Shown piece after piece: positions 1-64,000 of a stretch of DNA of 64,000 nucleotides (its first letter is position 1; every line of letters starts with the position of its first letter). The notes beneath the pieces are model-generated. The model saw nothing but the letters and a program-made list of their open reading frames with translations, did no database searches and was not told where the DNA came from. The stretch comes from Sphingopyxis sp. 113P3 (lineage in GTDB: Bacteria > Pseudomonadota > Alphaproteobacteria > Sphingomonadales > Sphingomonadaceae): assembly GCF_001278035.1 (NCBI RefSeq), contig NZ_CP009452.1, forward strand, positions 3,071,501 through 3,135,500, written 5' to 3'. The position numbers and the translations under genes are program-made.

Positions 1-416
1 ATGTCGATCGCCTCGCCCGCGCTGTAGCCGGCGGTAAACAGCGACTGGCTGTTCTCGACAGTGAGCGGCACAGTGCGGCACACAAAATTGAGCCCCGCGT
101 TGCGCATCAATGCACCGGGAAGCAGCCCCGCCTCGGTCAGCACCTGGAAGCCGTTGCAAACCCCGAGCACCGGCACGCCCCGCGCTGCGGCGTCGGCAAC
201 GCTCCGCAGGATCGGCGAGCGAGCGGCCATTGCCCCCGAGCGAAGATAATCGCCGTAGGAGAAGCCCCCCGGCAGAGCGATGAAGTCGGTGCCGTCCGGA
301 AGCGCGGTTTCGCGGTGCCAGACCATGGCCGGCGCGCGACCGGTGACACGCTCGAGTGCGACCGCCATGTCGCGGTCGCAGTTGGAACCGGGAAAGACGA
401 TGACGGCGGTCTTCAT
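1..416 (-). CDS. purQ: PurQ, FGAM synthase glutaminase subunit (partial)
   Basis: Glutamine amidotransferase subunit of phosphoribosylformylglycinamidine synthase, step four of de novo purine synthesis; it passes ammonia to PurL with PurS as partner. About 138 N-terminal residues are present and the C-terminus runs off the left edge. The protein opens [16 protein letters not shown], contains the [11 protein letters not shown] oxyanion-region motif (residues 49-59), and has its class I amidotransferase nucleophile in GVCNGF (Cys87). It lies 19 nt downstream of purS on the same strand, the usual purS-purQ order. The assignment is firm; only the missing end limits it. Confidence 0.95.
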
Positions 417-435
417 GGCGTGTCTCCCTGGCCGC

Positions 436-666
436 TCAGGCCCGCTCGATCCGGTAATTCTCGATCACGGTATTGGCCAGCAGCTTCGCGCACATGGCGT
501 CGAGATCGGCATCGCTGACCCCGTCGGCGACCTCGAGTTCGATGAAGCGGCCGGCGCGCACGTCGCTGACGCCGCTGAAGCCCAATCCCTCCAGCGCATG
601 ATGGATCGCCTTGCCCTGCGGGTCGAGAACCCCCGGTTTGAGCGTCACGTAGACCTGGACTTTCAT
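436..666 (-). CDS. purS: PurS, FGAM synthase accessory subunit
   Basis: Small structural subunit of the three-part FGAM synthase (PurS-PurQ-PurL); its dimer bridges PurL and PurQ and helps channel ammonia. The 76-residue length and the opening [21 protein letters not shown] fit the family, as does the conserved G-R-F/Y-I-E-L strand (GRFIELEV, about residues 39-46). It is the first visible gene of the purSQ pair, transcribed leftwards away from bfd, with which it shares the 181-bp divergent intergenic region. Confidence 0.95.
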
Positions 667-770
667 GAAGCAAACCTTTGCGAGAGGGCGCGGGGACGAT
701 GGGCGCGCCTATGCCCGCGAATCACTCCGCGGGCAAGGGCGAGGCCCGCGAAAATATCCTTTTCCCGGAT

Positions 771-785
771 TGCGAACCACTCGCA
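771..785. promoter_or_regulatory. Iron-type operator, box 1 (TGCGA-N5-TCGCA)
   Basis: Sequence TGCGAACCACTCGCA, a perfect 5-bp inverted repeat, 63 bp upstream of bfd. A second box of the same form starts 25 bp downstream. The GC-rich TGCGA/TCGCA arms resemble alphaproteobacterial Fur-type sites; the regulator identity is an inference. Confidence 0.5.
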
Positions 786-795
786 TCTTTCTTGT

Positions 796-810
796 TGCGA
801 ATCGGTCGCA
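796..810. promoter_or_regulatory. Iron-type operator, box 2 (TGCGA-N5-TCGCA)
   Basis: Sequence TGCGAATCGGTCGCA, with the same 5-bp inverted-repeat arms as the box at 771 and a 25-bp centre-to-centre spacing. It ends 38 bp before the bfd start, where a repressor would block transcription. Its match to Fur/Irr-class sites is inferred from form and from the iron-storage genes behind it. Confidence 0.5.
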
Positions 811-847
811 CTATCCCTAGACGGAAGTTGTTGAGAAGGATTCGCAT

Positions 848-1021
848 ATGGTCGTCTGTGTCTGCAACGCAATAAGAGAAAGCGATTTGCGCGACGTCGC
901 GAAGAACGGCCAATTGCGGAGCGCCAAGGCCGCCTATGCGCAACTGGGTCGCAAACCCAAATGCGGCCAATGCCTGTCATTCGCTCGCAATATCATCAGC
1001 GACGTTGCCGCGACGGCCTGA
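848..1021 (+). CDS. bfd: Bacterioferritin-associated ferredoxin
   Basis: A 57-residue [2Fe-2S] protein that donates electrons to bacterioferritin so that stored ferric iron can be released. The four cluster cysteines are visible as C4-x-C6 and C39-x2-C42, in MVVCVCN and KCGQC, and the length is normal for the family. The ATG is preceded by GAGAAGGA. It lies 96 bp upstream of bfr on the same strand, so the storage protein and its reductase partner are adjacent. Two inverted-repeat operators upstream suggest control by iron. Confidence 0.92.
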   Translation: MVVCVCNAIRESDLRDVAKNGQLRSAKAAYAQLGRKPKCGQCLSFARNIISDVAATA

Positions 1022-1117
1022 TTTTCCTCGAAATTCAGCCATATTCATCCTTGGCCTCCTTGGGTCGGGGCGGGTATAATGCCGCCTCCCACCCAAGACA
1101 CAGAACAGGACAAGGCA

Positions 1118-1600
1118 ATGAAGGGCGACGAAAAGGTCATCGATTTCCTCAACCAAGCGCTGAAGAATGAACTGACCGCGATCAACCAATATTGGCTTCA
1201 TTACCGGATGCTCGACAATTGGGGCATCAAACGGTTGGCCGAGTTCGAGCGACACGAGTCGATCGACGAGATGAAGCACGCCGACCAGCTTGCCGACCGC
1301 ATCCTGTTTCTTGGCGGACTGCCCAATTTCCAGATGCTCGGCCGGCTGCGCGTCGGCGAGACGGTCGAGGAGATTCTGAAAGCGGACCTGGCGCTTGAGG
1401 AAGAGGCCATTCCCCTGCTCAAGGACGCAATTGCCCATGCGGAAAGCGTTCGCGATTATGTCAGCCGCGAGCTCTTCGCCCACATCCTCGAAAGCGAGGA
1501 GGAGCATGTCGACGAACTGGAAAAACAGTTCGACATGATCGAGCGCATGGGCATCGAAAACTATATCCAGCTCCAGTCGAAGCCCGCCAGCGACGATTGA
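1118..1600 (+). CDS. bfr: Bacterioferritin
   Basis: Haem-containing 24-mer ferritin that oxidises Fe(II) and stores the mineral in its cavity. I chose the ATG giving MKGDEKVIDFLNQ (160 residues) because it matches the family N-terminus; in-frame codons further upstream are not Bfr-like. All ferroxidase ligands fall at the classical numbers: E18, E51, H54, E94, E127 and H130. The haem ligand M52 and Y25 are also present. It follows bfd and is closed by a strong hairpin terminator at 1635-1664. Confidence 0.97.
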   Translation: MKGDEKVIDFLNQALKNELTAINQYWLHYRMLDNWGIKRLAEFERHESIDEMKHADQLADRILFLGGLPNFQMLGRLRVGETVEEILKADLALEEEAIPLLKDAIAHAESVRDYVSRELFAHILESEEEHVDELEKQFDMIERMGIENYIQLQSKPASDD

Positions 1601-1634
1601 TTTCAAGCGAAAGAGCGACAATTTTCGGCTCATA

Positions 1635-1664
1635 AGAGAGGCGCTGCACGGTGCCTCTCTTTTT
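1635..1664 (+). terminator. Rho-independent terminator after bfr
   Basis: Perfect 8-bp stem AGAGAGGC/GCCTCTCT (1635-1642 with 1653-1660), a 10-nt loop and a run of T, 35 nt behind the bfr stop codon. Confidence 0.85.
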
Positions 1665-1805
1665 CGCTTGTATTTGCTACTAAGTCGCAATAGCATTTCC
1701 TTGCAGTCCCCTCCTGCCGGCTGCTGCGCCCGCGCGGCGGCCGGCATCTTTTTAGGAACCCGCTGGGAACGGCCGATCGCGGGCCCATATTTTTCGGGAG
1801 CACCG

Positions 1806-2225
1806 ATGACTGGTGGCACAATCGTGCAACGATTGATCGAACAACCGCTGGTCCGCGACCTTGAGGCCCGGGCCGCGCAGGCGGTTCTGGCGCTGCGCCA
1901 TTGTATCGCCTGTCGCCGCACGGGGCGCGACCCCCAGCCCGAGCTCGAGCGGCGCTGGGAGGCTGAGGCTGCGGCGCGGCGTTTCCAGCTGGCGCTCGTA
2001 GCGATCGGCGACGTCTGGCCCGACCCCTTCGCTGTCGCCCCGCCCTGCTGCCCGCGTCTCACCTACGACGAGGCTCTGCTTGGAGCGATGCTCGGGGCGG
2101 TAAGCCAGGGTGACCGCGCGCTCTTCGATCGGCTCACCGCCGAAATGTTGAGCGAGGATGCGCGTGGTCTGCTCTTCGCAGCGCTCGACAATTTCCTGAG
2201 CGCGCAAAGAGCTGGGCGCGCTTAG
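1806..2225 (+). CDS. Hypothetical protein, 139 aa
   Basis: No function recognised. The ATG at 1806 has GGGAG about 7 nt upstream and gives MTGGTIVQRLIEQPLV; the longer open frame upstream overlaps the bfr terminator and is low-complexity, so I did not use it. The protein is helical and Arg/Ala-rich, with one HCIACRR stretch (Cys pair) and a CCPRLTYDEALL stretch. It has no signal peptide or membrane segment. It reads like a small cytoplasmic Sphingomonadales-type protein. Codon use matches its neighbours, which argues for a real gene. Confidence 0.6.
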   Translation: MTGGTIVQRLIEQPLVRDLEARAAQAVLALRHCIACRRTGRDPQPELERRWEAEAAARRFQLALVAIGDVWPDPFAVAPPCCPRLTYDEALLGAMLGAVSQGDRALFDRLTAEMLSEDARGLLFAALDNFLSAQRAGRA

Positions 2226-2288
2226 GCCGCGGCACACCCCTCATTCCCGCGGCCAGGCATGGGGCTGGCGTCTGCCGCCTGTTGCAGC

Positions 2289-2693
2289 CTATCTCCGCTG
2301 CGCAGCGGCGGCGTTCGCCGCCGCTGCCGCGTGCACCAGCGCCTTGAACGCCGCTTCGTCGATCCGGTCGCCTTCCCGCAGATCAATCGCCCGGCGCGTG
2401 CCGCCATCGAGGCTTGCGTTGAACAGCCCGTGGGGATCATCGAGCGACGCTCCGCGCGCGAAGGTCAGCTTGACCTTGTCCCTGTATGTTTCGCCGGTGC
2501 ACAAAATGCCGTGATGCTCCCATACGGGGACGCCCTGGGGGTTCGACGGCTTGCGCCATTTGACGGTCTCGATCACCTCGGGCACGGCCTCTTTGATCAG
2601 CTCCCGCATCCTGGCAAGCATGTCGCCACGCCAGCCATCCAGCGCGGCGATCTTTTCGTCGATAAGCCGAACTGCATCCTCGATTTCGCTCAT
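2289..2693 (-). CDS. DUF1801 domain protein
   Basis: A 134-residue protein of the DUF1801 (YdhG-like) family; the biochemical role is unknown. Family features are the N-terminal helix followed by VPEVIETVKWRKPSNPQGVPVWEHHGILC (two family blocks) and the KVKLTFARGASLDDPHGLFN strand. The C-terminus is Ala-rich (HAAAAANAAAAQRR). A second DUF1801 gene starts just upstream on the same strand, so the two form a small cluster, possibly an operon with the little membrane gene at 3123. Confidence 0.8.
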   Translation of the reverse strand: MSEIEDAVRLIDEKIAALDGWRGDMLARMRELIKEAVPEVIETVKWRKPSNPQGVPVWEHHGILCTGETYRDKVKLTFARGASLDDPHGLFNASLDGGTRRAIDLREGDRIDEAAFKALVHAAAAANAAAAQRR

Positions 2694-2702
2694 CTTTCTT
2701 CC

Positions 2703-3121
2703 TTATTTTCCGGGGATCCAGCCAGGAATCGCCGCCGCCTGCTTCAGCCAGCTTTTCACCTGCGCCTCGTCGATTTCTTCATCCTCGTGGATATGGAAAT
2801 AGCGTGCATCGGGGTCCTTCGACCCGACGGGCGGTGGCGGACGGAGCTTTGCGCCCTTGAAGAAGGTGACCTTGATATAGCGCGTGAAGCAATGGAAGCT
2901 CACAAACCAGCCCTTCCCTTCCACGCCGTAGAAGGGCGAGTTCCACCGCACCGCTTTTTTCACGTCCGGTACGGTCTTGTCGATCAGCGCGTCGAGCCTT
3001 TTTCCGGCCGCGTGCTTCCAGCCGGGCATCGCCGCGATATAGGCCTCGACCGGCGCATCGCCGTCGCCCTTCGGGATTTGCGGGTTGCCCCCGAGAGCAG
3101 CTTTGGAGCCTTGTCCGCCAT
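2703..3121 (-). pseudogene. DUF1801 gene with a frameshift near its 5' end
   Basis: The intact part (2703-3029) reads MPGWKHAAGKRLDALIDK and then RWNSPFYGVEGKGWFVSFHC, a typical DUF1801 body. Upstream in the same frame the family-like sequence GGNPQIPKGDGDAPVEAYIA continues but meets a stop with no start codon. The natural start is the ATG at 3121, 1 nt after the preceding gene's stop; it opens MADKAPKLLSG in a different frame. One extra base in the C5 run at 3088-3092 would join the two frames. This is either a real frameshift or a homopolymer sequencing error. Confidence 0.7.
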
Positions 3122-3122
3122 G

Positions 3123-3338
3123 CTATCGCTCCGTTCGCGGCGAGCGCGCCGCATAGGGACGGATGAACATCCACATCCCGGTGAGCATCATCAGCGCGAG
3201 CGGCGCCAAAGGGAGATAATAAATCCATGGCCCAGGTTCGCCCTCGAGGCCCGGTGCGACGAAAATGCCCGCAACCGGCGCGGCGAAGAGAATAGAGAGC
3301 CAGCGATGTATCTGGCGGACTGCCTTGTTCCAGTTCAA
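3123..3338 (-). CDS. Small membrane protein, PepSY-associated TM type
   Basis: Two hydrophobic segments (LSILFAAPVAGIFVAP and YYLPLAPLALMMLTGMW) follow an NWNKAVRQIHRWLS start, the signature found in short proteins related to the transmembrane part of PepSY-type systems. I chose the TTG at 3338 because AGGAGAGGG lies just before it; ATG codons at 3362 or 3386 would add 8 or 16 residues. The result is 71 residues. The stop is 1 nt from the ATG of the frameshifted DUF1801 gene, so the two were probably cotranscribed. Substrate unknown. Confidence 0.6.
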   Translation of the reverse strand: MNWNKAVRQIHRWLSILFAAPVAGIFVAPGLEGEPGPWIYYLPLAPLALMMLTGMWMFIRPYAARSPRTER

Positions 3339-3505
3339 CTGTCCCTCTCCTGCAGGGGCCATGCCCCCGGACCCGCATGGTCTCATCGCCGAGCGCGGCT
3401 AGCCTATGGGCATATGGGACCCCTCGCCATGATAGGCGGTTTTCCCGTCAGGCTGGAACCCCATATCTTTGTGCGCGAGAGCGAGCCTCGCGCGATCGCT
3501 TTGGG

Positions 3506-5137
3506 TCAGCCGGCATCATAAGCGTTGCGCCCGCGCTGCACCGCCATGCTGTGCGTCCCCGCGAGCGCCAGCGAGCGCTCTCGCACCGTGCTCAATAGAT
3601 GCCATGTTGCGGTCAAAGTCTCGGGCGTGAGCCGGATGCTGGTGTAGCCGCGCCGCTCGGTGTTGGCCCAGCGGAGCTGCGGTGACGAGCGGCGGAGCGC
3701 GGCGACGCGATCGGCATCACTCACCCCTTTCACAGCCGCCTCGATCCCCGGCGAGGAGATGCTGTGTCCGCCCACCTCGATTCCGGCGGGACGGTCGTCG
3801 TGCGGCAGGTCGAACGCCCAACCATTATGGCTGTCGCCCGCGAGCGAGACGAAATTTGCCCCCGCCTGCTGCGCCGCGCCCAGCAGCCGGGCGCGCGCCG
3901 CGGGGTAGCCGTCCCAGGCGTCGAAATTAAAGGGCAGGCCTGCCGCCGTGCCCAGTTGCGCGGCCTTGATCCGCTCGACGACATAGTCTGGCGCGTCCGC
4001 ACCGAACCAGTTTGCCGATTCGGGCGGACTGAAAATGGTGCCCATCAGCACTTGCTGCGCGCAGACCTGCCAATATTTGCCGGCCCGGACCGAAGCGCGG
4101 ATCCCATCGGTCAGCCATTTTTCCTGCTGCACGCCCAGCATCTGACGCGCGGCATCGCGGTATTGCGTGTCGCCAAACTCGCGCAGGGCCGCTGCGGGAT
4201 CACTTGCATCCCGCCCAATGCGCCCGATGCTGAATGGCTCATCTCGACCGCTGATCCGCGTTTCGGGAAGGAAAATCGTCGCCAGGTCACCGATCTCATA
4301 ATGTCGCCAGCGGCGTTCGGCGACCGGCATCCATTCGCGATAGGCGCGCTCGGCGGCCGCGACCCGCGCGCTCCATTCCCCTTCATCCGGCTGATGATTT
4401 TGTGCGCCATTTCGCCATGTGTCGTTCGCGAACTCATGATCGTCCCACTGCGCGATCATCGGAAACAGCTGGTGGAGCCGCTGAAGATCGTGGTCGGCGC
4501 GATACGCAGCGTAGCGCAGGCGGTAGTCGGCGAGCGCGACAAGTTCCTGATCGGGCTGAACCGAACGGCCAGGAACTGCCTCGCGGAGCGCCGGATATTG
4601 GCCGACCTTATATTCGTAGAGATAATCGCCCGCATGAACGACCAGGTCGATGTCTGCGCGCGCCGCGGCGTGAGCATAGGCGTTGAACCAGCCGAACGGC
4701 ATATTGGCGCACGAGAAGAGCGCGAGATGGAAGGCCGCGGTCGGCCCCGCGGGTAGCGTCCGCGTCCGGCCGGTCGCCGAACGCGTGCCGTCGGGCGCGA
4801 TGAAGCGATAGTAATACCAGCGGCCCGGCTGCAGCCCGTCGACAATGATCTTCGCGACATGATCGCGCTCGCCCGTCGCGGCGACCTCTCCGCCCCCCGC
4901 AATGCACGAAAAGTCCGGGGTTTCCGATATCTCGGAGATCAGCCTGGTGTCGGAGGGCGCCGCATAACGCGTCCAGAGCAGCACCGAATTGGGACCTGGC
5001 TCACCGCTTGCCACGCCATGGGTGAAGCCCTGTGCCATCATCGCGGCGGCCGCACCCGGAAGCGACAGCGCCGCGAGCCCCGCAGCGCCAAGCCCGATCA
5101 GCTGGCGCCGGTCCATCTCCGCCCACAGCGCGTGCAT
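3506..5137 (-). CDS. phoD: PhoD-type alkaline phosphatase, Tat-exported
   Basis: Secreted metal-dependent phosphodiesterase/phosphatase that releases phosphate from organic esters. The N-terminus MDRRQLIGLGAAGLAALSLPGAAAA is a twin-arginine signal (RRQLIGLG), so folded export is expected. PhoD motifs follow: GVASGEPGPNSVLLWTR, LFSCANMPFGWFNAY, VHAGDYLYEY and QWDDHEFANDTW, then LAGDSHNGWAF near the C-terminus, which carry the metal ligands. At 543 residues it is full length. ATG at 5116 (MDRRQ) is an equally likely start. Phosphate regulation is not evident from the sequence. Confidence 0.9.
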   Translation of the reverse strand: MHALWAEMDRRQLIGLGAAGLAALSLPGAAAAMMAQGFTHGVASGEPGPNSVLLWTRYAAPSDTRLISEISETPDFSCIAGGGEVAATGERDHVAKIIVDGLQPGRWYYYRFIAPDGTRSATGRTRTLPAGPTAAFHLALFSCANMPFGWFNAYAHAAARADIDLVVHAGDYLYEYKVGQYPALREAVPGRSVQPDQELVALADYRLRYAAYRADHDLQRLHQLFPMIAQWDDHEFANDTWRNGAQNHQPDEGEWSARVAAAERAYREWMPVAERRWRHYEIGDLATIFLPETRISGRDEPFSIGRIGRDASDPAAALREFGDTQYRDAARQMLGVQQEKWLTDGIRASVRAGKYWQVCAQQVLMGTIFSPPESANWFGADAPDYVVERIKAAQLGTAAGLPFNFDAWDGYPAARARLLGAAQQAGANFVSLAGDSHNGWAFDLPHDDRPAGIEVGGHSISSPGIEAAVKGVSDADRVAALRRSSPQLRWANTERRGYTSIRLTPETLTATWHLLSTVRERSLALAGTHSMAVQRGRNAYDAG

Positions 5138-5168
5138 CGCATCTCTCCCCTCTGTGCCGGAAGGCCGG

Positions 5169-6254
5169 CTATCCCATCGCTCCCAGCGCCAGCAACATCG
5201 CCACGAACAAGGTTACGGCCACAAGGGCGAAAACCAGAAGCAGCGAGGTGCGCGCAAGCGCCCCGATCCGCGATGAGCGGTAGGCGCCGCGCAGCTGGCG
5301 ATACATGTGAAAGGGAACGTAGAAGACGGCAAAGGTCGTCACCCAACCCGCCACTGGCGTCATCACGAACAGGCGCACCGCGACAAACAAGAGCAGCATG
5401 AAACTGATCGAGTAAGTGACGAAGACGAAATGGTCATATGTGTGAAAGCGCCGGCTGAACGGGTAGAGCAGCCACAGGAAAGGCAAGGACAGCGGGATCA
5501 GCGCCCAGGCGAACTTGTAAGCGTTCGCCTGCACCTTGTAGAGCATCAGACCAGGATTGGCCTGCGCCTTGGCGATGCCATGATCGAGGAAGGCAACGCC
5601 GGTGCTGATCTCGGCGCGCGCAAAGCGCCCCTCGGCGGTTTCCTTTCCTTCGCCTGGCGTTCCGGCATGGTCGAGAAGGCCAAGATATTCAGCGCTCATC
5701 ATCAGCGTCTGACGCTGCTCGCCGAGCAGTTTGCGCTGCTCCTCGGTGATATTGTTCTTGGCGAGCTGAGTGTCGATCGCCTCGACTTCATGTTCAAGCC
5801 TCGCGCGCGCCGCGCTCGCTTCGGTCTGGCTCGTCACCATCTCCTGAAAGCCCTTACCCGGCGAACCGCTGCCGACGAATGAGAGCACGGCGTAGGTGAG
5901 GAAGACAGCAAACAGAAACAGGGAAAGGGGTGAGATGAACCGCGCGCGCTCGCCGTGGATATAGCGGCGCGTGAGATCGCCGGGCCGCCACGCGAGCAAC
6001 GGCAGCGTATTCCATAGCTTGCCCTCGAAATGGAAGATCGCATGGACGAGATCGTGACCGATCGCGCTGAAGGTGCGGTGCACATCGGCGCGCTGGCCGC
6101 AATGGTGGCAATGCGAGCCCGCCAAGGTCGTCCCGCAGTTGAGACAGCGTTGCCCCGCGTGCGCGTGCGCCGCGCTGCCGTGCCGCGGCTCGACCGCGCG
6201 GGCTGCCAATCCCGCGGTCACCGCCGCACCAATACCTTCGATATCCCCGCTCAT
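5169..6254 (-). CDS. DUF3667 zinc-ribbon membrane protein
   Basis: A 361-residue protein with an N-terminal zinc ribbon (C37-x2-C40 ... C49-x2-C52 in CLNCGTTLAGSHCHHCGQRA), then the DUF3667 block HDLVHAIFHFEGKLWNTLPLLAWRPGDLTR. Membrane segments follow (PLSLFLFAVFLTYAVLSFV, a central coiled segment, WALIPLSLPFLWLLY, a pair near 270-300 and a C-terminal LLVFALVAVTLFVAMLLAL). The function of the family is unknown. It sits between phoD and the divergent proA. Confidence 0.85.
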   Translation of the reverse strand: MSGDIEGIGAAVTAGLAARAVEPRHGSAAHAHAGQRCLNCGTTLAGSHCHHCGQRADVHRTFSAIGHDLVHAIFHFEGKLWNTLPLLAWRPGDLTRRYIHGERARFISPLSLFLFAVFLTYAVLSFVGSGSPGKGFQEMVTSQTEASAARARLEHEVEAIDTQLAKNNITEEQRKLLGEQRQTLMMSAEYLGLLDHAGTPGEGKETAEGRFARAEISTGVAFLDHGIAKAQANPGLMLYKVQANAYKFAWALIPLSLPFLWLLYPFSRRFHTYDHFVFVTYSISFMLLLFVAVRLFVMTPVAGWVTTFAVFYVPFHMYRQLRGAYRSSRIGALARTSLLLVFALVAVTLFVAMLLALGAMG

Positions 6255-6332
6255 GGCTCCTGCCTAAAGCGCGGCGCCGCGGCACGCAACGGGGCTTTCG
6301 TCGCCGCGCCAAAGCGTGATAGGGCAAAGGCC

Positions 6333-7616
6333 ATGACCACCGAGACGCTGATCCATCCACCGGTTTCCGACGCCGACGCACTGATCGCCGACATGGGCGC
6401 GCGGGCGCGGGCGGCCGCCAAACGCATGGCGGTCGCGCCGACCGACAGGAAGGCAAGCGGCCTGCGCTCAGCCGCTGCCGAACTTCGCGCGCGCGAGGCC
6501 GAGATCCTCGCCGCCAATGCCCGCGACATGGCGGCGGGCGAGGCGAACGGGCTGACCTCGGCAATGCTCGACCGTCTGCGGCTCGATGCGGGCCGCCTTG
6601 GCGCAATCGCCGACGCAGTCGAAGCCGTCGCCGCCCTGGCCGACCCTGTCGGCGCCGAGATCGACCGCACGACGCGCCCCAACGGCATGGTGCTGAGCCG
6701 CGTGCGCGTGCCGCTCGGTGTGATCGGGATCATCTATGAAAGCCGCCCCAACGTCACGGCCGATGCCGCAGCGCTCGGGCTCATGTCGGGCAATGCGGTG
6801 ATCCTGCGCGGCGGCAGCGAGGCCGTGCATTCGAACCGCGCGATCCACGCAGCCCTCGCTGCCGGACTGGCCGAAGCCGAGCTGCCCGCCGATGCCGTGC
6901 AGCTCGTGCCGACGCAGGACCGTGCTGCGGTGGGAGCGCTGCTGCGCGCGCAGGGCCTTGTCGACATCATCATCCCGCGCGGCGGGAAGGGACTGGTCGC
7001 GCGCGTGCAGGATGAAGCACGCGTCCCCGTGCTCGCCCACCTCGACGGCATTTGCCATCTTTATATCGACGCCGCCGCCGATCCCGATCGGGCAGTAGCG
7101 CTCGCGGTCAACGCCAAGATGCGCCGAACCGGGATTTGCGGTGCGACCGAGACGATCCTGATCGACCGCGCCTATGCCGAGCCGCGCGCCGTCGTTGACG
7201 CGCTGATCGGGGCAGGATGCGAGGTTCGCGGCGACCCGACCATCGCGGCACTCAGCCCGCACGTTACACCCGCGAGCGCGAACGACTGGGATTGCGAATA
7301 TCTCGACGCGATCGTCTCGATCGCGGCTGTCGACGGGGTGGAGGGGGCACTCGCGCATATCGACGCCCATTCGAGCCGACACACCGATGCGATCGTGACC
7401 GAAGACCCAGGCGCCGCTGAACGCTTTCTCGCCGAGGTCGACAGCGCCATCGTCATGCACAATGCCTCGACCCAGTTCGCCGACGGCGGAGAATTCGGCT
7501 TGGGCGCCGAGATCGGCATTGCCACAGGGCGACTCCACGCACGGGGACCGGTCGCGCTCGAAGGGCTGACGACCTACAAGTGGCTGGTGCGGGGAAGCGG
7601 CCAGACCCGGCCTTGA
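6333..7616 (+). CDS. proA: Gamma-glutamyl phosphate reductase
   Basis: Second enzyme of proline synthesis, reducing gamma-glutamyl phosphate to glutamate-5-semialdehyde with NADPH. The ATG at 6333 gives MTTETLIHPPVSDADALIADMG and 427 residues, the usual size; upstream in-frame codons belong to the antisense of the DUF3667 gene. ALDH-fold motifs include VPLGVIGIIYESRPNVTADAAALGLMSGN, HLDGICHLY and the catalytic Cys269 in RTGICGATETIL. No proB is next to it, so the proline pathway is split in this genome. Confidence 0.96.
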   Translation: MTTETLIHPPVSDADALIADMGARARAAAKRMAVAPTDRKASGLRSAAAELRAREAEILAANARDMAAGEANGLTSAMLDRLRLDAGRLGAIADAVEAVAALADPVGAEIDRTTRPNGMVLSRVRVPLGVIGIIYESRPNVTADAAALGLMSGNAVILRGGSEAVHSNRAIHAALAAGLAEAELPADAVQLVPTQDRAAVGALLRAQGLVDIIIPRGGKGLVARVQDEARVPVLAHLDGICHLYIDAAADPDRAVALAVNAKMRRTGICGATETILIDRAYAEPRAVVDALIGAGCEVRGDPTIAALSPHVTPASANDWDCEYLDAIVSIAAVDGVEGALAHIDAHSSRHTDAIVTEDPGAAERFLAEVDSAIVMHNASTQFADGGEFGLGAEIGIATGRLHARGPVALEGLTTYKWLVRGSGQTRP

Positions 7617-7863
7617 ATCGCTTGTCTCGAGAGGACTTTTTTAAGGCGGCCGATCGAGGGTTCGCCATTCATACGTCTTCTGCAGCTTACGACGCCCCTG
7701 ATTTCTTGCCCGAACAGCCTCGTACCCGCCCGGCGCTCGGCCATGGGCTGCTGCACAAGTCGCGGGTTCGAGGAACGCCGCTTCTCCCGGGCTATCAAGC
7801 CGAAGCCGATGGAATGGGGATCGTGCGCGTGCAGCAGGAGCGAAGCGATTGGCGGCCTGCCCC

Positions 7864-8517
7864 ATGATCACGACCGGCCTTCTTGGCGGCAGCTTCAACC
7901 CCGCGCATGGTGGGCACCGCGCGATCAGCCTCGACGCCATCGATGCCCTCGATCTTGATGAGCTCTGGTGGCTCGTTTCTCCCGGCAATCCCCTCAAGTC
8001 GGCCGCCGGGATGGCGCCCCTCGCGGCGCGGCTTGCCTCGGCGCAGCGCATGGCGCGGCGCTCGCCGATCCGCCCGACCGCTATCGAGGCTGAGCTCGGC
8101 ACGCGCTACACCATCGACACGCTGAGGGCGCTGATACGCCGCTATCCGAATCGCCGCTTTATCTGGGTCATGGGGGCCGACAATCTGGCCCAGTTGCCCC
8201 GGTGGCGCGATTGGCGCGGAATCGCACGCTTGATGCCGATTGCGGTGATCGCCCGCCCGGGCTATAATGGTCGCACCCACGCCGCTGAGGCGATGGGCTG
8301 GCTCCGGCGCTTCGTCCGGCCCGCGGACCAGAAAGCTGATTGGACGGACTGGAGACCGCCTGCCCTCGTGTTCCTGCGATTTTCGCCCGACGTGCGATCC
8401 GCAACCGCTATACGGCAGGCCAATCCCCGCTGGTTCGAACGCTATGCAGGTCGCCGCTTTCGCGACCCGCTGACCCATTCGCGCCTGCGTGATGGCAAAA
8501 GGAAAGGACCCGCTTGA
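7864..8517 (+). CDS. nadD: Nicotinate-nucleotide adenylyltransferase
   Basis: Converts nicotinate mononucleotide and ATP to deamido-NAD in NAD synthesis. The start at 7864 gives MITTGLLGGSFNPAHGGH, placing the nucleotidyltransferase HxGH-type motif at H15-H18. WVMGADNLAQLPRWRDW and the C-terminal SATAIR motif (commonly SSTAIR) are also typical. It is 217 residues. The gene overlaps rsfS by 4 nt (TTGA) and is followed by rlmH, the common nadD-rsfS-rlmH order, so translation is probably coupled. Confidence 0.95.
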   Translation: MITTGLLGGSFNPAHGGHRAISLDAIDALDLDELWWLVSPGNPLKSAAGMAPLAARLASAQRMARRSPIRPTAIEAELGTRYTIDTLRALIRRYPNRRFIWVMGADNLAQLPRWRDWRGIARLMPIAVIARPGYNGRTHAAEAMGWLRRFVRPADQKADWTDWRPPALVFLRFSPDVRSATAIRQANPRWFERYAGRRFRDPLTHSRLRDGKRKGPA

Positions 8518-8912
8518 TATCCGCCAGAAAGGATGCCGCGCCCGGCGCCGCACCCGCAAACGACAGCGTGGACGCGCTCCACGCGCTGATCCTCCACCAG
8601 CTCGAGGAAGATCAGGCCCAGGAAACCATTTCCATCCCGCTCGCCGGCAAGAGCAGCATCGCCGATCATATGGTGATCGCAAGCGGTCGTTCGACGCGCC
8701 ATGTCTCGGCGATCGCCGACAAGCTCGCGCAGCGAATCAAGCAGGAGGCCGGGCGCAATGTCCGCGTTGAGGGTCTGCCCAATGCGGACTGGGTGCTGAT
8801 CGACGCCGGCGATGTGATCGTCCACCTGTTCCGGCCCGAGGTGCGCAGCTTCTACAACCTCGAGCGCATGTGGTCGTTCGGCGACGCGCCGCCGGTCGCC
8901 GCCGCGAATTGA
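8514..8912 (+). CDS. rsfS: Ribosomal silencing factor RsfS
   Basis: Binds ribosomal protein uL14 and blocks subunit joining under nutrient limitation. The 132-residue product shows the DUF143/Iojap core: DHMVIASGRSTRHVSAIADKL, EGLPNADWVLIDAGDVIVHLF and FYNLERMW. I chose the TTG at 8514 because it overlaps the nadD stop and follows AAGGAAAGGA at a good distance; an ATG at 8670 would remove the first strand and helix. Confidence 0.93.
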   Translation: MISARKDAAPGAAPANDSVDALHALILHQLEEDQAQETISIPLAGKSSIADHMVIASGRSTRHVSAIADKLAQRIKQEAGRNVRVEGLPNADWVLIDAGDVIVHLFRPEVRSFYNLERMWSFGDAPPVAAAN

Positions 8913-8944
8913 CCTGTTCGCCGCCTAAAGGTTAGGCGGCGGAC

Positions 8945-9373
8945 ATGTTGCTGCACATCATCGCGCGCGGGCGCATCGGGCGCGGCCCCGAAGCCGAATT
9001 GGTCGCGCGCTACATGAAGCGCGTGAGCTGGGCGCACAAGATATCAGAGCTTCCCGATTCCGGCGGGCGCGTTCCTGCGCCTCAGGACCAAAGCCGCACG
9101 GTCCTGCTCGATGAGGGGGGCGAGCAGATGTCCTCGCTCGAATTTGCCAAATTGCTGGAAAGCTGGCGCGACGCAGGCGTGCGCGAGGCGCGCTTCTGCC
9201 TGGGCGCCGCTAACGGTTTCACCCCCGAGGAGCGCCAGGGAGCGGACAAGGTCATCGCCTTCGGGCGCGCAACCTGGCCCCATTTGATGGCCCGGGCCAT
9301 GCTCGCCGAGCAATTGTGGCGCGCGACGAGCATCATTGCGGGCCACCCCTACCACCGCGAGGGACGCCAGTGA
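8945..9373 (+). CDS. rlmH: 23S rRNA pseudouridine-1915 N3-methyltransferase
   Basis: SPOUT-class methyltransferase that methylates pseudouridine 1915 in helix 69 of 23S rRNA. At 142 residues with the knot-forming LDEGGEQMSSLEFA, CLGAANGF and ending HPYHREGRQ, it matches RlmH throughout. It is third in nadD-rsfS-rlmH and overlaps the following EnvC-like gene by a GTGA junction. Confidence 0.95.
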   Translation: MLLHIIARGRIGRGPEAELVARYMKRVSWAHKISELPDSGGRVPAPQDQSRTVLLDEGGEQMSSLEFAKLLESWRDAGVREARFCLGAANGFTPEERQGADKVIAFGRATWPHLMARAMLAEQLWRATSIIAGHPYHREGRQ

Positions 9374-10584
9374 GGCGCGCGCTCGGCATGGCCGCTGCGC
9401 TCGCTGCAACCCTCTGCGGCGCGCTCGCTCTTGCCCAGAGCGATATCTTCGATCCGGCGGCGATCGCGGCGCGCGAGCGCGCGCAGCTTCTGAGCGCCAA
9501 AGAGCAGTCGGCCGAAGCCATGGCGCGCAGCGGCGCGCTCGAAGCCCAGGCGCAAAAGGCGACCAACGCAGCCGATCGGCTCAGGAAGCGCAGCGCAGCG
9601 CTCGCCGCGCGGATTCAGGCGGCCGAGGCCGATATCGACGCAGGCGAAGCGCGCGTCGCCCTTGTAAGCCGGCGCCTTGCCGAACAACAGGCCGCGCTCG
9701 CCGAGCAGCAGCAACCCCTGCTCGAGCTTGCCGCATCGCTTCAGCACCTCACCCGCCAGCCCCCGGTGACGGTGCTCGCGCAGCCGGGATCGCTCCGCGA
9801 CATGGTACACGCCCGCGCGGTGCTCGATGCGGTGATGCCGGTGATCCGCAGACGCACGGCCGGAGTGCGCCGCGAGCTAGCAGAGCTTCGCACCGTGCAG
9901 CAGCAGCAAGCGATCGCACTGAAGGCGCTTGGCGCGAGCAAGGCCGAACTCGCCGTGCGACGCGATGAGTTGACCCGGCTCGAAAATGAGGGGCGGCTCC
10001 GCGCCCGCGATCTGATGAGCAGCGCCCGGCTGGAGGCCGACCGCGCACTCGGACTGGGGGAGAAGGCCCGCGACATCGTCGAGCTGATGGATTCGCTCGA
10101 GGCCGATAGCGCAGTACGGGCCGAGCTCGCGCAGCTTGCGGGACCGCTTCCGCGACCGCGCAATCCGGCCAGCGCCGAAATTGCCGCTGCCGCGGTCGCT
10201 GCCCCTGCCGCCGAGATGAGCCGCGGCGCTTATCGCCTGCCGGTCGTCGGTCGCATCGTCGAGGGTCTCGGGGAGGTAAACGACAGCGGGGTGCGCTCGC
10301 GCGGGATTACCATCGCCGCGCGCCCCGGCGGCCAGGTCGTCGCCCCCGCGCCCGGAAGGGTGAGTTTCGCGGGCGATTATCGCGGTTATGGCAAGATCGT
10401 CATCATCGATCATGGCGGAGGCTGGACATCGCTTTTGACGGGGATGATCGCGCTGTCGGTGGGGGTTGGCGACACGCTCGACGCCGGGACACCGGTGGGG
10501 CGCGCCGGGTCCGGCGACAGCCGCATCACTGTCGAGCTGCGCCGCGCAGGCCGCCCTGTGGACGTCGCCGCCATGCTCGGGTGA
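9370..10584 (+). CDS. envC: EnvC-like murein hydrolase activator
   Basis: Periplasmic coiled-coil protein with a C-terminal LytM (M23) domain, expected to activate septal amidases. The GTG at 9370 overlaps the rlmH stop and gives a signal peptide (MRRALGMAAALAATLCGALALA). Residues about 30-240 are Ala/Arg/Glu/Gln-rich coiled coil. The LytM domain (about 290-404) has GRVSFAGDYRGYGKIVIIDHGGGWTSLL, but the second HxH is replaced (ITVELRR), so zinc hydrolysis is unlikely, as in true EnvC proteins. It sits directly before the S41 protease, a frequent neighbour. Confidence 0.85.
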   Translation: MRRALGMAAALAATLCGALALAQSDIFDPAAIAARERAQLLSAKEQSAEAMARSGALEAQAQKATNAADRLRKRSAALAARIQAAEADIDAGEARVALVSRRLAEQQAALAEQQQPLLELAASLQHLTRQPPVTVLAQPGSLRDMVHARAVLDAVMPVIRRRTAGVRRELAELRTVQQQQAIALKALGASKAELAVRRDELTRLENEGRLRARDLMSSARLEADRALGLGEKARDIVELMDSLEADSAVRAELAQLAGPLPRPRNPASAEIAAAAVAAPAAEMSRGAYRLPVVGRIVEGLGEVNDSGVRSRGITIAARPGGQVVAPAPGRVSFAGDYRGYGKIVIIDHGGGWTSLLTGMIALSVGVGDTLDAGTPVGRAGSGDSRITVELRRAGRPVDVAAMLG

Positions 10585-10683
10585 CGCCCGGCGCATGCTT
10601 GACGCCGCTTCAAATGCATTGGAGGATGGCGCGCCGGGGTTTATAAGGGCGGGAGAGTTCCCGCGAGGACACGAAAGACGCCA

Positions 10684-12072
10684 ATGATCGAACCGACCAA
10701 GACCGCCGCTTCACCCCGGCGCCGCTTTGCCCTTTGGCAAGGTGCCGCTGCGCTGAGCACACTCGCACTGGTGCCGCTGGCTACCGGCGCAATGGCGACC
10801 GTCGACGCGTCGACCACCGACGAGATTTCCCGCTTCATGGACGTGTTCATGGAGGTGAAGGCCAATTATGTCGAACCGGTCAGCGACGACAAGCTGATCG
10901 AAGGCGCTATCAATGGCATGCTTGCCAGCCTCGATCCGCACTCGGGCTATCTGGACGCGCGCGACTATTCGAACCTTCGGACCCAGACCGACGGCGAATA
11001 TGGCGGGCTCGGCCTCTCGGTGACGATGGAGGATGGGGTCGTCAAGGTGATCGCGCCGACCGCCGACACGCCTGCCGACCGCGCTGGAATCAAGGCCGGC
11101 GACTATATCACCCACATCGACAAGCAGCTCATCTTCGGCATGACACTCGATGAGGCCGTCGAAAAGATGCGCGGCCGTCCGGGAACAAAGATTGATATCA
11201 CCGTGGTTCGCGAAGGCCAGGACAAGCCGATGGAGCTCTCGCTGACGCGCGAGATCATCGACCTCAAACCCGTGAAATGGGAAGTCAAGGACGGGGTCGG
11301 TGTGCTGACCATCAGCAGTTTCTCGGCCGATGCCACCACCGATCTCAAGGCGGCGATGATCGCGGTGCAAAAATCGCTTGGCCACACGCCGCGCGGCTGG
11401 GTGCTCGACCTCCGGTCGAATCCCGGCGGGCTGCTCGACGAAGCCGTGGGGGTAAGCGACCTCTTCCTCGATCGCGGCGAGATCGTTTCGCAGCGCGGGC
11501 GCCGCAAGGGCGATATCGAACGCTATTTTGCCAAGCCCGGTGACCAGGCTGGCGGCGCGCCGGTGATCGTGCTCATCGATGCGGGATCGGCGTCAGCCTC
11601 GGAAATCGTTGCCGGGGCGCTTCAGGATCAGCATCGCGCCGTGGTGATGGGCGAGCGCAGCTTCGGCAAGGGATCGGTGCAGACGGTCCTGCCGCTGACC
11701 GACACCACCGCGCTCCGTCTGACGACCGCGCGCTACTATACGCCATCGGGCCGGAGCGTGCAGGAAGGCGGCATCGAGCCCGACATTCGCGTACCGCAGC
11801 TTTCGGACCCCGATTACAAGAACCGCCCGTCCTTCCGCGAGAGCGACCTGCGCCGTCACCTGATCAACGAGAAAAAGGTCGACAACAGCTTGATCGAAAG
11901 CGACGAAAAGCCCGATCCGCGCTTCACCGCGACGGCCGAAGAGCTGAAGGCGAAGGGGATCGAAGATTTCCAGCTCCATTATGCGCTGCAAACGATCGGG
12001 CGCGTGGCGCCGGTGCCCCCGCGCATGGCTCAGACTGCAAAGGCCGCCGCCAAGCCGGCGCGCCGCAACTGA
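10684..12072 (+). CDS. ctpA: S41 carboxy-terminal processing protease
   Basis: Periplasmic PDZ-containing serine protease of the CtpA/Prc family that trims C-termini of envelope proteins. A hydrophobic N-terminal segment after RRRFALW serves as signal or anchor. The PDZ domain covers about 85-170 (GLGLSVTMEDGVVKVIAP, AGIKAGDYITHIDK). The Ser/Lys dyad region is GSASASEIVAGALQDQHRAVVMGERSFGKGSVQT. It is 462 residues with a Lys/Ala-rich tail. The envC neighbour suggests work in cell-wall remodelling. Confidence 0.93.
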   Translation: MIEPTKTAASPRRRFALWQGAAALSTLALVPLATGAMATVDASTTDEISRFMDVFMEVKANYVEPVSDDKLIEGAINGMLASLDPHSGYLDARDYSNLRTQTDGEYGGLGLSVTMEDGVVKVIAPTADTPADRAGIKAGDYITHIDKQLIFGMTLDEAVEKMRGRPGTKIDITVVREGQDKPMELSLTREIIDLKPVKWEVKDGVGVLTISSFSADATTDLKAAMIAVQKSLGHTPRGWVLDLRSNPGGLLDEAVGVSDLFLDRGEIVSQRGRRKGDIERYFAKPGDQAGGAPVIVLIDAGSASASEIVAGALQDQHRAVVMGERSFGKGSVQTVLPLTDTTALRLTTARYYTPSGRSVQEGGIEPDIRVPQLSDPDYKNRPSFRESDLRRHLINEKKVDNSLIESDEKPDPRFTATAEELKAKGIEDFQLHYALQTIGRVAPVPPRMAQTAKAAAKPARRN

Positions 12073-12093
12073 CGCAGCCGGCGGAGTCGTCCT

Positions 12094-12576
12094 ATGCTGA
12101 ACAGCCGTTACGCTGCGCCGCTGCTGGCGCTGCTGGCTCCCCTCATCCTCTATGGGGGGGCCTTGGTGTCGCAATATGGCTTCGGCCTCCATCCTTGCGA
12201 AATGTGCTATTGGCAGCGCTGGCCGCACCAGGCGGCGATGGTGCTCGCGGCGCTGGCCCTGCTCCTGCGCCGCAATGAAGGAGCGATGCGAGCGCTGACT
12301 TTGTTCGCCGCGCTTGCGATTGCGGTCAGCGGGGCGATCGGCATCTTTCACGCCGGGGTCGAATATGGCTTCTGGGAGGGGCTGACGACGTGCAGCACGG
12401 GTCAGAGCGGTCCCATCACCCTCGACACGATCATGGCGGCTCCCATTATCCGCTGCGACGTGCCGCAATGGACGCTGTTCGGAGTTTCACTCGCAGGCTT
12501 CAACGCGGTCTTCTCCCTCGCCGCCGCCGCGCTCGTCTTGACCTTGCTCCGCCGCCGGCCCACATCTGCGGCATGA
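12094..12576 (+). CDS. dsbB: Disulfide bond formation protein B
   Basis: Inner-membrane quinone-linked oxidase that recycles DsbA-type thiol oxidases. The 160 residues hold four membrane segments and two cysteine pairs, C35-E-M-C38 in the first periplasmic loop and C100/C121 in the second; the family Arg is in CEMCYWQRWPH. The gene overlaps coq7 by an ATGA junction, so the two are translationally coupled; both act with ubiquinone. Confidence 0.95.
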   Translation: MLNSRYAAPLLALLAPLILYGGALVSQYGFGLHPCEMCYWQRWPHQAAMVLAALALLLRRNEGAMRALTLFAALAIAVSGAIGIFHAGVEYGFWEGLTTCSTGQSGPITLDTIMAAPIIRCDVPQWTLFGVSLAGFNAVFSLAAAALVLTLLRRRPTSAA

Positions 12577-13106
12577 CGAGCATTTCTCCACCGGCCGATC
12601 GGCGCACGGCGTCGATGATCCGCGTCGACCAAGCCGGCGAATATGGCGCAACGCGCATCTATGCCGGCCAGCTCGCCGTCATGGGCGACCGCCATCCCAT
12701 GGCGCGCGAGATCGCGCATATGGCCGAGCAGGAAGAGCGTCACCGCAAGTTTTTCGACGCGATGATCACGCGCCGGGGCGTGCGGCCTACCGCCTTGCAG
12801 CCAGTCTGGGACGTCGCAGGCTTCGCGCTCGGTGCGGTGACCGCCGCGATGGGGCCGCGCGCCGCGATGGCATGCACTGCCGCGGTCGAGACCGAAATCG
12901 ACCGCCACTACCAAAAGCAGCTTTCCGAACTTGGCAACAGCGACCCCGAATTGTCCGGCGCGGTCGCTGAGTTCCGCGCGGAAGAGCTTGAGCACAAGAA
13001 GGCGGCGGTCGCGGCCGGCGCCGAAAACGCCCCCGCCTATCCCCTCCTCAACCTCGCCATCCGGGCAGGCTGCCGCGCAGCCATCGCCCTGTCGAAACGT
13101 ATCTGA
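12573..13106 (+). CDS. coq7: Demethoxyubiquinone hydroxylase
   Basis: Di-iron monooxygenase that hydroxylates 3-demethoxyubiquinol late in ubiquinone synthesis. The start at 12573, overlapping the dsbB stop, gives 177 residues beginning MTSISPPADRRTASMIRVDQAGEYGA. Repeated ExxH iron motifs are visible (EQEERHRKFFDAM and EELEHKKAA) with single Glu ligands in GEYGATRIYAG and VETEIDRHY. Linkage to DsbB, which uses ubiquinone, makes biological sense. Confidence 0.95.
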   Translation: MTSISPPADRRTASMIRVDQAGEYGATRIYAGQLAVMGDRHPMAREIAHMAEQEERHRKFFDAMITRRGVRPTALQPVWDVAGFALGAVTAAMGPRAAMACTAAVETEIDRHYQKQLSELGNSDPELSGAVAEFRAEELEHKKAAVAAGAENAPAYPLLNLAIRAGCRAAIALSKRI

Positions 13107-13188
13107 TAGACTATTTTCAACCCGGCCCGTTCAGCGGGGATGCAGGGGCACGGTGCCAGGCATCGTGATATTGACGAAGGAAAAGAAG

Positions 13189-13803
13189 ATGACCCGCTTG
13201 CCCCTTATCGCGCTGTTCCTTGCCGGTAGCGTCGCCGCCCTTCCTGCCCAGGCGCAGGAGGCTGCCGAGACGCCGAACGAAAAGGTCAATCAGGTCATCG
13301 TCTATGGCAATGACAAGTGCGAGCCGAGCAGCCCTGACGAGATTGTGGTCTGCAACCGCTTGCCCGAAGCCGACCGCTACCGCGTGCCGCAGATTTTCCG
13401 TGGCGGCGATCCGCTCGATCCGCGCAACCAGGCATGGCTGAACCGCGTCGTCGCGATGGAGCGCGTCGGCCGCTTCGGCACCGACAGCTGCTCGCCGGTC
13501 GGGCTTGGCGGCTTTACCGGCTGTACTCAGCAGCTGGTCTCGGGCGCAAAGGCCGAAGCACAGGCGGCCGACAAGACCGACTGGCAGGCGATGATCGCCG
13601 ACGAACGTGCAAAAAGGCTCGCGGGAATCGACGCAGCAGCCGAAGAGGTCGAAGCTGCGGTGGTTGCCGAGGAGCGAGCGCTCGCCGAACGCCAGAAGGC
13701 AGCCGAAGAGCTTGAGCGCCAAGCCAATGGCGAAGCGCCCGCCCCTGCAACGGACGAGGTTGAACCGGACGCAGAAGCGCTGCCGGCGCTGCCGCAAAAC
13801 TGA
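13189..13803 (+). CDS. Secreted protein of unknown function
   Basis: A 204-residue protein with a clear Sec signal (MTRLPLIALFLAGSVAALPAQAQ, cut after AQA). The mature part has four cysteines (DKCEPSS, VVCNRLPEADRYRVP, DSCSPVGLGGFTGCTQ) likely to form disulfides, then a Glu/Ala-rich helical tail that ends acidic. The start was chosen for AAGGAAAAGAAG upstream. This pattern occurs in sphingomonad periplasmic proteins, but I know no function. Its neighbours give no pathway. Confidence 0.75.
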   Translation: MTRLPLIALFLAGSVAALPAQAQEAAETPNEKVNQVIVYGNDKCEPSSPDEIVVCNRLPEADRYRVPQIFRGGDPLDPRNQAWLNRVVAMERVGRFGTDSCSPVGLGGFTGCTQQLVSGAKAEAQAADKTDWQAMIADERAKRLAGIDAAAEEVEAAVVAEERALAERQKAAEELERQANGEAPAPATDEVEPDAEALPALPQN

Positions 13804-13806
13804 TTG

Positions 13807-15069
13807 CTAGCGCTCGCGCGGCGTCCAGAGGGCCGTGCGCGCGCCTTTCCACCAGCGGAGCAAAAGCCCCAAGGCAACCCCCACACCGATCGCGATCGTC
13901 AGGTCGGCAAAGACAGTGAGGAACAGGGTGAGCAGCAACAACAGCCGCTCGTCCCACGGCAGCGACCAGTGCTCGCGCCATTTTTCGGGCTCCGCCATAT
14001 TGGCGGCCGTCACGAGCAGCACCGCGGCGAGCGCGGGCAAAGCCAGCGCACCCGCGAGCCCACCGGCGACGAGGAGCACAAACAGGATCACAAGCGCGTG
14101 CACCATTCCCGCCACCGGTGTCCGCCCGCCGGCGCGGACATTGGTCGCTGTGCGCGCGATCGCGCCCGTCACAGGCAGACCGCCGAACAGCGGCGTGAGG
14201 ACATTGGCGTAGCCTTGCGCGAGCAGTTCGGCACTTGGCCGGTGCTGGCCGCCGAACATGCGGTCGGCGACGATCGCTGAAAGCAGCGATTCGACCCCGG
14301 CAAGAAAGGCGATGGTCAGCGCAGAAGGGAGGAGTTCGGCCAATCGCTCCAACGTCACCTGCGGCCAGTGGGGCGCGGGCAGACCGCTCGGCAGCGCGCC
14401 GAACCGCGAGCCCACCGTATCGACCGGCAGGTTGAGCGAGAGAACCGCGAGCGAGGCGGCACCCACCGCGATCACGAGCACCGGCCAGCGCGGACGCCAG
14501 CGACGAAGCAGGAGGATGGCCGCGATTGTCACCGCCGTGACCGCAAAGGCAATGCCACTGAACGATGCGCGCGCGGCCCACAGCGCCTCGATCTTGGGGA
14601 TCATGTCGGCAGGAACCTTGCCTGCCGATAACCCCATCGCATCGGCCAGCTGGCTCGCGGCAATGATGGCAGCGATCCCGATGGTGAAGCCGTTGATCAC
14701 CGCCTCTGGGATCAGCGCAATCAGCCGCCCCGCACGGAAATAGCCCGCAAGGATCAGGATCAGTCCGGCCATGATCGTTGCGACGATCAGCCCGTCCATC
14801 CCGTGATCCTGGATCACGCCATATACGACGACAATGAAGGCCCCGGTCGGCCCGCCGATCTGTACCCGGCTGCCACTCGTCAATGAAATGACAAACCCGC
14901 CGATGATTGCAGTGACGAGCCCGACGAAGGGCGTGCTGCCCGATGCGATGGCAATGGCGATGCACAGCGGCAATGCGACGAGAGCGACGCTGATGCCGGC
15001 TAATGCGTCGGCACGAAACAGCTGCCAGCTATAGTCGCGCATCGTATCGAGCAATTTGGGCCGGCGCAT
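13807..15069 (-). CDS. SulP family anion permease lacking a STAS domain
   Basis: Membrane transporter of the sulfate/bicarbonate (SulP/SLC26) family. Family marks are ADALAGISVALVALPLCIAIAIASG near the N-terminus and the GGPTGAFIVVVYGVI segment. There are about a dozen hydrophobic helices through residue 410. The protein stops at WKGARTALWTPRER (420 residues), where most relatives continue into a cytoplasmic STAS domain, so regulation through STAS is absent. Substrate (sulfate, bicarbonate or other) cannot be told from sequence. Confidence 0.88.
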   Translation of the reverse strand: MRRPKLLDTMRDYSWQLFRADALAGISVALVALPLCIAIAIASGSTPFVGLVTAIIGGFVISLTSGSRVQIGGPTGAFIVVVYGVIQDHGMDGLIVATIMAGLILILAGYFRAGRLIALIPEAVINGFTIGIAAIIAASQLADAMGLSAGKVPADMIPKIEALWAARASFSGIAFAVTAVTIAAILLLRRWRPRWPVLVIAVGAASLAVLSLNLPVDTVGSRFGALPSGLPAPHWPQVTLERLAELLPSALTIAFLAGVESLLSAIVADRMFGGQHRPSAELLAQGYANVLTPLFGGLPVTGAIARTATNVRAGGRTPVAGMVHALVILFVLLVAGGLAGALALPALAAVLLVTAANMAEPEKWREHWSLPWDERLLLLLTLFLTVFADLTIAIGVGVALGLLLRWWKGARTALWTPRER

Positions 15070-15139
15070 CGAGTCCCCATTCGATGAAAGAATGGAAATC
15101 CGCTAGGCCCCCGCCCGTGCCCGGGTCAAGACGGCATCA

Positions 15140-17077
15140 TCAATCGAGGAGATATTGCTGCCAGAACAGCAGCGAGGTCCAGAATTGATAGTCGGCGTTC
15201 TCCTTCTTGGCGAAGCCATGCCCCTCGTTGGTACCTATGAGATGCCACGCGGTCCCGCCGTTCTTGCGCACCGCTGCGATGATCTGCTCGGCTTCGGATG
15301 CCGGCACGCGCGGATCATTGGCGCCCGTTACGACAAAGAGCGGCTTGCGGATGTCGCCGACGCGCGTGAGGGGCGAGATTTCCAAGAGCTTTGCGCGCTG
15401 CTCGGGGACGCGCTCGTCGCCATATTCGACGCGGCGCAGGTCGCGGCGGTAATCCTGGGTGTTTTCAAGAAAGGTAACAAAGTTCGAGATCGCGACGACG
15501 CACAGATTGGCGCGCAACCTGTCGGCATAATGAATGGCAGCAGCATAGCACATATAGCCGCCGTAACTGCCCCCGGTCAGGCCGAAGCGTGCCGCATCGA
15601 GCGAAGGATCCTTCGCCAGCACATCAAGGAACGCCCCCATGTCCTTGACGCTGTCTTCGCGCTTGAAGGGTCCATTGTCGAGGCTGACGAACGTCTTGCC
15701 ATAGCCTGTGGATCCACGGACGTTGGGATAGAAGATGGCGATGCCAAGCTCATTAAGCAGATAATTGTTGCGCCCGAGAAACCCGGGCCGTGACTGCCCT
15801 TCAGGTCCGCCGTGAACGTTCATGATCAAGGGGCGCTTGCCGGGGAATTTTGCCGCATCGGGGCGATAGAGGAACCCCGACACCGTCAGCCCGTCGAAGC
15901 TCTTTACACGCACAAGTTCCGGCTCGACATTCTTCGTCACGTCGAGCCCGCCTGTCTCGCTCTGCGTCCAGCGTGTCACCTTGAGGCTCTCAGGATCAAC
16001 GCTGTAGGCGTCCGCAGCGCTTCGCGCGGAGGTGAAGCTGAGCCCGATCTCGCCCCACGGCGCGATGTCGACGCCGCCGATGATCCCCGCAGGGAGCGCA
16101 TCCACCGTGCGCACCTTGCCGCTCCCGGCGTCAAGGATGCGAAGCTTGCTGATCCCCGCCTCGTTCACGACATAGGCAATGAAGCGGCCGTCATCTGAAA
16201 TGTCGAAGGAGCCGACATCCCATTCTTCGGCCGGACCGCGCGGTGTGAAGGCACCGCTTTTGGGATCGAGCGTCCCCAGCCGGAGAAAATCCGACCCCTC
16301 GTCACTGGTCACCCAGATGGTCCCGTCCGGCGCGAAGGCCGCGCCGCCGAACGCGATCGTCTTGGCGTGATCGCCGATGGGCGTCAGCGTTCCGCCCCCA
16401 AGGTCGAGCCGGTAGAGGTCGACCTTTTGTACGGAGACATATTTGGCAACCAGCGCCCAACTCTTGTCGGGAGCAAAGTCGACCAAATTCCAGCCGCCAC
16501 CCTCAACCTCGGCGACCATGCGCACCGAAGCCGGGTCGTGCGGGTTCATGACATAAAGGTCGCTGTCCCGGCCGTTGCGCCGGGTCGAGGTAAAGCCGAT
16601 GAGCGTTCCGTCATCGCTCCACGCATCGAGGCTGTTGCGACTCTTGCCGTCGGTGAGCAGCACAGGCCGCCCGTTCTTCATCGCGTAGATCTGGTAAAAT
16701 TCATTGCCGCCAATATCCTTCTCCACCAGCATGACATTGGCGCTCTTCGGCGACCAGGCGCCCGAGCTCACCGGCTCTTCCTCGAACGTCAGCTGCTGGC
16801 GCGCGCCCATCGGCGCCGCGACGCGGTGGATCTGGTTCGTATTGCCGAAGCGGGTCACGATCAGCATCGACTTGTCTCTGTCGTTCCAACCGATAAAATT
16901 CGCGCCGCGGCTTTCCATATAGGGGCGCGTTGCGGCAGCAAGTTCAGATGGCACGGAAGGCACACCGTCGGCGATGAGCGCCGCAGGCCGGGCCTCGACA
17001 GCCGCGGGCGGCGCTTCCTCTCCAAGAGCTGACGTGATCGGCAAAGCGAGAGCCGCGATAAGGGCGAGATGACGCAT
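15140..17077 (-). CDS. S9 family prolyl peptidase, DPP/acylaminoacyl type
   Basis: Exported serine peptidase with an N-terminal beta-propeller and C-terminal alpha/beta hydrolase. The signal peptide is MRHLALIAALALPITSALG. Propeller repeats run to about residue 380. The catalytic domain has HGGPEGQSRPGFLGRN, the nucleophile in GGSYGGYMCYAA, Asp in VTGANDPRVP and His near the end in EGHGF. It is 645 residues. It probably degrades short peptides in the periplasm. A second S9 enzyme lies at 24225, so peptide turnover is well represented here. Confidence 0.9.
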   Translation of the reverse strand: MRHLALIAALALPITSALGEEAPPAAVEARPAALIADGVPSVPSELAAATRPYMESRGANFIGWNDRDKSMLIVTRFGNTNQIHRVAAPMGARQQLTFEEEPVSSGAWSPKSANVMLVEKDIGGNEFYQIYAMKNGRPVLLTDGKSRNSLDAWSDDGTLIGFTSTRRNGRDSDLYVMNPHDPASVRMVAEVEGGGWNLVDFAPDKSWALVAKYVSVQKVDLYRLDLGGGTLTPIGDHAKTIAFGGAAFAPDGTIWVTSDEGSDFLRLGTLDPKSGAFTPRGPAEEWDVGSFDISDDGRFIAYVVNEAGISKLRILDAGSGKVRTVDALPAGIIGGVDIAPWGEIGLSFTSARSAADAYSVDPESLKVTRWTQSETGGLDVTKNVEPELVRVKSFDGLTVSGFLYRPDAAKFPGKRPLIMNVHGGPEGQSRPGFLGRNNYLLNELGIAIFYPNVRGSTGYGKTFVSLDNGPFKREDSVKDMGAFLDVLAKDPSLDAARFGLTGGSYGGYMCYAAAIHYADRLRANLCVVAISNFVTFLENTQDYRRDLRRVEYGDERVPEQRAKLLEISPLTRVGDIRKPLFVVTGANDPRVPASEAEQIIAAVRKNGGTAWHLIGTNEGHGFAKKENADYQFWTSLLFWQQYLLD

Positions 17078-17393
17078 AGGATTTCCCCTGTTTTCTAAGC
17101 GGGATCAACAGCCGCTGGACGGTGCGAGACCGTCATCCGCTTGCAGATAGACCCGTCGCTGGTGTGGACCAGCCTTTTGGTAGCGCCCCGGGAGGCAAGC
17201 CCACAGCCCGTCTTGCCCGTAAAAAGGCGCGTCTTTTCGCTCACACAGAGCATTTCGACTTCATTTTGTTGCAAATCTTCGACGAATGGATGCGGAAAAT
17301 TAACGAATCGGCGGCATCCTGCCTTGACTCGGGGAAAAACGGCTGAAAACCTGGTTCCTTCTGGGAATCGCCAGCCGGGGAGGCTGATAAAAG
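17078..17393. other. Intergenic stretch, no gene seen
   Basis: This 316-bp stretch between the divergent S9 peptidase and the small membrane gene at 17394 has lower GC around 17220-17310. I see no convincing reading frame, RNA fold or inverted repeat. It probably holds the two divergent promoters. Confidence 0.5.
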
Positions 17394-17792
17394 ATGGCAT
17401 CGACGTTCGGACCGCGCCTCCTGGGGCGCTCGACTCCCAGCGTACCTGCGGCGCGTAGCCTTGGACGGCGGATGACCGTTCATGTGGCAGCAGCGCTGCT
17501 CGCCTTTGCGGCGCTGCAGATCTGGCTGGTGTCGAGCGCGATTGCCGCTGGCGCCCCGTCGGCGTTCACCATCATCGCCCTCATCATGCTGCTCGCGCTG
17601 GCGCTACCCGTTGCGCGGATCACTGAACGGCGCTGGTATCATCTCAGCCGCCAGGCGCTCGCCAGCTGGGGGCTCCACGCGCGCTTCCGCCGCGACGTAC
17701 GCCGCCTGTGGCTCGCCGCGCTCGCGCTGCCCTTTCTGTGGGTCAGCGGCGCGCTTGCTGCGACGCAGGCACTTGCCGCCGTCGCGGGGTGA
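17394..17792 (+). CDS. Small membrane protein of unknown function
   Basis: A 132-residue protein with a basic N-terminus and three hydrophobic stretches: VHVAAALLAFAALQIWLVSSAIAAG, AFTIIALIMLLALALPVA and LWLAALALPFLWVSGALAATQALA. An Arg/His-rich cytoplasmic segment (RITERRWYHLSRQALASWGLHARFRRDVRR) lies between them. GGGGAGG sits about 9 nt before the ATG. It ends 51 bp before pmbA on the same strand and may share its transcript. No family recognised. Confidence 0.65.
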   Translation: MASTFGPRLLGRSTPSVPAARSLGRRMTVHVAAALLAFAALQIWLVSSAIAAGAPSAFTIIALIMLLALALPVARITERRWYHLSRQALASWGLHARFRRDVRRLWLAALALPFLWVSGALAATQALAAVAG

Positions 17793-17843
17793 GTTTCGAC
17801 TAAAATTTTTGACGACCCGCTGCGCCCGGTCTAGGGCGCGGCC

Positions 17844-19187
17844 ATGCTGACCGTTGCCGAAGCCCTCGACCGTGCGCAAATGCTGTGCGACGCCGCAACC
17901 CGTGCGGGCGCCGACGCCGCCGACGCGCTCTATTACTGCAATGCCGCGACCTCCGTGTCGATGCGCCTTGGCGCGCTCGAGGATGTCGAACGCTCCGAAA
18001 GCCAGGACATCAGCCTGCGCGTCTTCGTCGGCCAGCGAAGTGCGAGCGTGTCGACCGCCGATATGGATGCAAGCGAACTGGCAGGGCTGGTCGAACGCTG
18101 CGTCGCGATGGCGCGCGAGGCCCCCGAGGACCCCTATGCCGGCCTCGCGCCGGGCGAGCTGCTGTTCAAGGGGTCTCTCCCCGATCTCGATCTGGACGAT
18201 GGCAGCGAGGCCGACCCCGAGGCCCTCCGCGCGGCCGCGCTCAGGGTGGAGCAAGCTGCGCGCGCTGTGACCGGGGTCACGAACAGCGAGGGCGGCAGCG
18301 CAAGCCATAGCCGCACCCGCTTCGCGCTCGTAACGAGTCACGGCTTCGCGGGAGGTTATGGCGCGAGCGGGCACAGCCTCTCGGCGAGCGTCATCGCAGG
18401 CGAAGGCGCGGCGATGCAGCGTGATTACGGTTGGCACAGTGCCCATCATCTCTCCGACCTTGAAAGCGCCGATGACATCGGCACGCGCGCCGGACGGCGC
18501 GCCGTCGCGCGGCTGAACCCCGGCAAGGCGCCAGTCGGCAAGGTGCCTGTCGTCGTCGATCCGCGGGTCGGGAGCAGCCTGGTCGGCCATCTGCTCGGCG
18601 CGATCGCCGGCCCGGCCGTTGCGCGTGGAACCAGCTTTCTGCTCGGCAAGGAGGATCGCCAGCTGTTCGACAGCGCCATCGTCATTCGCGACGATCCGCA
18701 CCGTCTGCGCGGACTTCGCAGCCGCGCCTTCGACGGCGAGGGCCTGCCGACCGCGGCGCGCGACATCGTCGCGGACGGCCGGATCACCGGCTGGCTGCTC
18801 GATACCGCTTCGGCCAAGCAGCTCGGCCTTGCCCCCACCGGTCATGCGACCCGGGGCGGCGGTGCATCCGGGGTGAGCGCAAGCAATCTGCATCTTGCTC
18901 CCGGGGGGGTCACCCCCGCGGCGCTGATGGCGGACATAACCGAGGGGGTCTATATCACCGAGCTGATCGGCCAGGGGGTCAATCCGGTTACCGGCGACTA
19001 TAGCCGCGGCGCGTCGGGCTTCGTCATCCGCGACGGCGCAGTTGCCGGGCCCATCGCCGAATTCACGATAGCGGGAAATCTGATCGACATGTTCGCCGCG
19101 CTTGTGCCGGCGAATGATCTGGAGTTTCGCCACGCCACCAACGTTCCGACGCTGCGCATCGACGGCATGACCGTCGCGAGCAGCTAG
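17844..19187 (+). CDS. pmbA: TldE/PmbA family metallopeptidase subunit
   Basis: Partner of TldD in the TldD/E heterodimeric protease that processes modified peptides and helps degrade CcdA-like antitoxins. TldE is the non-catalytic member in the known complex. The 447-residue sequence shows family segments VSMRLGALEDVERSESQDISLRVFVGQR and VVVDPRVGSSLVGHLLGAIAGPAVARG, then GYLLDTASAKQLG-type and GASGVSASNLHLAPG stretches. tldD is not in the window. It is followed after 12 nt by a CysQ-like gene. Confidence 0.92.
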   Translation: MLTVAEALDRAQMLCDAATRAGADAADALYYCNAATSVSMRLGALEDVERSESQDISLRVFVGQRSASVSTADMDASELAGLVERCVAMAREAPEDPYAGLAPGELLFKGSLPDLDLDDGSEADPEALRAAALRVEQAARAVTGVTNSEGGSASHSRTRFALVTSHGFAGGYGASGHSLSASVIAGEGAAMQRDYGWHSAHHLSDLESADDIGTRAGRRAVARLNPGKAPVGKVPVVVDPRVGSSLVGHLLGAIAGPAVARGTSFLLGKEDRQLFDSAIVIRDDPHRLRGLRSRAFDGEGLPTAARDIVADGRITGWLLDTASAKQLGLAPTGHATRGGGASGVSASNLHLAPGGVTPAALMADITEGVYITELIGQGVNPVTGDYSRGASGFVIRDGAVAGPIAEFTIAGNLIDMFAALVPANDLEFRHATNVPTLRIDGMTVASS

Positions 19188-19199
19188 ACGGGGGCAGGC

Positions 19200-19985
19200 T
19201 TGCCGGGCCGCAATCTTGAAGCGGTGATTGCCGCAACGCGCGAGGTCGGGGACATGGCGATGGCGCGCTGGCGGGGAGAGGGCCAGGCGATCGACGTTTG
19301 GCACAAGTCGCACGACAATCCCGTGAGCGACGTCGACCTCGCGGTCGACGCGCGCCTGAAGGCGGTTCTTGGCGCGATGGTCCCTGAAGCGGGGTGGCTG
19401 TCGGAGGAGACCGCGGACAATGACGCGCGTCTATCACGGCGTGCCATGTGGTGCGTCGACCCGATCGACGGGACACGCGATTTCATCCGGGGGCGTCCGG
19501 GCTGGGCGGTGTCGGTGGCCCTTGTGGTCGATGGCACGCCGGAACTTGGGGTGCTCTACGCCCCCGCGCTGGACGAATTATGGGTCGCTCAGCGCGGCGA
19601 GGGCGCCCAGCTTAACGGCGAGCCGCTGCGGGCAAGCCGCCGCACGCAATTCGGCGGCGCACGCGTGCCCGCCGACAATCTGCCAAAGATCGACCGCGAT
19701 CTCGTCATGGTAACCAAGCCGAACAGCATCGCGCTGCGCATGGCGCTCGTTGCCGACGACCGCGCCGATCTGGTTGCGACGCTGCGCTGGGGGTTCGAAT
19801 GGGACGTCGCGGCAGCGGCGCTGATCGCAACCGAAGCTGGCGCGACCGTCACCGACGCTTTTGGCGCGCCGCTCGTCTTCAATACGCCGCGGGCCCAGGC
19901 CTTCGGCGTCATCGCCTGCGCTCCCGGCATCCACGATGCCGTCGTCGCCCGCCTCCGCGATCGCGCCGTCGCGCTGACATCCTGA
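19200..19985 (+). CDS. cysQ: 3'(2'),5'-bisphosphate nucleotidase / inositol phosphatase family
   Basis: Mg-dependent phosphatase of the IMPase superfamily. The metal-site motifs are LSEETADN (Glu-Glu), WCVDPIDGTRDFIRG (DPIDGT) and GFEWDVAAAALIATEAGATVTD (WDxAA). This fits CysQ, which removes 3'-phosphoadenosine 5'-phosphate left by sulfate assimilation; inositol monophosphatase activity is the alternative. A TTG at 19200 after GGGGGCAGG is the likely start, giving 261 residues. No other sulfur genes are adjacent. Confidence 0.8.
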   Translation: MPGRNLEAVIAATREVGDMAMARWRGEGQAIDVWHKSHDNPVSDVDLAVDARLKAVLGAMVPEAGWLSEETADNDARLSRRAMWCVDPIDGTRDFIRGRPGWAVSVALVVDGTPELGVLYAPALDELWVAQRGEGAQLNGEPLRASRRTQFGGARVPADNLPKIDRDLVMVTKPNSIALRMALVADDRADLVATLRWGFEWDVAAAALIATEAGATVTDAFGAPLVFNTPRAQAFGVIACAPGIHDAVVARLRDRAVALTS

Positions 19986-20052
19986 TCTTGCGCTTCAGAC
20001 CTTGCGGGCGTATCGCGTGTCGGCTGGAGCGGGGTCACCCTTTCGATCGCCC

Positions 20053-20062
20053 ACAAAAGCGG
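20053..20062. repeat. Target-site duplication, left copy (ISAs1 copy 1)
   Basis: ACAAAAGCGG directly left of the IS. The identical 10 bp stands at 21301-21310 on the right side. Confidence 0.95.
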
Positions 20063-21300
20063 CAGGGGAATCGCTTCAGGTTAACGCGGGGTCTTGAGTG
20101 AGGAGTTTCTGGAGGTAGTCGGGATTGAGGTTGGCGAGTTTTCGCCGGACCTTGAGGCTGTGCTTATCGTCCTGAGCGCGCACGAGGTTCATGGCCATGT
20201 GTTTGACGACGGCCATATTTTGGGGGCCGGAACCGGTTCTGAGGCGGGCGAGGTCGTCATGGAAGACGACATCGAGGACCCAGTGAAGCCGGTTTTCGAT
20301 GCCCCAATGGGCGCGTACGGCAGCGGCGAAGCTTTTGGCATCGAGCTTGGCAGAGGAGAGATAATAACGTCGCTCCTGCTCGAGGCGCCCCTGTCGTTCG
20401 ACTTGGGTTTCGACCATCGCGATCATGGCGAGATGCGGGAATCGTGGTTCGTCGGGATAGCGCCGGTCGGAGAACAGCCAATCCACCTCGTGGCATACGA
20501 CATGACGCCTGCTCTCGAGGCGGCCGTGATCCTTTTCGACCGTTTCGAAGGGCTCGGAGAGCTGATCGGCAGGCGGCTCGGCGAAGAAGCGGACCACATC
20601 CCTATAGGTAGCAGGCCGGTTGGCTTTGAGCGCCAGCAAATAATCACCCCCCTTCGCCACGATCTTCTCGGCGATCTCGCTCTGGGTGCCCATGGCGTCG
20701 ATCGTCACCAGCGCGCCCTTGAGTTCCAGTCGCTCGAGCAGGCGCGGAATGGCGACGATCTCGTTCGATTTATGCTCGATCGCCTCCTGTCCCAGAACCA
20801 GACGCTGGCGCGTCGCCCAGGCGGATACCATGTGCAGCGGATCACGGCCGCGGCCGCGGTCATGCGACCGGCGCGAGGTCTTGCCGTCGATCGCGATAAT
20901 GTCCGGCTCCTGCTCGCGAAGCGTCTCTACCCAGCTCGCAAAGCAGGATTTGAACAGCTCCTCGTCGATCGCATTGATCACGTCGTTCAAAGTGTCGTGC
21001 GCCGGTATCCCGCGCTCAAAGGGCAGAAAGCGGCGCAGGAAGTCCAGACGCTGCTGTCCCCACAGCCTGATCTCGACAAAATCTTCCATTCCGCTCAGCG
21101 TCGCGGACAGAACCAGAAACAGGATCTCTCGAAGTGGATAGATCACCCGCCATTGCTGGCGCGGATCCTTCAGCGCCGAAAAATGATCCAGTAGCGATAC
21201 AGTGCCGGCCATCAAATGCCCCCTCCTAGGTGGAGCACCCCTGAATCAGCTCAGCTCTTCAATCGCCACCCCCAATCGTTAACCTGAAGCGATTGCCCTG
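20063..21300 (-). mobile_element. ISAs1-family insertion sequence, copy 1
   Basis: A complete 1238-bp element. Both ends start CAGGG and share terminal inverted repeats built on AATCGCTTCAGGTTAACG; over the outer 24 bp there is one mismatch (CAGGGG left, CAGGGC right). A perfect 10-bp target duplication ACAAAAGCGG flanks it. One transposase gene fills it on the minus strand, and its stop codon lies inside the left repeat. It is inserted between cysQ and rpsM, with its right end 20 bp before the -35 of the rpsM promoter. Confidence 0.96.
20076..21215 (-). CDS. ISAs1 family transposase, copy 1
   Basis: A 379-residue DDE transposase. The N-terminal family domain begins LLDHFSALKDPRQQWRVIYPLREILFLVL. 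The catalytic Asp residues are in IIAIDGKTSR and ALVTIDAMGTQ and the Glu is in HWGIENRLHWVLDVVF. It is uninterrupted and so possibly active. It differs from the copy at 36123 at five residues (REQE, TYRD, FAEP and DQLSE here). Confidence 0.96.
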   Translation of the reverse strand: MMAGTVSLLDHFSALKDPRQQWRVIYPLREILFLVLSATLSGMEDFVEIRLWGQQRLDFLRRFLPFERGIPAHDTLNDVINAIDEELFKSCFASWVETLREQEPDIIAIDGKTSRRSHDRGRGRDPLHMVSAWATRQRLVLGQEAIEHKSNEIVAIPRLLERLELKGALVTIDAMGTQSEIAEKIVAKGGDYLLALKANRPATYRDVVRFFAEPPADQLSEPFETVEKDHGRLESRRHVVCHEVDWLFSDRRYPDEPRFPHLAMIAMVETQVERQGRLEQERRYYLSSAKLDAKSFAAAVRAHWGIENRLHWVLDVVFHDDLARLRTGSGPQNMAVVKHMAMNLVRAQDDKHSLKVRRKLANLNPDYLQKLLTQDPALT

Positions 21301-21310
21301 ACAAAAGCGG
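21301..21310. repeat. Target-site duplication, right copy (ISAs1 copy 1)
   Basis: ACAAAAGCGG, identical to 20053-20062. Joining the flanks at one copy restores the pre-insertion sequence ahead of rpsM. Confidence 0.95.
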
Positions 21311-21319
21311 TCGGATCGC

Positions 21320-21348
21320 TTGACATTGGGTGCGACTCTCCTTAGCTG
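21320..21348 (+). promoter_or_regulatory. Probable rpsM operon promoter
   Basis: TTGACA at 21320-21325, a 17-bp spacer and TAGCTG at 21343-21348, about 136 bp before rpsM. The -35 is a perfect consensus and the -10 is weak. The IS end and its target duplication stop just upstream, so the core promoter appears spared. Confidence 0.5.
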
Positions 21349-21483
21349 CACCCCATTCCGACAGGCTGACCGGACGGCGAATCGCAGCGAGCGAATTCGT
21401 GGTCCGTTTTTTGCGTTGGAAATCAGACGCTTTGAGATAGGGCCGTTTGCCAGCGCGCCCTGTGGAGCAGGAGAAAGTTTGCA

Positions 21484-21852
21484 ATGGCTCGTATCGCGGG
21501 TGTCAATCTCCCGACCAACAAGCGCGTGATCATCGCGCTCACCTACATCCACGGCATCGGTCGCAAGACTGCCGTCGACATCGCCGACAAGCTGGGGATC
21601 GACCACAGCCGCCGCATCCAGGACCTGTCGGACGCCGAAGTCCTGCAGATCCGCGAGGCGATCGACGCCGACCACACGGTCGAGGGCGATCTTCGCCGCA
21701 ACACGGCGATGAACATCAAGCGCCTGATGGACCTCGCCTGCTATCGCGGCCTGCGTCATCGCAAGGGCCTTCCCGTTCGCGGCCAGCGCACGCACACCAA
21801 CGCGCGCACCCGCAAGGGCAAGGCGAAGCCGATCGCCGGCAAGAAGAAGTAA
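21484..21852 (+). CDS. rpsM: 30S ribosomal protein S13 (uS13)
   Basis: 122 residues beginning [26 protein letters not shown] and ending with the basic tail [21 protein letters not shown] that contacts tRNA in the ribosome head. AGGAGAAAG lies before the start. First gene of the alpha operon rpsM-rpsK-rpoA-rplQ. The genes usually found before it (secY, adk) are not here; cysQ and an IS precede it instead. Confidence 0.98.
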
Positions 21853-21930
21853 GCCGGTTTTTCCGCGCCGGCGGCCGCCCGTTTCGGCTGCGCCCCGGCC
21901 CGCTTCATGGATTAGGTAGGATTCAGCATC

Positions 21931-22320
21931 ATGGCTCGTGAACCGCAGCGCCTTCGCCGGCGCGAACGCAAGAATATCTCGTCGGGTGTGGCCCACGTCA
22001 ACGCGACTTTCAACAACACGATGATCACCATCACCGACGCGCAGGGCAATGCAATTGCCTGGTCGAGCGCCGGCATGATGGGCTTCAAGGGCAGCCGCAA
22101 ATCGACTCCCTACGCTGCGCAGGTTTGCGCCGAGGATGCAGGCAAGAAGGCCGCCGAACATGGTGTCCGCACGCTTGAGGTCGAGGTCAAGGGCCCCGGC
22201 GCAGGCCGCGAGTCGGCCCTGCGGGCCCTGCAGGCAGTCGGTTTCCACATCACCTCGATCCGCGACGTGACCCCGATCCCGCACAATGGCGTCCGCCCGG
22301 CCAAGCGCCGCCGCGTCTGA
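21931..22320 (+). CDS. rpsK: 30S ribosomal protein S11 (uS11)
   Basis: 129 residues with the canonical S11 blocks [43 protein letters not shown] and the C-terminal [10 protein letters not shown]. It is a platform protein of the small subunit. It lies 78 bp after rpsM and 103 bp before rpoA on the same strand. Confidence 0.98.
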
Positions 22321-22423
22321 CGTCTTTTAAGGGGGCGTCCCACGCCGGGGCGCCGCCCGCACCAAATCTCTCGCTGGACCGGTGGCCGACCCCCGCCTGT
22401 CCCGCCAAAGCAAAGGGAAGTCC

Positions 22424-23482
22424 ATGACTGTCAATATCCGGAACTGGCAGGAATTGAAGAAGCCCAGCAACCTGGAAATCAAGGCCGGCGGCGACGGCAA
22501 GCGCAAGGCGACCTTCGTGGCCGAACCGCTCGAGCGCGGTTTTGGCCTGACGCTCGGCAACGCGCTGCGCCGCGTGCTGCTCTCGTCGCTCCAGGGCGCT
22601 GCAATCACCTCGATCAAGATCGAGAATGTGCTCCACGAATTCTCCAGCCTCGCCGGCGTTCGGGAAGATGTCACCGACATCGTTCTCAACGTGAAGCAGA
22701 TCGCGCTCAAGATGGAAGGCGAAGGCCCGAAGCGGCTCCAGCTTTCGGCAACCGGGCCCGCGACGGTAAAGGCGGGCGACATCATGGTGTCGGGTGACAT
22801 CAAGGTGATGAACCCCAACCATGTCATCTGCCACCTCGACGAGGGTGCGACGCTCAACATGGAACTCGTTGCCGATACCGGCAAGGGTTATGTTCCGGCT
22901 ACCGCCAACCGCCCGGCCGACGCACCGATCGGTCTGATCCCGGTCGACTCGCTCTATTCGCCCGTCCGTCAGGTCGCCTACAAGGTCGACAATGCCCGCA
23001 TCGGGCAGGAGCTTGACTATGACAAGCTCAACCTGACCGTCGAAACCGACGGGACGGTCACGCCGGAAGATGCTGTCGCCTATGCCGCGCGCATCCTTCA
23101 GGACCAGCTGCAGGTCTTCGTCCACTTCGAAGAAGCGATGAACGACAGCGGCCTGATCGGCATGGCAGCCCCCTCGGCAGCCAGCGACGAATCGGACGTC
23201 AATCAGCTGAACCGCTTCCTTCTGAAAAAGGTCGACGAGCTCGAACTCTCGGTCCGCAGTGCAAACTGCCTCAAGAACGACAACATCATCTACATCGGTG
23301 ACCTCGTTCAGAAGACCGAAGCCGAAATGCTGCGCACCCCGAACTTCGGTCGCAAGTCCTTGAACGAAATCAAGGAAGTGCTCTCGTCGATGGGTCTGCG
23401 CCTCGGCATGGATATCCCGGGCTGGCCGCCCGAGAACATCGAGGAAATGGCCAAGAAGCTCGAGCAGGAACTGCTGGGCTAA
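22424..23482 (+). CDS. rpoA: DNA-directed RNA polymerase subunit alpha
   Basis: 352 residues: N-terminal assembly domain ([31 protein letters not shown], about 30-60) and C-terminal DNA/activator-binding domain (about 265-335, with [34 protein letters not shown]). The start at 22424 ([16 protein letters not shown]) has AAAGGGAAG upstream; in-frame codons before it are not conserved. Confidence 0.98.
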
Positions 23483-23493
23483 AGATGGCATTC

Positions 23494-23513
23494 GCCCCGG
23501 CGAAAGCCGGGGC
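23494..23513 (+). other. Perfect GAAA-loop hairpin between rpoA and rplQ
   Basis: 8-bp stem GCCCCGGC/GCCGGGGC with a GAAA tetraloop, 11 nt after the rpoA stop. There is no T run behind it, so it is more likely an mRNA-stabilising or pausing element than a terminator. Confidence 0.6.
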
Positions 23514-23603
23514 TGCTATCGCGGTGGGAAAAGGGTCGGCCCCTTAAATCGACCTGGCTTGGGGTACCTCGCACGGCCCCTTTGACAAACGAAGGAAAGT
23601 ATC

Positions 23604-24023
23604 ATGCGTCATAAATCGGGTGGCCGGAAGCTGCAGCGCACCAGCGCGCACCGCACGGCCCTGTTCCGCAACATGTCGGCCGCACTCATCAAGCATGAAC
23701 AGATCACGACGACCGTCGCCAAGGCGAAGGAACTGCGTCCCTATGTCGAAAAGCTCGTGACGCTCGCCAAGCGCGGCGGGCTTGCCAATCGCCGCCTCGC
23801 CAAGAGCCGGCTGATGGACGACACCCAGCTCACCAAGCTGTTCGACGTGCTCGCCGAGCGTTACAAGGACCGCAACGGCGGCTACACCCGTATCATCAAG
23901 GCCGGCATCCGCGCTTCCGACGCCGCTCCGATCGCGATCATCGAGTTCGTCGACCGCGACGTGGAAGCCAAGGGCCAGGATTCTGGCCCGGTGAACGCCG
24001 AGGATGAATTCGAGGACGCCTGA
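23604..24023 (+). CDS. rplQ: 50S ribosomal protein L17 (bL17)
   Basis: 139 residues. [29 protein letters not shown] and [23 protein letters not shown] are L17 hallmarks, and the C-terminal extension is acidic (NAEDEFEDA). Last gene of the alpha operon, closed by a strong terminator at 24047. Confidence 0.98.
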
Positions 24024-24046
24024 CAAGGACCTTGATCACAGACATG

Positions 24047-24079
24047 AAGGGCGGCCCCGACAGGAAGGCCGCCCTTTTT
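24047..24079 (+). terminator. Rho-independent terminator of the alpha operon
   Basis: Perfect 10-bp stem AAGGGCGGCC/GGCCGCCCTT with a 10-nt loop and following Ts, 24 nt after the rplQ stop. Confidence 0.9.
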
Positions 24080-24105
24080 CGTTGGGGCGCGGCGCGAGCG
24101 CCTTT

Positions 24106-24137
24106 CCCCCAATCGTTAACCTGAAGCGATTGCCCTG
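24106..24137. repeat. Solo 32-bp right end of ISAs1
   Basis: These 32 bp are identical to the right terminus of both full ISAs1 copies (5 Cs, then AATCGTTAACCTGAAGCGAT, then TGCCCTG). No transposase or left end is nearby. The arms GGGGCGCGG (about 24084) and CCGCGCCCC (about 24139) flank it. It is probably the scar of a deleted element or an orphan IS end behind the rplQ terminator. Confidence 0.85.
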
Positions 24138-24224
24138 CCCGCGCCCCGAATCCCCTTGCCCGCTCCTTTTCCATCCTTACAGTGCCGCGCATTATTATTA
24201 CCCGACGATGAGGATCGCCTTGCC

Positions 24225-26384
24225 ATGTCCCGACCTGCCTTTCGCGCCCCGCTGGCGCTGGCCCTGCTGATGTCGGCTCCCGCCAGTGCGCAGGCTGCCG
24301 AAAGGGCGACAGCGACCGCTCCCGCGCTCTCGCTCACCTATCCCGACACGGTGCGCGGCGACACCGTCGAAACCCAGTTCGGGGTTGATGTCGCTGATCC
24401 CTATCGCTGGCTCGAGGATGATGTCCGCGTCAATCCCAAGGTCGCGGAGTGGGTGGCCGCCGAGAACGCGGTCACCGACGCCTATCTCGACACATTGCCG
24501 GGACGCGACATCTTTGCGAAGCGGATGAGCGAGCTTTATAATTATGAGCGGTTCGGCCTCCCGGAAAAAGCGGGCAACCGCTATTTCTACACCCGCAATG
24601 ACGGGCTGCAGCCGCAGTCGGTGCTCTATGTCCGCGAGGGACTGACGGGCGAAGCCAGGGTGCTGATCGATCCTAACGGGTGGGCCAAAGACGGCGCGAC
24701 CGCGCTCGCGGAATGGACGCCGTCGAAGGATGGCGCCTATCTGCTCTATTCGGTGCAGGACGGCGGGACCGATTGGCGCATCGTTCGTGTGATGGACGTT
24801 GCGACCGGCAATGACCTGCCCGACGAGGTGCAATGGGTAAAATATTCCGCGCTCGACTGGGCGAAGGACGGCAGCGGCTTTTACTATTCGCGATTTCCAG
24901 CGCCCGACGCGCGCGATGCTTTCCAGTCGCTCAACGAAAACCACGCCATCTATTTTCACAGGCTCGGCACGCCGCAGTCCGAGGACGTGCTGATCCACGC
25001 CTCACCGGACAAGCCCGCACTCAACCATAGCGCCCAGGTGACGGATGATGGGCAATATCTCATCGTGACGTCCTCGGAGGGAACCGACGAACGCTATGGT
25101 GTGACGCTTTATCAGCTCGGCAAGAAGGGCGCGAAGCCCCGTGTGCTCGTCGGGGATTTTGCGAATAACTGGGAATATGTCGGCAACGAGGGGCCGCTCT
25201 TCATCTTCCTCACCAACAAGGATGCGCCGCGCCAGCGGATCGTCGCAATGGATATCCGCAGGCCGAAGGCGCTGACGCCGTTGGTCGCGGAGAGTGAGGC
25301 GACGCTCGTCGGGGCCTCGCAGGTCGGAAACCGCATCATTCTCTCCTATCTCGGCGATGCGAAGTCGGAAGCCCGGATGGTGACACTGGCCGGCCAGCCC
25401 GTCGCCAATATCAATCTCGCCGACATCGGAGCCGCCGCGGGCTTCGGCGGCAAGCCGGGAGATCCCGAGACCTTTTACTCCTTTTCGAGCTACGCGCGGC
25501 CAACGACCATCTACCGGCTTGATACGTTGACCGGAGCGAGCAGCATCTTCGCCGAACCCAAGCTGACCTTCGACCCCAGGCAATTCTCGGTCGAGCAGCG
25601 TTTCTATCATTCGAAGGACGGCACCGAGGTGCCAATGTTCCTGGTCATGAAGAAGGGAATCGACCGCAGCAAAGGTTCACCGACGCTGCTTTACGGCTAC
25701 GGCGGCTTCAACGTCTCGATGATCCCCGCCTTCTCGCCGACCAAGCTCGCCTGGGTCGACAAGGGTGGCGTGCTTGCCATCGCGAACCTCCGCGGCGGCG
25801 GCGAATATGGCAAGGCGTGGCACGATGCCGGCCGCCTCGACAAGAAGCAGAACGTCTTCGACGATTTCATCGCCGCGGGGGAATATCTGATCCGCGAAGG
25901 GATCACAGGCAAAGGGCAGCTGGCGATCGAGGGCGGGTCGAACGGGGGGCTCCTAGTCGGCGCGGTCACCAACCAGCGCCCCGATCTTTTCGCCGTCGCG
26001 CTGCCTGCGGTCGGCGTGATGGACATGCTGCGCTTCGACCGCTTCACCGCCGGGCGTTATTGGGTCGACGATTATGGTTATCCCTCAAAAGAGGCGGATT
26101 TCCACAACCTCTTGTCCTATTCACCCTATCACAACATCAAGGACGGCGTCGAATATCCCGCGGTCCTGGTGACAACCGCCGACACCGACGATCGCGTGGT
26201 GCCAGGGCACAGCTTCAAATATGCCGCAGCGCTCCAGCACGCCAAGGTAGGCGACAAGCCGCACCTCATCCGAATCGAGACACGCGCCGGCCACGGGTCG
26301 GGCAAGCCGACCGACAAGATCATCGCCGAGGCGGCAGATAAATACGCCTTCGCCGCGAAATGGACCGGACTGAACGTCGAATAG
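24225..26384 (+). CDS. Prolyl oligopeptidase (S9A)
   Basis: Exported proline-specific endopeptidase for short peptides. The start at 24225 gives a Sec signal (MSRPAFRAPLALALLMSAPASAQA) and 719 residues. The propeller covers about 100-430. The catalytic domain has LLYGYGGFNVSMIP, NLRGGGEYGKAWHDAGRL, the nucleophile in EGGSNGGLLVGA, Asp in TTADTDDRVVPGHSFKY and His in RAGHGSGKPTDK. The end overlaps the next gene by 25 bp. Confidence 0.95.
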   Translation: MSRPAFRAPLALALLMSAPASAQAAERATATAPALSLTYPDTVRGDTVETQFGVDVADPYRWLEDDVRVNPKVAEWVAAENAVTDAYLDTLPGRDIFAKRMSELYNYERFGLPEKAGNRYFYTRNDGLQPQSVLYVREGLTGEARVLIDPNGWAKDGATALAEWTPSKDGAYLLYSVQDGGTDWRIVRVMDVATGNDLPDEVQWVKYSALDWAKDGSGFYYSRFPAPDARDAFQSLNENHAIYFHRLGTPQSEDVLIHASPDKPALNHSAQVTDDGQYLIVTSSEGTDERYGVTLYQLGKKGAKPRVLVGDFANNWEYVGNEGPLFIFLTNKDAPRQRIVAMDIRRPKALTPLVAESEATLVGASQVGNRIILSYLGDAKSEARMVTLAGQPVANINLADIGAAAGFGGKPGDPETFYSFSSYARPTTIYRLDTLTGASSIFAEPKLTFDPRQFSVEQRFYHSKDGTEVPMFLVMKKGIDRSKGSPTLLYGYGGFNVSMIPAFSPTKLAWVDKGGVLAIANLRGGGEYGKAWHDAGRLDKKQNVFDDFIAAGEYLIREGITGKGQLAIEGGSNGGLLVGAVTNQRPDLFAVALPAVGVMDMLRFDRFTAGRYWVDDYGYPSKEADFHNLLSYSPYHNIKDGVEYPAVLVTTADTDDRVVPGHSFKYAAALQHAKVGDKPHLIRIETRAGHGSGKPTDKIIAEAADKYAFAAKWTGLNVE

Positions 26385-27520
26385 GGCAGGCGCTCGCGCG
26401 CGCCGCGGCGATCTTTGCGCTCGCCGCCTTCCTGCTGTGGGCGATGTTTCCGGACGGTGACGCGGCGCGGATCGAGCGGCGCGCCCAATGCTACGACCCC
26501 GCGCGCCTGCCACCCGTCATCGAACGGGGGGACGGGTGGCAGGCGATGAGGCTCAGCATTCTGCTCTACAACGTCGAAGGTTTACCCTTCCCCGCGCGGC
26601 TCGGACGCGAACGGCAATTGAACCGTATCGCCTTCTGGCTCGAACGCCGCCGCGCCGCAGGGCAGGCGCCCGACATAGTGTTTTTGCACAAGGCATTTAC
26701 CCCCGCCGCCTCCGCGATCGCGGCCGCGGGCGGCTACGGCTGGGTATTGCCTGGCCCCTCGCGCGATCTGAAGCGCAGTTCCGCGGCGGCAGCGCCGCGC
26801 CCTGCAGACTATGATGCTGGAGCACGGTGGTTCAAGGGCGAAGGCATCGGCAAGTGGCTCGACAGCGGGCTCTATATCGCGACCGACCTGCCGCTCTTTG
26901 TCCGCCACACCGCGCCCTTCAGCTCGGGCGCCTGCGCAGGATACGACTGCCTCGCCAACAAGGGCGGCATGGTGGCGACGCTGATCATACCCGGCGTCCC
27001 CGAACCGCTCCGGCTGTTCAACACCCATCGCAATTCGCGCGAGCCCTCGGGCGTTGCGATCGCCCGCGCCGAGACTGCGCATCGCATTCAGACGATGGAG
27101 AATGACCGGCTGCTTGCTGAAACGATGGCAGGTCCGGTCATCGCGGCGGGCGATTTCAACATGCAGCGCGCGGGCGATCGCACCGGCCACTTTGCAAGCG
27201 ATCCCGGCTTCCGGCTGATCGCCCCGCTCTCAGGGGACGGAACGGACGCCCGGTCCGCTGCGATGAGCGACGAGAGCGCATGGACGGCGCTCCAGGATCT
27301 GATCGGTGTTGGAAGCGGCGCAAGGGTCGAAGTCGTGCCGCTTGCGGTGACGAGCCTTTTTGATGGTAGCCGGGGCCCCCGCCTCTCGGACCACAATGCA
27401 ACCTATGCGGTGGTCGAGCTGCGCTGGCGCGGCGACACCCCTTCGCTCGCCCGCTTCGCCCCGCCGCCCTGCGAAGGACCCCGGGGGGGTTTGACGCCGG
27501 CCCATCCTGCTCCCATCTAG
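26360..27520 (+). CDS. EEP-fold (endonuclease/exonuclease/phosphatase) protein with altered active site
   Basis: A 386-residue protein with an N-terminal hydrophobic segment (AAAIFALAAFLLWAMF) as anchor or signal. EEP strands follow: LSILLYNVEGLPFP, NKGGMVATLIIP, LFNTHRNSR, VIAAGDFNMQRAGD and the closing LSDHNATYAVVEL, which carries the catalytic SDH. The metal-binding Glu normally in an LQE motif is not seen; the equivalent strand reads IVFLHKAF. Activity may be changed or lost. It starts inside the end of the prolyl oligopeptidase gene. Phosphodiesterase or lipid phosphatase roles are possible. Confidence 0.75.
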   Translation: MDRTERRIGQALARAAAIFALAAFLLWAMFPDGDAARIERRAQCYDPARLPPVIERGDGWQAMRLSILLYNVEGLPFPARLGRERQLNRIAFWLERRRAAGQAPDIVFLHKAFTPAASAIAAAGGYGWVLPGPSRDLKRSSAAAAPRPADYDAGARWFKGEGIGKWLDSGLYIATDLPLFVRHTAPFSSGACAGYDCLANKGGMVATLIIPGVPEPLRLFNTHRNSREPSGVAIARAETAHRIQTMENDRLLAETMAGPVIAAGDFNMQRAGDRTGHFASDPGFRLIAPLSGDGTDARSAAMSDESAWTALQDLIGVGSGARVEVVPLAVTSLFDGSRGPRLSDHNATYAVVELRWRGDTPSLARFAPPPCEGPRGGLTPAHPAPI

Positions 27521-27551
27521 GCAGCCTCCTCCCCGGCCGAAAGAAGCACCC

Positions 27552-28046
27552 ATGTCCTATGCCCTCGCCTTCACCGCCACCGAGCCACTCGAACGCTGGG
27601 CCGAAGCCGCGGACGCCGCCGAGGCGCTCGTCGGGGGCGAGGCAGACGCAATCGCCAATATGGCCAATGTGGCGGCGCTGATCTGGGAGGCGATACCCGA
27701 CCTCAACTGGGCGGGCTTCTACCGCTTCGACGGGAGCGAACTCGTCCTCGGCCCCTTCCAGGGCAAGGCGGCATGCATCCGCATCGCACTCGACAAGGGC
27801 GTGTGCGGCGCTGCAGCGCGGCTGCGCGCGAGCCAGCGCGTCGACGATGTTCTCGCCTTTCCCGGGCATATTGCCTGCGATGCTGAAAGCCGCAGCGAAC
27901 TCGTCGTCCCCATCGTCGCACAGGATCGTCTGATCGGCGTACTCGACCTCGACAGCCCCCTGCCCTCGCGTTTCACGCACGATGATCAGGCGGGCGCCGA
28001 GGCCTTGGTCGCGCGCATTGCTCCCGCTCTCGCTGGCCAAAGCTGA
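27552..28046 (+). CDS. msrC: Free methionine-(R)-sulfoxide reductase (GAF fold)
   Basis: Reduces free Met-R-sulfoxide with thioredoxin, protecting the methionine pool from oxidation. 164 residues of single GAF domain with NWAGFYRFDGSELVLGPFQGKAACIRI, DKGVCGAAAR and PGHIACDAESRSELVVP. The three conserved cysteines are C75, C85 and C109, with spacing equal to the E. coli enzyme (C84, C94, C118). It is short, cytosolic and apparently monocistronic. Confidence 0.93.
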   Translation: MSYALAFTATEPLERWAEAADAAEALVGGEADAIANMANVAALIWEAIPDLNWAGFYRFDGSELVLGPFQGKAACIRIALDKGVCGAAARLRASQRVDDVLAFPGHIACDAESRSELVVPIVAQDRLIGVLDLDSPLPSRFTHDDQAGAEALVARIAPALAGQS

Positions 28047-28165
28047 CCCAGAATGAGACGCCGTTGAGGGTTAACGGATTCGCTGGCCTCCCGGCTTTTT
28101 GCTAAACAAATTGTTAACCAGCCGCTCCGCTTCGAAGCGCGAGCCGTTGAAACAGGGAGTTAGCC

Positions 28166-29092
28166 ATGCGCACAGTCTTGCTCTTGGGAATTGCCGCGGG
28201 ATCGTTGCTGCTGCCGGCACCTGCATCGAGTGCCGAGACCTCGATGCCCTTTTCGCACGGCAGGGTACATCTGAATGAAGGCGCCGCGTTCGGGAATGAT
28301 CCGCGCCCCAAGCTCGATTACGGTGCGCCCACCGCGTCCGACACGCGTGTTTATACCGGCTATCCTGACCGCATCCCGAGCGAAGTCGAATATCGCCGCG
28401 GCCCTGACTATCCCGCTCCGCCGCCCGACGCGGTCTACAGCGGAACCTATGAGGCCGAGGGGCGCTGGACCGGGACGTGGGACGGGACTTACGAAACCCC
28501 CGACGGACGTCGCTACGAAGGACGCTATGAGGGCAGTGTCGAGGGCCGCCCCGGCGCTGGGTATCCGCCGCCGCCCTATGAGGACAGATATCATGGCGGG
28601 TACGACCCACACCACGACGCCGATATGGCGCGCCGCTGCGGACATGGTAACGCGGTCGGCGGTGCAATCGCAGGCGGTCTGATCGGCGGCGTCGCGGGGA
28701 ACCGCATCGCAGGGCGGGGGAACCGTACGGCCGGAACCGTGATCGGCGGCGGCGTGGGCGCGATCGCTGGCGCCGCGATCGGCAGCGAGGCAGACCGCAA
28801 ACAGTGCGAGAGCTGGTGGGCCAGCCGCAGCCAGTACCACGGCCGCTACTATCCCGGCGGCAATTATCCGGGCGGCACCAGCGTCTATCACCACGGCTAT
28901 GGATATGGCTACGGCTATGGCTGGTACACCCCTGGCGTTGTCGTGACGACGATCGTCACCAATGGTGCGCCGGTGGTTACCGAGCGGGTCGAAACCTCAA
29001 CCCGAACCTATTATGAGACGGTGCCGGTGCGCAAACGCCACGTCGCCAAGAAGAAGTGGAAACCGAAGCCCAAGCCGCGCTGCGTCTGCTGA
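28166..29092 (+). CDS. Secreted glycine-zipper 2TM protein with Tyr/Gly-rich repeats
   Basis: 308 residues. A signal peptide (MRTVLLLGIAAGSLLLPAPASSA) leads into a Tyr/Gly/Pro-rich region with related YSGTYEAEGRWTGTWDGTYE and RYEGRYEGSVEG units. A glycine zipper follows (GNAVGGAIAGGLIGGVAGNRIAG and GTVIGGGVGAIAGAAIGSEAD, about residues 162-212), then HGYGYGYGYG and a Lys/Pro-rich basic tail ending RCVC. Glycine zippers insert in the outer or inner membrane. The role is unknown; envelope stress or surface adhesion is a guess. Confidence 0.75.
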   Translation: MRTVLLLGIAAGSLLLPAPASSAETSMPFSHGRVHLNEGAAFGNDPRPKLDYGAPTASDTRVYTGYPDRIPSEVEYRRGPDYPAPPPDAVYSGTYEAEGRWTGTWDGTYETPDGRRYEGRYEGSVEGRPGAGYPPPPYEDRYHGGYDPHHDADMARRCGHGNAVGGAIAGGLIGGVAGNRIAGRGNRTAGTVIGGGVGAIAGAAIGSEADRKQCESWWASRSQYHGRYYPGGNYPGGTSVYHHGYGYGYGYGWYTPGVVVTTIVTNGAPVVTERVETSTRTYYETVPVRKRHVAKKKWKPKPKPRCVC

Positions 29093-29238
29093 AGGGGCCG
29101 GCCTCCACAAAGGATCCCCCCCCGGTGGAAGGGCGGGCTTTCCTTTCTTGGGAGAGGCAGGTCGGCGGCGGGTGCAGCCTTGGGGTGGTTCCGGTGCGTT
29201 TCGGCGCCGATCCCGGGGCGCACGGCACCTCCCGAAAT

Positions 29239-29949
29239 CTATTTGCCCGCGCCGCATTCCACGCTGCCGCTCCCGACGTTGCGCACGGTACAAACGGGCC
29301 GGCCCAGCACCACGGTCCGGCCGACCCCGCGTGCTGTGATCGCCGCGGTCCGGCTCGCGCGAAGCCGGTGATCGCCCGCGCCCTCGCTGTCGCTGATTAG
29401 CTCGCCGACCGCGAGTTCGCCCGCATCGACCGCCCCGCCGCCCGAAAATGTCATATTGGCCTGGCGCGCCGAACCAGCGAGCGTCATCGTGCCATTGCCG
29501 ATCATCGCCACGGACAGCCGGTCAGCATCGAGGCGTTTGACGACAAGTTGGCCGGGCCCTCGCAGGCCGACCATCACGCGTGCGCCCTTCAGCGTGTCGA
29601 TCGTCAGCGATCCCGCGCCTGCCACCATCGCCGAGCGCAGATTGGCAGCGTTGATACGGATCACCACCGGCGCCGGGCTTCTGCTCTTGCGCTCGCCCCC
29701 CGCAAAGCGGCGCTCGCCGATCACCAGTTTTCCGTCGCGTGCCTCGACGCTCAGGCGGTCGAGCGCGTCCTCAGGTCCGGTCGCCACCGCGCTCACCGGC
29801 GCGCGCGTGACAATCTCAACCGTCACGTCGGCGTTGAGCTCGATCGCCTCGAAACTGGTGAGACCATAGCGCTTCTCGGCCGCCATCGCGCAGACCGGGA
29901 TCAGCAAGGCGGCGGCCGCGAGCGCGGCGCATCGGAAAGGCGGCATCAT
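29239..29949 (-). CDS. DUF2807 domain secreted protein
   Basis: 236 residues: a signal peptide (CAALAAAALLIPVCAMA) and then a GIN/DUF2807 beta-helix domain (FEAIELNADVTVEIVTRAPVSAVATGPEDALDRLSVE and repeated short strands). The cysteines VCTVRN and VECGAGK close the protein. The family is thought to form a right-handed beta-solenoid on the cell surface; no catalytic role is known. A second DUF2807 gene lies 40 bp upstream on the same strand, so the two probably form an operon. Confidence 0.8.
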   Translation of the reverse strand: MMPPFRCAALAAAALLIPVCAMAAEKRYGLTSFEAIELNADVTVEIVTRAPVSAVATGPEDALDRLSVEARDGKLVIGERRFAGGERKSRSPAPVVIRINAANLRSAMVAGAGSLTIDTLKGARVMVGLRGPGQLVVKRLDADRLSVAMIGNGTMTLAGSARQANMTFSGGGAVDAGELAVGELISDSEGAGDHRLRASRTAAITARGVGRTVVLGRPVCTVRNVGSGSVECGAGK

Positions 29950-29989
29950 GATCCCGCCTTAGCCGTCCGCACGGATCGACGCCATAGGG

Positions 29990-30745
29990 TCAGCCGCAGG
30001 TGACGGTGCCCGATCCGGACTTGCGGGTCGAGCATCTTGCGCCCCCACCGATCTTCACGTCGCCCGACCCGAGCAAGCGCACCTCGGCGCGGCCGGTCGC
30101 CTGCGCCTCGACATCGCCCGACCCGGTTACCGAGACATTGAGCGTATCGGCAAGCAATCCGTCGGCGTCGACGTCGCCCGAGCCGGTGACGTTGATCTCG
30201 CCCGAGCCGACCTTTCCGCCCGCAACTTCAAGATCACCCGAACCCGACACGTCGAGTTTGACGCGCGTTCCGCTGAGCTTTGCGATCTTGAGTTCGCCCG
30301 ATCCGGTGACCGCGGCTTCGACGGCATCGCCTTCGACGCTGTCGGCCTCGACCGCGCCCGAGCCGGTCAGCTTGACCACGCTGAGCCGCGGCATGGTGAT
30401 CATGATGTCGACATCGTCATGATCGCGAAAACTCCAGCTGCTTTTCTTGCGGCGGATCGCCAGCATCGAACCTTCGACCTCGATCTCGAGTTGGTCGAGC
30501 TCGGCCTGCGGCCCTTTGGCGCTGATCGCGAAGCTGTCGCCACGGCGGATCGTCACGTCATAGGGGCCCGCTGCCACGACGCCGGTGAAGCCGCTGAGCG
30601 CGAACGATTTTGTGGATGCCGAACCTGCGCTTGCCGCACGCGATTCGCTCTTCTGGCCGCTATCGGCCCTCTCGGCTCCGCTGCACCCCGCCGCGGTCGC
30701 CAGCATCATCGCAAGCAGCGTCATCCTCGTCCCGTTTCGCATCAC
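29990..30745 (-). CDS. DUF2807 lipoprotein with GSGD repeats
   Basis: 251 residues with a lipobox (LATAAGC, Cys about residue 21), so it should be lipid-anchored. After a Ser-rich linker the DUF2807 domain starts at FALSGFTGVVAAGPYDVTIRRGD. Its C-terminal half repeats VTGSGDV/VSGSGDL-like turns about every 18-20 residues (at least eight times), the signature of the beta-solenoid. It ends CSTRKSGSGTVTCG, probably a disulfide. A 22-bp palindrome covers the DNA just before its Shine-Dalgarno site. Confidence 0.85.
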   Translation of the reverse strand: MMRNGTRMTLLAMMLATAAGCSGAERADSGQKSESRAASAGSASTKSFALSGFTGVVAAGPYDVTIRRGDSFAISAKGPQAELDQLEIEVEGSMLAIRRKKSSWSFRDHDDVDIMITMPRLSVVKLTGSGAVEADSVEGDAVEAAVTGSGELKIAKLSGTRVKLDVSGSGDLEVAGGKVGSGEINVTGSGDVDADGLLADTLNVSVTGSGDVEAQATGRAEVRLLGSGDVKIGGGARCSTRKSGSGTVTCG

Positions 30746-30755
30746 CAGTCTCCTT

Positions 30756-30777
30756 GTGTGTTATCTCCGTAACACAC
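30756..30777. promoter_or_regulatory. 22-bp palindrome upstream of the DUF2807 lipoprotein
   Basis: Perfect 8-bp arms GTGTGTTA and TAACACAC separated by 6 bp, adjoining the AAGGAG ribosome site of the gene that ends at 30745. It is most likely a repressor operator of unknown regulator, or an mRNA hairpin that could hide the ribosome site. Confidence 0.55.
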
Positions 30778-30804
30778 GGGGGTGGTCGCTGTCCACAAAG
30801 ATCC

Positions 30805-31443
30805 TCACCAGCGCAGAAGCGGCGGCAGCACCAGCCGCCCGGCGACCGCTGCCAGTAGGACCGCGCCGCCGTGCCAGAGCGCGATGTGTACGATATCGTC
30901 GAGGGGGCAATGGAGCGCGACAATTGTTGCACCCGATGCACCCGATCCGAGCCCGATCACCCAGCCGGCACGCGCCGGCGACGTCGGCGCTCCCGCGCGC
31001 AGCCAGCCAAAAAGCGCCGCGCCGACGCCCAGGCCGGAGGCGAGCGCCATCGGGAAGCAGGGATAAACGCCCGCCCGTGCCGCTTCGATAGCGCTGCGCT
31101 CGCCGCTAAACCCGACAAACAGCGCCGAAAGCGGCAGTGCGAGCGCGGCGAGCGCCGTCCAGCGCCAGCCGCCATAGTCGCGCCCGACGCCGGGCAGACC
31201 CATGCGAAGCGCGCTCCAGATCGTGGCGATCGCGACCATGGCGACCAGCCAGAAGGTGAGCATGGAGAGCACCGGCATCGCGGCGAGATCTTGGCGCATC
31301 CCAAAGATCCAGAGCAGCAACGCACCCGCAGCAAGCCAGCCCGCGCCCACCCACAATGATGCGCGCGTGATGCGCCGCGGCCTCACGGGTTCAAGGTCGT
31401 CGGCCAAACCGTCGATCAGCTCATCGATCGATGCGTCGTTCAT
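30805..31443 (-). CDS. nrsF: NrsF/DUF1109 anti-sigma factor
   Basis: 212-residue membrane anti-sigma factor of the DUF1109 family, known in Caulobacter as the negative regulator of SigF. Six hydrophobic segments are visible, starting at SLWVGAGWLAAGALLLWIFG. Conserved Cys residues (VYPCFPMALASGLGVG and IVALHCPLDD) match those implicated in metal or oxidant sensing. The ATG is 1 nt after the stop of the sigma gene, so the two are coupled. Confidence 0.88.
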   Translation of the reverse strand: MNDASIDELIDGLADDLEPVRPRRITRASLWVGAGWLAAGALLLWIFGMRQDLAAMPVLSMLTFWLVAMVAIATIWSALRMGLPGVGRDYGGWRWTALAALALPLSALFVGFSGERSAIEAARAGVYPCFPMALASGLGVGAALFGWLRAGAPTSPARAGWVIGLGSGASGATIVALHCPLDDIVHIALWHGGAVLLAAVAGRLVLPPLLRW

Positions 31444-31444
31444 G

Positions 31445-31966
31445 TCATTCGCTTTCCACGAGCCCCGCGAGCCTCTTGAGCCCGCGATGGATATTCACCT
31501 TGACCAGCGATTCGCTCTGGCCGCTGATCCGCGACGCTTCCGCGATAGAGGCGCCCTCGATCTTCACCAGCGTAATCGCCTGCGCCTGCCCGGCAGGCAG
31601 ACGTGCAAGGAGCCGGTCAAGGCTGAGCCGTGCGTGCACGGCCTCGTCCTCAGCCCCGATCGCGGCGTCGCCTTCGCCGAGTTCGATCTCGTCCCGCTGG
31701 CGGCGGAGCATGTCGATCCAGCGATAGCGCGCAATCGCTGCGAGCCACGGCAGAAACGCGCGGCCGCTGTCCCAGGTCGCGCGCTTGCGGTGCAGCGACA
31801 CCAAAGTTTCCTGTACAAGATCGTCAATCTGGTAGGGCGCGCAGCGGCGTGCGAAGTAGCGCCCGAGCCAGGTGCGGCAATCGCCGAGCAGCGCGCGATA
31901 GGCTGCGCGGTCGCCGCGCTGCGATGCGGCCATAAGCCGCGCGAGCGAGGGTTCGTCAATGCTCAT
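31445..31966 (-). CDS. ECF sigma factor (SigF/NrsF type)
   Basis: 173 residues with sigma-70 region 2 (IDDLVQETLVSLHRKRATWDSGRAFLPWLAAIARYRWIDMLRR, about 47-90) and region 4 (LPAGQAQAITLVKIEGASIAEASRISGQSESLVKVNIHRGLKRL, about 122-167). The adjacent DUF1109 anti-sigma gene places it with Caulobacter SigF, which responds to heavy-metal stress. A candidate self-recognised promoter lies at 32014-32039. Confidence 0.92.
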   Translation of the reverse strand: MSIDEPSLARLMAASQRGDRAAYRALLGDCRTWLGRYFARRCAPYQIDDLVQETLVSLHRKRATWDSGRAFLPWLAAIARYRWIDMLRRQRDEIELGEGDAAIGAEDEAVHARLSLDRLLARLPAGQAQAITLVKIEGASIAEASRISGQSESLVKVNIHRGLKRLAGLVESE

Positions 31967-32013
31967 CGGCTGGGCATTATGACAGATCGAACGGTTGGGC
32001 GCATCGCTTCTGC

Positions 32014-32039
32014 TTCGCCGAGATGCCGCGCAAAGTTAC
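32014..32039 (-). promoter_or_regulatory. Candidate autoregulated SigF-type promoter
   Basis: On the minus strand GTAACT, 16 bp, CGAA, ending 48 nt before the sigma gene start. From memory the Caulobacter SigF consensus is GTAACC-N16-CGAA; this would be one mismatch. Confidence 0.55.
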
Positions 32040-32107
32040 AGCGCCTTCTTGTCGCCACCTTCGCGGTGTAGAAGCAGCCTTTCCCCGAATCCCTGTGAGA
32101 GAAGACG

Positions 32108-32584
32108 ATGAGCGTAGCGTTCCGCCGCGAAAGCGACGACGAACATAAGGAACCCGAGTATGAGCTGCCGATCCCGGTCGGCGCAAACCTCGTCACGCCG
32201 CGCGGCGCGCGCCTTCTCGCCGAAGAGGTTGCTCGCATCGAGGCTGAGGTTGCGGCGGCAGGTGACGAGGAGGCGCGCAAGAAGCTGCTGCGCCACCTAC
32301 GCTATTTTAGCACCCGCAAGGCGACCGCCGAAGTGCAGATCGCGCCCGCAGACGGCGTCGTGGGCATCGGGAGCCGCGTGACCTATCGGCTAGGCGGGAC
32401 GAAGCGCTGCATCACGATCGTCGGACATGACGAGGCCGACCCGGCTGCGCTCCGCATTGCCTTTAGCGCACCGCTCGGCCGCGCGCTGATGGGGGCCGAG
32501 GCCGGAGAGACCGTCGCGTTCCAGGGGCGCGATGACGCCATCACCATCCTCTCCGCCACCGCGGACGCCGAGGTGATGGCATGA
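32108..32584 (+). CDS. GreA/GreB family transcript cleavage factor
   Basis: 158 residues. The N-terminal coiled-coil (TPRGARLLAEEVARIEAEVAAAGDEEARKKLLRHLRYFSTRKATAEVQIAP) leads into the C-terminal FKBP-like domain (VGIGSRVTYRLGGTKRCITIVGHDEADPAALRIAFSAPLGRALMGAEAGETVAF). It rescues backtracked RNA polymerase. The missing acidic tip pair typical of GreA (DLSEN-like) and the length point to a GreB-like or variant form. It overlaps a small HTH gene by an ATGA junction. Confidence 0.85.
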   Translation: MSVAFRRESDDEHKEPEYELPIPVGANLVTPRGARLLAEEVARIEAEVAAAGDEEARKKLLRHLRYFSTRKATAEVQIAPADGVVGIGSRVTYRLGGTKRCITIVGHDEADPAALRIAFSAPLGRALMGAEAGETVAFQGRDDAITILSATADAEVMA

Positions 32585-32760
32585 AAGACCGCTTCGAGCG
32601 CCACAAGCAGCCCTGGACCGCCGCCGAGATCGACAAGCTGCACACGCTTGCCAAGAAGGGCATGGCGCTAAAGGCGATCGCCAAGGCGCTGACCCATAGC
32701 GAGGAATCGGTGAAGATTCGCGCCAAGGCCGACGGGCTGTCGATCGCAAGACTGCACTGA
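32581..32760 (+). CDS. 59-aa helix-turn-helix (SANT-like) protein
   Basis: Small DNA-binding-type protein starting MKDRFERHKQPWTAAEIDKL and ending DGLSIARLH. The pattern W-T-x2-E-I-x2-L-x2-L-A-x2-G followed by KAIAKALTHSEESVKIRAKADGL resembles a single SANT/Myb-type HTH, with the second helix pair ending in SVKIRA. The ATGA overlap with the Gre gene and normal codon use support a real gene. Regulatory role inferred. Confidence 0.75.
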   Translation: MKDRFERHKQPWTAAEIDKLHTLAKKGMALKAIAKALTHSEESVKIRAKADGLSIARLH

Positions 32761-32768
32761 CGCCCGCC

Positions 32769-33947
32769 ATGACCATCGCCACTTATGACGCCATCGTGCT
32801 GGGTGCCGGCGCGGCCGGGCTGATGTGCGCCGCGACCGCAGGTCAGCGCGGGCGGCGCGTGCTGCTGCTCGATCATGCCGATCAGGTGGGGAAGAAAATT
32901 CTGATCTCAGGCGGCGGGCGGTGCAATTTCACCAACCTCCACGCGCGCGCGGAGACCTATCTCTCGGCGAACCCGCATTTCGCCAAATCGGCGCTCGCGC
33001 GCTACACGCCTGCCGACTTCATTGCGCTCGTCGATGCCTATGGCATTGCCTATCATGAAAAGACCTTGGGTCAGCTGTTCTGCGACGGCTCGGCAAAGCA
33101 GATCGTCGCCATGTTGCTTGGTGAGTGCGCAAAGGGCGGGGTCGATATTCGCTGCGGGGAAACTGTCGAAGAAGTCAGCCATGGGGACGCGATGTTTCGC
33201 GGCACATTCGGCAATCTTCATTTCGCCGCTCCCAACCTTGTCATTGCAACCGGCGGCCCGTCGATCCCCAAGATGGGCGCGACTGGTTTCGCCTACGACC
33301 TTGCGCGCCGGTTCGGTCTCAAGATCGTCGAACCGCGTCCCGCGCTCGTGCCGCTGACGCTCGGCGGCGACGATGTGCTCTTTCGCTCTCTGTCGGGGGT
33401 GGCGACGCCGGTCGAGGCGCGTTCGGGCAAAGCAGCGTTTCGCGAGGCGGCGCTGTTCACGCACCGGGGGCTCTCCGGCCCCGCGATCCTGCAAATCAGC
33501 AGCTATTGGCGGCACGGCGAACCGGTGACGATCGATTTCACCCCCGACGCCCCACTTGGCTGGCTGGTCGCGGCGAAACGCGAGCGCCCCCGCGCGACGC
33601 TCGCAGCGGCGCTGGCAAGCACCCTTCCCGACCGCCTCGCGCAGACGCTCGCCGAGCGGCTTGCATTGCCAGGCGAACTCGGGGCGCACACCGACCGCAG
33701 GCTCGCCGACACCGAGGCCAGGCTCCGCGGCTGGACCTTCCGGCCGAATGGCACCGAAGGCTTCACCAAGGCCGAGGTGACCGCAGGCGGCATCGCGACC
33801 GCGGGCCTCTCGTCGCAAACAATGATGGCCAAAAGCCCTCCAGGTCTCTATGCGGTCGGGGAAGCCGTGGACGTCACCGGGTGGCTGGGCGGCTATAATT
33901 TTCAATGGGCCTGGGCCAGCGGATACGCGGCGGGCCTCGCCCTTTAG
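32769..33947 (+). CDS. HI0933/YhiN family flavoprotein (NAD(P)/FAD-dependent)
   Basis: 392-residue FAD protein. Rossmann motif VLGAGAAGLMCAATAGQRG at the N-terminus, then DQVGKKILISGGGRCNFTNL, the family signature. RSLSGVATPVEARSGKAAFREAALFTHRGLSGPAILQIS and the C-terminal PPGLYAVGEAVDVTGWLGGYNFQWAWASGYAAG complete the fold. Members (BaiN, YhiN) reduce unsaturated substrates but the natural substrate is generally unknown. It stands 8 bp after the HTH gene. Confidence 0.88.
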   Translation: MTIATYDAIVLGAGAAGLMCAATAGQRGRRVLLLDHADQVGKKILISGGGRCNFTNLHARAETYLSANPHFAKSALARYTPADFIALVDAYGIAYHEKTLGQLFCDGSAKQIVAMLLGECAKGGVDIRCGETVEEVSHGDAMFRGTFGNLHFAAPNLVIATGGPSIPKMGATGFAYDLARRFGLKIVEPRPALVPLTLGGDDVLFRSLSGVATPVEARSGKAAFREAALFTHRGLSGPAILQISSYWRHGEPVTIDFTPDAPLGWLVAAKRERPRATLAAALASTLPDRLAQTLAERLALPGELGAHTDRRLADTEARLRGWTFRPNGTEGFTKAEVTAGGIATAGLSSQTMMAKSPPGLYAVGEAVDVTGWLGGYNFQWAWASGYAAGLAL

Positions 33948-33973
33948 GAAAAGACCGACACCATTTTCGCGTC

Positions 33974-34047
33974 ATGCTGGACTTGTTTCAGCATCCATGG
34001 CCTGACGCTGCGACCTTTGGCCATGGACCCTGAAACAAGTTCAGGGT
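33974..34047. repeat. Intergenic imperfect palindrome (REP-like)
   Basis: Two 29-bp arms (33974-34002 and 34019-34047) match in inverted orientation at 24 of 29 positions, sharing ACTTGTTTCAG and TCCATGGCC, with a 16-bp centre. Such palindromes are common between genes in sphingomonads. It lies in the 146-bp gap before the helicase gene. Confidence 0.75.
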
Positions 34048-34093
34048 GGCGATCAATCGACGGTAATGCAGCGCCGTATGGAACTATCGAATC

Positions 34094-35869
34094 ATGTCTT
34101 TCAATCATCTTTCACCCGTCCTCGCGGACGCGCTTGTCGCGCGTGGCTATGAGGCGCTCACGCCCGTGCAGTCCCAGGTTACCGAAGACGCGGCGCACGG
34201 CCGGGACCTGCTTGTTTCCGCCCAGACCGGGTCGGGCAAGACCGTCGCCTTCGGCCTAGCAATGGCGGGCGAGCTTCTGGACGGCGGCCGCCTTCCCTTC
34301 GCCGCCGCCCCCCTCGCGCTGATCGTTGCACCCACGCGCGAGCTGGCCCTGCAGGTCAGCCGTGAGCTCAGCTGGCTCTATGCGAAGGCCGGTGCGCGTA
34401 TCGCAACCTGCGTCGGCGGCATGGACGCGAGCCGCGAGCGCCGCAATCTCAATCAGGGCGTGCATATCGTGATCGGCACACCGGGGCGCCTGCGCGATCA
34501 TCTCGAGCGCGGAGCGCTCGACCTTGAAAGCCTGCGGGTCGCGGTGCTCGACGAGGCGGACGAAATGCTCGACATGGGATTTCGCGAGGATCTTGAAGAA
34601 ATTCTCGATGCCACACCCCAATCGCGTCGCACGTTGCTCTTTTCCGCGACGATCCCGAAACCGATCGCGCAGCTCGCCAAGCGTTACCAGCGCGACGCGC
34701 TACGCATTTCGACCGTGGGCGAAGACCGCGGGCATGGGGACATCGCCTATCAGGTGGTCACGGTCGCGCCCGCCGATATCGAAGGCGCGGTGATCAATCT
34801 TCTGCGTCTTCATGAGCCCGACACGGCAATGCTCTTTTGTGCGACGCGCGACAATGTCCGGCGCCTTCACGCACGGCTGGTCAATCGCGGATTCGCCGCC
34901 GTCGCCCTGTCGGGAGAGCACAGCCAGAACGAGCGCAACCATGCGCTGCAGGCGCTGCGTGACCGCCGCGCCCGCGTTTGCGTCGCAACCGACGTCGCTG
35001 CGCGCGGAATCGACTTGCCGAGCCTCAGCCTCGTCATTCATGTCGAAATCCCACGCGATGCCGAAACGCTCCAGCACCGCTCGGGGCGCACCGGACGCGC
35101 GGGCAAGAAGGGCACCGCGGTGCTGATTGTCCCCTATCCGCGCCGTCGACGCGTCGACGCCATGCTGCGCGGTGCGCGAATTGAGGCCGAGTGGGGGAAT
35201 GCGCCGACCGCGGCCGATGTTCGCCAAAAGGACCAGGAGCGACTCATCGAAAAGTTGCTCGCGCCAGTCGAGCACGAGCCCGATGACCTCGAACTTGCGC
35301 AGCGGCTGCTCGCCGAACGCTCGCCCGAGGATATTGCGGCGTCGCTCGTCCGCGCGCATCGCGCGACCATGCCGCCGCCCGAGGACCTCATCGACAACGG
35401 CCCTCCACCGCGCCGCGAGCGAGGCGGGCCCCTCGATCAGGCGGGCGATCATCCCCATCGCGGCGAGCGCTCTCCCCGACGCGAAGGGTTCGACGACAGC
35501 GTCTGGTTCCGACTCAACATCGGGCGGCGCCAGAATGCCGATCCGCGCTGGATTCTGCCGCTGCTTTGTCGCCGGGGCCATGTGACGAAGCATGAGATCG
35601 GCGCGATCCGCATCGGCCCCAGCGAGACCTTGTTCAACATTCCGCTCGCCATCGCCGACCGTTTCGCCGAGGCCGTCCAGCGCAGCGCCAACGCCGATGG
35701 CGAGGACGAGAGCGGAGTCGCGATCACGCCGGCGCCCGGCGGTGCTGCCTACCCCCCGCGGCGCGACAAGACGCCGCGCAGTGGCGGCAAGTCCTTTGCG
35801 GGCGGCGGAAAGCCCGGGGGTTTCAAGGCAAAACCCTATGGAAAGGGAAAAGGACGCCGACCGCGCTGA
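34094..35869 (+). CDS. deaD: DEAD-box RNA helicase with DbpA-type RNA-binding domain
   Basis: 591 residues. Helicase core motifs: Q-motif region (GYEALTPVQSQV), walker A AQTGSGKT, PTRELALQ, TPGRL, DEAD box VLDEADEMLDMGF, SAT, ARGIDLPS and HRSGRTGRAGKKG. The C-terminus carries a DbpA-like RNA-binding domain (SVWFRLNIGRRQNADPRWILPLLCRRGHVTKHEIGAIRIG) and a Lys/Gly-rich basic tail. It unwinds structured RNA in ribosome assembly or mRNA decay, often important in the cold. Confidence 0.93.
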   Translation: MSFNHLSPVLADALVARGYEALTPVQSQVTEDAAHGRDLLVSAQTGSGKTVAFGLAMAGELLDGGRLPFAAAPLALIVAPTRELALQVSRELSWLYAKAGARIATCVGGMDASRERRNLNQGVHIVIGTPGRLRDHLERGALDLESLRVAVLDEADEMLDMGFREDLEEILDATPQSRRTLLFSATIPKPIAQLAKRYQRDALRISTVGEDRGHGDIAYQVVTVAPADIEGAVINLLRLHEPDTAMLFCATRDNVRRLHARLVNRGFAAVALSGEHSQNERNHALQALRDRRARVCVATDVAARGIDLPSLSLVIHVEIPRDAETLQHRSGRTGRAGKKGTAVLIVPYPRRRRVDAMLRGARIEAEWGNAPTAADVRQKDQERLIEKLLAPVEHEPDDLELAQRLLAERSPEDIAASLVRAHRATMPPPEDLIDNGPPPRRERGGPLDQAGDHPHRGERSPRREGFDDSVWFRLNIGRRQNADPRWILPLLCRRGHVTKHEIGAIRIGPSETLFNIPLAIADRFAEAVQRSANADGEDESGVAITPAPGGAAYPPRRDKTPRSGGKSFAGGGKPGGFKAKPYGKGKGRRPR

Positions 35870-36099
35870 CGCGCCCCTCCTCGCAGCAGGAGGGCGCGCA
35901 TCGCACCGCCCCTTGCGCCGCATCTCTCTTCGTCCCAAAATCGGGCAGGAGCAGGAGAGGATGGAATGCAGGCGATTCAGGCCTTTATCGAGACGCAGGG
36001 CGGACCCGAGGTCATCGAGTGGCGCAAGGTGGCGCTGGGCGCGCCGGGCCGCGGGCAGGCGCTGGTACGGCAGAGCGCGATCGGGCTCAATTATATCGA

Positions 36100-36109
36100 C
36101 ATCTATCAC
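36100..36109. repeat. Target-site duplication, left copy (ISAs1 copy 2)
   Basis: CATCTATCAC left of the second IS; identical to 37348-37357. Confidence 0.95.
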
Positions 36110-37347
36110 CAGGGGAATCGCTTCAGGTTAACGCGGGGTCTTGAGTGAGGAGTTTCTGGAGGTAGTCGGGATTGAGGTTGGCGAGTTTACGGCGGACCTT
36201 GAGGCTGTGCTTATCGTCCTGAGCGCGCACCAGGTTCATGGCCATGTGTTTGACGACGGCCATATTTTGGGGGCCGGAACCGGTTCTGAGGCGGGCGAGG
36301 TCGTCATGGAAGACGACATCGAGGACCCAGTGAAGCCGGTTTTCGATGCCCCAATGGGCGCGTACGGCAGCGGCGAAGCTTTTGGCATCGAGCTTGGCAG
36401 AGGAGAGATAATAACGTCGCTCCTGCTCGAGGCGCCCCTGTCGTTCGACTTGGGTTTCGACCATCGCGATCATGGCGAGATGCGGGAATCGTGGTTCGTC
36501 GGGATAGCGCCGGTCGGAGAACAGCCAATCCACCTCGTGGCATACGACATGACGCCTGCTCTCGAGGCGGCCATGGTCCTTTTCGACCGTTTCGAAGGGC
36601 TTGGAGACTTGATCGGCGGGCGGATCAGCGAAGAAGCGGACTACATCCTTATAGGTAGCCGGCCGGTTGGCTTTGAGCGCCAGCAAATAATCGCCCCCCT
36701 TCGCCACGATCTTCTCGGCGATCTCGCTCTGGGTGCCCATGGCGTCGATCGTCACCAGCGCGCCCTTGAGTTCCAGTCGCTCGAGCAGGCGCGGAATGGC
36801 GACGATCTCGTTCGATTTATGCTCGATCGCCTCCTGTCCCAGAACCAGACGCTGGCGCGTCGCCCAGGCTGATACCATGTGCAGCGGATCACGGCCGCGG
36901 CCGCGGTCATGCGACCGGCGCGAGGTCTTGCCGTCGATCGCGATGATGTCCGGATCCTGCTCGCGCAGCGTCTCTACCCAGCTTGCAAAGCAGGATTTGA
37001 ACAGCTCCTCGTCGATCGCATTGATCACGTCGTTCAATGTATCGTGCGCCGGTATCCCGCGCTCAAAGGGCAGAAAGCGGCGCAGGAAGTCCAGACGTTG
37101 CTGCCCCCACAGCCTGATCTCGACAAAATCTTCCATTCCGCTCAGCGTCGCGGACAGAACCAGAAACAGGATCTCTCGAAGTGGATAGATCACCCGCCAT
37201 TGCTGGCGCGGATCCTTCAGCGCCGAAAAATGATCCAGTAGCGATACAGTGCCGGCCATCAAATGCCCCCTCCTAGGTGGAGCACCCCTGAATCAGCTCA
37301 GCACTTCAAACGCCACCCCCAATCGTTAACCTGAAGCGATTGCCCTG
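36110..37347 (-). mobile_element. ISAs1-family insertion sequence, copy 2
   Basis: 1238 bp, the same length, ends and orientation as copy 1 (CAGGGG left, CAGGGC right). It carries its own 10-bp duplication CATCTATCAC inside the qor coding sequence, so it was a separate transposition event. The transposase gene is intact. Confidence 0.96.
36123..37262 (-). CDS. ISAs1 family transposase, copy 2
   Basis: 379 residues, identical to the transposase at 20076 except at five positions (REQD, TYKD, FADP and DQVSK here). All catalytic motifs are retained (IIAIDGKTSR, ALVTIDAMGTQ, HWGIENRLHW). Confidence 0.96.
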   Translation of the reverse strand: MMAGTVSLLDHFSALKDPRQQWRVIYPLREILFLVLSATLSGMEDFVEIRLWGQQRLDFLRRFLPFERGIPAHDTLNDVINAIDEELFKSCFASWVETLREQDPDIIAIDGKTSRRSHDRGRGRDPLHMVSAWATRQRLVLGQEAIEHKSNEIVAIPRLLERLELKGALVTIDAMGTQSEIAEKIVAKGGDYLLALKANRPATYKDVVRFFADPPADQVSKPFETVEKDHGRLESRRHVVCHEVDWLFSDRRYPDEPRFPHLAMIAMVETQVERQGRLEQERRYYLSSAKLDAKSFAAAVRAHWGIENRLHWVLDVVFHDDLARLRTGSGPQNMAVVKHMAMNLVRAQDDKHSLKVRRKLANLNPDYLQKLLTQDPALT

Positions 37348-37357
37348 CATCTATCAC
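37348..37357. repeat. Target-site duplication, right copy (ISAs1 copy 2)
   Basis: CATCTATCAC, identical to the left flank; it encodes part of NYIDIYH in the intact qor frame. Confidence 0.95.
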
Positions 37358-38200
37358 CGCGACGGCACTTATCCTGTTGAACTGCCCGGGGGGCTCGGCC
37401 TCGAGGCGGCGGGCGAGGTGATCGCGGTCGGTGAAGGCGTCCACGCCCTCCAGCCCGGCGACCGCGTCGCAACCTTCGGACCGCAGCGCGACGCCTATGC
37501 CAGCGCGCGGATTGTTCCTGCCGCGTCGCTCTTCAAGCTGCCGGCGAGCATCGACGAGGAGACCGCTGCCGCGTCGGTACTCAAAGCCTGCACCGTCGAG
37601 GCGCTTGTCGAGCGCTGCGCGCGGGTCGAGGCGGGCTGGCCCGTGCTCGTTCATGCCGCGGCAGGCGGGGTCGGTCTCATCCTTGTCCAGTGGCTCAAGG
37701 CCATCGGCGCGACCGTGATCGGCACGGTCAGCACCGAGGCCAAGGAGCAGGCAGCGCGCGAGGCAGGCGCCGATCATGTCATCCGCTACAAGAGCGAGGA
37801 TGTCGCTGCACATGTCCGCGAGATCACCGACGGGCAGGGCGTGCCGGTGGCCTTCGACGGCATTGGCATGGCGACGTGGGAGGTGTCACTCAAGGCTACC
37901 GCGCGGCGGGGCCTGATCGTCAGCTACGGCAATGCCGGCGGGCCCGTGCGGGGCGTCGATCTTGGCATTCTCGCGCGGCACGGGTCGCAGTTCGTCACCC
38001 GGCCGACGCTGTTCGACTATTATCTCGATCCGGGCGAGCGCGCCGCGGGCGCGGCGCGCGTGTTCGAGATGATCGGCGACGGCAAGATCAAGGTGACCAT
38101 CGGGCAGCGCTATGGCCTTGAGGACGCGGCGCGCGCCCATGCCGATCTCGAAGCGGGCCGCACGACGGGTTCGACGCTCCTGATTCCGGACGTGGGATAG

Positions 38201-38224
38201 CCCCTTTTTGCCAGCGCAAAGGGG
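38201..38224. terminator. Bidirectional hairpin between qor and fghA
   Basis: Stem CCCCTTT/AAAGGGG (38201-38207 with 38218-38224) right after the qor stop and just before the fghA stop on the other strand. It fits a shared terminator for convergent genes, though a clear T run is lacking. Confidence 0.5.
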
Positions 38225-38227
38225 GCG

Positions 38228-39076
38228 TTAGCCCCTCAACCGTTCAGCATGCCAGGCGATATGCTCGGCCATGAAGGTCGAGATGAAATAATAGCTGTGG
38301 TCATAGCCCGGCTGCATGCGGATGGTCGCTTTCTGGCCCGCGCGCTCGCATGCCTCGGCCAGCAGCTCGGTCTTGAGCTGTTCGCCGAGAAAATTATCGG
38401 CCGCGCCCTGATCGACAAGCAGGTCGGGGAGCCGCGCGCCCGCTTCGATCAGCGCGCAGGCATCATAAGCGCCCCATGCCTCGCGGTCCTCGCCGAGATA
38501 GGCTGACAGCGCCTTTTCGCCCCACGGGCACTGCGTCGGCGCGGCGATCGGCGCAAAGGCCGAGACCGAACGAAAACGGTCTGGCGTGCGCAGCGCGACG
38601 GTCAGAGCGCCATGTCCGCCCATCGAGTGGCCGGTTATTCCCTGCCGGGCAAGGTCGGCGGCGGGACATTCGCGCAATATCAGCGAGGGCAGCTCATCCT
38701 CGACATAGGAGCGCATCCGGTAATGCTGCGCCCACGGTTCTTCGGTCGCATCGACGTAGAAGCCGGCGCCGAGGCCGAAGTCCCAGGCGCCGTCGGGGTC
38801 GTCGGGAACTCCTTCGCCGCGCGGGCTGGTATCGGGCGCGACAAAGATCACGCCATGTTCGGCGCAGGCGGCGCGATACTCGCCCTTTTCCATCACATTG
38901 GCATGGGTGCAGGTGAGGCCCGAGAGATACCAGAGGACGGGCAGCTTGGCTCCCGCTTCATGGTCGGGGACAAACATCGCGAAGGTCATGGCGGTGCCCG
39001 TCGTATCGCTTTGGTGCCGGTAGACGCCCTGCGTGCCGCCGTGGCTGCGGTTGGTCGAAACGGTTTCGAGTGTCAT
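38228..39076 (-). CDS. fghA: S-formylglutathione hydrolase
   Basis: Hydrolyses S-formylglutathione to formate and glutathione, the second step of glutathione-dependent formaldehyde oxidation. 282 residues with the esterase D pattern: LPVLWYLSGLTCTHANVMEKGEYRAAC, PDTSPRGEGVPDDPDGAWDFGLGAGFYVDAT, the nucleophile in ITGHSMGGHGALT and the His in MQPGYDHSYYFI. Its start overlaps the proX stop (ATGA). The first pathway enzyme, adhC, is upstream in the same cluster. Confidence 0.96.
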   Translation of the reverse strand: MTLETVSTNRSHGGTQGVYRHQSDTTGTAMTFAMFVPDHEAGAKLPVLWYLSGLTCTHANVMEKGEYRAACAEHGVIFVAPDTSPRGEGVPDDPDGAWDFGLGAGFYVDATEEPWAQHYRMRSYVEDELPSLILRECPAADLARQGITGHSMGGHGALTVALRTPDRFRSVSAFAPIAAPTQCPWGEKALSAYLGEDREAWGAYDACALIEAGARLPDLLVDQGAADNFLGEQLKTELLAEACERAGQKATIRMQPGYDHSYYFISTFMAEHIAWHAERLRG

Positions 39077-39576
39077 GAAGTATCCTGCGTCGGGATGGGA
39101 GCGGTCAGGGGATCATGACCCCAATGACGAAGGAGGTCCAGTATGGCGCCTCCCGACAGTCCCAATGTTCCGGTGTTGCGCAGCGGGTGGACATTGACGC
39201 GGTCCCGGGCCGCAAGTCCTGCGTCGAGCACCACCCTGATGCTGCCCGGCGGGGCGTTGATCGCTGCGAGCGGGGTCACCGAGCCCGGTGTGATCCCGAG
39301 CAGGCGCTGCATGTCCTCGGCCTTGCCGAAGCTCACGCGCTTGCAGCCGATCGCGGCGGGAAGCGCTTTCAGATCGACGCGCGCCTCGGCTGGCACTGTG
39401 ACGAGCCAGAAAGCGCCGCCCGCGTCCTTCAGAAACAGATTTTTGGTGTGGGCCCCCGGAATCGCAGCGTTCACCGCGTCGCTTTCGGCGACAGTGAACA
39501 CGGCGACATGCTCGTGCGCGGCGAAGGGAATGGCAAGCCTATCAAGGTCGGCCATCAGGCCCGCTTCGCCGCGCAT
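39073..39576 (-). CDS. proX: YbaK/ProX-type prolyl-tRNA editing domain protein
   Basis: Free-standing trans-editing enzyme that deacylates mischarged tRNA-Pro (Ala or Cys). 167 residues from the ATG at 39576, giving MRGEAGLMADLDRLAIPFAAHEH. Family marks: GAHTKNLFLKD (catalytic Lys region), VSFGKAEDMQRLLGITPGSVTPLAAIN and HPLRNTGTLGLSGGAILDLL. It sits between a VOC gene and fghA with tight spacing, so it probably shares their transcript even though its role is translational quality control. Confidence 0.88.
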   Translation of the reverse strand: MRGEAGLMADLDRLAIPFAAHEHVAVFTVAESDAVNAAIPGAHTKNLFLKDAGGAFWLVTVPAEARVDLKALPAAIGCKRVSFGKAEDMQRLLGITPGSVTPLAAINAPPGSIRVVLDAGLAARDRVNVHPLRNTGTLGLSGGAILDLLRHWGHDPLTAPIPTQDTS

Positions 39577-39581
39577 GATTT

Positions 39582-39962
39582 TCAGCCCATCCGGTGGAGC
39601 GCGCAGAGCTTGTTGCCCGAGGGATCGCGAAGATAGGCGAGATACATCTTCATGCCGCTGCCTTCGCGCAGCCCCGGCGGGTCTTCGATCGCAGTGCCGC
39701 CAGCCTCGACTCCCGCGCGGTGCCAGGCATCCGCCTGTTCGGGATTCGCCATCGCAAAGCCGATGGTGCAACCGTTGCCCGCGGTCGCCGCCTGACCATC
39801 GATCGGCTTGGTCACCAGAAACAGTCCGCCGTTGTGGATGTAGATAATGCGCCCCTTGTCGTCGATGATGCCGGGCTTGCCGCCGATAGCCTGAAAGGTC
39901 GCGTCGTAGAATTTCTTCGACGCGTCGAGATCGTTCGATCCGACCATATTGTGGCTGTACAT
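39582..39962 (-). CDS. VOC family protein 2
   Basis: 126-residue vicinal oxygen chelate protein (glyoxalase/bleomycin-resistance fold). It begins MYSHNMVGSNDLDASKKFYDATFQAIG and ends YLAYLRDPSGNKLCALHRMG. It shares most of its sequence pattern with the VOC protein at 40953 (IYxHNGG, TKPxxGxAA, GGTxxEDPPG), so the two are tandem-type paralogues either side of purU. Metal ligands are weak (H4 region and E in the EDPPG strand). Activity unknown; lactoylglutathione-like chemistry is possible given the glutathione-linked neighbours. Confidence 0.8.
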   Translation of the reverse strand: MYSHNMVGSNDLDASKKFYDATFQAIGGKPGIIDDKGRIIYIHNGGLFLVTKPIDGQAATAGNGCTIGFAMANPEQADAWHRAGVEAGGTAIEDPPGLREGSGMKMYLAYLRDPSGNKLCALHRMG

Positions 39963-40078
39963 GGTGTCGCTCCTCCTTTTTTGGTTGCGATTAGCTACCT
40001 ACCCCGCCCCGCCGGTCAGGACCAGCCGCCATTGCGCCTGGCGTTCACCGAATTTGAAGAATCGGCGCCTCGCGGCCG

Positions 40079-40951
40079 CTAGCGGAAGACGACCGTCTTG
40101 CGTCCGTCGATCAGCACCCGCTGCTCTGCGACCCAGCGCACCGCGCGTGCCAGCACCTGCGCTTCGATATCGCGGCCGGTGCGAATGAGGTCGTCGACCG
40201 ACTGGCGATGGTCGACGCGTTCGACCGCCTGCTCGATGATCGGGCCCTCGTCGAGATCACCGGTGACGAAATGGGCGGTCGCGCCGATCAGCTTCACCCC
40301 GCGTTCGTGCGCGCGGTGATAGGGTTTGGCGCCCTTGAATCCGGGAAGGAAGCTGTGGTGAATGTTGATGCAGCGCCCCGCGAGACGTTCGGAAAGGTCG
40401 CTCGAGAGAACCTGCATATAGCGGGCGAGCACCAGATATTCCGCCTCGCCCTCGGCCATGATGCGCAGCATCGCGGCCTCCTGTTCGGCGCGGTTGGCGT
40501 CGCTCACCGGTAGATGGTGGAAGGGAACGCCGTGCCATTCGGTGAGGCGGCGCAGCGTGTCGTGGTTCGACACGACGCCGACGATGTCGATCGCGAGATT
40601 GCCGGTCGACCAGCGGTGCAGCAGGTCGTTGAGACAATGGCTCCCCTGCGACACCGCGATGACGAAACGCGGCTTCGCCGCGCGGTCGATGATCCGCGCA
40701 TCCATTTCAAAGCGTGCGATGATCGGCGCGAAAGCCGCCTGCACGGCCGCCAGTCCTTGCGGGAAGCGCGCTCCCGCGCCGCGGAACTCGACGCGCATGA
40801 AGAAGCGCCCCGAATCGAGATCCGCATATTGCTGGCTGTCGAGAATGAAGCCGTCGCGCTCGGCGAGCAGCCCCGTCACCGCAGCAACGATACCGATCTT
40901 GTCCTCGCACGCCAGCGTGAGGATGTAGCGCGCAGCCGCGTCCTTGCGCAT
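40079..40951 (-). CDS. purU: Formyltetrahydrofolate deformylase
   Basis: Cleaves 10-formyl-THF to formate and THF, balancing one-carbon pools. 290 residues from the ATG at 40951 (MRKDAAARYILTLACEDKIGIV). An N-terminal ACT-like domain (about 8-85) is followed by the formyltransferase fold with the INIHHSFLPGFKGAKPYHRAHERGVKLIGATAHFVTGDLDEGPII motif. The start is 1 nt behind the upstream VOC stop. Its place in the formaldehyde cluster joins folate and glutathione routes to formate. Confidence 0.95.
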   Translation of the reverse strand: MRKDAAARYILTLACEDKIGIVAAVTGLLAERDGFILDSQQYADLDSGRFFMRVEFRGAGARFPQGLAAVQAAFAPIIARFEMDARIIDRAAKPRFVIAVSQGSHCLNDLLHRWSTGNLAIDIVGVVSNHDTLRRLTEWHGVPFHHLPVSDANRAEQEAAMLRIMAEGEAEYLVLARYMQVLSSDLSERLAGRCINIHHSFLPGFKGAKPYHRAHERGVKLIGATAHFVTGDLDEGPIIEQAVERVDHRQSVDDLIRTGRDIEAQVLARAVRWVAEQRVLIDGRKTVVFR

Positions 40952-40952
40952 A

Positions 40953-41339
40953 TCAGCCGGACATCTTGTGGAAGGCGCAAAGCTTGTTGCCCGCCGGGTC
41001 GCGCAAATAAGCAAGGTAGAGTATACGGCCCTCGGTTGCGTGCCGAATGCCTGGTGGATCTTCGGCGGTCGTGCCGCCGTTCGCCAGTCCCGCAGCGTGC
41101 CACGTTTCCACCATGTCGGGTGAGGCGGCGAGCAGCCCGAGCGTATGCCCGTTGCCGCACGCTGCGGCCTCGCCATTGACCGGCTTCGTGATGAGCAGGC
41201 GTCCGCCGTTGTGTGTGTATATGAGGCGCCCGCGCTCGTCGATCTGCCCTTCGGGCACGCCGAGCGTTCCGAGCACTGCGTCGTAGAAGGCCTTGCTCGC
41301 GGCGATGTCGTTCGACCCGAGCGTCACGTGACTGAACAT
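40953..41339 (-). CDS. VOC family protein 1
   Basis: 128-residue VOC-fold protein beginning MFSHVTLGSNDIAASKAFYDAVLGTLG and ending YLAYLRDPAGNKLCAFHKMSG. It lies between adhC (12 nt away) and purU (1 nt away), indicating cotranscription. It is a paralogue of the protein at 39582. The function is unknown; the setting suggests a role with glutathione adducts. Confidence 0.8.
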   Translation of the reverse strand: MFSHVTLGSNDIAASKAFYDAVLGTLGVPEGQIDERGRLIYTHNGGRLLITKPVNGEAAACGNGHTLGLLAASPDMVETWHAAGLANGGTTAEDPPGIRHATEGRILYLAYLRDPAGNKLCAFHKMSG

Positions 41340-41351
41340 GACCTTGGTCCT

Positions 41352-42464
41352 TTAATAGACAACGACGCTGCGGATGCTTGCCCCTGCGTGCATCAGGTCG
41401 AAGCCCTTGTTGATTTCCTCGAGCGTCAGGACGTGGGTGATCATCGGGTCAATCGCGATCTTGCCAGTCATATACCAGTCGACGATCTTCGGGACATCGG
41501 TGCGCCCCTTGGCGCCGCCGAAGGCGGTGCCCTTCCAGACGCGGCCGGTCACGAGCTGGAACGGGCGGGTACTGATTTCCTTGCCCGCCTCGGCAACACC
41601 GATGATGATGCTCTCCCCCCAGCCGCGATGACAGCATTCGAGCGCGGTGCGCATCACCTCGGTATTGCCCGTCGCATCGAAGCTGTAATCGGCTCCGCCG
41701 TCGGTGACCTCGAGAATCTTGGCGACCGTCTCGTCACGCGACAGACCCTTGGAATTGATAAAGTGGGTCATGCCAAATTTGCGGCCCCATTCCTCGCGGT
41801 CGGGGTTGATGTCGATGCCGATGATCTTGTCGGCACCGACCATCCGGGCGCCCTGGATCACGTTGAGGCCGATGCCGCCGAGTCCGAAGACCACGACATT
41901 CTCGCCCGCCTGCACCTTCGCCGTGTTGACGACCGCCCCGACGCCGGTGGTGACGCCGCAGCCGATGTAGCAGCTCGTCTGAAATGGCGCGTCCTCCCGG
42001 ATCTTGGCGACCGCAATCTCGGGGAGCACGGTAAAGTTGGAGAAGGTCGAGCAGCCCATATAGTGATAGATGGTCTCACCCTTGTAGCTGAAACGCGAGG
42101 TACCATCGGGCATCAGTCCCTTGCCCTGCGTCGCGCGGATCGCAGTGCAAAGGTTGGTCTTGCCCGAAAGGCAGCTTTTGCACTGACGGCATTCGGGGGT
42201 GTAGAGCGGGATCACATGGTCGCCAGGCTTCACGCTGGTCACGCCCGCGCCGACCTCGCGCACGATTCCGGCGCCCTCATGCCCCAATATGCTCGGGAAG
42301 ATGCCCTCGCTGTCGAACCCGTCCAGCGTATAGGCGTCAGTGTGGCAAATGCCTGTCGCCATGATCTCGACCAGCACCTCGCCCGCCTTCGGGCCTTCAA
42401 GGTCAAGCTCGACGATTTCGAGGGGCTTTTTCGCTTCAAACGCAACAGCAGCACGGGTTTTCAT
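41352..42464 (-). CDS. frmA: S-(hydroxymethyl)glutathione dehydrogenase, class III ADH
   Basis: Oxidises S-hydroxymethylglutathione (formaldehyde plus glutathione) to S-formylglutathione with NAD. 370 residues from [24 protein letters not shown]. Catalytic zinc ligands are in [16 protein letters not shown] and [12 protein letters not shown]. The structural zinc cysteines are in [46 protein letters not shown] is the NAD fold. It heads the cluster that ends in fghA and stands 26 nt after sdaA. Confidence 0.97.
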
Positions 42465-42489
42465 CGGCCGGTCTCCTTTTTGCTGGCTA

Positions 42490-43869
42490 TCAGCACTCCA
42501 CGACGCTGACCGCAAGCCCTCCCTTTGACGTTTCCTTATATTTGTCGCGCATGTCGCGGCCGGTTTGCAGCATCGTCGCGATGACCGTGTCGAGGCTGAC
42601 GACGTGGGTGCCGTCGCCGATCATCGCGATGCGGCTCGCGTCGATCGCCTTGATTGCGCCCATTGCGTTGCGTTCGATGCAGGGGATCTGGACGAGGCCG
42701 CCAATCGGATCGCAGGTGAGACCAAGGTTGTGCTCCATACCGATTTCAGCCGCATTCTCGATCTGCGCATTGGTGCCGCCCAAAGCTGCGGTCAGCCCCG
42801 CCGCCGCCATCGAGCAGGCGACTCCCACTTCGCCCTGGCAGCCCACCTCGGCGCCCGAGATGCTCGCGTTGCGCTTGTAGAGAGCGCCGATCGCCCCGGC
42901 GGTGAGGAGGAAGATACGCACACCGGCAGCGTCGCCCCGATAACTGCGGCGATAATAGCGGATCACCGCGGGGATGATCCCGGCGGCGCCGTTCGTCGGT
43001 GCGGTAACGACGCGCCCGCCCGCGGCATTCTCCTCATTCACCGCCATCGCCCAGAGGTTGATCCAGTCCATCATCGCCATCGGATCGGAAAGGTTCGCCT
43101 CCTGTCGCTCGCGAATGTCCGCGGCAATCTGCGGCGCGCGGCGCTTGACCTTGAGACCGCCCGGCAGCGTGCCGGTGCTCGAACACCCTGCATCGATCGA
43201 AGCGTCCATCGCCGCAGCGATGCTGTCGAGCCCCGCGTTGACCTCTTCACGGCTTCGCAAGACGAGTTCGTTCGCGAGCATCATCTCGGCAAAGCTCTTG
43301 CCCGATGCCGCGCCCATTTCGATGAGATCGGCTCCCGAGGTGAAGGCGAAGGGTTGTTCGACCTCATTCTCGCCGCCGCGGCTGTTTCGGCCGGCCTCAT
43401 CCTCGTCGACGACGAAGCCGCCGCCGACCGAGAAATACATGCGCCTCACCAAAATCTCGCCTTCGCCGTCGCGCGCCGTGAAGCTGAGCGCGTTGCTGTG
43501 GAAGGGCTGGCGCTGCTTCATCTGAAAATGGAGGTCGCGCGCAGGCTCGAAGCGGGCGGGGTGGCGGCCCAGCAGGTCAAGGACGCCTTCCCCAGCGGCT
43601 CGGGCCCAATGCGCCTCGATCGCGGCGAGGCTTGTCGAGGCAGGGATTTCGCCTGCGAGCCCCGCGACCAGAGCGGTATCGGCGGCGTGGCCCTTTCCGG
43701 TCAGCGCGAGCGAGCCATAAAGATCGGCCTCGACATGCGCGGTCCTCGCCAGCAAGCCATGTTCCTCGAGCCAGATCGCAAAGCGGCGCGCCGCAACCAT
43801 CGGTCCCACGGTGTGCGAGCTTGAAGGGCCGACGCCAATCTTGAAAAGGTCAAAGAGGCTGATCGTCAT
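42490..43869 (-). CDS. sdaA: L-serine ammonia-lyase (iron-sulfur)
   Basis: Deaminates serine to pyruvate and ammonia using a [4Fe-4S] cluster. 459 residues from [24 protein letters not shown]; the beta domain (to about 150) is fused to the alpha domain. Cluster cysteines sit in [27 protein letters not shown] and [19 protein letters not shown]. Codons upstream of the ATG at 43869 are not family-like. It is close to the formaldehyde cluster and on the same strand; serine is a main one-carbon source. Confidence 0.96.
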
Positions 43870-44075
43870 AGCGGCGCCTATAGGCGAAGCGCGATCAGCA
43901 AGATAGATGCGCGCGAGGAACCCGAGCACCGTGTCCGACCGGTCGCCAAAGGACCAGGCAGGCTTTCCAGAATAGCGGCCGAGCAGCGCTGGAAAAGGTG
44001 AGGGTGCGGGCGTGGCCAATGCCCCGGACCGCACCCCGTTCACCGCAAACGTGCGACAAGATCGCCCGTCTCGCT

Positions 44076-44104
44076 GCCTCCCCCAGCAAGGGGGAGGCGT
44101 TTTT
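44076..44104 (+). terminator. Strong hairpin with plus-strand T run
   Basis: Perfect 9-bp stem GCCTCCCCC/GGGGGAGGC, a 5-nt loop and GTTTTT. The T run serves plus-strand transcription, but both neighbours (sdaA, sodB) are minus-strand. It may act on the sodB transcript as a non-canonical terminator or end an unseen plus-strand RNA. Confidence 0.6.
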
Positions 44105-44108
44105 ACGT

Positions 44109-44726
44109 TCAGGCGGCCGGATAGGTCCAGCTGCCGCCGCGGGCGAGATTCTCGGCCGCGAAATCCCAGTTCAGAAGCTCATCGACGACCGCATTCACAT
44201 AGTCGGGGCGGACATTCTTGCGGTCGATATAATAGGCATGTTCCCACACGTCGATGACGAGGAGCGGGGTGATACCCGCGGTCAGCTCGGTTCCCGCGTC
44301 ATGGGTGTCAGTGACCGACAGCGCGCCGTCGCGCGAGACGAGCCACGCCCAGCCCGACGCGAAATGGTTGACCGCGGTGTCCTTCAGCTTCTTTTTCAGT
44401 TCATCAAGCGAACCGAAGTCGCGGTCGATCGCAGCGGCGAGATCACCCGAGGGCGCGGTCTTCGCGGGCGACAGGCTATTCCAGTAGAAGGCGTGATTCC
44501 AGGATTGAGCGCTGTTGTTGAAGAGACCCTTGTTCCCCGACCCTTCGGCGTGGTGGATGATTTCCTCAAGGCTCTTGTCCGCAAGTTCGGTGCCCTCGAT
44601 CGCGGCATTGACCTTGTCGACATAGGTTTTGTGATGCTTGCCATGGTGCGTCGCGAGCGTGTCGGCCGAAATATGGGGCGCCAGCGCGTCCTGGGCGTAG
44701 GGCAGCGGCGGGAAAGCGATCGTCAT
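44109..44726 (-). CDS. sodB: Superoxide dismutase, Fe/Mn type
   Basis: Dismutates superoxide in the cytoplasm. 205 residues from MTIAFPPLPYAQDALAPHIS. The four metal ligands fall in THHGKHHKTYV (His), SWNHAFYWNS (His) and VIDVWEHAYYIDR (Asp and His). The sequence GLFNNSAQSWNHAFYW with Gln in place favours iron. In-frame upstream codons lack any SOD similarity. Confidence 0.96.
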   Translation of the reverse strand: MTIAFPPLPYAQDALAPHISADTLATHHGKHHKTYVDKVNAAIEGTELADKSLEEIIHHAEGSGNKGLFNNSAQSWNHAFYWNSLSPAKTAPSGDLAAAIDRDFGSLDELKKKLKDTAVNHFASGWAWLVSRDGALSVTDTHDAGTELTAGITPLLVIDVWEHAYYIDRKNVRPDYVNAVVDELLNWDFAAENLARGGSWTYPAA

Positions 44727-44827
44727 GACAGTCTCCGTTTTCTTTTGCAGATGGCCTCTAATTCGACCCTTCCTCCGGCAGTTGCAAGCCCCTGGGCAGG
44801 CAATTTTTCTTTCCCCGCCTTCAAGAA

Positions 44828-46411
44828 TCACGTCGCCATTGCACGCAATGTCGCAATACGATCGGCCTCTTCGGCTGGCTTGTCGCGGCGGATGCGCGAA
44901 ATGCGCGGAAAGCGCATGGCGAGGCCCGACTTGTGCCGCTTCGAGGCGTGAATCGAATCGAACGCAACTTCGAGTACCAGCGTCTTTTCGACCTCGCGCA
45001 CCGGGCCGAAGCGGCCAATCGTGTGATCGCGGACGAATTTGTCGAGCCATTTCAGCTCTTCGTCGGTGAAGCCCGAATAGGCCTTGCCCACCGGCAACAA
45101 TTCGCCCGCATCGGTCCAGCAGCCGAAGGTATAATCCGAATAGAAGCTTGCACGGCGCCCGTTACCGCGCTGCGCATACATCATGACGCAATCGGCAACG
45201 AGCGGGTCGCGCTTCCATTTGTACCAGAGCCCTGCCCGGCGACCCGCGATATAGGGCGCGTCGCGGCGCTTGAGCATCACCCCCTCGATCGCGGCGTCGC
45301 GGGCGCCGGCGCGCAAGGTCGCAAGTTCCTCGAAATGCGCCGCCTCGATCACGGGCGAGAGGTCGAAATGGCTCGCCGCGAGGCGCGGCACGAAACCCTC
45401 CAGCTGGCGCCGCCGCTCATGCCATGGCAGGGCGCGCAAGTCGGCCCCGTCGACCGCAATCAGGTCATAGACGCGCACGAAGGCGGGATAGTCGGCGAGC
45501 ATCTTTCTTGTCACCGTCTTGCGCCCCAGCCGCTGCTGAAGCGCGTTGAAGCTTGCCGCGCCACCCTCGGCCCCGCCCTGCGCCTCGCCGCGAACAAGCA
45601 GTTCGCCGTCGATCACCGCGTCCTGGTCAAAGGCAGCAAGAAGTTCGGGAAAAGCCCCGCCGATCTCCTCGCCGCCACGGCTGTAAATACGCGTCTCGCC
45701 GCCTCCGTGGACGAGCTGGACGCGGATTCCGTCCCATTTCCATTCGGCCGCGAAATCGGAAAGGTCGATGCTCTCGCCCTCGAGCGGATGAGCGAGCATG
45801 AAGGGGCGGAAGAAGGCGACATCGGTAAGGTCGGGGCGCGGCGCCTTGCCCTCGCCCCAGGCAAAAAGCGTCGTATAGGGAGGCGGGATCGCGTGCCACA
45901 GTTCTTCGACATCGTCGATGGAGACATCAAAGGCCTGCGCAAAGGCCTGTTTCGCGAGCCGCGCCGAAACGCCGACGCGCATGCCCCCGAGCGCAAGCTT
46001 GAGCAGGGCATAGCGGCCGTCGCCGTCGAGCCGGTCGAGCAGCGAGGTGAGAATGGCCGGGGCGTCACCTCGTGTCGCGCGCGACAGCGCATCGACTGCC
46101 TGCGCGACGGACAATTCCTCTGCCTCTTTCCCGAGCGCCGCCTCGGGCCAAAGCAGCGCCGCCGTCTCGGCGGTATCGCCGACGAAATGGCGCGACAGGC
46201 GGAACAATTCCTCGTCGACGCGGGCGCCGAGCAAGGCGCGCACCGTTCCCGCCTTGACCGCCGGAAAATCCAGCGCGTCGGTCAAGGCCGCGAGCGCCCA
46301 GCCGCGATCGGGATCGGGGGTGTGCCGGACATAGTCGACGATCAGCGCCAGCTTGCTGTTGCGCGAGCGCGTGTAGACAAGCCGGTCGATGAGAGCCGCG
46401 AAGCGCTTCAC
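44828..46411 (-). CDS. ATP-dependent DNA ligase (LigC/bacterial repair type)
   Basis: Seals nicks with ATP, separate from the NAD-dependent replicative ligase. 527 residues: an N-terminal DNA-binding domain (about 1-200), then the nucleotidyltransferase core with the adenylated Lys225 in EWKWDGIRVQ, VIDGELLVRG, EGVMLKRRDAPYIAG and WYKWKRD, and an OB-fold C-terminus. The start overlaps the exonuclease stop (ATGA), so the two are coupled. It is the last gene of the four-gene repair operon that begins at 50092. Confidence 0.93.
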   Translation of the reverse strand: MKRFAALIDRLVYTRSRNSKLALIVDYVRHTPDPDRGWALAALTDALDFPAVKAGTVRALLGARVDEELFRLSRHFVGDTAETAALLWPEAALGKEAEELSVAQAVDALSRATRGDAPAILTSLLDRLDGDGRYALLKLALGGMRVGVSARLAKQAFAQAFDVSIDDVEELWHAIPPPYTTLFAWGEGKAPRPDLTDVAFFRPFMLAHPLEGESIDLSDFAAEWKWDGIRVQLVHGGGETRIYSRGGEEIGGAFPELLAAFDQDAVIDGELLVRGEAQGGAEGGAASFNALQQRLGRKTVTRKMLADYPAFVRVYDLIAVDGADLRALPWHERRRQLEGFVPRLAASHFDLSPVIEAAHFEELATLRAGARDAAIEGVMLKRRDAPYIAGRRAGLWYKWKRDPLVADCVMMYAQRGNGRRASFYSDYTFGCWTDAGELLPVGKAYSGFTDEELKWLDKFVRDHTIGRFGPVREVEKTLVLEVAFDSIHASKRHKSGLAMRFPRISRIRRDKPAEEADRIATLRAMAT

Positions 46412-47421
46412 GCCTCTTCCTCCTGATCACGGCCGATCAAGTGGAGCGCCCGCGCCTTGCGCTGGGTGAGCTCGCACCAGCGCAGCAACCCTTCCTCGCT
46501 GCCGTGGGTGATCCAGCTTTCCTGTGGGTTCACCTCGGCGATCGTGGCGGTGAGTTCGTCCCAGTCGGCATGGTCGGAAATGACAAGCGGCAATTCGACC
46601 ATCCGCTGCCGTGCGCGCTGGCGCACACGCATCCAGCCCGATGCCATGGCGGTGACCGGGTCGGGAAGCCGCCGCGACCAGCGGTCGTTCAGCGCCGAGG
46701 GCGGTGCAAGAACGATCTGACCTGCCATCGCATCCTTGGCGCTTTCGCTGACAAGCCGCAGTTCGCCGAGATGGACTCCATGATCGGCATAAAGAGCGCA
46801 CATGCGCTCGAGCCCCCCGTGAATGAAGATGGGCGCTTGCCAGCCTGCAGCGCGCAGCTCGGCGATCACCCGCTGCGCCTTGCCGAACGCATAGGCACCG
46901 ACAAGCACACAGCGGTCGGGCTCGGCGCGCACCGCGGCGAGCAGCTTGGCAATTTCGCCTTCGGTCGGCGGGTGCCGGAACACCGGAAGGCCAAAAGTCG
47001 CCTCGGTAATGAAGATATCACAGGGAACGATTTCAAATCGCGCGCAGGTGGGGTCGGCGCGGCGCTTGTAGTCACCGGTGACGACGATCCGCTCGCCTTG
47101 ATATTCCATCAGGATTTGCGCACTGCCAAGGACATGCCCCGCGGGATGAAAACTGAAGCGTACCCCGCCACGCTCAAACCCCTCGCCGTAGGCAATGGCC
47201 TGATTATGGTGTGCCGCGATATCGACGCCGTAGCGCAGCGCCATGATCGCAAGCGTCTCCGGCGTCGCGAAAACCGCATGATGGCCGCTGCGTGCGTGGT
47301 CGGCATGGCCATGCGTCACCGCGGCGCGCTCGACGGCGCGCGCAGGGTCGATCCACAGGTCTGCGGGCCGCACGTAAAGCCCGTGGGGATGCGGTTCGAG
47401 CCATGTCTTGGCCCTTGCCAT
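46408..47421 (-). CDS. Ligase-associated DNA exonuclease (metallo-beta-lactamase/CASP fold)
   Basis: 337-residue nuclease of the family named for its linkage to ATP-dependent ligases. Metal motifs: THGHADHARSGH (about 34-45), VVTGDYKRRADPTC, HPAGHVLGSAQIL and the CASP-region ISDHADWDEL. The overlap with the UdgX stop is 1 nt and with the ligase start 4 nt, so the four genes are translated in series. The common third partner, an Lhr-type helicase, is not adjacent here. Confidence 0.92.
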   Translation of the reverse strand: MARAKTWLEPHPHGLYVRPADLWIDPARAVERAAVTHGHADHARSGHHAVFATPETLAIMALRYGVDIAAHHNQAIAYGEGFERGGVRFSFHPAGHVLGSAQILMEYQGERIVVTGDYKRRADPTCARFEIVPCDIFITEATFGLPVFRHPPTEGEIAKLLAAVRAEPDRCVLVGAYAFGKAQRVIAELRAAGWQAPIFIHGGLERMCALYADHGVHLGELRLVSESAKDAMAGQIVLAPPSALNDRWSRRLPDPVTAMASGWMRVRQRARQRMVELPLVISDHADWDELTATIAEVNPQESWITHGSEEGLLRWCELTQRKARALHLIGRDQEEEA

Positions 47422-48845
47422 CAGGCAGCTAGATCCCGTGCGCGGGCGAGGTCGGCGACAAAAGCTGCGCGCTCGGACGCTGCGCGTCGCTTGTCGGGCA
47501 TGCGCAGCAGGAAGGAGGGGTGGATCGTCGCGATCAGCTGACCTCCGCCATCGAGCCGGTGCACCCGGCCGCGCATCGACTTGATGCTTGCCGTCTTGCC
47601 AGTCACGCCGCGCAGCGCGCTTGCGCCCAAGGTTATGATCAGGTCAGGCTTTACGAGCGCCCGCTCCTTGTCGAGCCACCAGCGGCACGCGTCGATCTCG
47701 CCCGCGCTGGGGTTCTGGTGCAACCGCCTCTTGCCGCGAGCTATGAATTTGAAATGTTTCACCGCGTTGGTCAAAAATAGCTGCCGCCGGTCGAGCCCCG
47801 CTTCGGCGATCGCTGTATCCAGCAATTGTCCCGCCGGGCCCACGAAGGGGCGACCCTGCAAATCTTCCTGGTCGCCCGGCTGTTCGCCGACAAGCATGAC
47901 GCGCGCCATTTTCGGCCCCTCGCCCGCTACGCCCTGCGTCGCGTTGCAATAAAGCGGGCAACGTTTGCATCTGTCGACGGCGCGCGCGAGCCCTTCGAGC
48001 GTCGATACATCGTCGGGGGCGTTATCCTCGGGCACACGCGTCCGCCATTTCTCGGTCAAGGGGTTCGCCGAAGAAACGGCCGCTTCGCGCATGCGTTCCG
48101 CTCGCGCCTCGGCACCCGCGACGAGCGACGCTATATCCTCAGCCTCGGGCAGATTTTTCCAGTATTTCTTGGGCATTTCAGCGCGCATCGCGGCGATCTT
48201 TACCCGCGCCGGATTGAAAATTGCGCCATAATAGGTGCGCCATTGTTCCTCGACGACGTCGGTGTCGGGCACTTCATCCCTGCTCCCGCCGGGACCATAG
48301 GTCAGTGTCTCATTCCGCCAGATCGCACGAGCATCGGGCGTCACGATCGCCCAGTCCATCCCAAAAAAGCGCCGCTGGAAAAAGGGAGCGGCCAAGGGGA
48401 TGATCCTGTGCGATGGCTCGAACCATGCCACGAAACACTCACGCCCCGCCTCCTCGCCGAGGCGGCGGAAACGCACGAAGGCATGCATCTTGTGGACATC
48501 GCGGCGGATCGCCTTGTCGGCCTTGCGCAGCCAATCGATATCGGGGTCGGCCCCCCGCGCGAGTAACTGCTTGTCGTGCGCTGCGCGCCAGATGATCCGG
48601 TAGAGGCGCGCAGGCACATCGGCATCCCTGTGGCAGATTACCCGCTCGGCCACCTCGATCAGCTCGCGCGGCAGGTTCACGGGCGCTCCCGACCGGGGAA
48701 GGCTCCCCTCGCCGAACAGCGATGCACCCGCGGAGCCGACGCGCCAGCCCACCTCCTCGGGCGCGACCCCGCCCGCAAGCAAGCGGCGCGCCGCACTTCG
48801 CCACGCGTCAAAGTCCCCCGGTTTTTCAAGCTGCACATCTTTCAT
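47421..48845 (-). CDS. udgX: DUF4130-UdgX fusion, uracil-DNA binding/glycosylase
   Basis: 474 residues in two modules. The N-terminal DUF4130 part (about 1-270) contains CHRDADVPARLYRIIWRAAHDKQLLARG and HKMHAFVRFRR. The C-terminal UdgX-type domain (about 285-474) has Fe-S cysteines C293/C296/C300 and C387, the uracil pocket GEQPGDQEDLQGRPFVGPAGQLLD (320-343), NAVKHFKF and GKRRLH (371-376). The His of KRRxH is the residue that bonds covalently to the uracil site in known UdgX; here the fourth position is Leu instead of the usual Ile. Overlaps the radical SAM gene by an ATGA junction. Confidence 0.93.
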   Translation of the reverse strand: MKDVQLEKPGDFDAWRSAARRLLAGGVAPEEVGWRVGSAGASLFGEGSLPRSGAPVNLPRELIEVAERVICHRDADVPARLYRIIWRAAHDKQLLARGADPDIDWLRKADKAIRRDVHKMHAFVRFRRLGEEAGRECFVAWFEPSHRIIPLAAPFFQRRFFGMDWAIVTPDARAIWRNETLTYGPGGSRDEVPDTDVVEEQWRTYYGAIFNPARVKIAAMRAEMPKKYWKNLPEAEDIASLVAGAEARAERMREAAVSSANPLTEKWRTRVPEDNAPDDVSTLEGLARAVDRCKRCPLYCNATQGVAGEGPKMARVMLVGEQPGDQEDLQGRPFVGPAGQLLDTAIAEAGLDRRQLFLTNAVKHFKFIARGKRRLHQNPSAGEIDACRWWLDKERALVKPDLIITLGASALRGVTGKTASIKSMRGRVHRLDGGGQLIATIHPSFLLRMPDKRRAASERAAFVADLARARDLAA

Positions 48846-50092
48846 AGCGCGAGTGCCAATTGTTCAGCCGGCGGCGCAAAGCGCGCGCGCAGTTCGGCGC
48901 TGTCGGTCAGCGAACCCGGCCGCCAGTCGGGAGTGACGATGAAGGGAAGCAGCTTCTTCACCGATGCAGTAAATCGGGCGAGGTCGCCCAGCCGGAGCCG
49001 CCCCAGCCGCCGGGCCGCGACAATGCGATCGACAGCGCGTGTTCCAAGTCCCGGCACGCGCAGCAAGAGCTCGCGCGGCGCGCGGTTGATGTCGACGGGA
49101 AATATCTCGCGCCGCTGGAGCGCCCAGGCGAGCTTGGGGTCGATCGCAAGGTCGAGCATACCGTCCTTGGCGCCCTCCAGGATCTCGGTCCGCTCGAACC
49201 CGTAGAAACGCAGCAGCCAGTCGGCCTGATACAGACGGTGCTCGCGCATCAGCGGCGGGCGCAGCGGTGGCAGGTCGCTGCTTGCGTCGGGGATCGGACT
49301 GTACGCCGAACAATAGACGCGGCGGAGCTGGTATCCTGAATAGAGATTGGTCGCGGTCTTGAGAATATCATCATCGCGGGCGGCATCGGCGCCAACGATC
49401 ATCTGCGTCGATTGTCCTGCCGGGGCAAAACGCGGGGGCCTTGCCTTGCCGATGAGCCGGCTTCTTGCCGCTTCGATCGCCTCGGATTCGCCGACGCGCA
49501 CCGACGCCATCGTCTTGCGGATCGTCTCGCGCTTCTTCTCGGGAGCAAAGCTCGCCAGCCCGTCTTCGGTGGGCAGTTCGACGTTGGTTGAAAGGCGGTC
49601 GGCATAAAGTCCCGCCAGCGCCACCAGGCCCGGATCGGCACCCGCGATAGTCTTGAGATGAATATAACCCTGAAAGCGATGCTCCTCGCGCAGCAGGCGT
49701 GCGACCTCGACGAGCTGCTCCATCGTATAATCTTCCGAGCGAATGATGCCCGACGAAAGAAAGAGCCCCTCGATATAGTTGCGCTTGTAGAAATCGAGCG
49801 TCAGGCGAACCACTTCTGCAGGGCTGAACCGTGCGCGCTCGACGTTGCTCGAAGCGCGATTGATGCAGAAGCGGCAGTCGTAAATGCAAAAGTTGGTGAG
49901 CAGTATCTTGAGCAGCGAAATGCACCGGCCGTCGGGGGCATAACTATGGCAAATCCCCATGCCTTCGGTTGAACCGATGCCCTTCGTTCGGCTCGAATCG
50001 CGTTTCACCGTGCCCGACGAGGCGCAGGAGGCGTCATATTTTGCGGCGTCGGCCAATATGGCCAGCTTTTGGAGAATCGGTTTTCCGGACAT
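48842..50092 (-). CDS. Radical SAM protein linked to UDG (putative DNA repair)
   Basis: 416 residues with the CxxxCxxC cluster at C69/C73/C76 (FCIYDCRFCIN), then the TIM-barrel (FLSSGIIRSEDYTMEQLVEVARLL and GYIHLKTIAGADPG). The C-terminal helix-hairpin-helix is VDINRAPRELLLRVPGLGTRAVDRIVAAR, a DNA-binding element. It resembles the radical SAM family paired with DUF4130-UdgX, proposed to act on damaged DNA. I chose ATG 50092 (MSGKPILQKLAILADAAKYDASC). A LexA-type box lies 20 bp upstream. Confidence 0.93.
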   Translation of the reverse strand: MSGKPILQKLAILADAAKYDASCASSGTVKRDSSRTKGIGSTEGMGICHSYAPDGRCISLLKILLTNFCIYDCRFCINRASSNVERARFSPAEVVRLTLDFYKRNYIEGLFLSSGIIRSEDYTMEQLVEVARLLREEHRFQGYIHLKTIAGADPGLVALAGLYADRLSTNVELPTEDGLASFAPEKKRETIRKTMASVRVGESEAIEAARSRLIGKARPPRFAPAGQSTQMIVGADAARDDDILKTATNLYSGYQLRRVYCSAYSPIPDASSDLPPLRPPLMREHRLYQADWLLRFYGFERTEILEGAKDGMLDLAIDPKLAWALQRREIFPVDINRAPRELLLRVPGLGTRAVDRIVAARRLGRLRLGDLARFTASVKKLLPFIVTPDWRPGSLTDSAELRARFAPPAEQLALAL

Positions 50093-50111
50093 GCGCCCAT
50101 GAATAGCATGG

Positions 50112-50126
50112 GAACATATGGCGAAC
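50112..50126 (-). promoter_or_regulatory. Probable LexA (SOS) box
   Basis: GAACATATGGCGAAC, which on the coding strand is GTTC-N7-GTTC, the alphaproteobacterial LexA direct repeat. It ends 20 bp before the radical SAM start and so commands the whole four-gene repair operon. The TATG before the second GTTC on the coding strand (CATATGTTC) is also typical. Confidence 0.75.
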
Positions 50127-50147
50127 AAATAATCTGGGTTAAGCGGT

Positions 50148-51686
50148 CTATGCCTCGCGCCAGCGGGCGGGGAGCGAGATTTCGACGATGAGTCCGCCGG
50201 GGTCCCAGCGCCGCTCGATCGTTCCGCCCAGATTGTTTCGCACGCTGCGTTCGATGAGCAACGTGCCAAAGCCCGTGCGGTCGGGCGCGGAAACTTCGCC
50301 CGGGGCGCCGCTTTCTTTCCACGTCATCCGGAACTGCCGCTCACCCCCGTCGCCTGGGTCATTTGCCCAACGCACCTCAACCTTGCCACGTTCGCCCGAC
50401 AGCGCGCCATGCTTGGCCGCATTGGTCGCAAGCTCGTTGAGGAGCAGTGCCATTGCGACCAGCGAATTTTCGGGAAGCAGCAAGTCCGGGCCCGACCAGC
50501 GCACCCCGGGGAAGGCCGCCTCGACCTCGCGCATCAAGGCATGCATCGACCCGGTCATGAAATTGGCGCCGAGCAGGACATTCTGCGCGCGGTTGAGCGC
50601 ATCGAGCCGGCTGCTGATCCGCTCGACATAGTCATCGACGTCACGGGCCGAATGCCGGGTCAGCGAGATGATCGCGCCCACGGTGGCGAAAAGGTTTCGC
50701 ATCCTGTGATGGAGCTCGCGCATCAAAAGATTGGCATTCTCCTGCCGGCTTTTCTGTTCGGTGATGTCGACGTTAATGCCCGTCAGGATCGCCTCGTCGC
50801 GCCGCACGTCCCAGTCGGCGCGGCCCGCGAGCCAGCGCACGCCGCGCTCGGGGTGCAAAACGCGAAATTCGCTGGCATAGAGGGTGCCATTGTCGATGGC
50901 TTGGTCAAGTGCCGCGCGAACCAGCGACCGGTCGTCAGGGTGGATGCGCTCGAAAACTCCGTCGAGCGATGCAAGAGCAACCTCATAATCCGCGCCCCAT
51001 AACTCGCCAACCGCGCCGCGCCAACGCACCGCGCCGTCGTTCACATGGAGCTGCCAGATCGCTATGCTCGAATAATCGAGCGCGCGTTCAAGGATGTGGC
51101 GCGCTTCATCGCGCTCGACCGCCGTGCGCCGCAATTCCGCCTCCGCCATGATGATGGCTGCGAAATCCTCAAGCCGCTCGACCTCGCGCGGGCCAAGCGG
51201 ATCCCGGGTCTTGCGGTCCATGACGCTGAGGGCGCCGAGCACGGCGCCATTATGCGCGCTCAGCGGCACCCCGGCATAGAATCGGATTGCAGCCTCGCCT
51301 GTGACGAGCGGATTGTCCCGAAAACGCGGGTCATGCGACGGGTCGGTGACAAGGAGCGGCCCGCCGCCCTTTATGACATGGTGGCAAAAACCGACGTCGC
51401 GCGGCAATTCGGTAAGGTCAAGACCTTGCGCCGATTTGAACCATTGCCGTTGATCGTCAACGAAGGAAATGAGAGCGATCGGCGCGTCGAAGAGGTCAGC
51501 GACCAACTTGGAAACTCGGTCAAAGGCCACCTCGGGCCTGCTCCCCATGATGCGATATTCGCGAAGGGTCTGCAGCCGCCAGCGTTCATCCCGTGAAGCC
51601 CCCTCTTCCCCACCTTTCGCCAATGGATGCCCCTCGCCTCCTGCGTGCGCCTTGGCGCCGCTCTGTTCCCGGGGCCGCTGTGCCAT
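50148..51686 (-). CDS. HWE-family sensor histidine kinase (GAF-PAS)
   Basis: Membrane-free sensor kinase. GAF domain about residues 40-170 (FDAPIALISFVDDQRQWFKS and VTGEAAIRFYAGVPLSAHNGAVLGALSVMD), PAS domain about 195-310 ending VDITEQKSRQ, then the HWE_HK block MRELHHRMRNLFATVGAI and the N-box LLNELATNAAKHGALSG. HWE kinases feed PhyR in the general stress response. ATG at 51686 has TAGGGA eight nt upstream; an in-frame ATG at 51749 would add 21 residues. It is divergent from phyR. Confidence 0.9.
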   Translation of the reverse strand: MAQRPREQSGAKAHAGGEGHPLAKGGEEGASRDERWRLQTLREYRIMGSRPEVAFDRVSKLVADLFDAPIALISFVDDQRQWFKSAQGLDLTELPRDVGFCHHVIKGGGPLLVTDPSHDPRFRDNPLVTGEAAIRFYAGVPLSAHNGAVLGALSVMDRKTRDPLGPREVERLEDFAAIIMAEAELRRTAVERDEARHILERALDYSSIAIWQLHVNDGAVRWRGAVGELWGADYEVALASLDGVFERIHPDDRSLVRAALDQAIDNGTLYASEFRVLHPERGVRWLAGRADWDVRRDEAILTGINVDITEQKSRQENANLLMRELHHRMRNLFATVGAIISLTRHSARDVDDYVERISSRLDALNRAQNVLLGANFMTGSMHALMREVEAAFPGVRWSGPDLLLPENSLVAMALLLNELATNAAKHGALSGERGKVEVRWANDPGDGGERQFRMTWKESGAPGEVSAPDRTGFGTLLIERSVRNNLGGTIERRWDPGGLIVEISLPARWREA

Positions 51687-51840
51687 GAAATCGGTCCCTA
51701 CAAAAGCATCGTCGTCCTTTTGAGGATTGATCGGCGGCCTGCCGAACATTCCCGGAGGACCGCATCACCGTCCCGGGAGTGTCTACGCATCCGCCGACGA
51801 CAAGTTGCAGGGCCAGGGCGGGCTTTTTTGAACAGGTCAC

Positions 51841-51866
51841 GGAACTCCCTGCCGCCAGGCGGCGTA
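51841..51866 (+). promoter_or_regulatory. Candidate EcfG promoter of phyR
   Basis: GGAAC at 51841-51845, 17 bp, CGTA at 51863-51866, close to the EcfG consensus GGAAC-N16/17-CGTT with one mismatch in the -10. It ends 27 nt before the phyR start. EcfG control of phyR is known in other alphaproteobacteria. Confidence 0.5.
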
Positions 51867-51893
51867 TCGATGGGACCAAAGGGAGGTTCTTGC

Positions 51894-52685
51894 ATGACAC
51901 TGGGAGAGGAAATTCGCGGTCATCTGCCGTTCCTGCGCCGCTACGCGCGCGCGTTGACGGGCAGTCAGCAGCACGGCGACAATTTCGTCCACACGCTGCT
52001 GGAGGTGATTGTCGCTGCGCCTGAAGAATTCGAACCCATCCCCGACGCGCGCACTGCTCTTTACCGCGCATTTCACCGCATCTGGGAAACGGTGTTCCTG
52101 TCCGATGGTGAAGGCTCGGATGACGAGGATCCGCTGATTCGCGCAGCCAATCGGCGCCTTGCCCGGATCACGCCACTGGCCCGCCAGATTCTGCTGCTGA
52201 CCGCGCTCGAGGGTTTCTCGACCGAAGAAGCAGCCATGATCACCGGCACCGATACCGAGACCGTCGAGGCCCTGCTGGTGGAGGCGGTCGACGACCTGGA
52301 TCGCGAGAGCAGAACGTCCGTGCTCATCATCGAGGACGAGCCCCTGATTGCGATGGAACTCGAGCAGATCGTCCGCGACCTCGGTCATGAGGTGGCCGGC
52401 GTCGCGACAACGCACGACGACGCTGTAGCAGCGTTCGAGGACACCGATGCCGGCCTCATCCTCGCCGACGTCCAACTCGCCGACGGATCCTCGGGCATCG
52501 ACGCTGTGCAGGACATATTGGCTCGCGCGCCCGTACCGGCGATCTTCATTACCGCCTTTCCCGAACGACTGCTCAGCGGCAATCGCGTTGAGCCCACCTT
52601 CCTTATTTCCAAGCCCTTTCGCGAAAATACGGTCCGCGCCGCCATTAGCCAGAGCCTGCTCTTCACTCCTGAGCTGGCGGCCTGA
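51894..52685 (+). CDS. phyR: General stress response regulator PhyR
   Basis: 263 residues: an N-terminal sigma-factor mimic (about 1-130, MTLGEEIRGHLPFLRRYARALTGSQQHGDN ... STEEAAMITGTDTETVEALL) and a C-terminal receiver (about 141-263) with acid pocket E147/D148 and phosphoacceptor D192 in LILADVQLAD. Phosphorylated PhyR draws NepR away from EcfG. The start at 51894 has GGGAGG upstream. NepR and EcfG lie 2-3 kb downstream on the same strand. Confidence 0.95.
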   Translation: MTLGEEIRGHLPFLRRYARALTGSQQHGDNFVHTLLEVIVAAPEEFEPIPDARTALYRAFHRIWETVFLSDGEGSDDEDPLIRAANRRLARITPLARQILLLTALEGFSTEEAAMITGTDTETVEALLVEAVDDLDRESRTSVLIIEDEPLIAMELEQIVRDLGHEVAGVATTHDDAVAAFEDTDAGLILADVQLADGSSGIDAVQDILARAPVPAIFITAFPERLLSGNRVEPTFLISKPFRENTVRAAISQSLLFTPELAA

Positions 52686-52699
52686 CCTGAGGCGCGCGA

Positions 52700-53185
52700 T
52701 CAGGCGGCCGCCTGCAAATAGTCGGCGACGCTGTCGCGCCCCGGCCTGAGGCCCTTGAGCTGCAGGAGCGCGCCGGCGTTGCCGCGGTGATAGGTACCGT
52801 GGAGGCAGACATGGAGAATGATCTGCCCGCGGCTCATCCGCGCAGGCCTGCCGCTGGTGAAGGTAAAATCGACCGCTTCGTCGAAAGTCTCGGGTGGGAG
52901 CGGCTCGACATAGGCTGCGTACCAGTCGTCCACCTCGCTGATCCCGTGCTTCAGCGCGCCCAAGCGAGGGGGCGTTTCGGATTGCGGAGCGCGATAGGCG
53001 TGCGGCTTGCCTTCCAGATGGTGCTGGAAGATGCGGTCAACCACGTGGATATGATCGAGAAGACGAAGAAGAATATTCATGTCCTGCTCGCCGAGGGCGT
53101 CACAGCCCTGCTCGATCGCCGCAAACAGGTCCCGGTCGGCCCAGCGTTTTACATCGATAAGTTGCTTATAGGGCAAGCTGACCAT
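52700..53185 (-). CDS. DinB-family putative metalloenzyme
   Basis: 161 residues of the DinB/YfiT four-helix bundle. The metal His residues are in LLDHIHVVDRIFQHHL and LHGTYHRGNAGALL. The family includes bacillithiol/mycothiol S-transferases and related detoxifiers. The start at 53185 (MVSLPYK) is preferred because AAGGAG sits 6 nt before it; the ATG 18 nt upstream encloses that site. It is divergent from a TetR gene with a 14-bp palindrome between them. Confidence 0.8.
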   Translation of the reverse strand: MVSLPYKQLIDVKRWADRDLFAAIEQGCDALGEQDMNILLRLLDHIHVVDRIFQHHLEGKPHAYRAPQSETPPRLGALKHGISEVDDWYAAYVEPLPPETFDEAVDFTFTSGRPARMSRGQIILHVCLHGTYHRGNAGALLQLKGLRPGRDSVADYLQAAA

Positions 53186-53231
53186 CTGACGCTCCTTATT
53201 CACTCGTTGCCTCTTTGGGATTGCCAGAATA

Positions 53232-53245
53232 TGAGCAATTGCTCA
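53232..53245. promoter_or_regulatory. Probable TetR operator
   Basis: Perfect palindrome TGAGCAATTGCTCA between the divergent dinB-like and tetR genes, 33 bp before the tetR start. Confidence 0.7.
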
Positions 53246-53278
53246 CAATAGCTACTCGCATTGGCGAAAGGCACGCAC

Positions 53279-53920
53279 ATGCTGGTTCAAAAGCGTACGA
53301 CGCGTGCAAGAAAGAAGGCTGCTCAGGCACGCTCGCGCGCCACGGTGGGGGCGCTGGTCGAGGCGACCGCTCGCATTCTGGTGCGCGAGGGCTTTGACCG
53401 GGCCAGCACGAATCGCATCGCCGAGGAAGCCGGCGTCAGTATCGGCTCGCTCTATCAATATTTCCCAGGCAAGGAGGCGCTCGTGGCCGCGGTCATCGAG
53501 CGCCACAACCACGATCTGATGCAGGTCGTTCGCCAAGCGATGTCAGAGGCTGCGCGCGAACCGATCGGAGTCGGGATCGGCTGCCTGGTCGCCGCCGCAA
53601 TCGAGGCGCACGGGGTCCACCCAGCGTTGCACCGCGTTCTCGCCGAACAGACGCCGCGGACGGGCGAGCTCGAAGGAGTCGAACTCTTCCATCGCGAGGC
53701 TCTGGAGCTTTTCCGTGACTATCTGGAGGACCACCGCGCCGCGCTGGCCGTGACCGACCTCGATCTCGCCGCCTTCATCTGCGTCACCTCGATCGAGGCC
53801 CTCACGCATAGCGCGGTGATCCACCGCCCCGAGATCCTGGCCGGGGAGGCGCACCAACGGCTCGTCGCTGAGACATCGCGAATGATTGCAGCCTATCTTG
53901 GCGTTCGCGACGGGTCGTGA
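53279..53920 (+). CDS. TetR family regulator
   Basis: 213 residues from the ATG at 53279 (MLVQKRTTRARKKAAQARSRATV), with AAAGG upstream; a TTG 18 nt earlier is possible. The N-terminal HTH is typical: ATARILVREGFDRASTNRIAEEAGVSIGSLYQYFPGKEALVAAVI. The C-terminal domain (SVTSIEALTHSAVIHRP-type) binds an unknown ligand. Expected to repress itself and the divergent DinB-type gene through TGAGCAATTGCTCA. Confidence 0.88.
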   Translation: MLVQKRTTRARKKAAQARSRATVGALVEATARILVREGFDRASTNRIAEEAGVSIGSLYQYFPGKEALVAAVIERHNHDLMQVVRQAMSEAAREPIGVGIGCLVAAAIEAHGVHPALHRVLAEQTPRTGELEGVELFHREALELFRDYLEDHRAALAVTDLDLAAFICVTSIEALTHSAVIHRPEILAGEAHQRLVAETSRMIAAYLGVRDGS

Positions 53921-53932
53921 CATTCCGCGGTG

Positions 53933-54550
53933 CTATTCTCCTGCCGGGCCGTTCGCCGTCAGATCGTCCACCTTGTCCATGATTGCCGCAAAAGCATCGC
54001 TCGCGGGCAGTTCGTCCTTGCTCCGCAGCGGCATCTCGCCGCCCTCCAAAATGTCCTGAAGCGCGGCGCGAGCGCGTGAAACGCGGCTTTTCATCGTTCC
54101 GATCGCGCAGCCGCAGATCGCGGCGCCTTCTTCGTAACTCAGTCCGCCCGCACCGATCAGGACCAGCGCTTCGCGCTGGTCGACCGGAAGCATGAGCAAG
54201 GCGCGCTGGACGTCAGCGAGATGCAGGCTGTCGCCCTGATCGTCGGGCGCCACCAGCATCTTCTCGGCCGCGAGTTCATCATATTCCGCCGTGAACTTCT
54301 TGCGCCGCATCTGCGACAAAAAGCAGTTGCGCAAAATCACGAAGGCCCAGCTTTTCATGCTTGCCGGCCCCGGGATATATTGTGCGCGCGCCTTCCACGC
54401 CTTCAGCATCGTTTCCTGCACCAGATCGTCGGCGAGATCAGCATTGCCCGTCAGGCTGCGACCGAAGGCGCGCAAATGCGGCAGCATCGCAGCAAGTTCG
54501 CGCTTGAAGCTGGCGTCGTCCAGGGGTTGGGAAGGGGCGTCGCTCGTCAT
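53933..54550 (-). CDS. EcfG-type ECF sigma factor, second paralogue
   Basis: 205 residues from MTSDAPSQPLDDASFKRELAAMLPHLRAFGRSLTGN. Region 2 is DLADDLVQETMLKAWKARAQYIPGPASMKSWAFVILRN and region 4 is LPVDQREALVLIGAGGLSYEEGAAICGCAIGTMKSRVSRARAAL. It shares about half of its residues and the same motifs with EcfG at 55027. It is on the opposite strand from nepR-ecfG and has no NepR of its own. Two EcfG paralogues in one locus suggest branched stress output. Confidence 0.9.
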   Translation of the reverse strand: MTSDAPSQPLDDASFKRELAAMLPHLRAFGRSLTGNADLADDLVQETMLKAWKARAQYIPGPASMKSWAFVILRNCFLSQMRRKKFTAEYDELAAEKMLVAPDDQGDSLHLADVQRALLMLPVDQREALVLIGAGGLSYEEGAAICGCAIGTMKSRVSRARAALQDILEGGEMPLRSKDELPASDAFAAIMDKVDDLTANGPAGE

Positions 54551-54744
54551 GGCCGGCATCCCGCAGGATGCATCAGCGGCGCTGTAAAGAAACTTGTCAT
54601 CTGGGGATGGCTTAGCCGGTGCTGCAGGCGTTGCAAAGCCCAACAATGACTTTGTCCCGTAGCGCGTCCACCGAGCTGCCGCGGCGCGCAGGCAGCCAAC
54701 TGTGGCCTCGCTGCAACGCTTTGCCACGAAAATTCGGGGCTGGG

Positions 54745-54770
54745 GGAACTCCAAGGGCGCTTCTGTCGTT
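54745..54770 (+). promoter_or_regulatory. EcfG promoter of nepR-ecfG
   Basis: GGAAC at 54745-54749, 17 bp, CGTT at 54767-54770: a perfect match to the general stress sigma promoter, 32 nt before the nepR start. Confidence 0.75.
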
Positions 54771-54802
54771 GCTCGCTCATGGCAACCCACGGCGAAAAGA
54801 GG

Positions 54803-55030
54803 ATGAACGGTCACGGCGCTCCGCCGGCGATGGAAGATGGCTCGCGCTGGTCCCGCAGTCCCTTCCCCGGCACGGGCGGTGACGAATGGCATCGCGTGCT
54901 GACCGGACGGCAATCGCCCGAGCCGGTGAGCGCAAAACTGCGCATGATTTATGGAACGATTGTCGCGGAGGAGCTGCCCGACCGCATGCTCGATCTTTTG
55001 TCCCGGCTCGACCAGAAACGTCCCGAATGA
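54803..55030 (+). CDS. nepR: NepR, anti-EcfG factor
   Basis: 75 residues from ATG 54803 (MNGHGAPPAMEDG). The family core is VSAKLRMIYGTIVAEELPDRMLDLLSRLD, two helices that bind EcfG or phosphorylated PhyR. I preferred this ATG over 54779 because it has AAGAGG before it and the -10 CGTT lies too near the earlier one. Its stop overlaps the ecfG start (ATGA). Confidence 0.9.
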   Translation: MNGHGAPPAMEDGSRWSRSPFPGTGGDEWHRVLTGRQSPEPVSAKLRMIYGTIVAEELPDRMLDLLSRLDQKRPE

Positions 55031-55668
55031 CCCGTCCCAATGCTGTGCAGCATTCCCAAGACGCGCCCGATGACAGCCCGCTGTCGGACACCGAGTTCAA
55101 GGCGCTTCTTGCCGATGTGATCCCGCATCTGCGCGCCTATGGACGAAGTCTGTCCGGCAATCCCGATCTCGCCGACGACTTGACGCAGGACACAATGGTC
55201 AAGGCGTGGGCGTCGCGCGACCGCTTCGAACGCGGAACCTCGATCAAGGCGTGGACCTTCGTCATCCTGCGCAACACCTTCCTGTCGCAAATGCGCCGTA
55301 ACAAGTTTCGCGGCGAATATGACGAAGGCGCCGTCGAACGCACCCTATCCACCCCCGCGGCACAGGAAGATTCAGGGGAAATGGCAGACCTCCAGCGGGG
55401 ACTGATGGAGTTGCCGCAGGACCAGCGCGAGGCACTGATCCTCGTTGGCGCAGGCGGCATGTCGTACGAGGAAGCGGCGGCCATCTGCGGCTGCGCGCTC
55501 GGGACGATGAAAAGCCGTGTTTCGCGCGCCCGCGCTGCACTCGAAGAGATTATGGCGCGCGGCCAGTTCTCGCAAAAGCGCGCCGAAGCGCCGCCTGCCA
55601 GCGAGGCCATCGACGCCATCATGGACAGCGTCGAGGCGATCGCGGCGCGCCGCGACGCGCGGCGCTGA
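55027..55668 (+). CDS. ecfG: General stress sigma factor EcfG
   Basis: 213 residues with region 2 (DLADDLTQDTMVKAWASRDRFERGTSIKAWTFVILRN) and region 4 (LPQDQREALILVGAGGMSYEEAAAICGCALGTMKSRVSRARAAL). The ATGA overlap with nepR ensures balanced synthesis of sigma and anti-sigma. With PhyR and the HWE kinase nearby, this is the classical alphaproteobacterial general stress system, positively autoregulated through the promoter at 54745. Confidence 0.95.
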   Translation: MTRPNAVQHSQDAPDDSPLSDTEFKALLADVIPHLRAYGRSLSGNPDLADDLTQDTMVKAWASRDRFERGTSIKAWTFVILRNTFLSQMRRNKFRGEYDEGAVERTLSTPAAQEDSGEMADLQRGLMELPQDQREALILVGAGGMSYEEAAAICGCALGTMKSRVSRARAALEEIMARGQFSQKRAEAPPASEAIDAIMDSVEAIAARRDARR

Positions 55669-55811
55669 AAGCGACCCGCCTCCTGGGGCACGCCAGTGCG
55701 GAGCGGATGAAATTCGCGTTCCGTCCCGCCCCTCACTTCAGCAGGCAAGGCTCGACATTGTGCCGCGCCCGCGGCAAACTTGCCTCCTCCAATAGTCAAG
55801 CGAGCCTTCCC

Positions 55812-56993
55812 ATGAAGAGTTTCAGACCCCTCGCCTTTTCGGCCGCCTTCGTGATCGCGGCCTGTTCGGGCGGCAGCCAGCCCAGTGCCGCCGCCGATAC
55901 GTCGCTCGACACATCGGGCGCCCAGCCCGCGGCGCCGCTCGCGGCCGCGCCGTTCACGGTGCAGGAGGTTGCGCGCTTTGCCGAGCCCTGGGCCATGACT
56001 TTCCTTCCCGGCGGGACCCGGGCGCTTGTGACGGAGCGGGCAGGCAAGCTCAAACTCTGGCAAGCAGGCGGCGCGGCGCGCGAGGTCGCGGGTGTGCCCC
56101 AGGTCGCCTATGGCGGCCAGGGCGGCTTTGGCGATGTAATTCTTGGGCCCGATTTTGCCGCAATCGGCACGATTTATCTAAGCTGGGTAGAGGCGGGTGC
56201 GAGCGACAGCCTTGGCGCCGTGGTCGGCAAGGCAAAGTTCGTGGACGGGGATACGCCGCGCATCGAAGGGCTCGAAATCATCTGGAAGCAGGACCCCAAG
56301 GTTCCTGGCCGCGGCCATTTTTCGCATCGCCTCGCCTTTTCGCCCGATGGCCAATATCTCTTCATTACGTCGGGAGAGCGGCAAAAATTCGACCCCGCCC
56401 AGGATATGGACAAAAATCTCGGCAAGATTGTTCGGCTGAAGCCAGACGGCAGCGTTCCCGCCGACAATCCCTTCGCCGACGCCGCGAAGGCGAACGGCGG
56501 CGTGACGGCGCAAATCTGGTCGCTCGGTCACCGCAATCTCCTCGGCATCGCCTTCGACGGAGCGGGACAGCTTTGGCAGCAGGAAATGGGCCCGAAGGGC
56601 GGCGACGAGGTCAATCTGGTCGAGCGCGGCGCCAATTACGGCTATCCGATCGTATCGAACGGAGACCATTATGACGGACGGGACATCCCCGATCATCCGA
56701 CCCGTCCCGAGTTCAGCGCTCCGAAACTCTGGTGGAATCCCTCAGTCTCGCCAGGCGGGCTCGCCTGGTACGGCGGCGACCTCTATCCGGGTTGGAAAAA
56801 CAGTCTGCTGATGGGGGCGCTCTCAGGGGAGGGACTGATCCGCATGGCCATCGATGGCGACAAGCTCCATAAATCCGACCGCTGGGACTTCGGCGCTCGC
56901 ATCCGCGAGGTCGAGGTAAATGAAGACGGATCGGTTTGGCTGCTTACCGACGGAAAGGACGGAAAGCTACTCAAGCTGGTTCCCAAGAGCTAG
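55812..56993 (+). CDS. PQQ-dependent sugar dehydrogenase-like lipoprotein
   Basis: 393 residues. A lipobox (FVIAAC, Cys about residue 17) predicts lipid anchoring. The six-bladed GSDH propeller follows: PWAMTFLPGGTRALVTERAGKLKLW, GRGHFSHRLAFSPDGQYLFITSGER, DNPF, WSLGHRNLLGIAFDGAGQLWQQEMGPKGGDEVN and a C-terminal blade ending GKLLKLVPKS. Family members oxidise aldoses with PQQ in the periplasm. The start is the ATG at 55812 with no strong ribosome site. Confidence 0.88.
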   Translation: MKSFRPLAFSAAFVIAACSGGSQPSAAADTSLDTSGAQPAAPLAAAPFTVQEVARFAEPWAMTFLPGGTRALVTERAGKLKLWQAGGAAREVAGVPQVAYGGQGGFGDVILGPDFAAIGTIYLSWVEAGASDSLGAVVGKAKFVDGDTPRIEGLEIIWKQDPKVPGRGHFSHRLAFSPDGQYLFITSGERQKFDPAQDMDKNLGKIVRLKPDGSVPADNPFADAAKANGGVTAQIWSLGHRNLLGIAFDGAGQLWQQEMGPKGGDEVNLVERGANYGYPIVSNGDHYDGRDIPDHPTRPEFSAPKLWWNPSVSPGGLAWYGGDLYPGWKNSLLMGALSGEGLIRMAIDGDKLHKSDRWDFGARIREVEVNEDGSVWLLTDGKDGKLLKLVPKS

Positions 56994-57102
56994 CGCTTGC
57001 GCTCTCGTCCAGGGGACTTGATAGGGCCCTCGCTTTCCCCACCTTGGTACCCGGCAGGGATGGAAAACGCCCGCGTTGGCGGGAAAGACGAACGGAGCGT
57101 CC

Positions 57103-57852
57103 ATGACCCGCACCTTCTGCTCCCTCGGCACCCGGAAATCCGCCTCTCTGCCAGGCACCGACGCCCCCCCGCCCCTCGCGCTTCTCTGGGGCGAAGCAGG
57201 CGGGCTGCTGCGCGCGCTCTGTGGCCGCGTCGGGCGCCTTGGCCGAATCCCCAATCCTGATAGCCCTCATCCGCCCGTGATGGTGCTGCCGGGCTTTCTG
57301 TCGGGCGACTGGGCCACCAGGACGCTGCGCGCCGACCTCCGCCGTGCGGGTTTTCGCTGCTACGCGTGGGGCCTTGGTTTTAACCGCGGCGCAACGGCCG
57401 ACCTCCTCGAGCGCATCGACGGCCGCGTCGAGTGGATCATCGCCCGGACGGGACGCGCGCCCGCGCTTGTCGGCTGGAGTCTGGGCGGCATTTACGCGCG
57501 CGAATATGCCAAACATCATCCCGACAAGGTCGCGCGCGTCGTGACGCTCGGGTCGCCCTTTTCAGGGAGCCGCCGCGCCAACCGCGCATGGCGCCTCTAT
57601 CATGCTGTTGCCCGGCATCCTGTCGAGTGTCCGCCGGTTGATTTCCACCCAGCACCGCGCCCCGCCATTCCAACATTCGCTCTATGGTCGCCGCGCGACG
57701 GCATCGTCGCCCCGGGGAGTGCGCGCGGCCTGCCGAGCGAAAGCGACCGGCAGGTGGAAGTCGACTGCAGCCATATGGGCTTCGCTTATGCTCCCGCCTC
57801 GGTGGCGGCGATCGTCACGGCCCTCACCGAAGAGGCCAGCGCGCGCGCCTGA
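57103..57852 (+). CDS. Alpha/beta hydrolase
   Basis: 249 residues. VMVLPGFLSGDWATRTLRADLRRAGF opens the hydrolase fold, the nucleophile elbow is ALVGWSLGGIYARE, the acid is in FALWSPRDGIV and the His in CSHMGFAYAP. Lipase, esterase or peptidase substrates cannot be separated. ATG 57103 has CGGAG eight nt upstream; a further ATG 27 nt earlier lacks one. Confidence 0.8.
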   Translation: MTRTFCSLGTRKSASLPGTDAPPPLALLWGEAGGLLRALCGRVGRLGRIPNPDSPHPPVMVLPGFLSGDWATRTLRADLRRAGFRCYAWGLGFNRGATADLLERIDGRVEWIIARTGRAPALVGWSLGGIYAREYAKHHPDKVARVVTLGSPFSGSRRANRAWRLYHAVARHPVECPPVDFHPAPRPAIPTFALWSPRDGIVAPGSARGLPSESDRQVEVDCSHMGFAYAPASVAAIVTALTEEASARA

Positions 57853-57856
57853 CCGC

Positions 57857-58375
57857 TCAGCACACGTCAATACGGTCGAGCGGCGCCGCACGCCATGCAA
57901 GCAACATCCGCCCAGGCCGCCGCCCCGCGAGGCCCGTCGACACGAAGCCCACGCGGCGCAGCAGCGCCCGCGAGCGCGCATTGTCGGGGTGGCATTCGGC
58001 CACGATCGAGCAACCGGGCCGCGAGGCCGCGAGCGCGTCGATCACCGCACGCACTGCCTCGGTCGCAAGGCCGTGTCCCCGCGAGCGCGCCGCGAACCAA
58101 TATCCGATCTCAAAGTGACCCCCGGTACGGCGATGGACGCCGATCACGCCGTCGAGCGCGGTCCCACCGACGCTGCGGACAGCGTGAAAGACATCGCCGC
58201 GGCCCGACCCCGCAATCAGCGCGCGCGCATCGCTTTCGGTGAAAGGCTCGTGCAGGAAATCGATCTGCGACGTCACCGTCTCGTCGGTGATTGCCGCAAG
58301 TGCGCGGGCATCATCGGCGGTAAGCGGCGCGATGCGGCACCGCTCGGTCGACAGGGCAAGCAAGGTATCGGTCAT
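57857..58375 (-). CDS. GNAT family N-acetyltransferase
   Basis: 172 residues from MTDTLLALSTERCRIAPLTADDARALAAI. RimJ/RimL-type pattern: DGVIGVHRRTGGHFEIGYWFAARSRGHGLATEAVRAVIDALAA (acetyl-CoA binding, Q/RxxGxG/A-like segment RSRGHG) and PDNARSRALLRRVGFVSTG. It probably acetylates protein N-termini or small amines. Converges on the hydrolase with 5 bp between stops. Confidence 0.85.
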   Translation of the reverse strand: MTDTLLALSTERCRIAPLTADDARALAAITDETVTSQIDFLHEPFTESDARALIAGSGRGDVFHAVRSVGGTALDGVIGVHRRTGGHFEIGYWFAARSRGHGLATEAVRAVIDALAASRPGCSIVAECHPDNARSRALLRRVGFVSTGLAGRRPGRMLLAWRAAPLDRIDVC

Positions 58376-59137
58376 GTCGCGTCTTCTTCTCAAAACGCGC
58401 GCCGTGACGGAGGAGGATTGCTTGATGCTGACCAATCGCCTGTCCGAACACGGCGGCGATGGTCACAGGATGATGCCATGCCGCTCCTAGGTAAAGGAGC
58501 GCCAATACGCCTTGAAACGAAGGGATCGGTCGTTGGTCATCGCAGCGGTCTCTAACAGCTTTGACGGCGGCGATCAACGCCGGCCACAGCCGCAAGGCAG
58601 GACAATTTCTGCCGGTCGGTGAGGAGCGAGCCGCGCGCGGTCGCTACACCAGCTCAGCCCCCCTTTCCTTCCTCAAAATGCCAAGAGAGAAAATATCCGC
58701 AAGATCATAACGAATTGCGTTACTGTTTCACAGTCTCGAAGAACAGAAAAACCAGTTCTGAGGAAAGATCTTTCCTTTTTCAAGACTTGATTAAATTTTG
58801 GGAAATGCCATATTGGCCTTGGCGGGCAAGGCACTGTCTTCATTCCCTCTGACGTGCCGGCACGACGCAGCGCGCGTGCTCCGAAAGGATACCCCGCCAC
58901 CATATTTTGGTCGTGGTCGAACGCGGCGCTTGCCCGCAAGATGTCGGCGACGCCGCCGCCCCATCCCCCGCCATCGCTCCATGCCGATGACAGCTTTGAA
59001 GACAATGCCCCGCCGCGCATGCGACCGGCGAGGCATATTTCAAGTCCATACGCCATGATCGACGGTCATCTGCGCCCCCACCGGCGGGACCTTTAAGGCA
59101 GGCGGCGGGGGCGCTTGGGCCGTTCAGCGACCAGGAA
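58376..59137. other. Gene-poor stretch with AT-rich core
   Basis: 762 bp with no convincing gene; open frames here are Arg/Gly-rich shadow sequence. An AT-richer core lies at about 58670-58820. It holds a 16-bp palindrome AGGAAAGATCTTTCCT (58761-58776) followed by Ts, which could fold as a weak plus-strand terminator or be an operator. The part from 58850 on returns to normal GC. Confidence 0.5.
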
Positions 59138-59368
59138 TCAGAGCGGGGTCAGCATGGCTCCGAATGACACGAGGGCGAGCAGGGCGACCGGGATGAGCAG
59201 CAGAAGCGATGAGATATCTTCGCCAGCCCTTCCGATGCGATCCGCGTCGAAAGCTTCGAAGCGGGGCGCCGCGGCCGAGCCAGGCCTCGGGATTTGGGCA
59301 TGCAACGGCTCGACAGGACTGTCCTCCAACGCGCGGTCGCGCTCGAAGGATACAAAATGAATAGACAT
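59138..59368 (-). CDS. Small tail-anchored protein, 76 aa
   Basis: Begins MSIHFVSFERDRALEDSPVEPL, continues with a soluble linker and ends in one hydrophobic helix (SSLLLLIPVALLALVSFGAMLTPL). The C-terminal helix makes it a tail-anchored membrane protein. A sister gene with a similar layout lies 59 bp upstream on the same strand. No known family. Confidence 0.6.
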   Translation of the reverse strand: MSIHFVSFERDRALEDSPVEPLHAQIPRPGSAAAPRFEAFDADRIGRAGEDISSLLLLIPVALLALVSFGAMLTPL

Positions 59369-59427
59369 GGCAGTTTCTTTCACAGTGATAGGTAAGCAGA
59401 ACGACAGGGGGTCGATCCGCCCGGCGA

Positions 59428-59730
59428 TCAGCCGATCAGCCACCAGAGCGCCGCTCCAGCTGCCGCGACGGGGAGGATGAGCAAGAGCGACAGAAGTCTG
59501 CTCGATACGCTGAGCTCGTCGCCGTGGTCGCGGTAGAAGGCGGCAAGCTTGTCCGACAGCGCGTCGTCGGCCGTCATCACGGCCTTGTCGATCAACGGCA
59601 GGTCGGGAAAGATTGCGACAAGCCGGGCGAGTTCGAACGAGTCAAGCCGCGGATAGCGGGCGAGCAGGCGTTCGGCTTCCTGCGTCTTCCGGCACGCGCG
59701 GCGGACAGCGGGATGAGATCGGGTCGCCAT
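59428..59730 (-). CDS. Small tail-anchored protein, 100 aa
   Basis: Begins MATRSHPAVRRACRKTQEAERLLARYPRLDSFELARLVAIFPDLP, a helical cytosolic part with charged repeats, and ends in a single membrane helix (RLLSLLLILPVAAAGAALWWLIG). GGAG lies about 10 nt before the ATG at 59730. Same design as the protein at 59138 (shared S-x-LLLLxPVA motif). Function unknown; envelope or stress roles are possible. Confidence 0.6.
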   Translation of the reverse strand: MATRSHPAVRRACRKTQEAERLLARYPRLDSFELARLVAIFPDLPLIDKAVMTADDALSDKLAAFYRDHGDELSVSSRLLSLLLILPVAAAGAALWWLIG

Positions 59731-60297
59731 TGTGAGTAGCTCCATTGTCCAGCAAAGAGGACCGGACGGCGCAGCGTCCGTCCGGGTGGGAGAATTTGCC
59801 TCGCATCAGGAGAAAGGGGCGCGGACATCCTGCCGCCGGCCCATCACGAGATGCCATGCACCGGACGCAGCCTGGCGGGCCCGCGTCCGGCTAGACGCCA
59901 ATCAGCAGGCGTCCGCTGGTGCAGAAAGGATCTTTGACACTCATGACGGCTCCGTAGATAACGGTGTCACAGAAATATTCAAGATATGCGCGACCATTGA
60001 CGGCAGAGTGACAAGACCATTTAATTTTAACGGAAAGAAATATTCTAAAATTTCCGGAGATAGTCCTAATTTTGTTACTTTTCATTAAAGATCACTGCGG
60101 TGGCCACACCCAAACGGAAGATCTTCAATTATATTTTTGTCAGATATTCTATTTTCTACCGGCACTGGGAGCGACGGTGTGCTTTGGGAATGAGGAGAGC
60201 GCGCCCGCCCAGGACATGAAGTCGCTGCAGGTCATCCCCGCGGTCCTGCGATCATCAACAGGACGGTCGGCTTGCTCCGAGGCGCAGAAGATCGAAC
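59731..60297. other. AT-rich intergenic region
   Basis: 567 bp upstream of the tail-anchored genes. GC drops strongly between about 59930 and 60170. It contains two copies of AGAAATATTC (59971-59980 and 60036-60045), a GC-rich hairpin CCGGACGC/GCGTCCGG at 59861-59890, and a possible 17-codon minus-strand reading frame at 59891-59944. No larger gene is supported. It may be foreign DNA or a regulatory island beside the ectoine cluster. Confidence 0.5.
59891..59944 (-). CDS. Possible 17-aa small protein
   Basis: Reads MSVKDPFCTSGRLLIGV with GGAG five nt before the ATG and an 8-bp hairpin (59861-59890) directly after the stop. Ribosome site and hairpin are the only support; there is no conservation evidence. 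Confidence 0.25.
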   Translation of the reverse strand: MSVKDPFCTSGRLLIGV

Positions 60298-60783
60298 TCA
60301 GGCCCGATCGATTGGGCCCGCATCGATCAAGGGCGCCGCGTCCATGTCGGCTGCGCCCAATATGTCCGCCAGCCGCTCTGTGCCAGCGAGGACCATCGCT
60401 TGCTCCCACGCAGGCAGCGCCGAGAAGCGGGCGCTGAATATTTCCTGCAACATATCGGGGGCCTCCGCGAGGCGGCGCCTGCCCTCGGGCGTCGCCTCGA
60501 GCAGCATCCGCCGCTTATCCCTATCGCTGCGCGCGCGCGTCACGAGGCGCAAGGCTACAAGCCGGTCCACGATTGCGGTAATCGTCGCGTGGCTGAATTG
60601 CAGGCGCTGCGCGACCACACCCGGGGTAACCTCTTCCCCACCATCAATCTCGCGCAGGACCAGCAATTGCGAGGGCGTGAGCCCCGTCGCAGAGGCAAGG
60701 CGCCGCGTGCCGCCTTCAGCCGCGCGCAGGACGCGCCGCAGGGCCTTCAATGTCGCGCTCGCTATCTCCGAATCCATGGGCAT
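60298..60783 (-). CDS. ectR: MarR family regulator, probable EctR
   Basis: 161 residues. Winged-helix core: GLTPSQLLVLREIDGGEEVTPGVVAQRLQFSHATITAIVDRLVALRLVTRARSDRDKRRMLLEATPEGRRRL. It is transcribed away from ectA and sits directly upstream, matching EctR-type repressors of ectoine genes in halotolerant methylotrophs. The C-terminal helices (AWEQAMVLAGTERLADIL) form the dimer. A GGGGTT-N13-AACCCC repeat lies over the ectA promoter. Confidence 0.85.
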   Translation of the reverse strand: MPMDSEIASATLKALRRVLRAAEGGTRRLASATGLTPSQLLVLREIDGGEEVTPGVVAQRLQFSHATITAIVDRLVALRLVTRARSDRDKRRMLLEATPEGRRRLAEAPDMLQEIFSARFSALPAWEQAMVLAGTERLADILGAADMDAAPLIDAGPIDRA

Positions 60784-60874
60784 TTGTTAGCGGCCTCGCC
60801 CGCCCCCGCAAAGCGCTTACGGACCAAGGGCACACCATTCTTTTTCACCTCTCGAAAGATTAAATGCCCGCCTT

Positions 60875-60906
60875 GGGGTTGAGATCAGCCATGAACCCCT
60901 TATATT
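60875..60906 (+). promoter_or_regulatory. ectA promoter with overlapping inverted repeat
   Basis: TTGAGA at 60879-60884, 16 bp and TATATT at 60901-60906 form a good sigma-70 promoter. The inverted repeat GGGGTT-N13-AACCCC (60875-60880 and 60894-60899) overlaps the -35 and the spacer, ideal for repression by the divergent MarR protein. Confidence 0.55.
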
Positions 60907-60997
60907 TCCTTCGAATCATGATCAGACCGCCTTTGGGTCATCGGAAAATCATTTCAGGAGATGAAAGATATTTGTTCGGCAAAAAGACGCAGAGTCA

Positions 60998-61549
60998 TTG
61001 CCTCCAGGGAAAGATCGGGATGAAGCGCCAGCCGTCGCGGACGAAATCCTGCTACGCAAGCCGAGGGCCGCAGACGGACCAGCCATAACCGCGTTGATTG
61101 CGGCCTGCCCGCCGCTTGATCGCAACAGCCGCTATTGCAACCTTCTGCAATGCGCGCATTTCGCCGACAATTGCATTGTCGCCGAAAAGGCGGGCCGCAT
61201 CGTCGGCTGGGTCTCAGGCTATCGCCCTCCTTCGGAGCCTGACACCTTTTTTGTCTGGCAGGTCGCCGTCTCGGCAGAGGGGCGCGGGAAGCAGCTTGCC
61301 CGCCGCATGATCTCCGCCCTGCTTGCAAGGCCGGAGCAGCGGGATGCGACCCATCTGATCACCACGATAACCGATGACAATGAGGCGTCATGGCGTCTGT
61401 TTCGCGGGCTAGCCAGAGATTGGCGAGCCCCCCTTGAGCGGAAGGCGTTTTTCGAGCGCGAAACCCACTTCGCCGGCGCCCACGCTACCGAGTTCCTGGC
61501 CCGCATCGGACCTATTGATCGCCAGACCATTCACGAAAAACGGGGTTGA
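60998..61549 (+). CDS. ectA: L-2,4-diaminobutyrate acetyltransferase
   Basis: Acetylates diaminobutyrate to N-gamma-acetyl-diaminobutyrate, second step of ectoine synthesis. GNAT-fold features: RKPRAADGPAITALIAACPPLDRNSRYCNLLQCAHFADNCIVAE and DTFFVWQVAVSAEGRGKQLARRM. A TTG at 60998 gives 183 residues; no in-frame ATG is available before the conserved region. Four-gene run ectA-ectB-ectC-ectD with short gaps. Confidence 0.93.
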   Translation: MPPGKDRDEAPAVADEILLRKPRAADGPAITALIAACPPLDRNSRYCNLLQCAHFADNCIVAEKAGRIVGWVSGYRPPSEPDTFFVWQVAVSAEGRGKQLARRMISALLARPEQRDATHLITTITDDNEASWRLFRGLARDWRAPLERKAFFERETHFAGAHATEFLARIGPIDRQTIHEKRG

Positions 61550-61552
61550 ACC

Positions 61553-62857
61553 ATGACCATGTCACCTGAACCGTCCGGCACGATTCCGGACACGGCCATC
61601 TATGATCGCCGCGAATCCGCAGTCAGAAGCTATGCCCGCTCGATGCCGCGCCAGTTCGGCCGCGCCGAAGGCGTGTGGATGCATGACGATCAGGGCGGCC
61701 GGTATCTCGACTTTCTGTCGGGCTGCTCAACGCTCAACTATGGTCACAATCATCCGATTTTGAAGCAGGCCTTGCTCGACTATATTTCCGCGGACGGTAT
61801 CGCACACGGGCTCGACCTTCACACCAGCGCCAAGCAAGACTTTCTCTCGGCTTTCGAGGAGCTGATTCTGAAGCCGCGCGGGCTCGATTATCGGGCGATG
61901 TTCACTGGGCCCACGGGCACCAATGCGGTCGAGGCCGCGATCAAGCTCGCGCGCAAGATTACGGGCCGCGAGTTGGTGATTGCCTTCACCAATGGCTTCC
62001 ACGGCATGACGCTCGGCGCGCTCGCCTGCACCGGCAACGCTGCCAAGCGCGGGGGCGCGGGCGTGCCGCTCAGCCATGTCGCGCACGAGCCCTATGACGG
62101 CTACTATGGCCCCGACGTCGACACCGCCGACCTTCTGGAGCAAAGGCTCGCCGATCCCTCGAGCGGACTCGACGCTCCCGCTGCCTTCCTTGTCGAGACG
62201 GTGCAGGGTGAAGGCGGCCTCAACGCCGCATCACCCGAATGGCTCCGCCGGATTGCCGATATCGCGAAGTCGCACGGCGCGCTGCTGATCGTCGATGACA
62301 TCCAGGCCGGCTGCGGCCGCACGGGCGGCTTCTTCAGCTTCGAGGCCATGGGTTTCACCCCCGACATCGTGACGCTCGCCAAGTCGCTGTCGGGCATGGG
62401 GCTGCCCTTTGCGCTGACCCTGCTGCGCCCCGAACTCGACCAATGGTCGCCAGGTGAGCACAACGGAACGTTTCGGGGGAACAACCACGCCTTCGTGACA
62501 GCAACCGCGGCGCTACGCCATTTCTGGAGCACGGATGCATTTCACCGCGACATTGAGCGGCGCAGCCAGCTTCTCGAATCGCGCCTCCTTCGCATCGCCG
62601 CCGAACATGGCTTCGAAGTGCGCGGCCGCGGCATGATGCGCGGGATCAATCTCGGCTCGGGTGAACTCGCCGCGAGCGTGACCGCCGCCTGTTTCGATGC
62701 CGGTCTCATCATCGAGACCAGCGGTGCGCGTGACGAAGTTGTCAAGGTGCTCGCGCCGCTTGTCATCGACGATGCCGTCCTCGGCATCGGCCTCGACATA
62801 CTCGAAGCCAAGATACGCGAGGCGACGGACAACAATTATGCCGTCGCCGCCGAATAA
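61553..62857 (+). CDS. ectB: Diaminobutyrate-2-oxoglutarate transaminase
   Basis: PLP aminotransferase that turns aspartate semialdehyde into diaminobutyrate with glutamate as donor, the entry to ectoine. 434 residues; family segments include ESAVRSYARSMPRQFGRAEGVWMHD, GPTGTNAVEAAIKLARK, LIVDDIQAGCGRTGGFFSFE and the PLP lysine K277 in TLAKSLSG. It begins 3 nt after the ectA stop. Confidence 0.96.
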   Translation: MTMSPEPSGTIPDTAIYDRRESAVRSYARSMPRQFGRAEGVWMHDDQGGRYLDFLSGCSTLNYGHNHPILKQALLDYISADGIAHGLDLHTSAKQDFLSAFEELILKPRGLDYRAMFTGPTGTNAVEAAIKLARKITGRELVIAFTNGFHGMTLGALACTGNAAKRGGAGVPLSHVAHEPYDGYYGPDVDTADLLEQRLADPSSGLDAPAAFLVETVQGEGGLNAASPEWLRRIADIAKSHGALLIVDDIQAGCGRTGGFFSFEAMGFTPDIVTLAKSLSGMGLPFALTLLRPELDQWSPGEHNGTFRGNNHAFVTATAALRHFWSTDAFHRDIERRSQLLESRLLRIAAEHGFEVRGRGMMRGINLGSGELAASVTAACFDAGLIIETSGARDEVVKVLAPLVIDDAVLGIGLDILEAKIREATDNNYAVAAE

Positions 62858-62872
62858 CGCAGGAGAAACCGC

Positions 62873-63274
62873 ATGATCGTCCGCCACCTCAACGACATCC
62901 GCAAGTCTGACCGCAACGTCCGCTCCAATGGCTGGGCGAGCGCCCGGATGCTGCTCAAGGATGATGGAATGGGCTTCTCCTTCCACATCACCACAATGTT
63001 CGCGGGGAGCGAGCTCAAGATGCACTATCAGAACCATCTTGAGGCCGTCTTCATTCTCAAGGGCACCGGCACGGTCGAAGATCTGGCCACTGGCGAAGTC
63101 CACCGGCTGGAGCCCGGCGTTCTATATGCGCTCAATGACCATGACCGGCACATCGTGCGGCCCGAGACGGATATATTGACCGCCTGCGCCTTCAACCCGC
63201 CCGTGACCGGCAAGGAGGTGCATGACGAAAGCGGGGCCTATCCCGCTGACGCCGACCGCGTCGCTGCCGATTGA
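62873..63274 (+). CDS. ectC: Ectoine synthase
   Basis: Cupin-fold dehydratase that closes N-gamma-acetyl-diaminobutyrate to ectoine. 133 residues with [31 protein letters not shown] and [18 protein letters not shown]. The iron ligands described for this family are in place at E57, Y85 and H93. It follows ectB after 15 bp and has GGAG upstream. Confidence 0.96.
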
Positions 63275-63301
63275 TCCCAAGAATGAAAAAGGAGGCGTCC
63301 G

Positions 63302-64000
63302 ATGCAGGACCTCTATCCCTCACGCCGCAGCGCCGAGGCGGAGATGCGGCCGCGGCTCGACCCTGTCGTTCATAACCAATGGACGGAGGACGCACCGATC
63401 AGCGCCGCGCAGGCCGAGCAGTTCGACCGCGACGGCTATATCCTGCTCCAGCATATCTTCTCGGAAGAGGAGGTGGCCTTCCTGCAAAAGGCTGCAGGCG
63501 CTCTGCTCGCGGATCCGAACGCGCTCGACCGCGAGACGATCGTGACCGAACCCCAGGCCAAAGAGATACGCTCGATCTTCGAGATCCATGCGCAAAGCCC
63601 CGTGATGGCGCGCCTCGCTGCCGACGCACGGCTTGCCGATGTCGCGCGTTTTCTGCTTGGCGACGAGGTTTACATCCACCAGTCGCGCCTCAACTATAAG
63701 CCTGGCTTTCGAGGCAAGGAATTCTACTGGCACAGCGATTTCGAGACATGGCATGTCGAGGACGGCATGCCGCGGATGCGCGCGCTGTCGATGTCGGTCC
63801 TGCTCGCGGACAATACCCCGCACAACGGGCCGCTGATGCTGATACCGGGGTCGCACCGCACGTTCTTAAGCTGCGTCGGCGAAACCCCGGACAATCATTA
63901 TCTCAGCTCGCTCAAACGCCAGGAATATGGCGTCCCTGATGAAGAAAGCCTTGCCGAGCTCGCGCACAAGCACGGGATCGTGGCGCCGACCGGCAAGCCG
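63302..64000 (+). CDS. ectD: Ectoine 5-hydroxylase (partial)
   Basis: 2-oxoglutarate/Fe(II) dioxygenase that makes 5-hydroxyectoine. The first 233 residues are present; the C-terminus runs off the right edge. The start is MQDLYPSRRSAEAEMRPRLDPVV with GGAGG upstream. The iron motif H144-x-D146 lies in FYWHSDFETWHVEDGMPRMRALSMSVLL. It follows ectC by 27 bp, so the strain should make both ectoine and hydroxyectoine. Confidence 0.95.
   Translation, partial: MQDLYPSRRSAEAEMRPRLDPVVHNQWTEDAPISAAQAEQFDRDGYILLQHIFSEEEVAFLQKAAGALLADPNALDRETIVTEPQAKEIRSIFEIHAQSPVMARLAADARLADVARFLLGDEVYIHQSRLNYKPGFRGKEFYWHSDFETWHVEDGMPRMRALSMSVLLADNTPHNGPLMLIPGSHRTFLSCVGETPDNHYLSSLKRQEYGVPDEESLAELAHKHGIVAPTGKP

Follow-up and report, generated by a model that had tools for sequence, protein, structure and literature searches.

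The window analysed here, a stretch of 64,000 nucleotides of the Sphingopyxis sp. 113P3 genome (NZ_CP009452.1, positions 3,071,501 to 3,135,500), carries four genes on its minus strand in the order (5' to 3') radical SAM protein (48842..50092, 416 aa, ATG start), DUF4130–UdgX fusion (47421..48845, 474 aa), ligase-associated DNA damage response exonuclease (46408..47421, 337 aa) and ATP-dependent DNA ligase (44828..46411, 527 aa, GTG start). Neighbouring genes overlap by 4 nt (radical SAM/UdgX), 1 nt (UdgX/exonuclease) and 4 nt (exonuclease/ligase), as a first-pass annotation of this DNA had claimed for every stop/start junction. The unit is flanked upstream by a co-directional gene for a GAF-PAS-HWE histidine kinase (50148..51749, minus strand) and downstream by one for an Fe/Mn superoxide dismutase (44109..44732, minus strand); both belong to a syntenic flank outside the unit.

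The reading of these genes as a minus-strand repair set, likewise made at first pass, is borne out by the profile searches, in which all four families exceed their NCBIfam cut-offs (given in brackets). The radical SAM protein scores 553 bits against TIGR03916 (343.5), the UdgX part of the fusion protein 310 bits against TIGR03914 (190), its DUF4130 part 188 bits against TIGR03915 (112), and the products of the two adjoining genes that follow, the exonuclease and the ligase, 458 bits against TIGR04122 (325) and 769 bits against TIGR04120 (400). The radical SAM protein has a radical SAM barrel with CxxxCxxC at residues 69-76 and, at its C-terminus, a helix-hairpin-helix match (HHH_3) that stays under the Pfam cut-off. 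UdgX motif A (GEQPG, 320-324), the R-loop (KRRLH, 372-376) and motif B (HPSFLLR, 442-448) are all found in the fusion protein. The exonuclease, a member of the metallo-β-lactamase family with distant likeness to CPSF73-type nucleases, has HGHAD at residues 37-41, and the ligase has KWDG at residues 225-228. We take CxxxCxxC, HGHAD and KWDG to be marks of activity, the ligase to be of the bacterial LigB type, and the radical SAM protein to correspond to COG4277. Searched by sequence against the PDB, the fusion protein matches via its UdgX part alone, and the radical SAM protein has no usable relative; the model of the latter has 50 listed fold matches, and the absence of SplB from among them says nothing about a relation to it. 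Fold comparison of DUF4130 gave weak DHH-like matches, a lead that does not suffice to name its fold. A defence element was rejected as an identity for the locus, none of the four proteins having a PADLOC match.

A LexA-type operator, GTTC-N7-GTTC (GTTCGCCATATGTTC, 50112..50126, minus strand), is predicted 19 nt before the radical SAM ATG, where the first-pass annotation had placed it at 20 bp. The pattern is given as the Caulobacter LexA consensus in an excerpt of PMC12907096. A single box is by itself little proof, because the bare pattern is near chance in both window and genome: the window holds three copies against 1.76 expected (27 of 100 window shuffles have at least three), and the genome 116, where the reversed control pattern reaches 93, for which reason the bare count was rejected as evidence. 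The tighter form GTTCN5WTGTTC occurs 25 times genome-wide versus eight for the control. What lifts the predicted operator above chance is its position in relatives. In the 75 nt before radical SAM genes of the genus, the exact box is present in 50 of 50 testable loci (those with more than 60 nt upstream, out of 51), the reversed control in 0 of 50 and base shuffles in a mean of 0.06 of 50; the loci come from related genomes and are therefore not 50 independent events. In the genus alignment the eight half-site bases are invariant and most spacer bases are variable.

The genome encodes LexA (166 bits), with the motif 40 nt ahead of the lexA coding match. The motif also stands ahead of recA and radA (both over the family cut-off), of uvrA (under the whole-protein cut-off because the gene is cut by the locus end), of one umuD-like gene (over cut-off) and of two imuA-like genes (under cut-off). 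SRAP-like and AlkB-like genes, both recognised by eye, carry it too, the SRAP-like gene matching no NCBIfam model. Several others of the 25 tight-form sites lie before or inside genes without an evident link to repair. In Sphingopyxis granuli TFA, anoxia induces lexA, recA, radA, dinG, two imu operons, SRAP genes and alkB (excerpt of PMC6472365); the SOS table rows contained in that excerpt do not name the four-gene unit, and one six-gene row is labelled just SRAP proteins. An operator, a LexA with its own motif and conservation in relatives are all found here, as predicted for a member of the alphaproteobacterial LexA regulon.

Sphingopyxis was surveyed in 80 genomes, of which 54 have TIGR03916 matches (53 over cut-off) and 75 have TIGR04122 matches (72 over cut-off). 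The 51 radical SAM loci analysed are all those over cut-off apart from the window itself and G050, where the gene is split over two contigs; the sub-threshold match in G054 was also left out. Radical SAM, UdgX and exonuclease genes are contiguous in 48 of the 51 loci (48 of the 50 that can be judged), the exceptions being L183, which ends at a contig end, and L176 and L186, where the exonuclease gene lies elsewhere. By a set criterion the ligase gene adjoins in 45 of these 48; L167 and L194 are cut off by the end of the contig, and the match in L149 has a late start. UdgX is matched in 56 genus loci, and 51 of these have all three strict motifs (three of the remaining five are partial matches and two differ in motif B). 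No box occurs within 150 nt before the exonuclease gene in genus loci with all four genes. Both the order and the box, whose presence in related genomes had been left for checking at first pass, are thus kept across most of the genus. Judged by these comparisons, the four genes form a real operon, widespread in the genus, that joins two repair pairs already known and places them after a LexA-type box.

Natural variants are provided by 22 genus exonuclease loci without an adjacent radical SAM gene. In three of them (L198, L214 and L216) the exonuclease gene is outside the slot before superoxide dismutase. The other 19 occupy the slot, and the exact box is kept in 11 and absent in eight, so that SOS control of the exonuclease–ligase pair is dispensable. 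Exonuclease and ligase stand alone in 14 slot loci (nine with box, five without) and follow a stand-alone UdgX gene in five (two with, three without); where kept, the box precedes the exonuclease or the stand-alone UdgX gene. In G063 the pairs are separate, each with its own box (L186 and L215). One locus, L196, has the usual flank on its downstream side alone.

Such loci help to weigh the idea that the exonuclease–ligase pair is a passenger mainly on the transcript of the upstream HWE kinase gene, the box serving the front genes only. Just 21 nt separate the stop codon of the HWE kinase gene from the operator, which leaves scant room for a terminator, so that read-through could raise basal expression, and in five boxless slot loci (L195, L203, L204, L206 and L210) the exonuclease gene starts close behind the HWE gene. 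However, the box is retained before the exonuclease gene in nine of the 14 exonuclease-only slot loci, and we regard a passenger role as very unlikely. In a quick exonuclease–ligase tree with 47 full-state rows, the window included, the full state is scattered over the genus and needs seven changes (24 of 69 inner branches are open and some outgroup branches are long). The tree omits genus loci that do not have both exonuclease and ligase, as well as those whose exonuclease is under 60% identity (L167, L176, L183, L186, L194, L198, L214 and L216). The pattern fits an old unit that lost its front genes repeatedly; loss over gain is what we infer here, because several branches of the tree are weakly supported.

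Beyond the genus, the front pair and its box travel together. In the best 80 public loci for the radical SAM protein, from at least 593 relatives, UdgX lies behind radical SAM on the same strand in 78, the contig ending 0.1 and 0.7 kb past the radical SAM gene in the other two. An exact box precedes the pair in 74 of these 80 loci, mostly in the opposite orientation and near the start; the six misses comprise four loci of Xanthomonas or Stenotrophomonas and two with one mismatch. The 66 full-length UdgX proteins from the 80 loci have GEQPG in 64 cases, KxRxH in 60 and a strict motif B in 45. Across Alphaproteobacteria at large the radical SAM/DUF4130–UdgX pair would generally stand under a LexA box. 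Co-directional exonuclease and ligase genes behind the pair were seen among the 80 in L030 only, which is a Sphingopyxis locus.

The gene order was also followed in genome samples, with adjacency judged by eye from the coordinates. An order sample of 233 non-genus genomes contains radical SAM in 111, exonuclease in 126 and both in 106, and none of these 106 has the co-directional four-gene unit. The gene order, which the first-pass annotation had wanted surveyed across Sphingomonadales, is therefore not general there. In a class sample of 385 genomes (radical SAM in 25, exonuclease in 102, both in 22), the genome of the window alone has the unit. A few genomes bring the pairs near each other: they are divergent and adjacent with the box between them in G204 (L239), ∼ 4 kb apart with Lhr between in G117 and G257, ∼ 10 kb apart in G228, and divergent and 3.3 kb apart in G639. 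In Brevundimonas bullata (L041), phosphoesterase, Lhr, ligase and exonuclease genes lie beside a divergent radical SAM–UdgX pair, again with the box between. Non-genus exonuclease loci were sampled one per genus (20), with six more, four of them chosen for nearness of the pairs, and L041 likewise. No box lies within 300 nt upstream of the exonuclease gene in the 22 loci chosen regardless of adjacency; it does in three of the five chosen for nearness, twice in a shared divergent spacer and once inside the neighbouring Lhr gene.

The box thus accompanies radical SAM–UdgX elsewhere, the exonuclease gene outside the genus lacks it in all 22 loci chosen regardless of adjacency, and 11 of the 19 slot loci without radical SAM retain the box; for these reasons the exonuclease–ligase pair has, apparently, been captured by the SOS regulon. 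We consider it probable that LexA represses the locus as one four-gene SOS operon in Sphingopyxis, in which exonuclease and ligase came to sit behind a LexA-boxed radical SAM/DUF4130–UdgX pair. Shared SOS control of the four genes is the well supported part of this prediction, and it does not need one linear pathway. Nested in it is the view that two independent repair tools share one SOS promoter with no biochemical coupling, for and against which the evidence seems to us evenly balanced. The pairs are apart in nearly all order- and class-sample genomes that have both (by eye), the two halves in G063 are separate with a box each, and in none of 376 matching plasmid records is 80% of the unit covered at a single place, each of the 10 matches listed covering one pair. 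Against this, an order kept in 48 of 51 genus loci, together with the clustering elsewhere, suggests more than a random join. The same plasmid records led us to reject a mobile unit.

Both pairs have known counterparts. The primary papers on the SOS-regulated radical SAM/UDG pair are reportedly Erill 2016 and da Rocha 2008, and Ejaz and Shuman 2018 is said to be the source cited for the LigB–Lhr–phosphoesterase–nuclease operon. That each pair is known separately had been stated at first pass, and we agree: an excerpt of PMC8565304 describes a LexA-regulated COG1573–COG4277 two-gene operon in Bacteroidetes and UDG-based systems in Verrucomicrobia and Alphaproteobacteria, and exonuclease with ligase is known from the LigB operon. 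The two-gene operon resembles the present locus in having radical SAM and UDG-family genes behind a LexA site, whereas here exonuclease and ligase are added in an overlapping unit. The LigB operon shares two matching components, exonuclease and ligase, but here Lhr and the phosphoesterase are outside the cluster and exonuclease–ligase is placed behind UdgX and a LexA box. Genes for Lhr helicase and the phosphoesterase are found at C1:4366592-4370787, 1.2 Mb from the unit, and the 11 kb surrounding them contain no exact box. According to an excerpt of PMC10140301, it is not known at present which damage the LigB-type ligase operon deals with. Aravind 2013 (PMC3765255) reported SOS neighbourhoods in which genes for DUF4130, an SplB-like radical SAM protein and a uracil glycosylase occur; in the portion consulted these are without a TIGR04122-family exonuclease, unlike the unit here, and the ligases there accompany Ku. 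No description of the four-gene unit was found in the literature searched, most subscription journals being outside the search; excerpts of PMC6473078, PMC12907096, PMC518961 and PMC1839093 yielded no decisive statement. SOS control of the radical SAM–UdgX pair is already reported; new, as far as that literature goes, are the joining of the pairs and the apparent regulatory capture of exonuclease–ligase.

The UdgX part of the fusion protein (residues 281-472) matches Mycobacterium smegmatis UdgX (6ajo, 8iie) with a phmmer E of 7e-52 and shares its GEQPG, KRR-x-H and HPS-x-LLR motifs (excerpt of PMC10359453), but here DUF4130 precedes it in one polypeptide and a radical SAM protein is encoded alongside; in five genus loci UdgX stands alone. 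UdgX is no simple glycosylase that recognises lesions, for the M. smegmatis enzyme stays covalently attached to the abasic site (excerpt of PMC10359453). Under SOS control of the operon, DNA damage would activate RecA, and LexA would be cleaved and leave 50112-50126. A single transcript would then supply all four proteins, as operator, gene overlaps and conservation lead us to infer. UdgX may excise uracil, stay covalently bound via R-loop His376 and so cap the abasic site, since the motif residues are present and the activity is known for the mycobacterial protein. The radical SAM protein and DUF4130 may deal with damage of that class too, and, from their family activities, the exonuclease would trim damaged ends and the ligase seal nicks.

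The first-pass annotation had gone further and proposed, within one SOS unit, a single pathway of lesion recognition, processing, end trimming and sealing, which would here run through UdgX, radical SAM/DUF4130, exonuclease and ligase in that sequence. An operon behind a conserved LexA-type box holds up; the linear pathway fares worse, since the studied UdgX caps the site and does not open it (PMC10359453, in part) and the Lhr helicase and phosphoesterase are encoded elsewhere, 1.2 Mb off. Many genus loci without the front genes nevertheless keep exonuclease–ligase. In its favour, all four genes overlap, and the pairs gather outside the genus (divergent in L041 and L239, near in G117, G257 and G639). 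Exonuclease is also present in 106 of 111 radical SAM carriers versus 126 of 233 genomes overall in the non-genus order sample, a strong co-occurrence that is confounded by phylogeny. We judge the linear scheme, like independent tools nested in the main explanation, rather unlikely. Membership of a non-homologous end-joining system appears extremely unlikely: the genome does encode Ku and the ligase is ATP-dependent, but Ku is ∼ 0.33 Mb away, and the ligase, which passes TIGR04120, is under the cut-off for every NHEJ/LigD ligase model.

An exonuclease and ligase behind a LexA box with a UdgX that targets uracil or abasic sites yield a testable substrate hypothesis. More speculatively, and in our view with a distinctly low chance of being right, one SOS pathway may serve UdgX-capped abasic or uracil sites, which radical SAM and DUF4130 would resolve or prepare and exonuclease and ligase would finish. 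If so, a substrate is found for the orphan LigB–exonuclease pair, whose entry into the LexA regulon becomes a traceable case of pathway assembly. With the predicted operon the SOS response would gain an exonuclease and a LigB-type ligase. The variants within the genus (full, UdgX-only, exonuclease–ligase with or without box) let the mutual need of the halves be tested.

Between operator and start codon lies a putative covarying inverted repeat, CCCATG-CTATT-CATGGG (50096..50112, minus strand), counted over all 41 distinct versions among 51 rows with shuffles that ignore relatedness. We compared the folding of the 36 nt after 11 boxes with 300 background 36-mers (median -9.4). The sequence after the box of the four-gene unit folds at -9.8 kcal (z -1.39; 44 of 500 shuffles as low), that after the box of the umuD-like gene at -17.0 kcal (4 of 500) and that after the box of the AlkB-like gene at -15.7 kcal (44 of 500). 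Stems are thus also present after the boxes of the umuD-like and AlkB-like genes, and the folding does not support an inverted repeat special to the four-gene unit within this genome; it is only covariation that argues for it, the stability of the single sequence being unremarkable. A putative sigma-70-like promoter, TTGTTC-N17-TATTCA (50100..50128, minus strand), was read by eye and overlaps the operator; in the genus alignment TTTGTTC and TGCTA are mostly kept.

A covarying inverted repeat (50096-50112, minus strand) lies between the LexA-type operator GTTC-N7-GTTC (50112-50126) and the start codon of the operon. Comparison of 51 rows from the genus, representing 41 distinct versions, gave 81.9% paired cells (versus 74.4 in shuffles) and 20 double changes (versus 8.0). 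The covariation of 0.350 (0.214 shuffled) was reached by none of 500 shuffles, although this statistic ignores kinship among the rows. Pairing is poor in the clade with T-rich boxes (loci L181, L182, L184, L185, L189 and L191-L193), and the stability of the window's single copy is not unusual when its folding is compared with shuffles (z -1.39). The numerous G-U pairs hint that the repeat may act as RNA, but the putative -10 falls within its loop.

The 36 nt following each of 11 boxes in the window's genome were folded in the same manner. Stems stand just after the boxes of two of the genes: the one at a umuD-like gene folds at -17.0 kcal, a value that 4 of 500 shuffles equalled or undercut, and the one at an AlkB-like gene at -15.7 kcal, equalled or undercut by 44 of 500; folding after the box was not outstanding for the remaining eight boxed genes in this test. 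The umuD-like gene is located on the second contig (243 kb), its box at G000:C2:121087-121101. Directly downstream of a box of the tighter form GTTCN5WTGTTC stands another radical SAM gene, which scores above the cut-off for the PA0069 family.

Among the best 80 of at least 593 public radical SAM relatives (L030-L109), the operator upstream of the radical SAM gene is mostly GAAC-N7-GAAC, commonly about 17 nt from the start, whereas in Sphingopyxis it has the GTTC orientation and stands about 33 nt ahead. In the operon's radical SAM protein (48842-50092) cysteines 23, 48 and 57, all three outside CxxxCxxC, are invariant and possibly ligate an auxiliary cluster.

Five genus loci (L196, L200, L202, L207, L212) carry UdgX without DUF4130 and without the radical SAM protein, immediately before the exonuclease-ligase pair; two of them retain the box. 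Brevundimonas bullata (L041) groups six repair genes, with a single box separating phosphoesterase, Lhr, ligase and exonuclease from the divergent radical SAM and UdgX genes.
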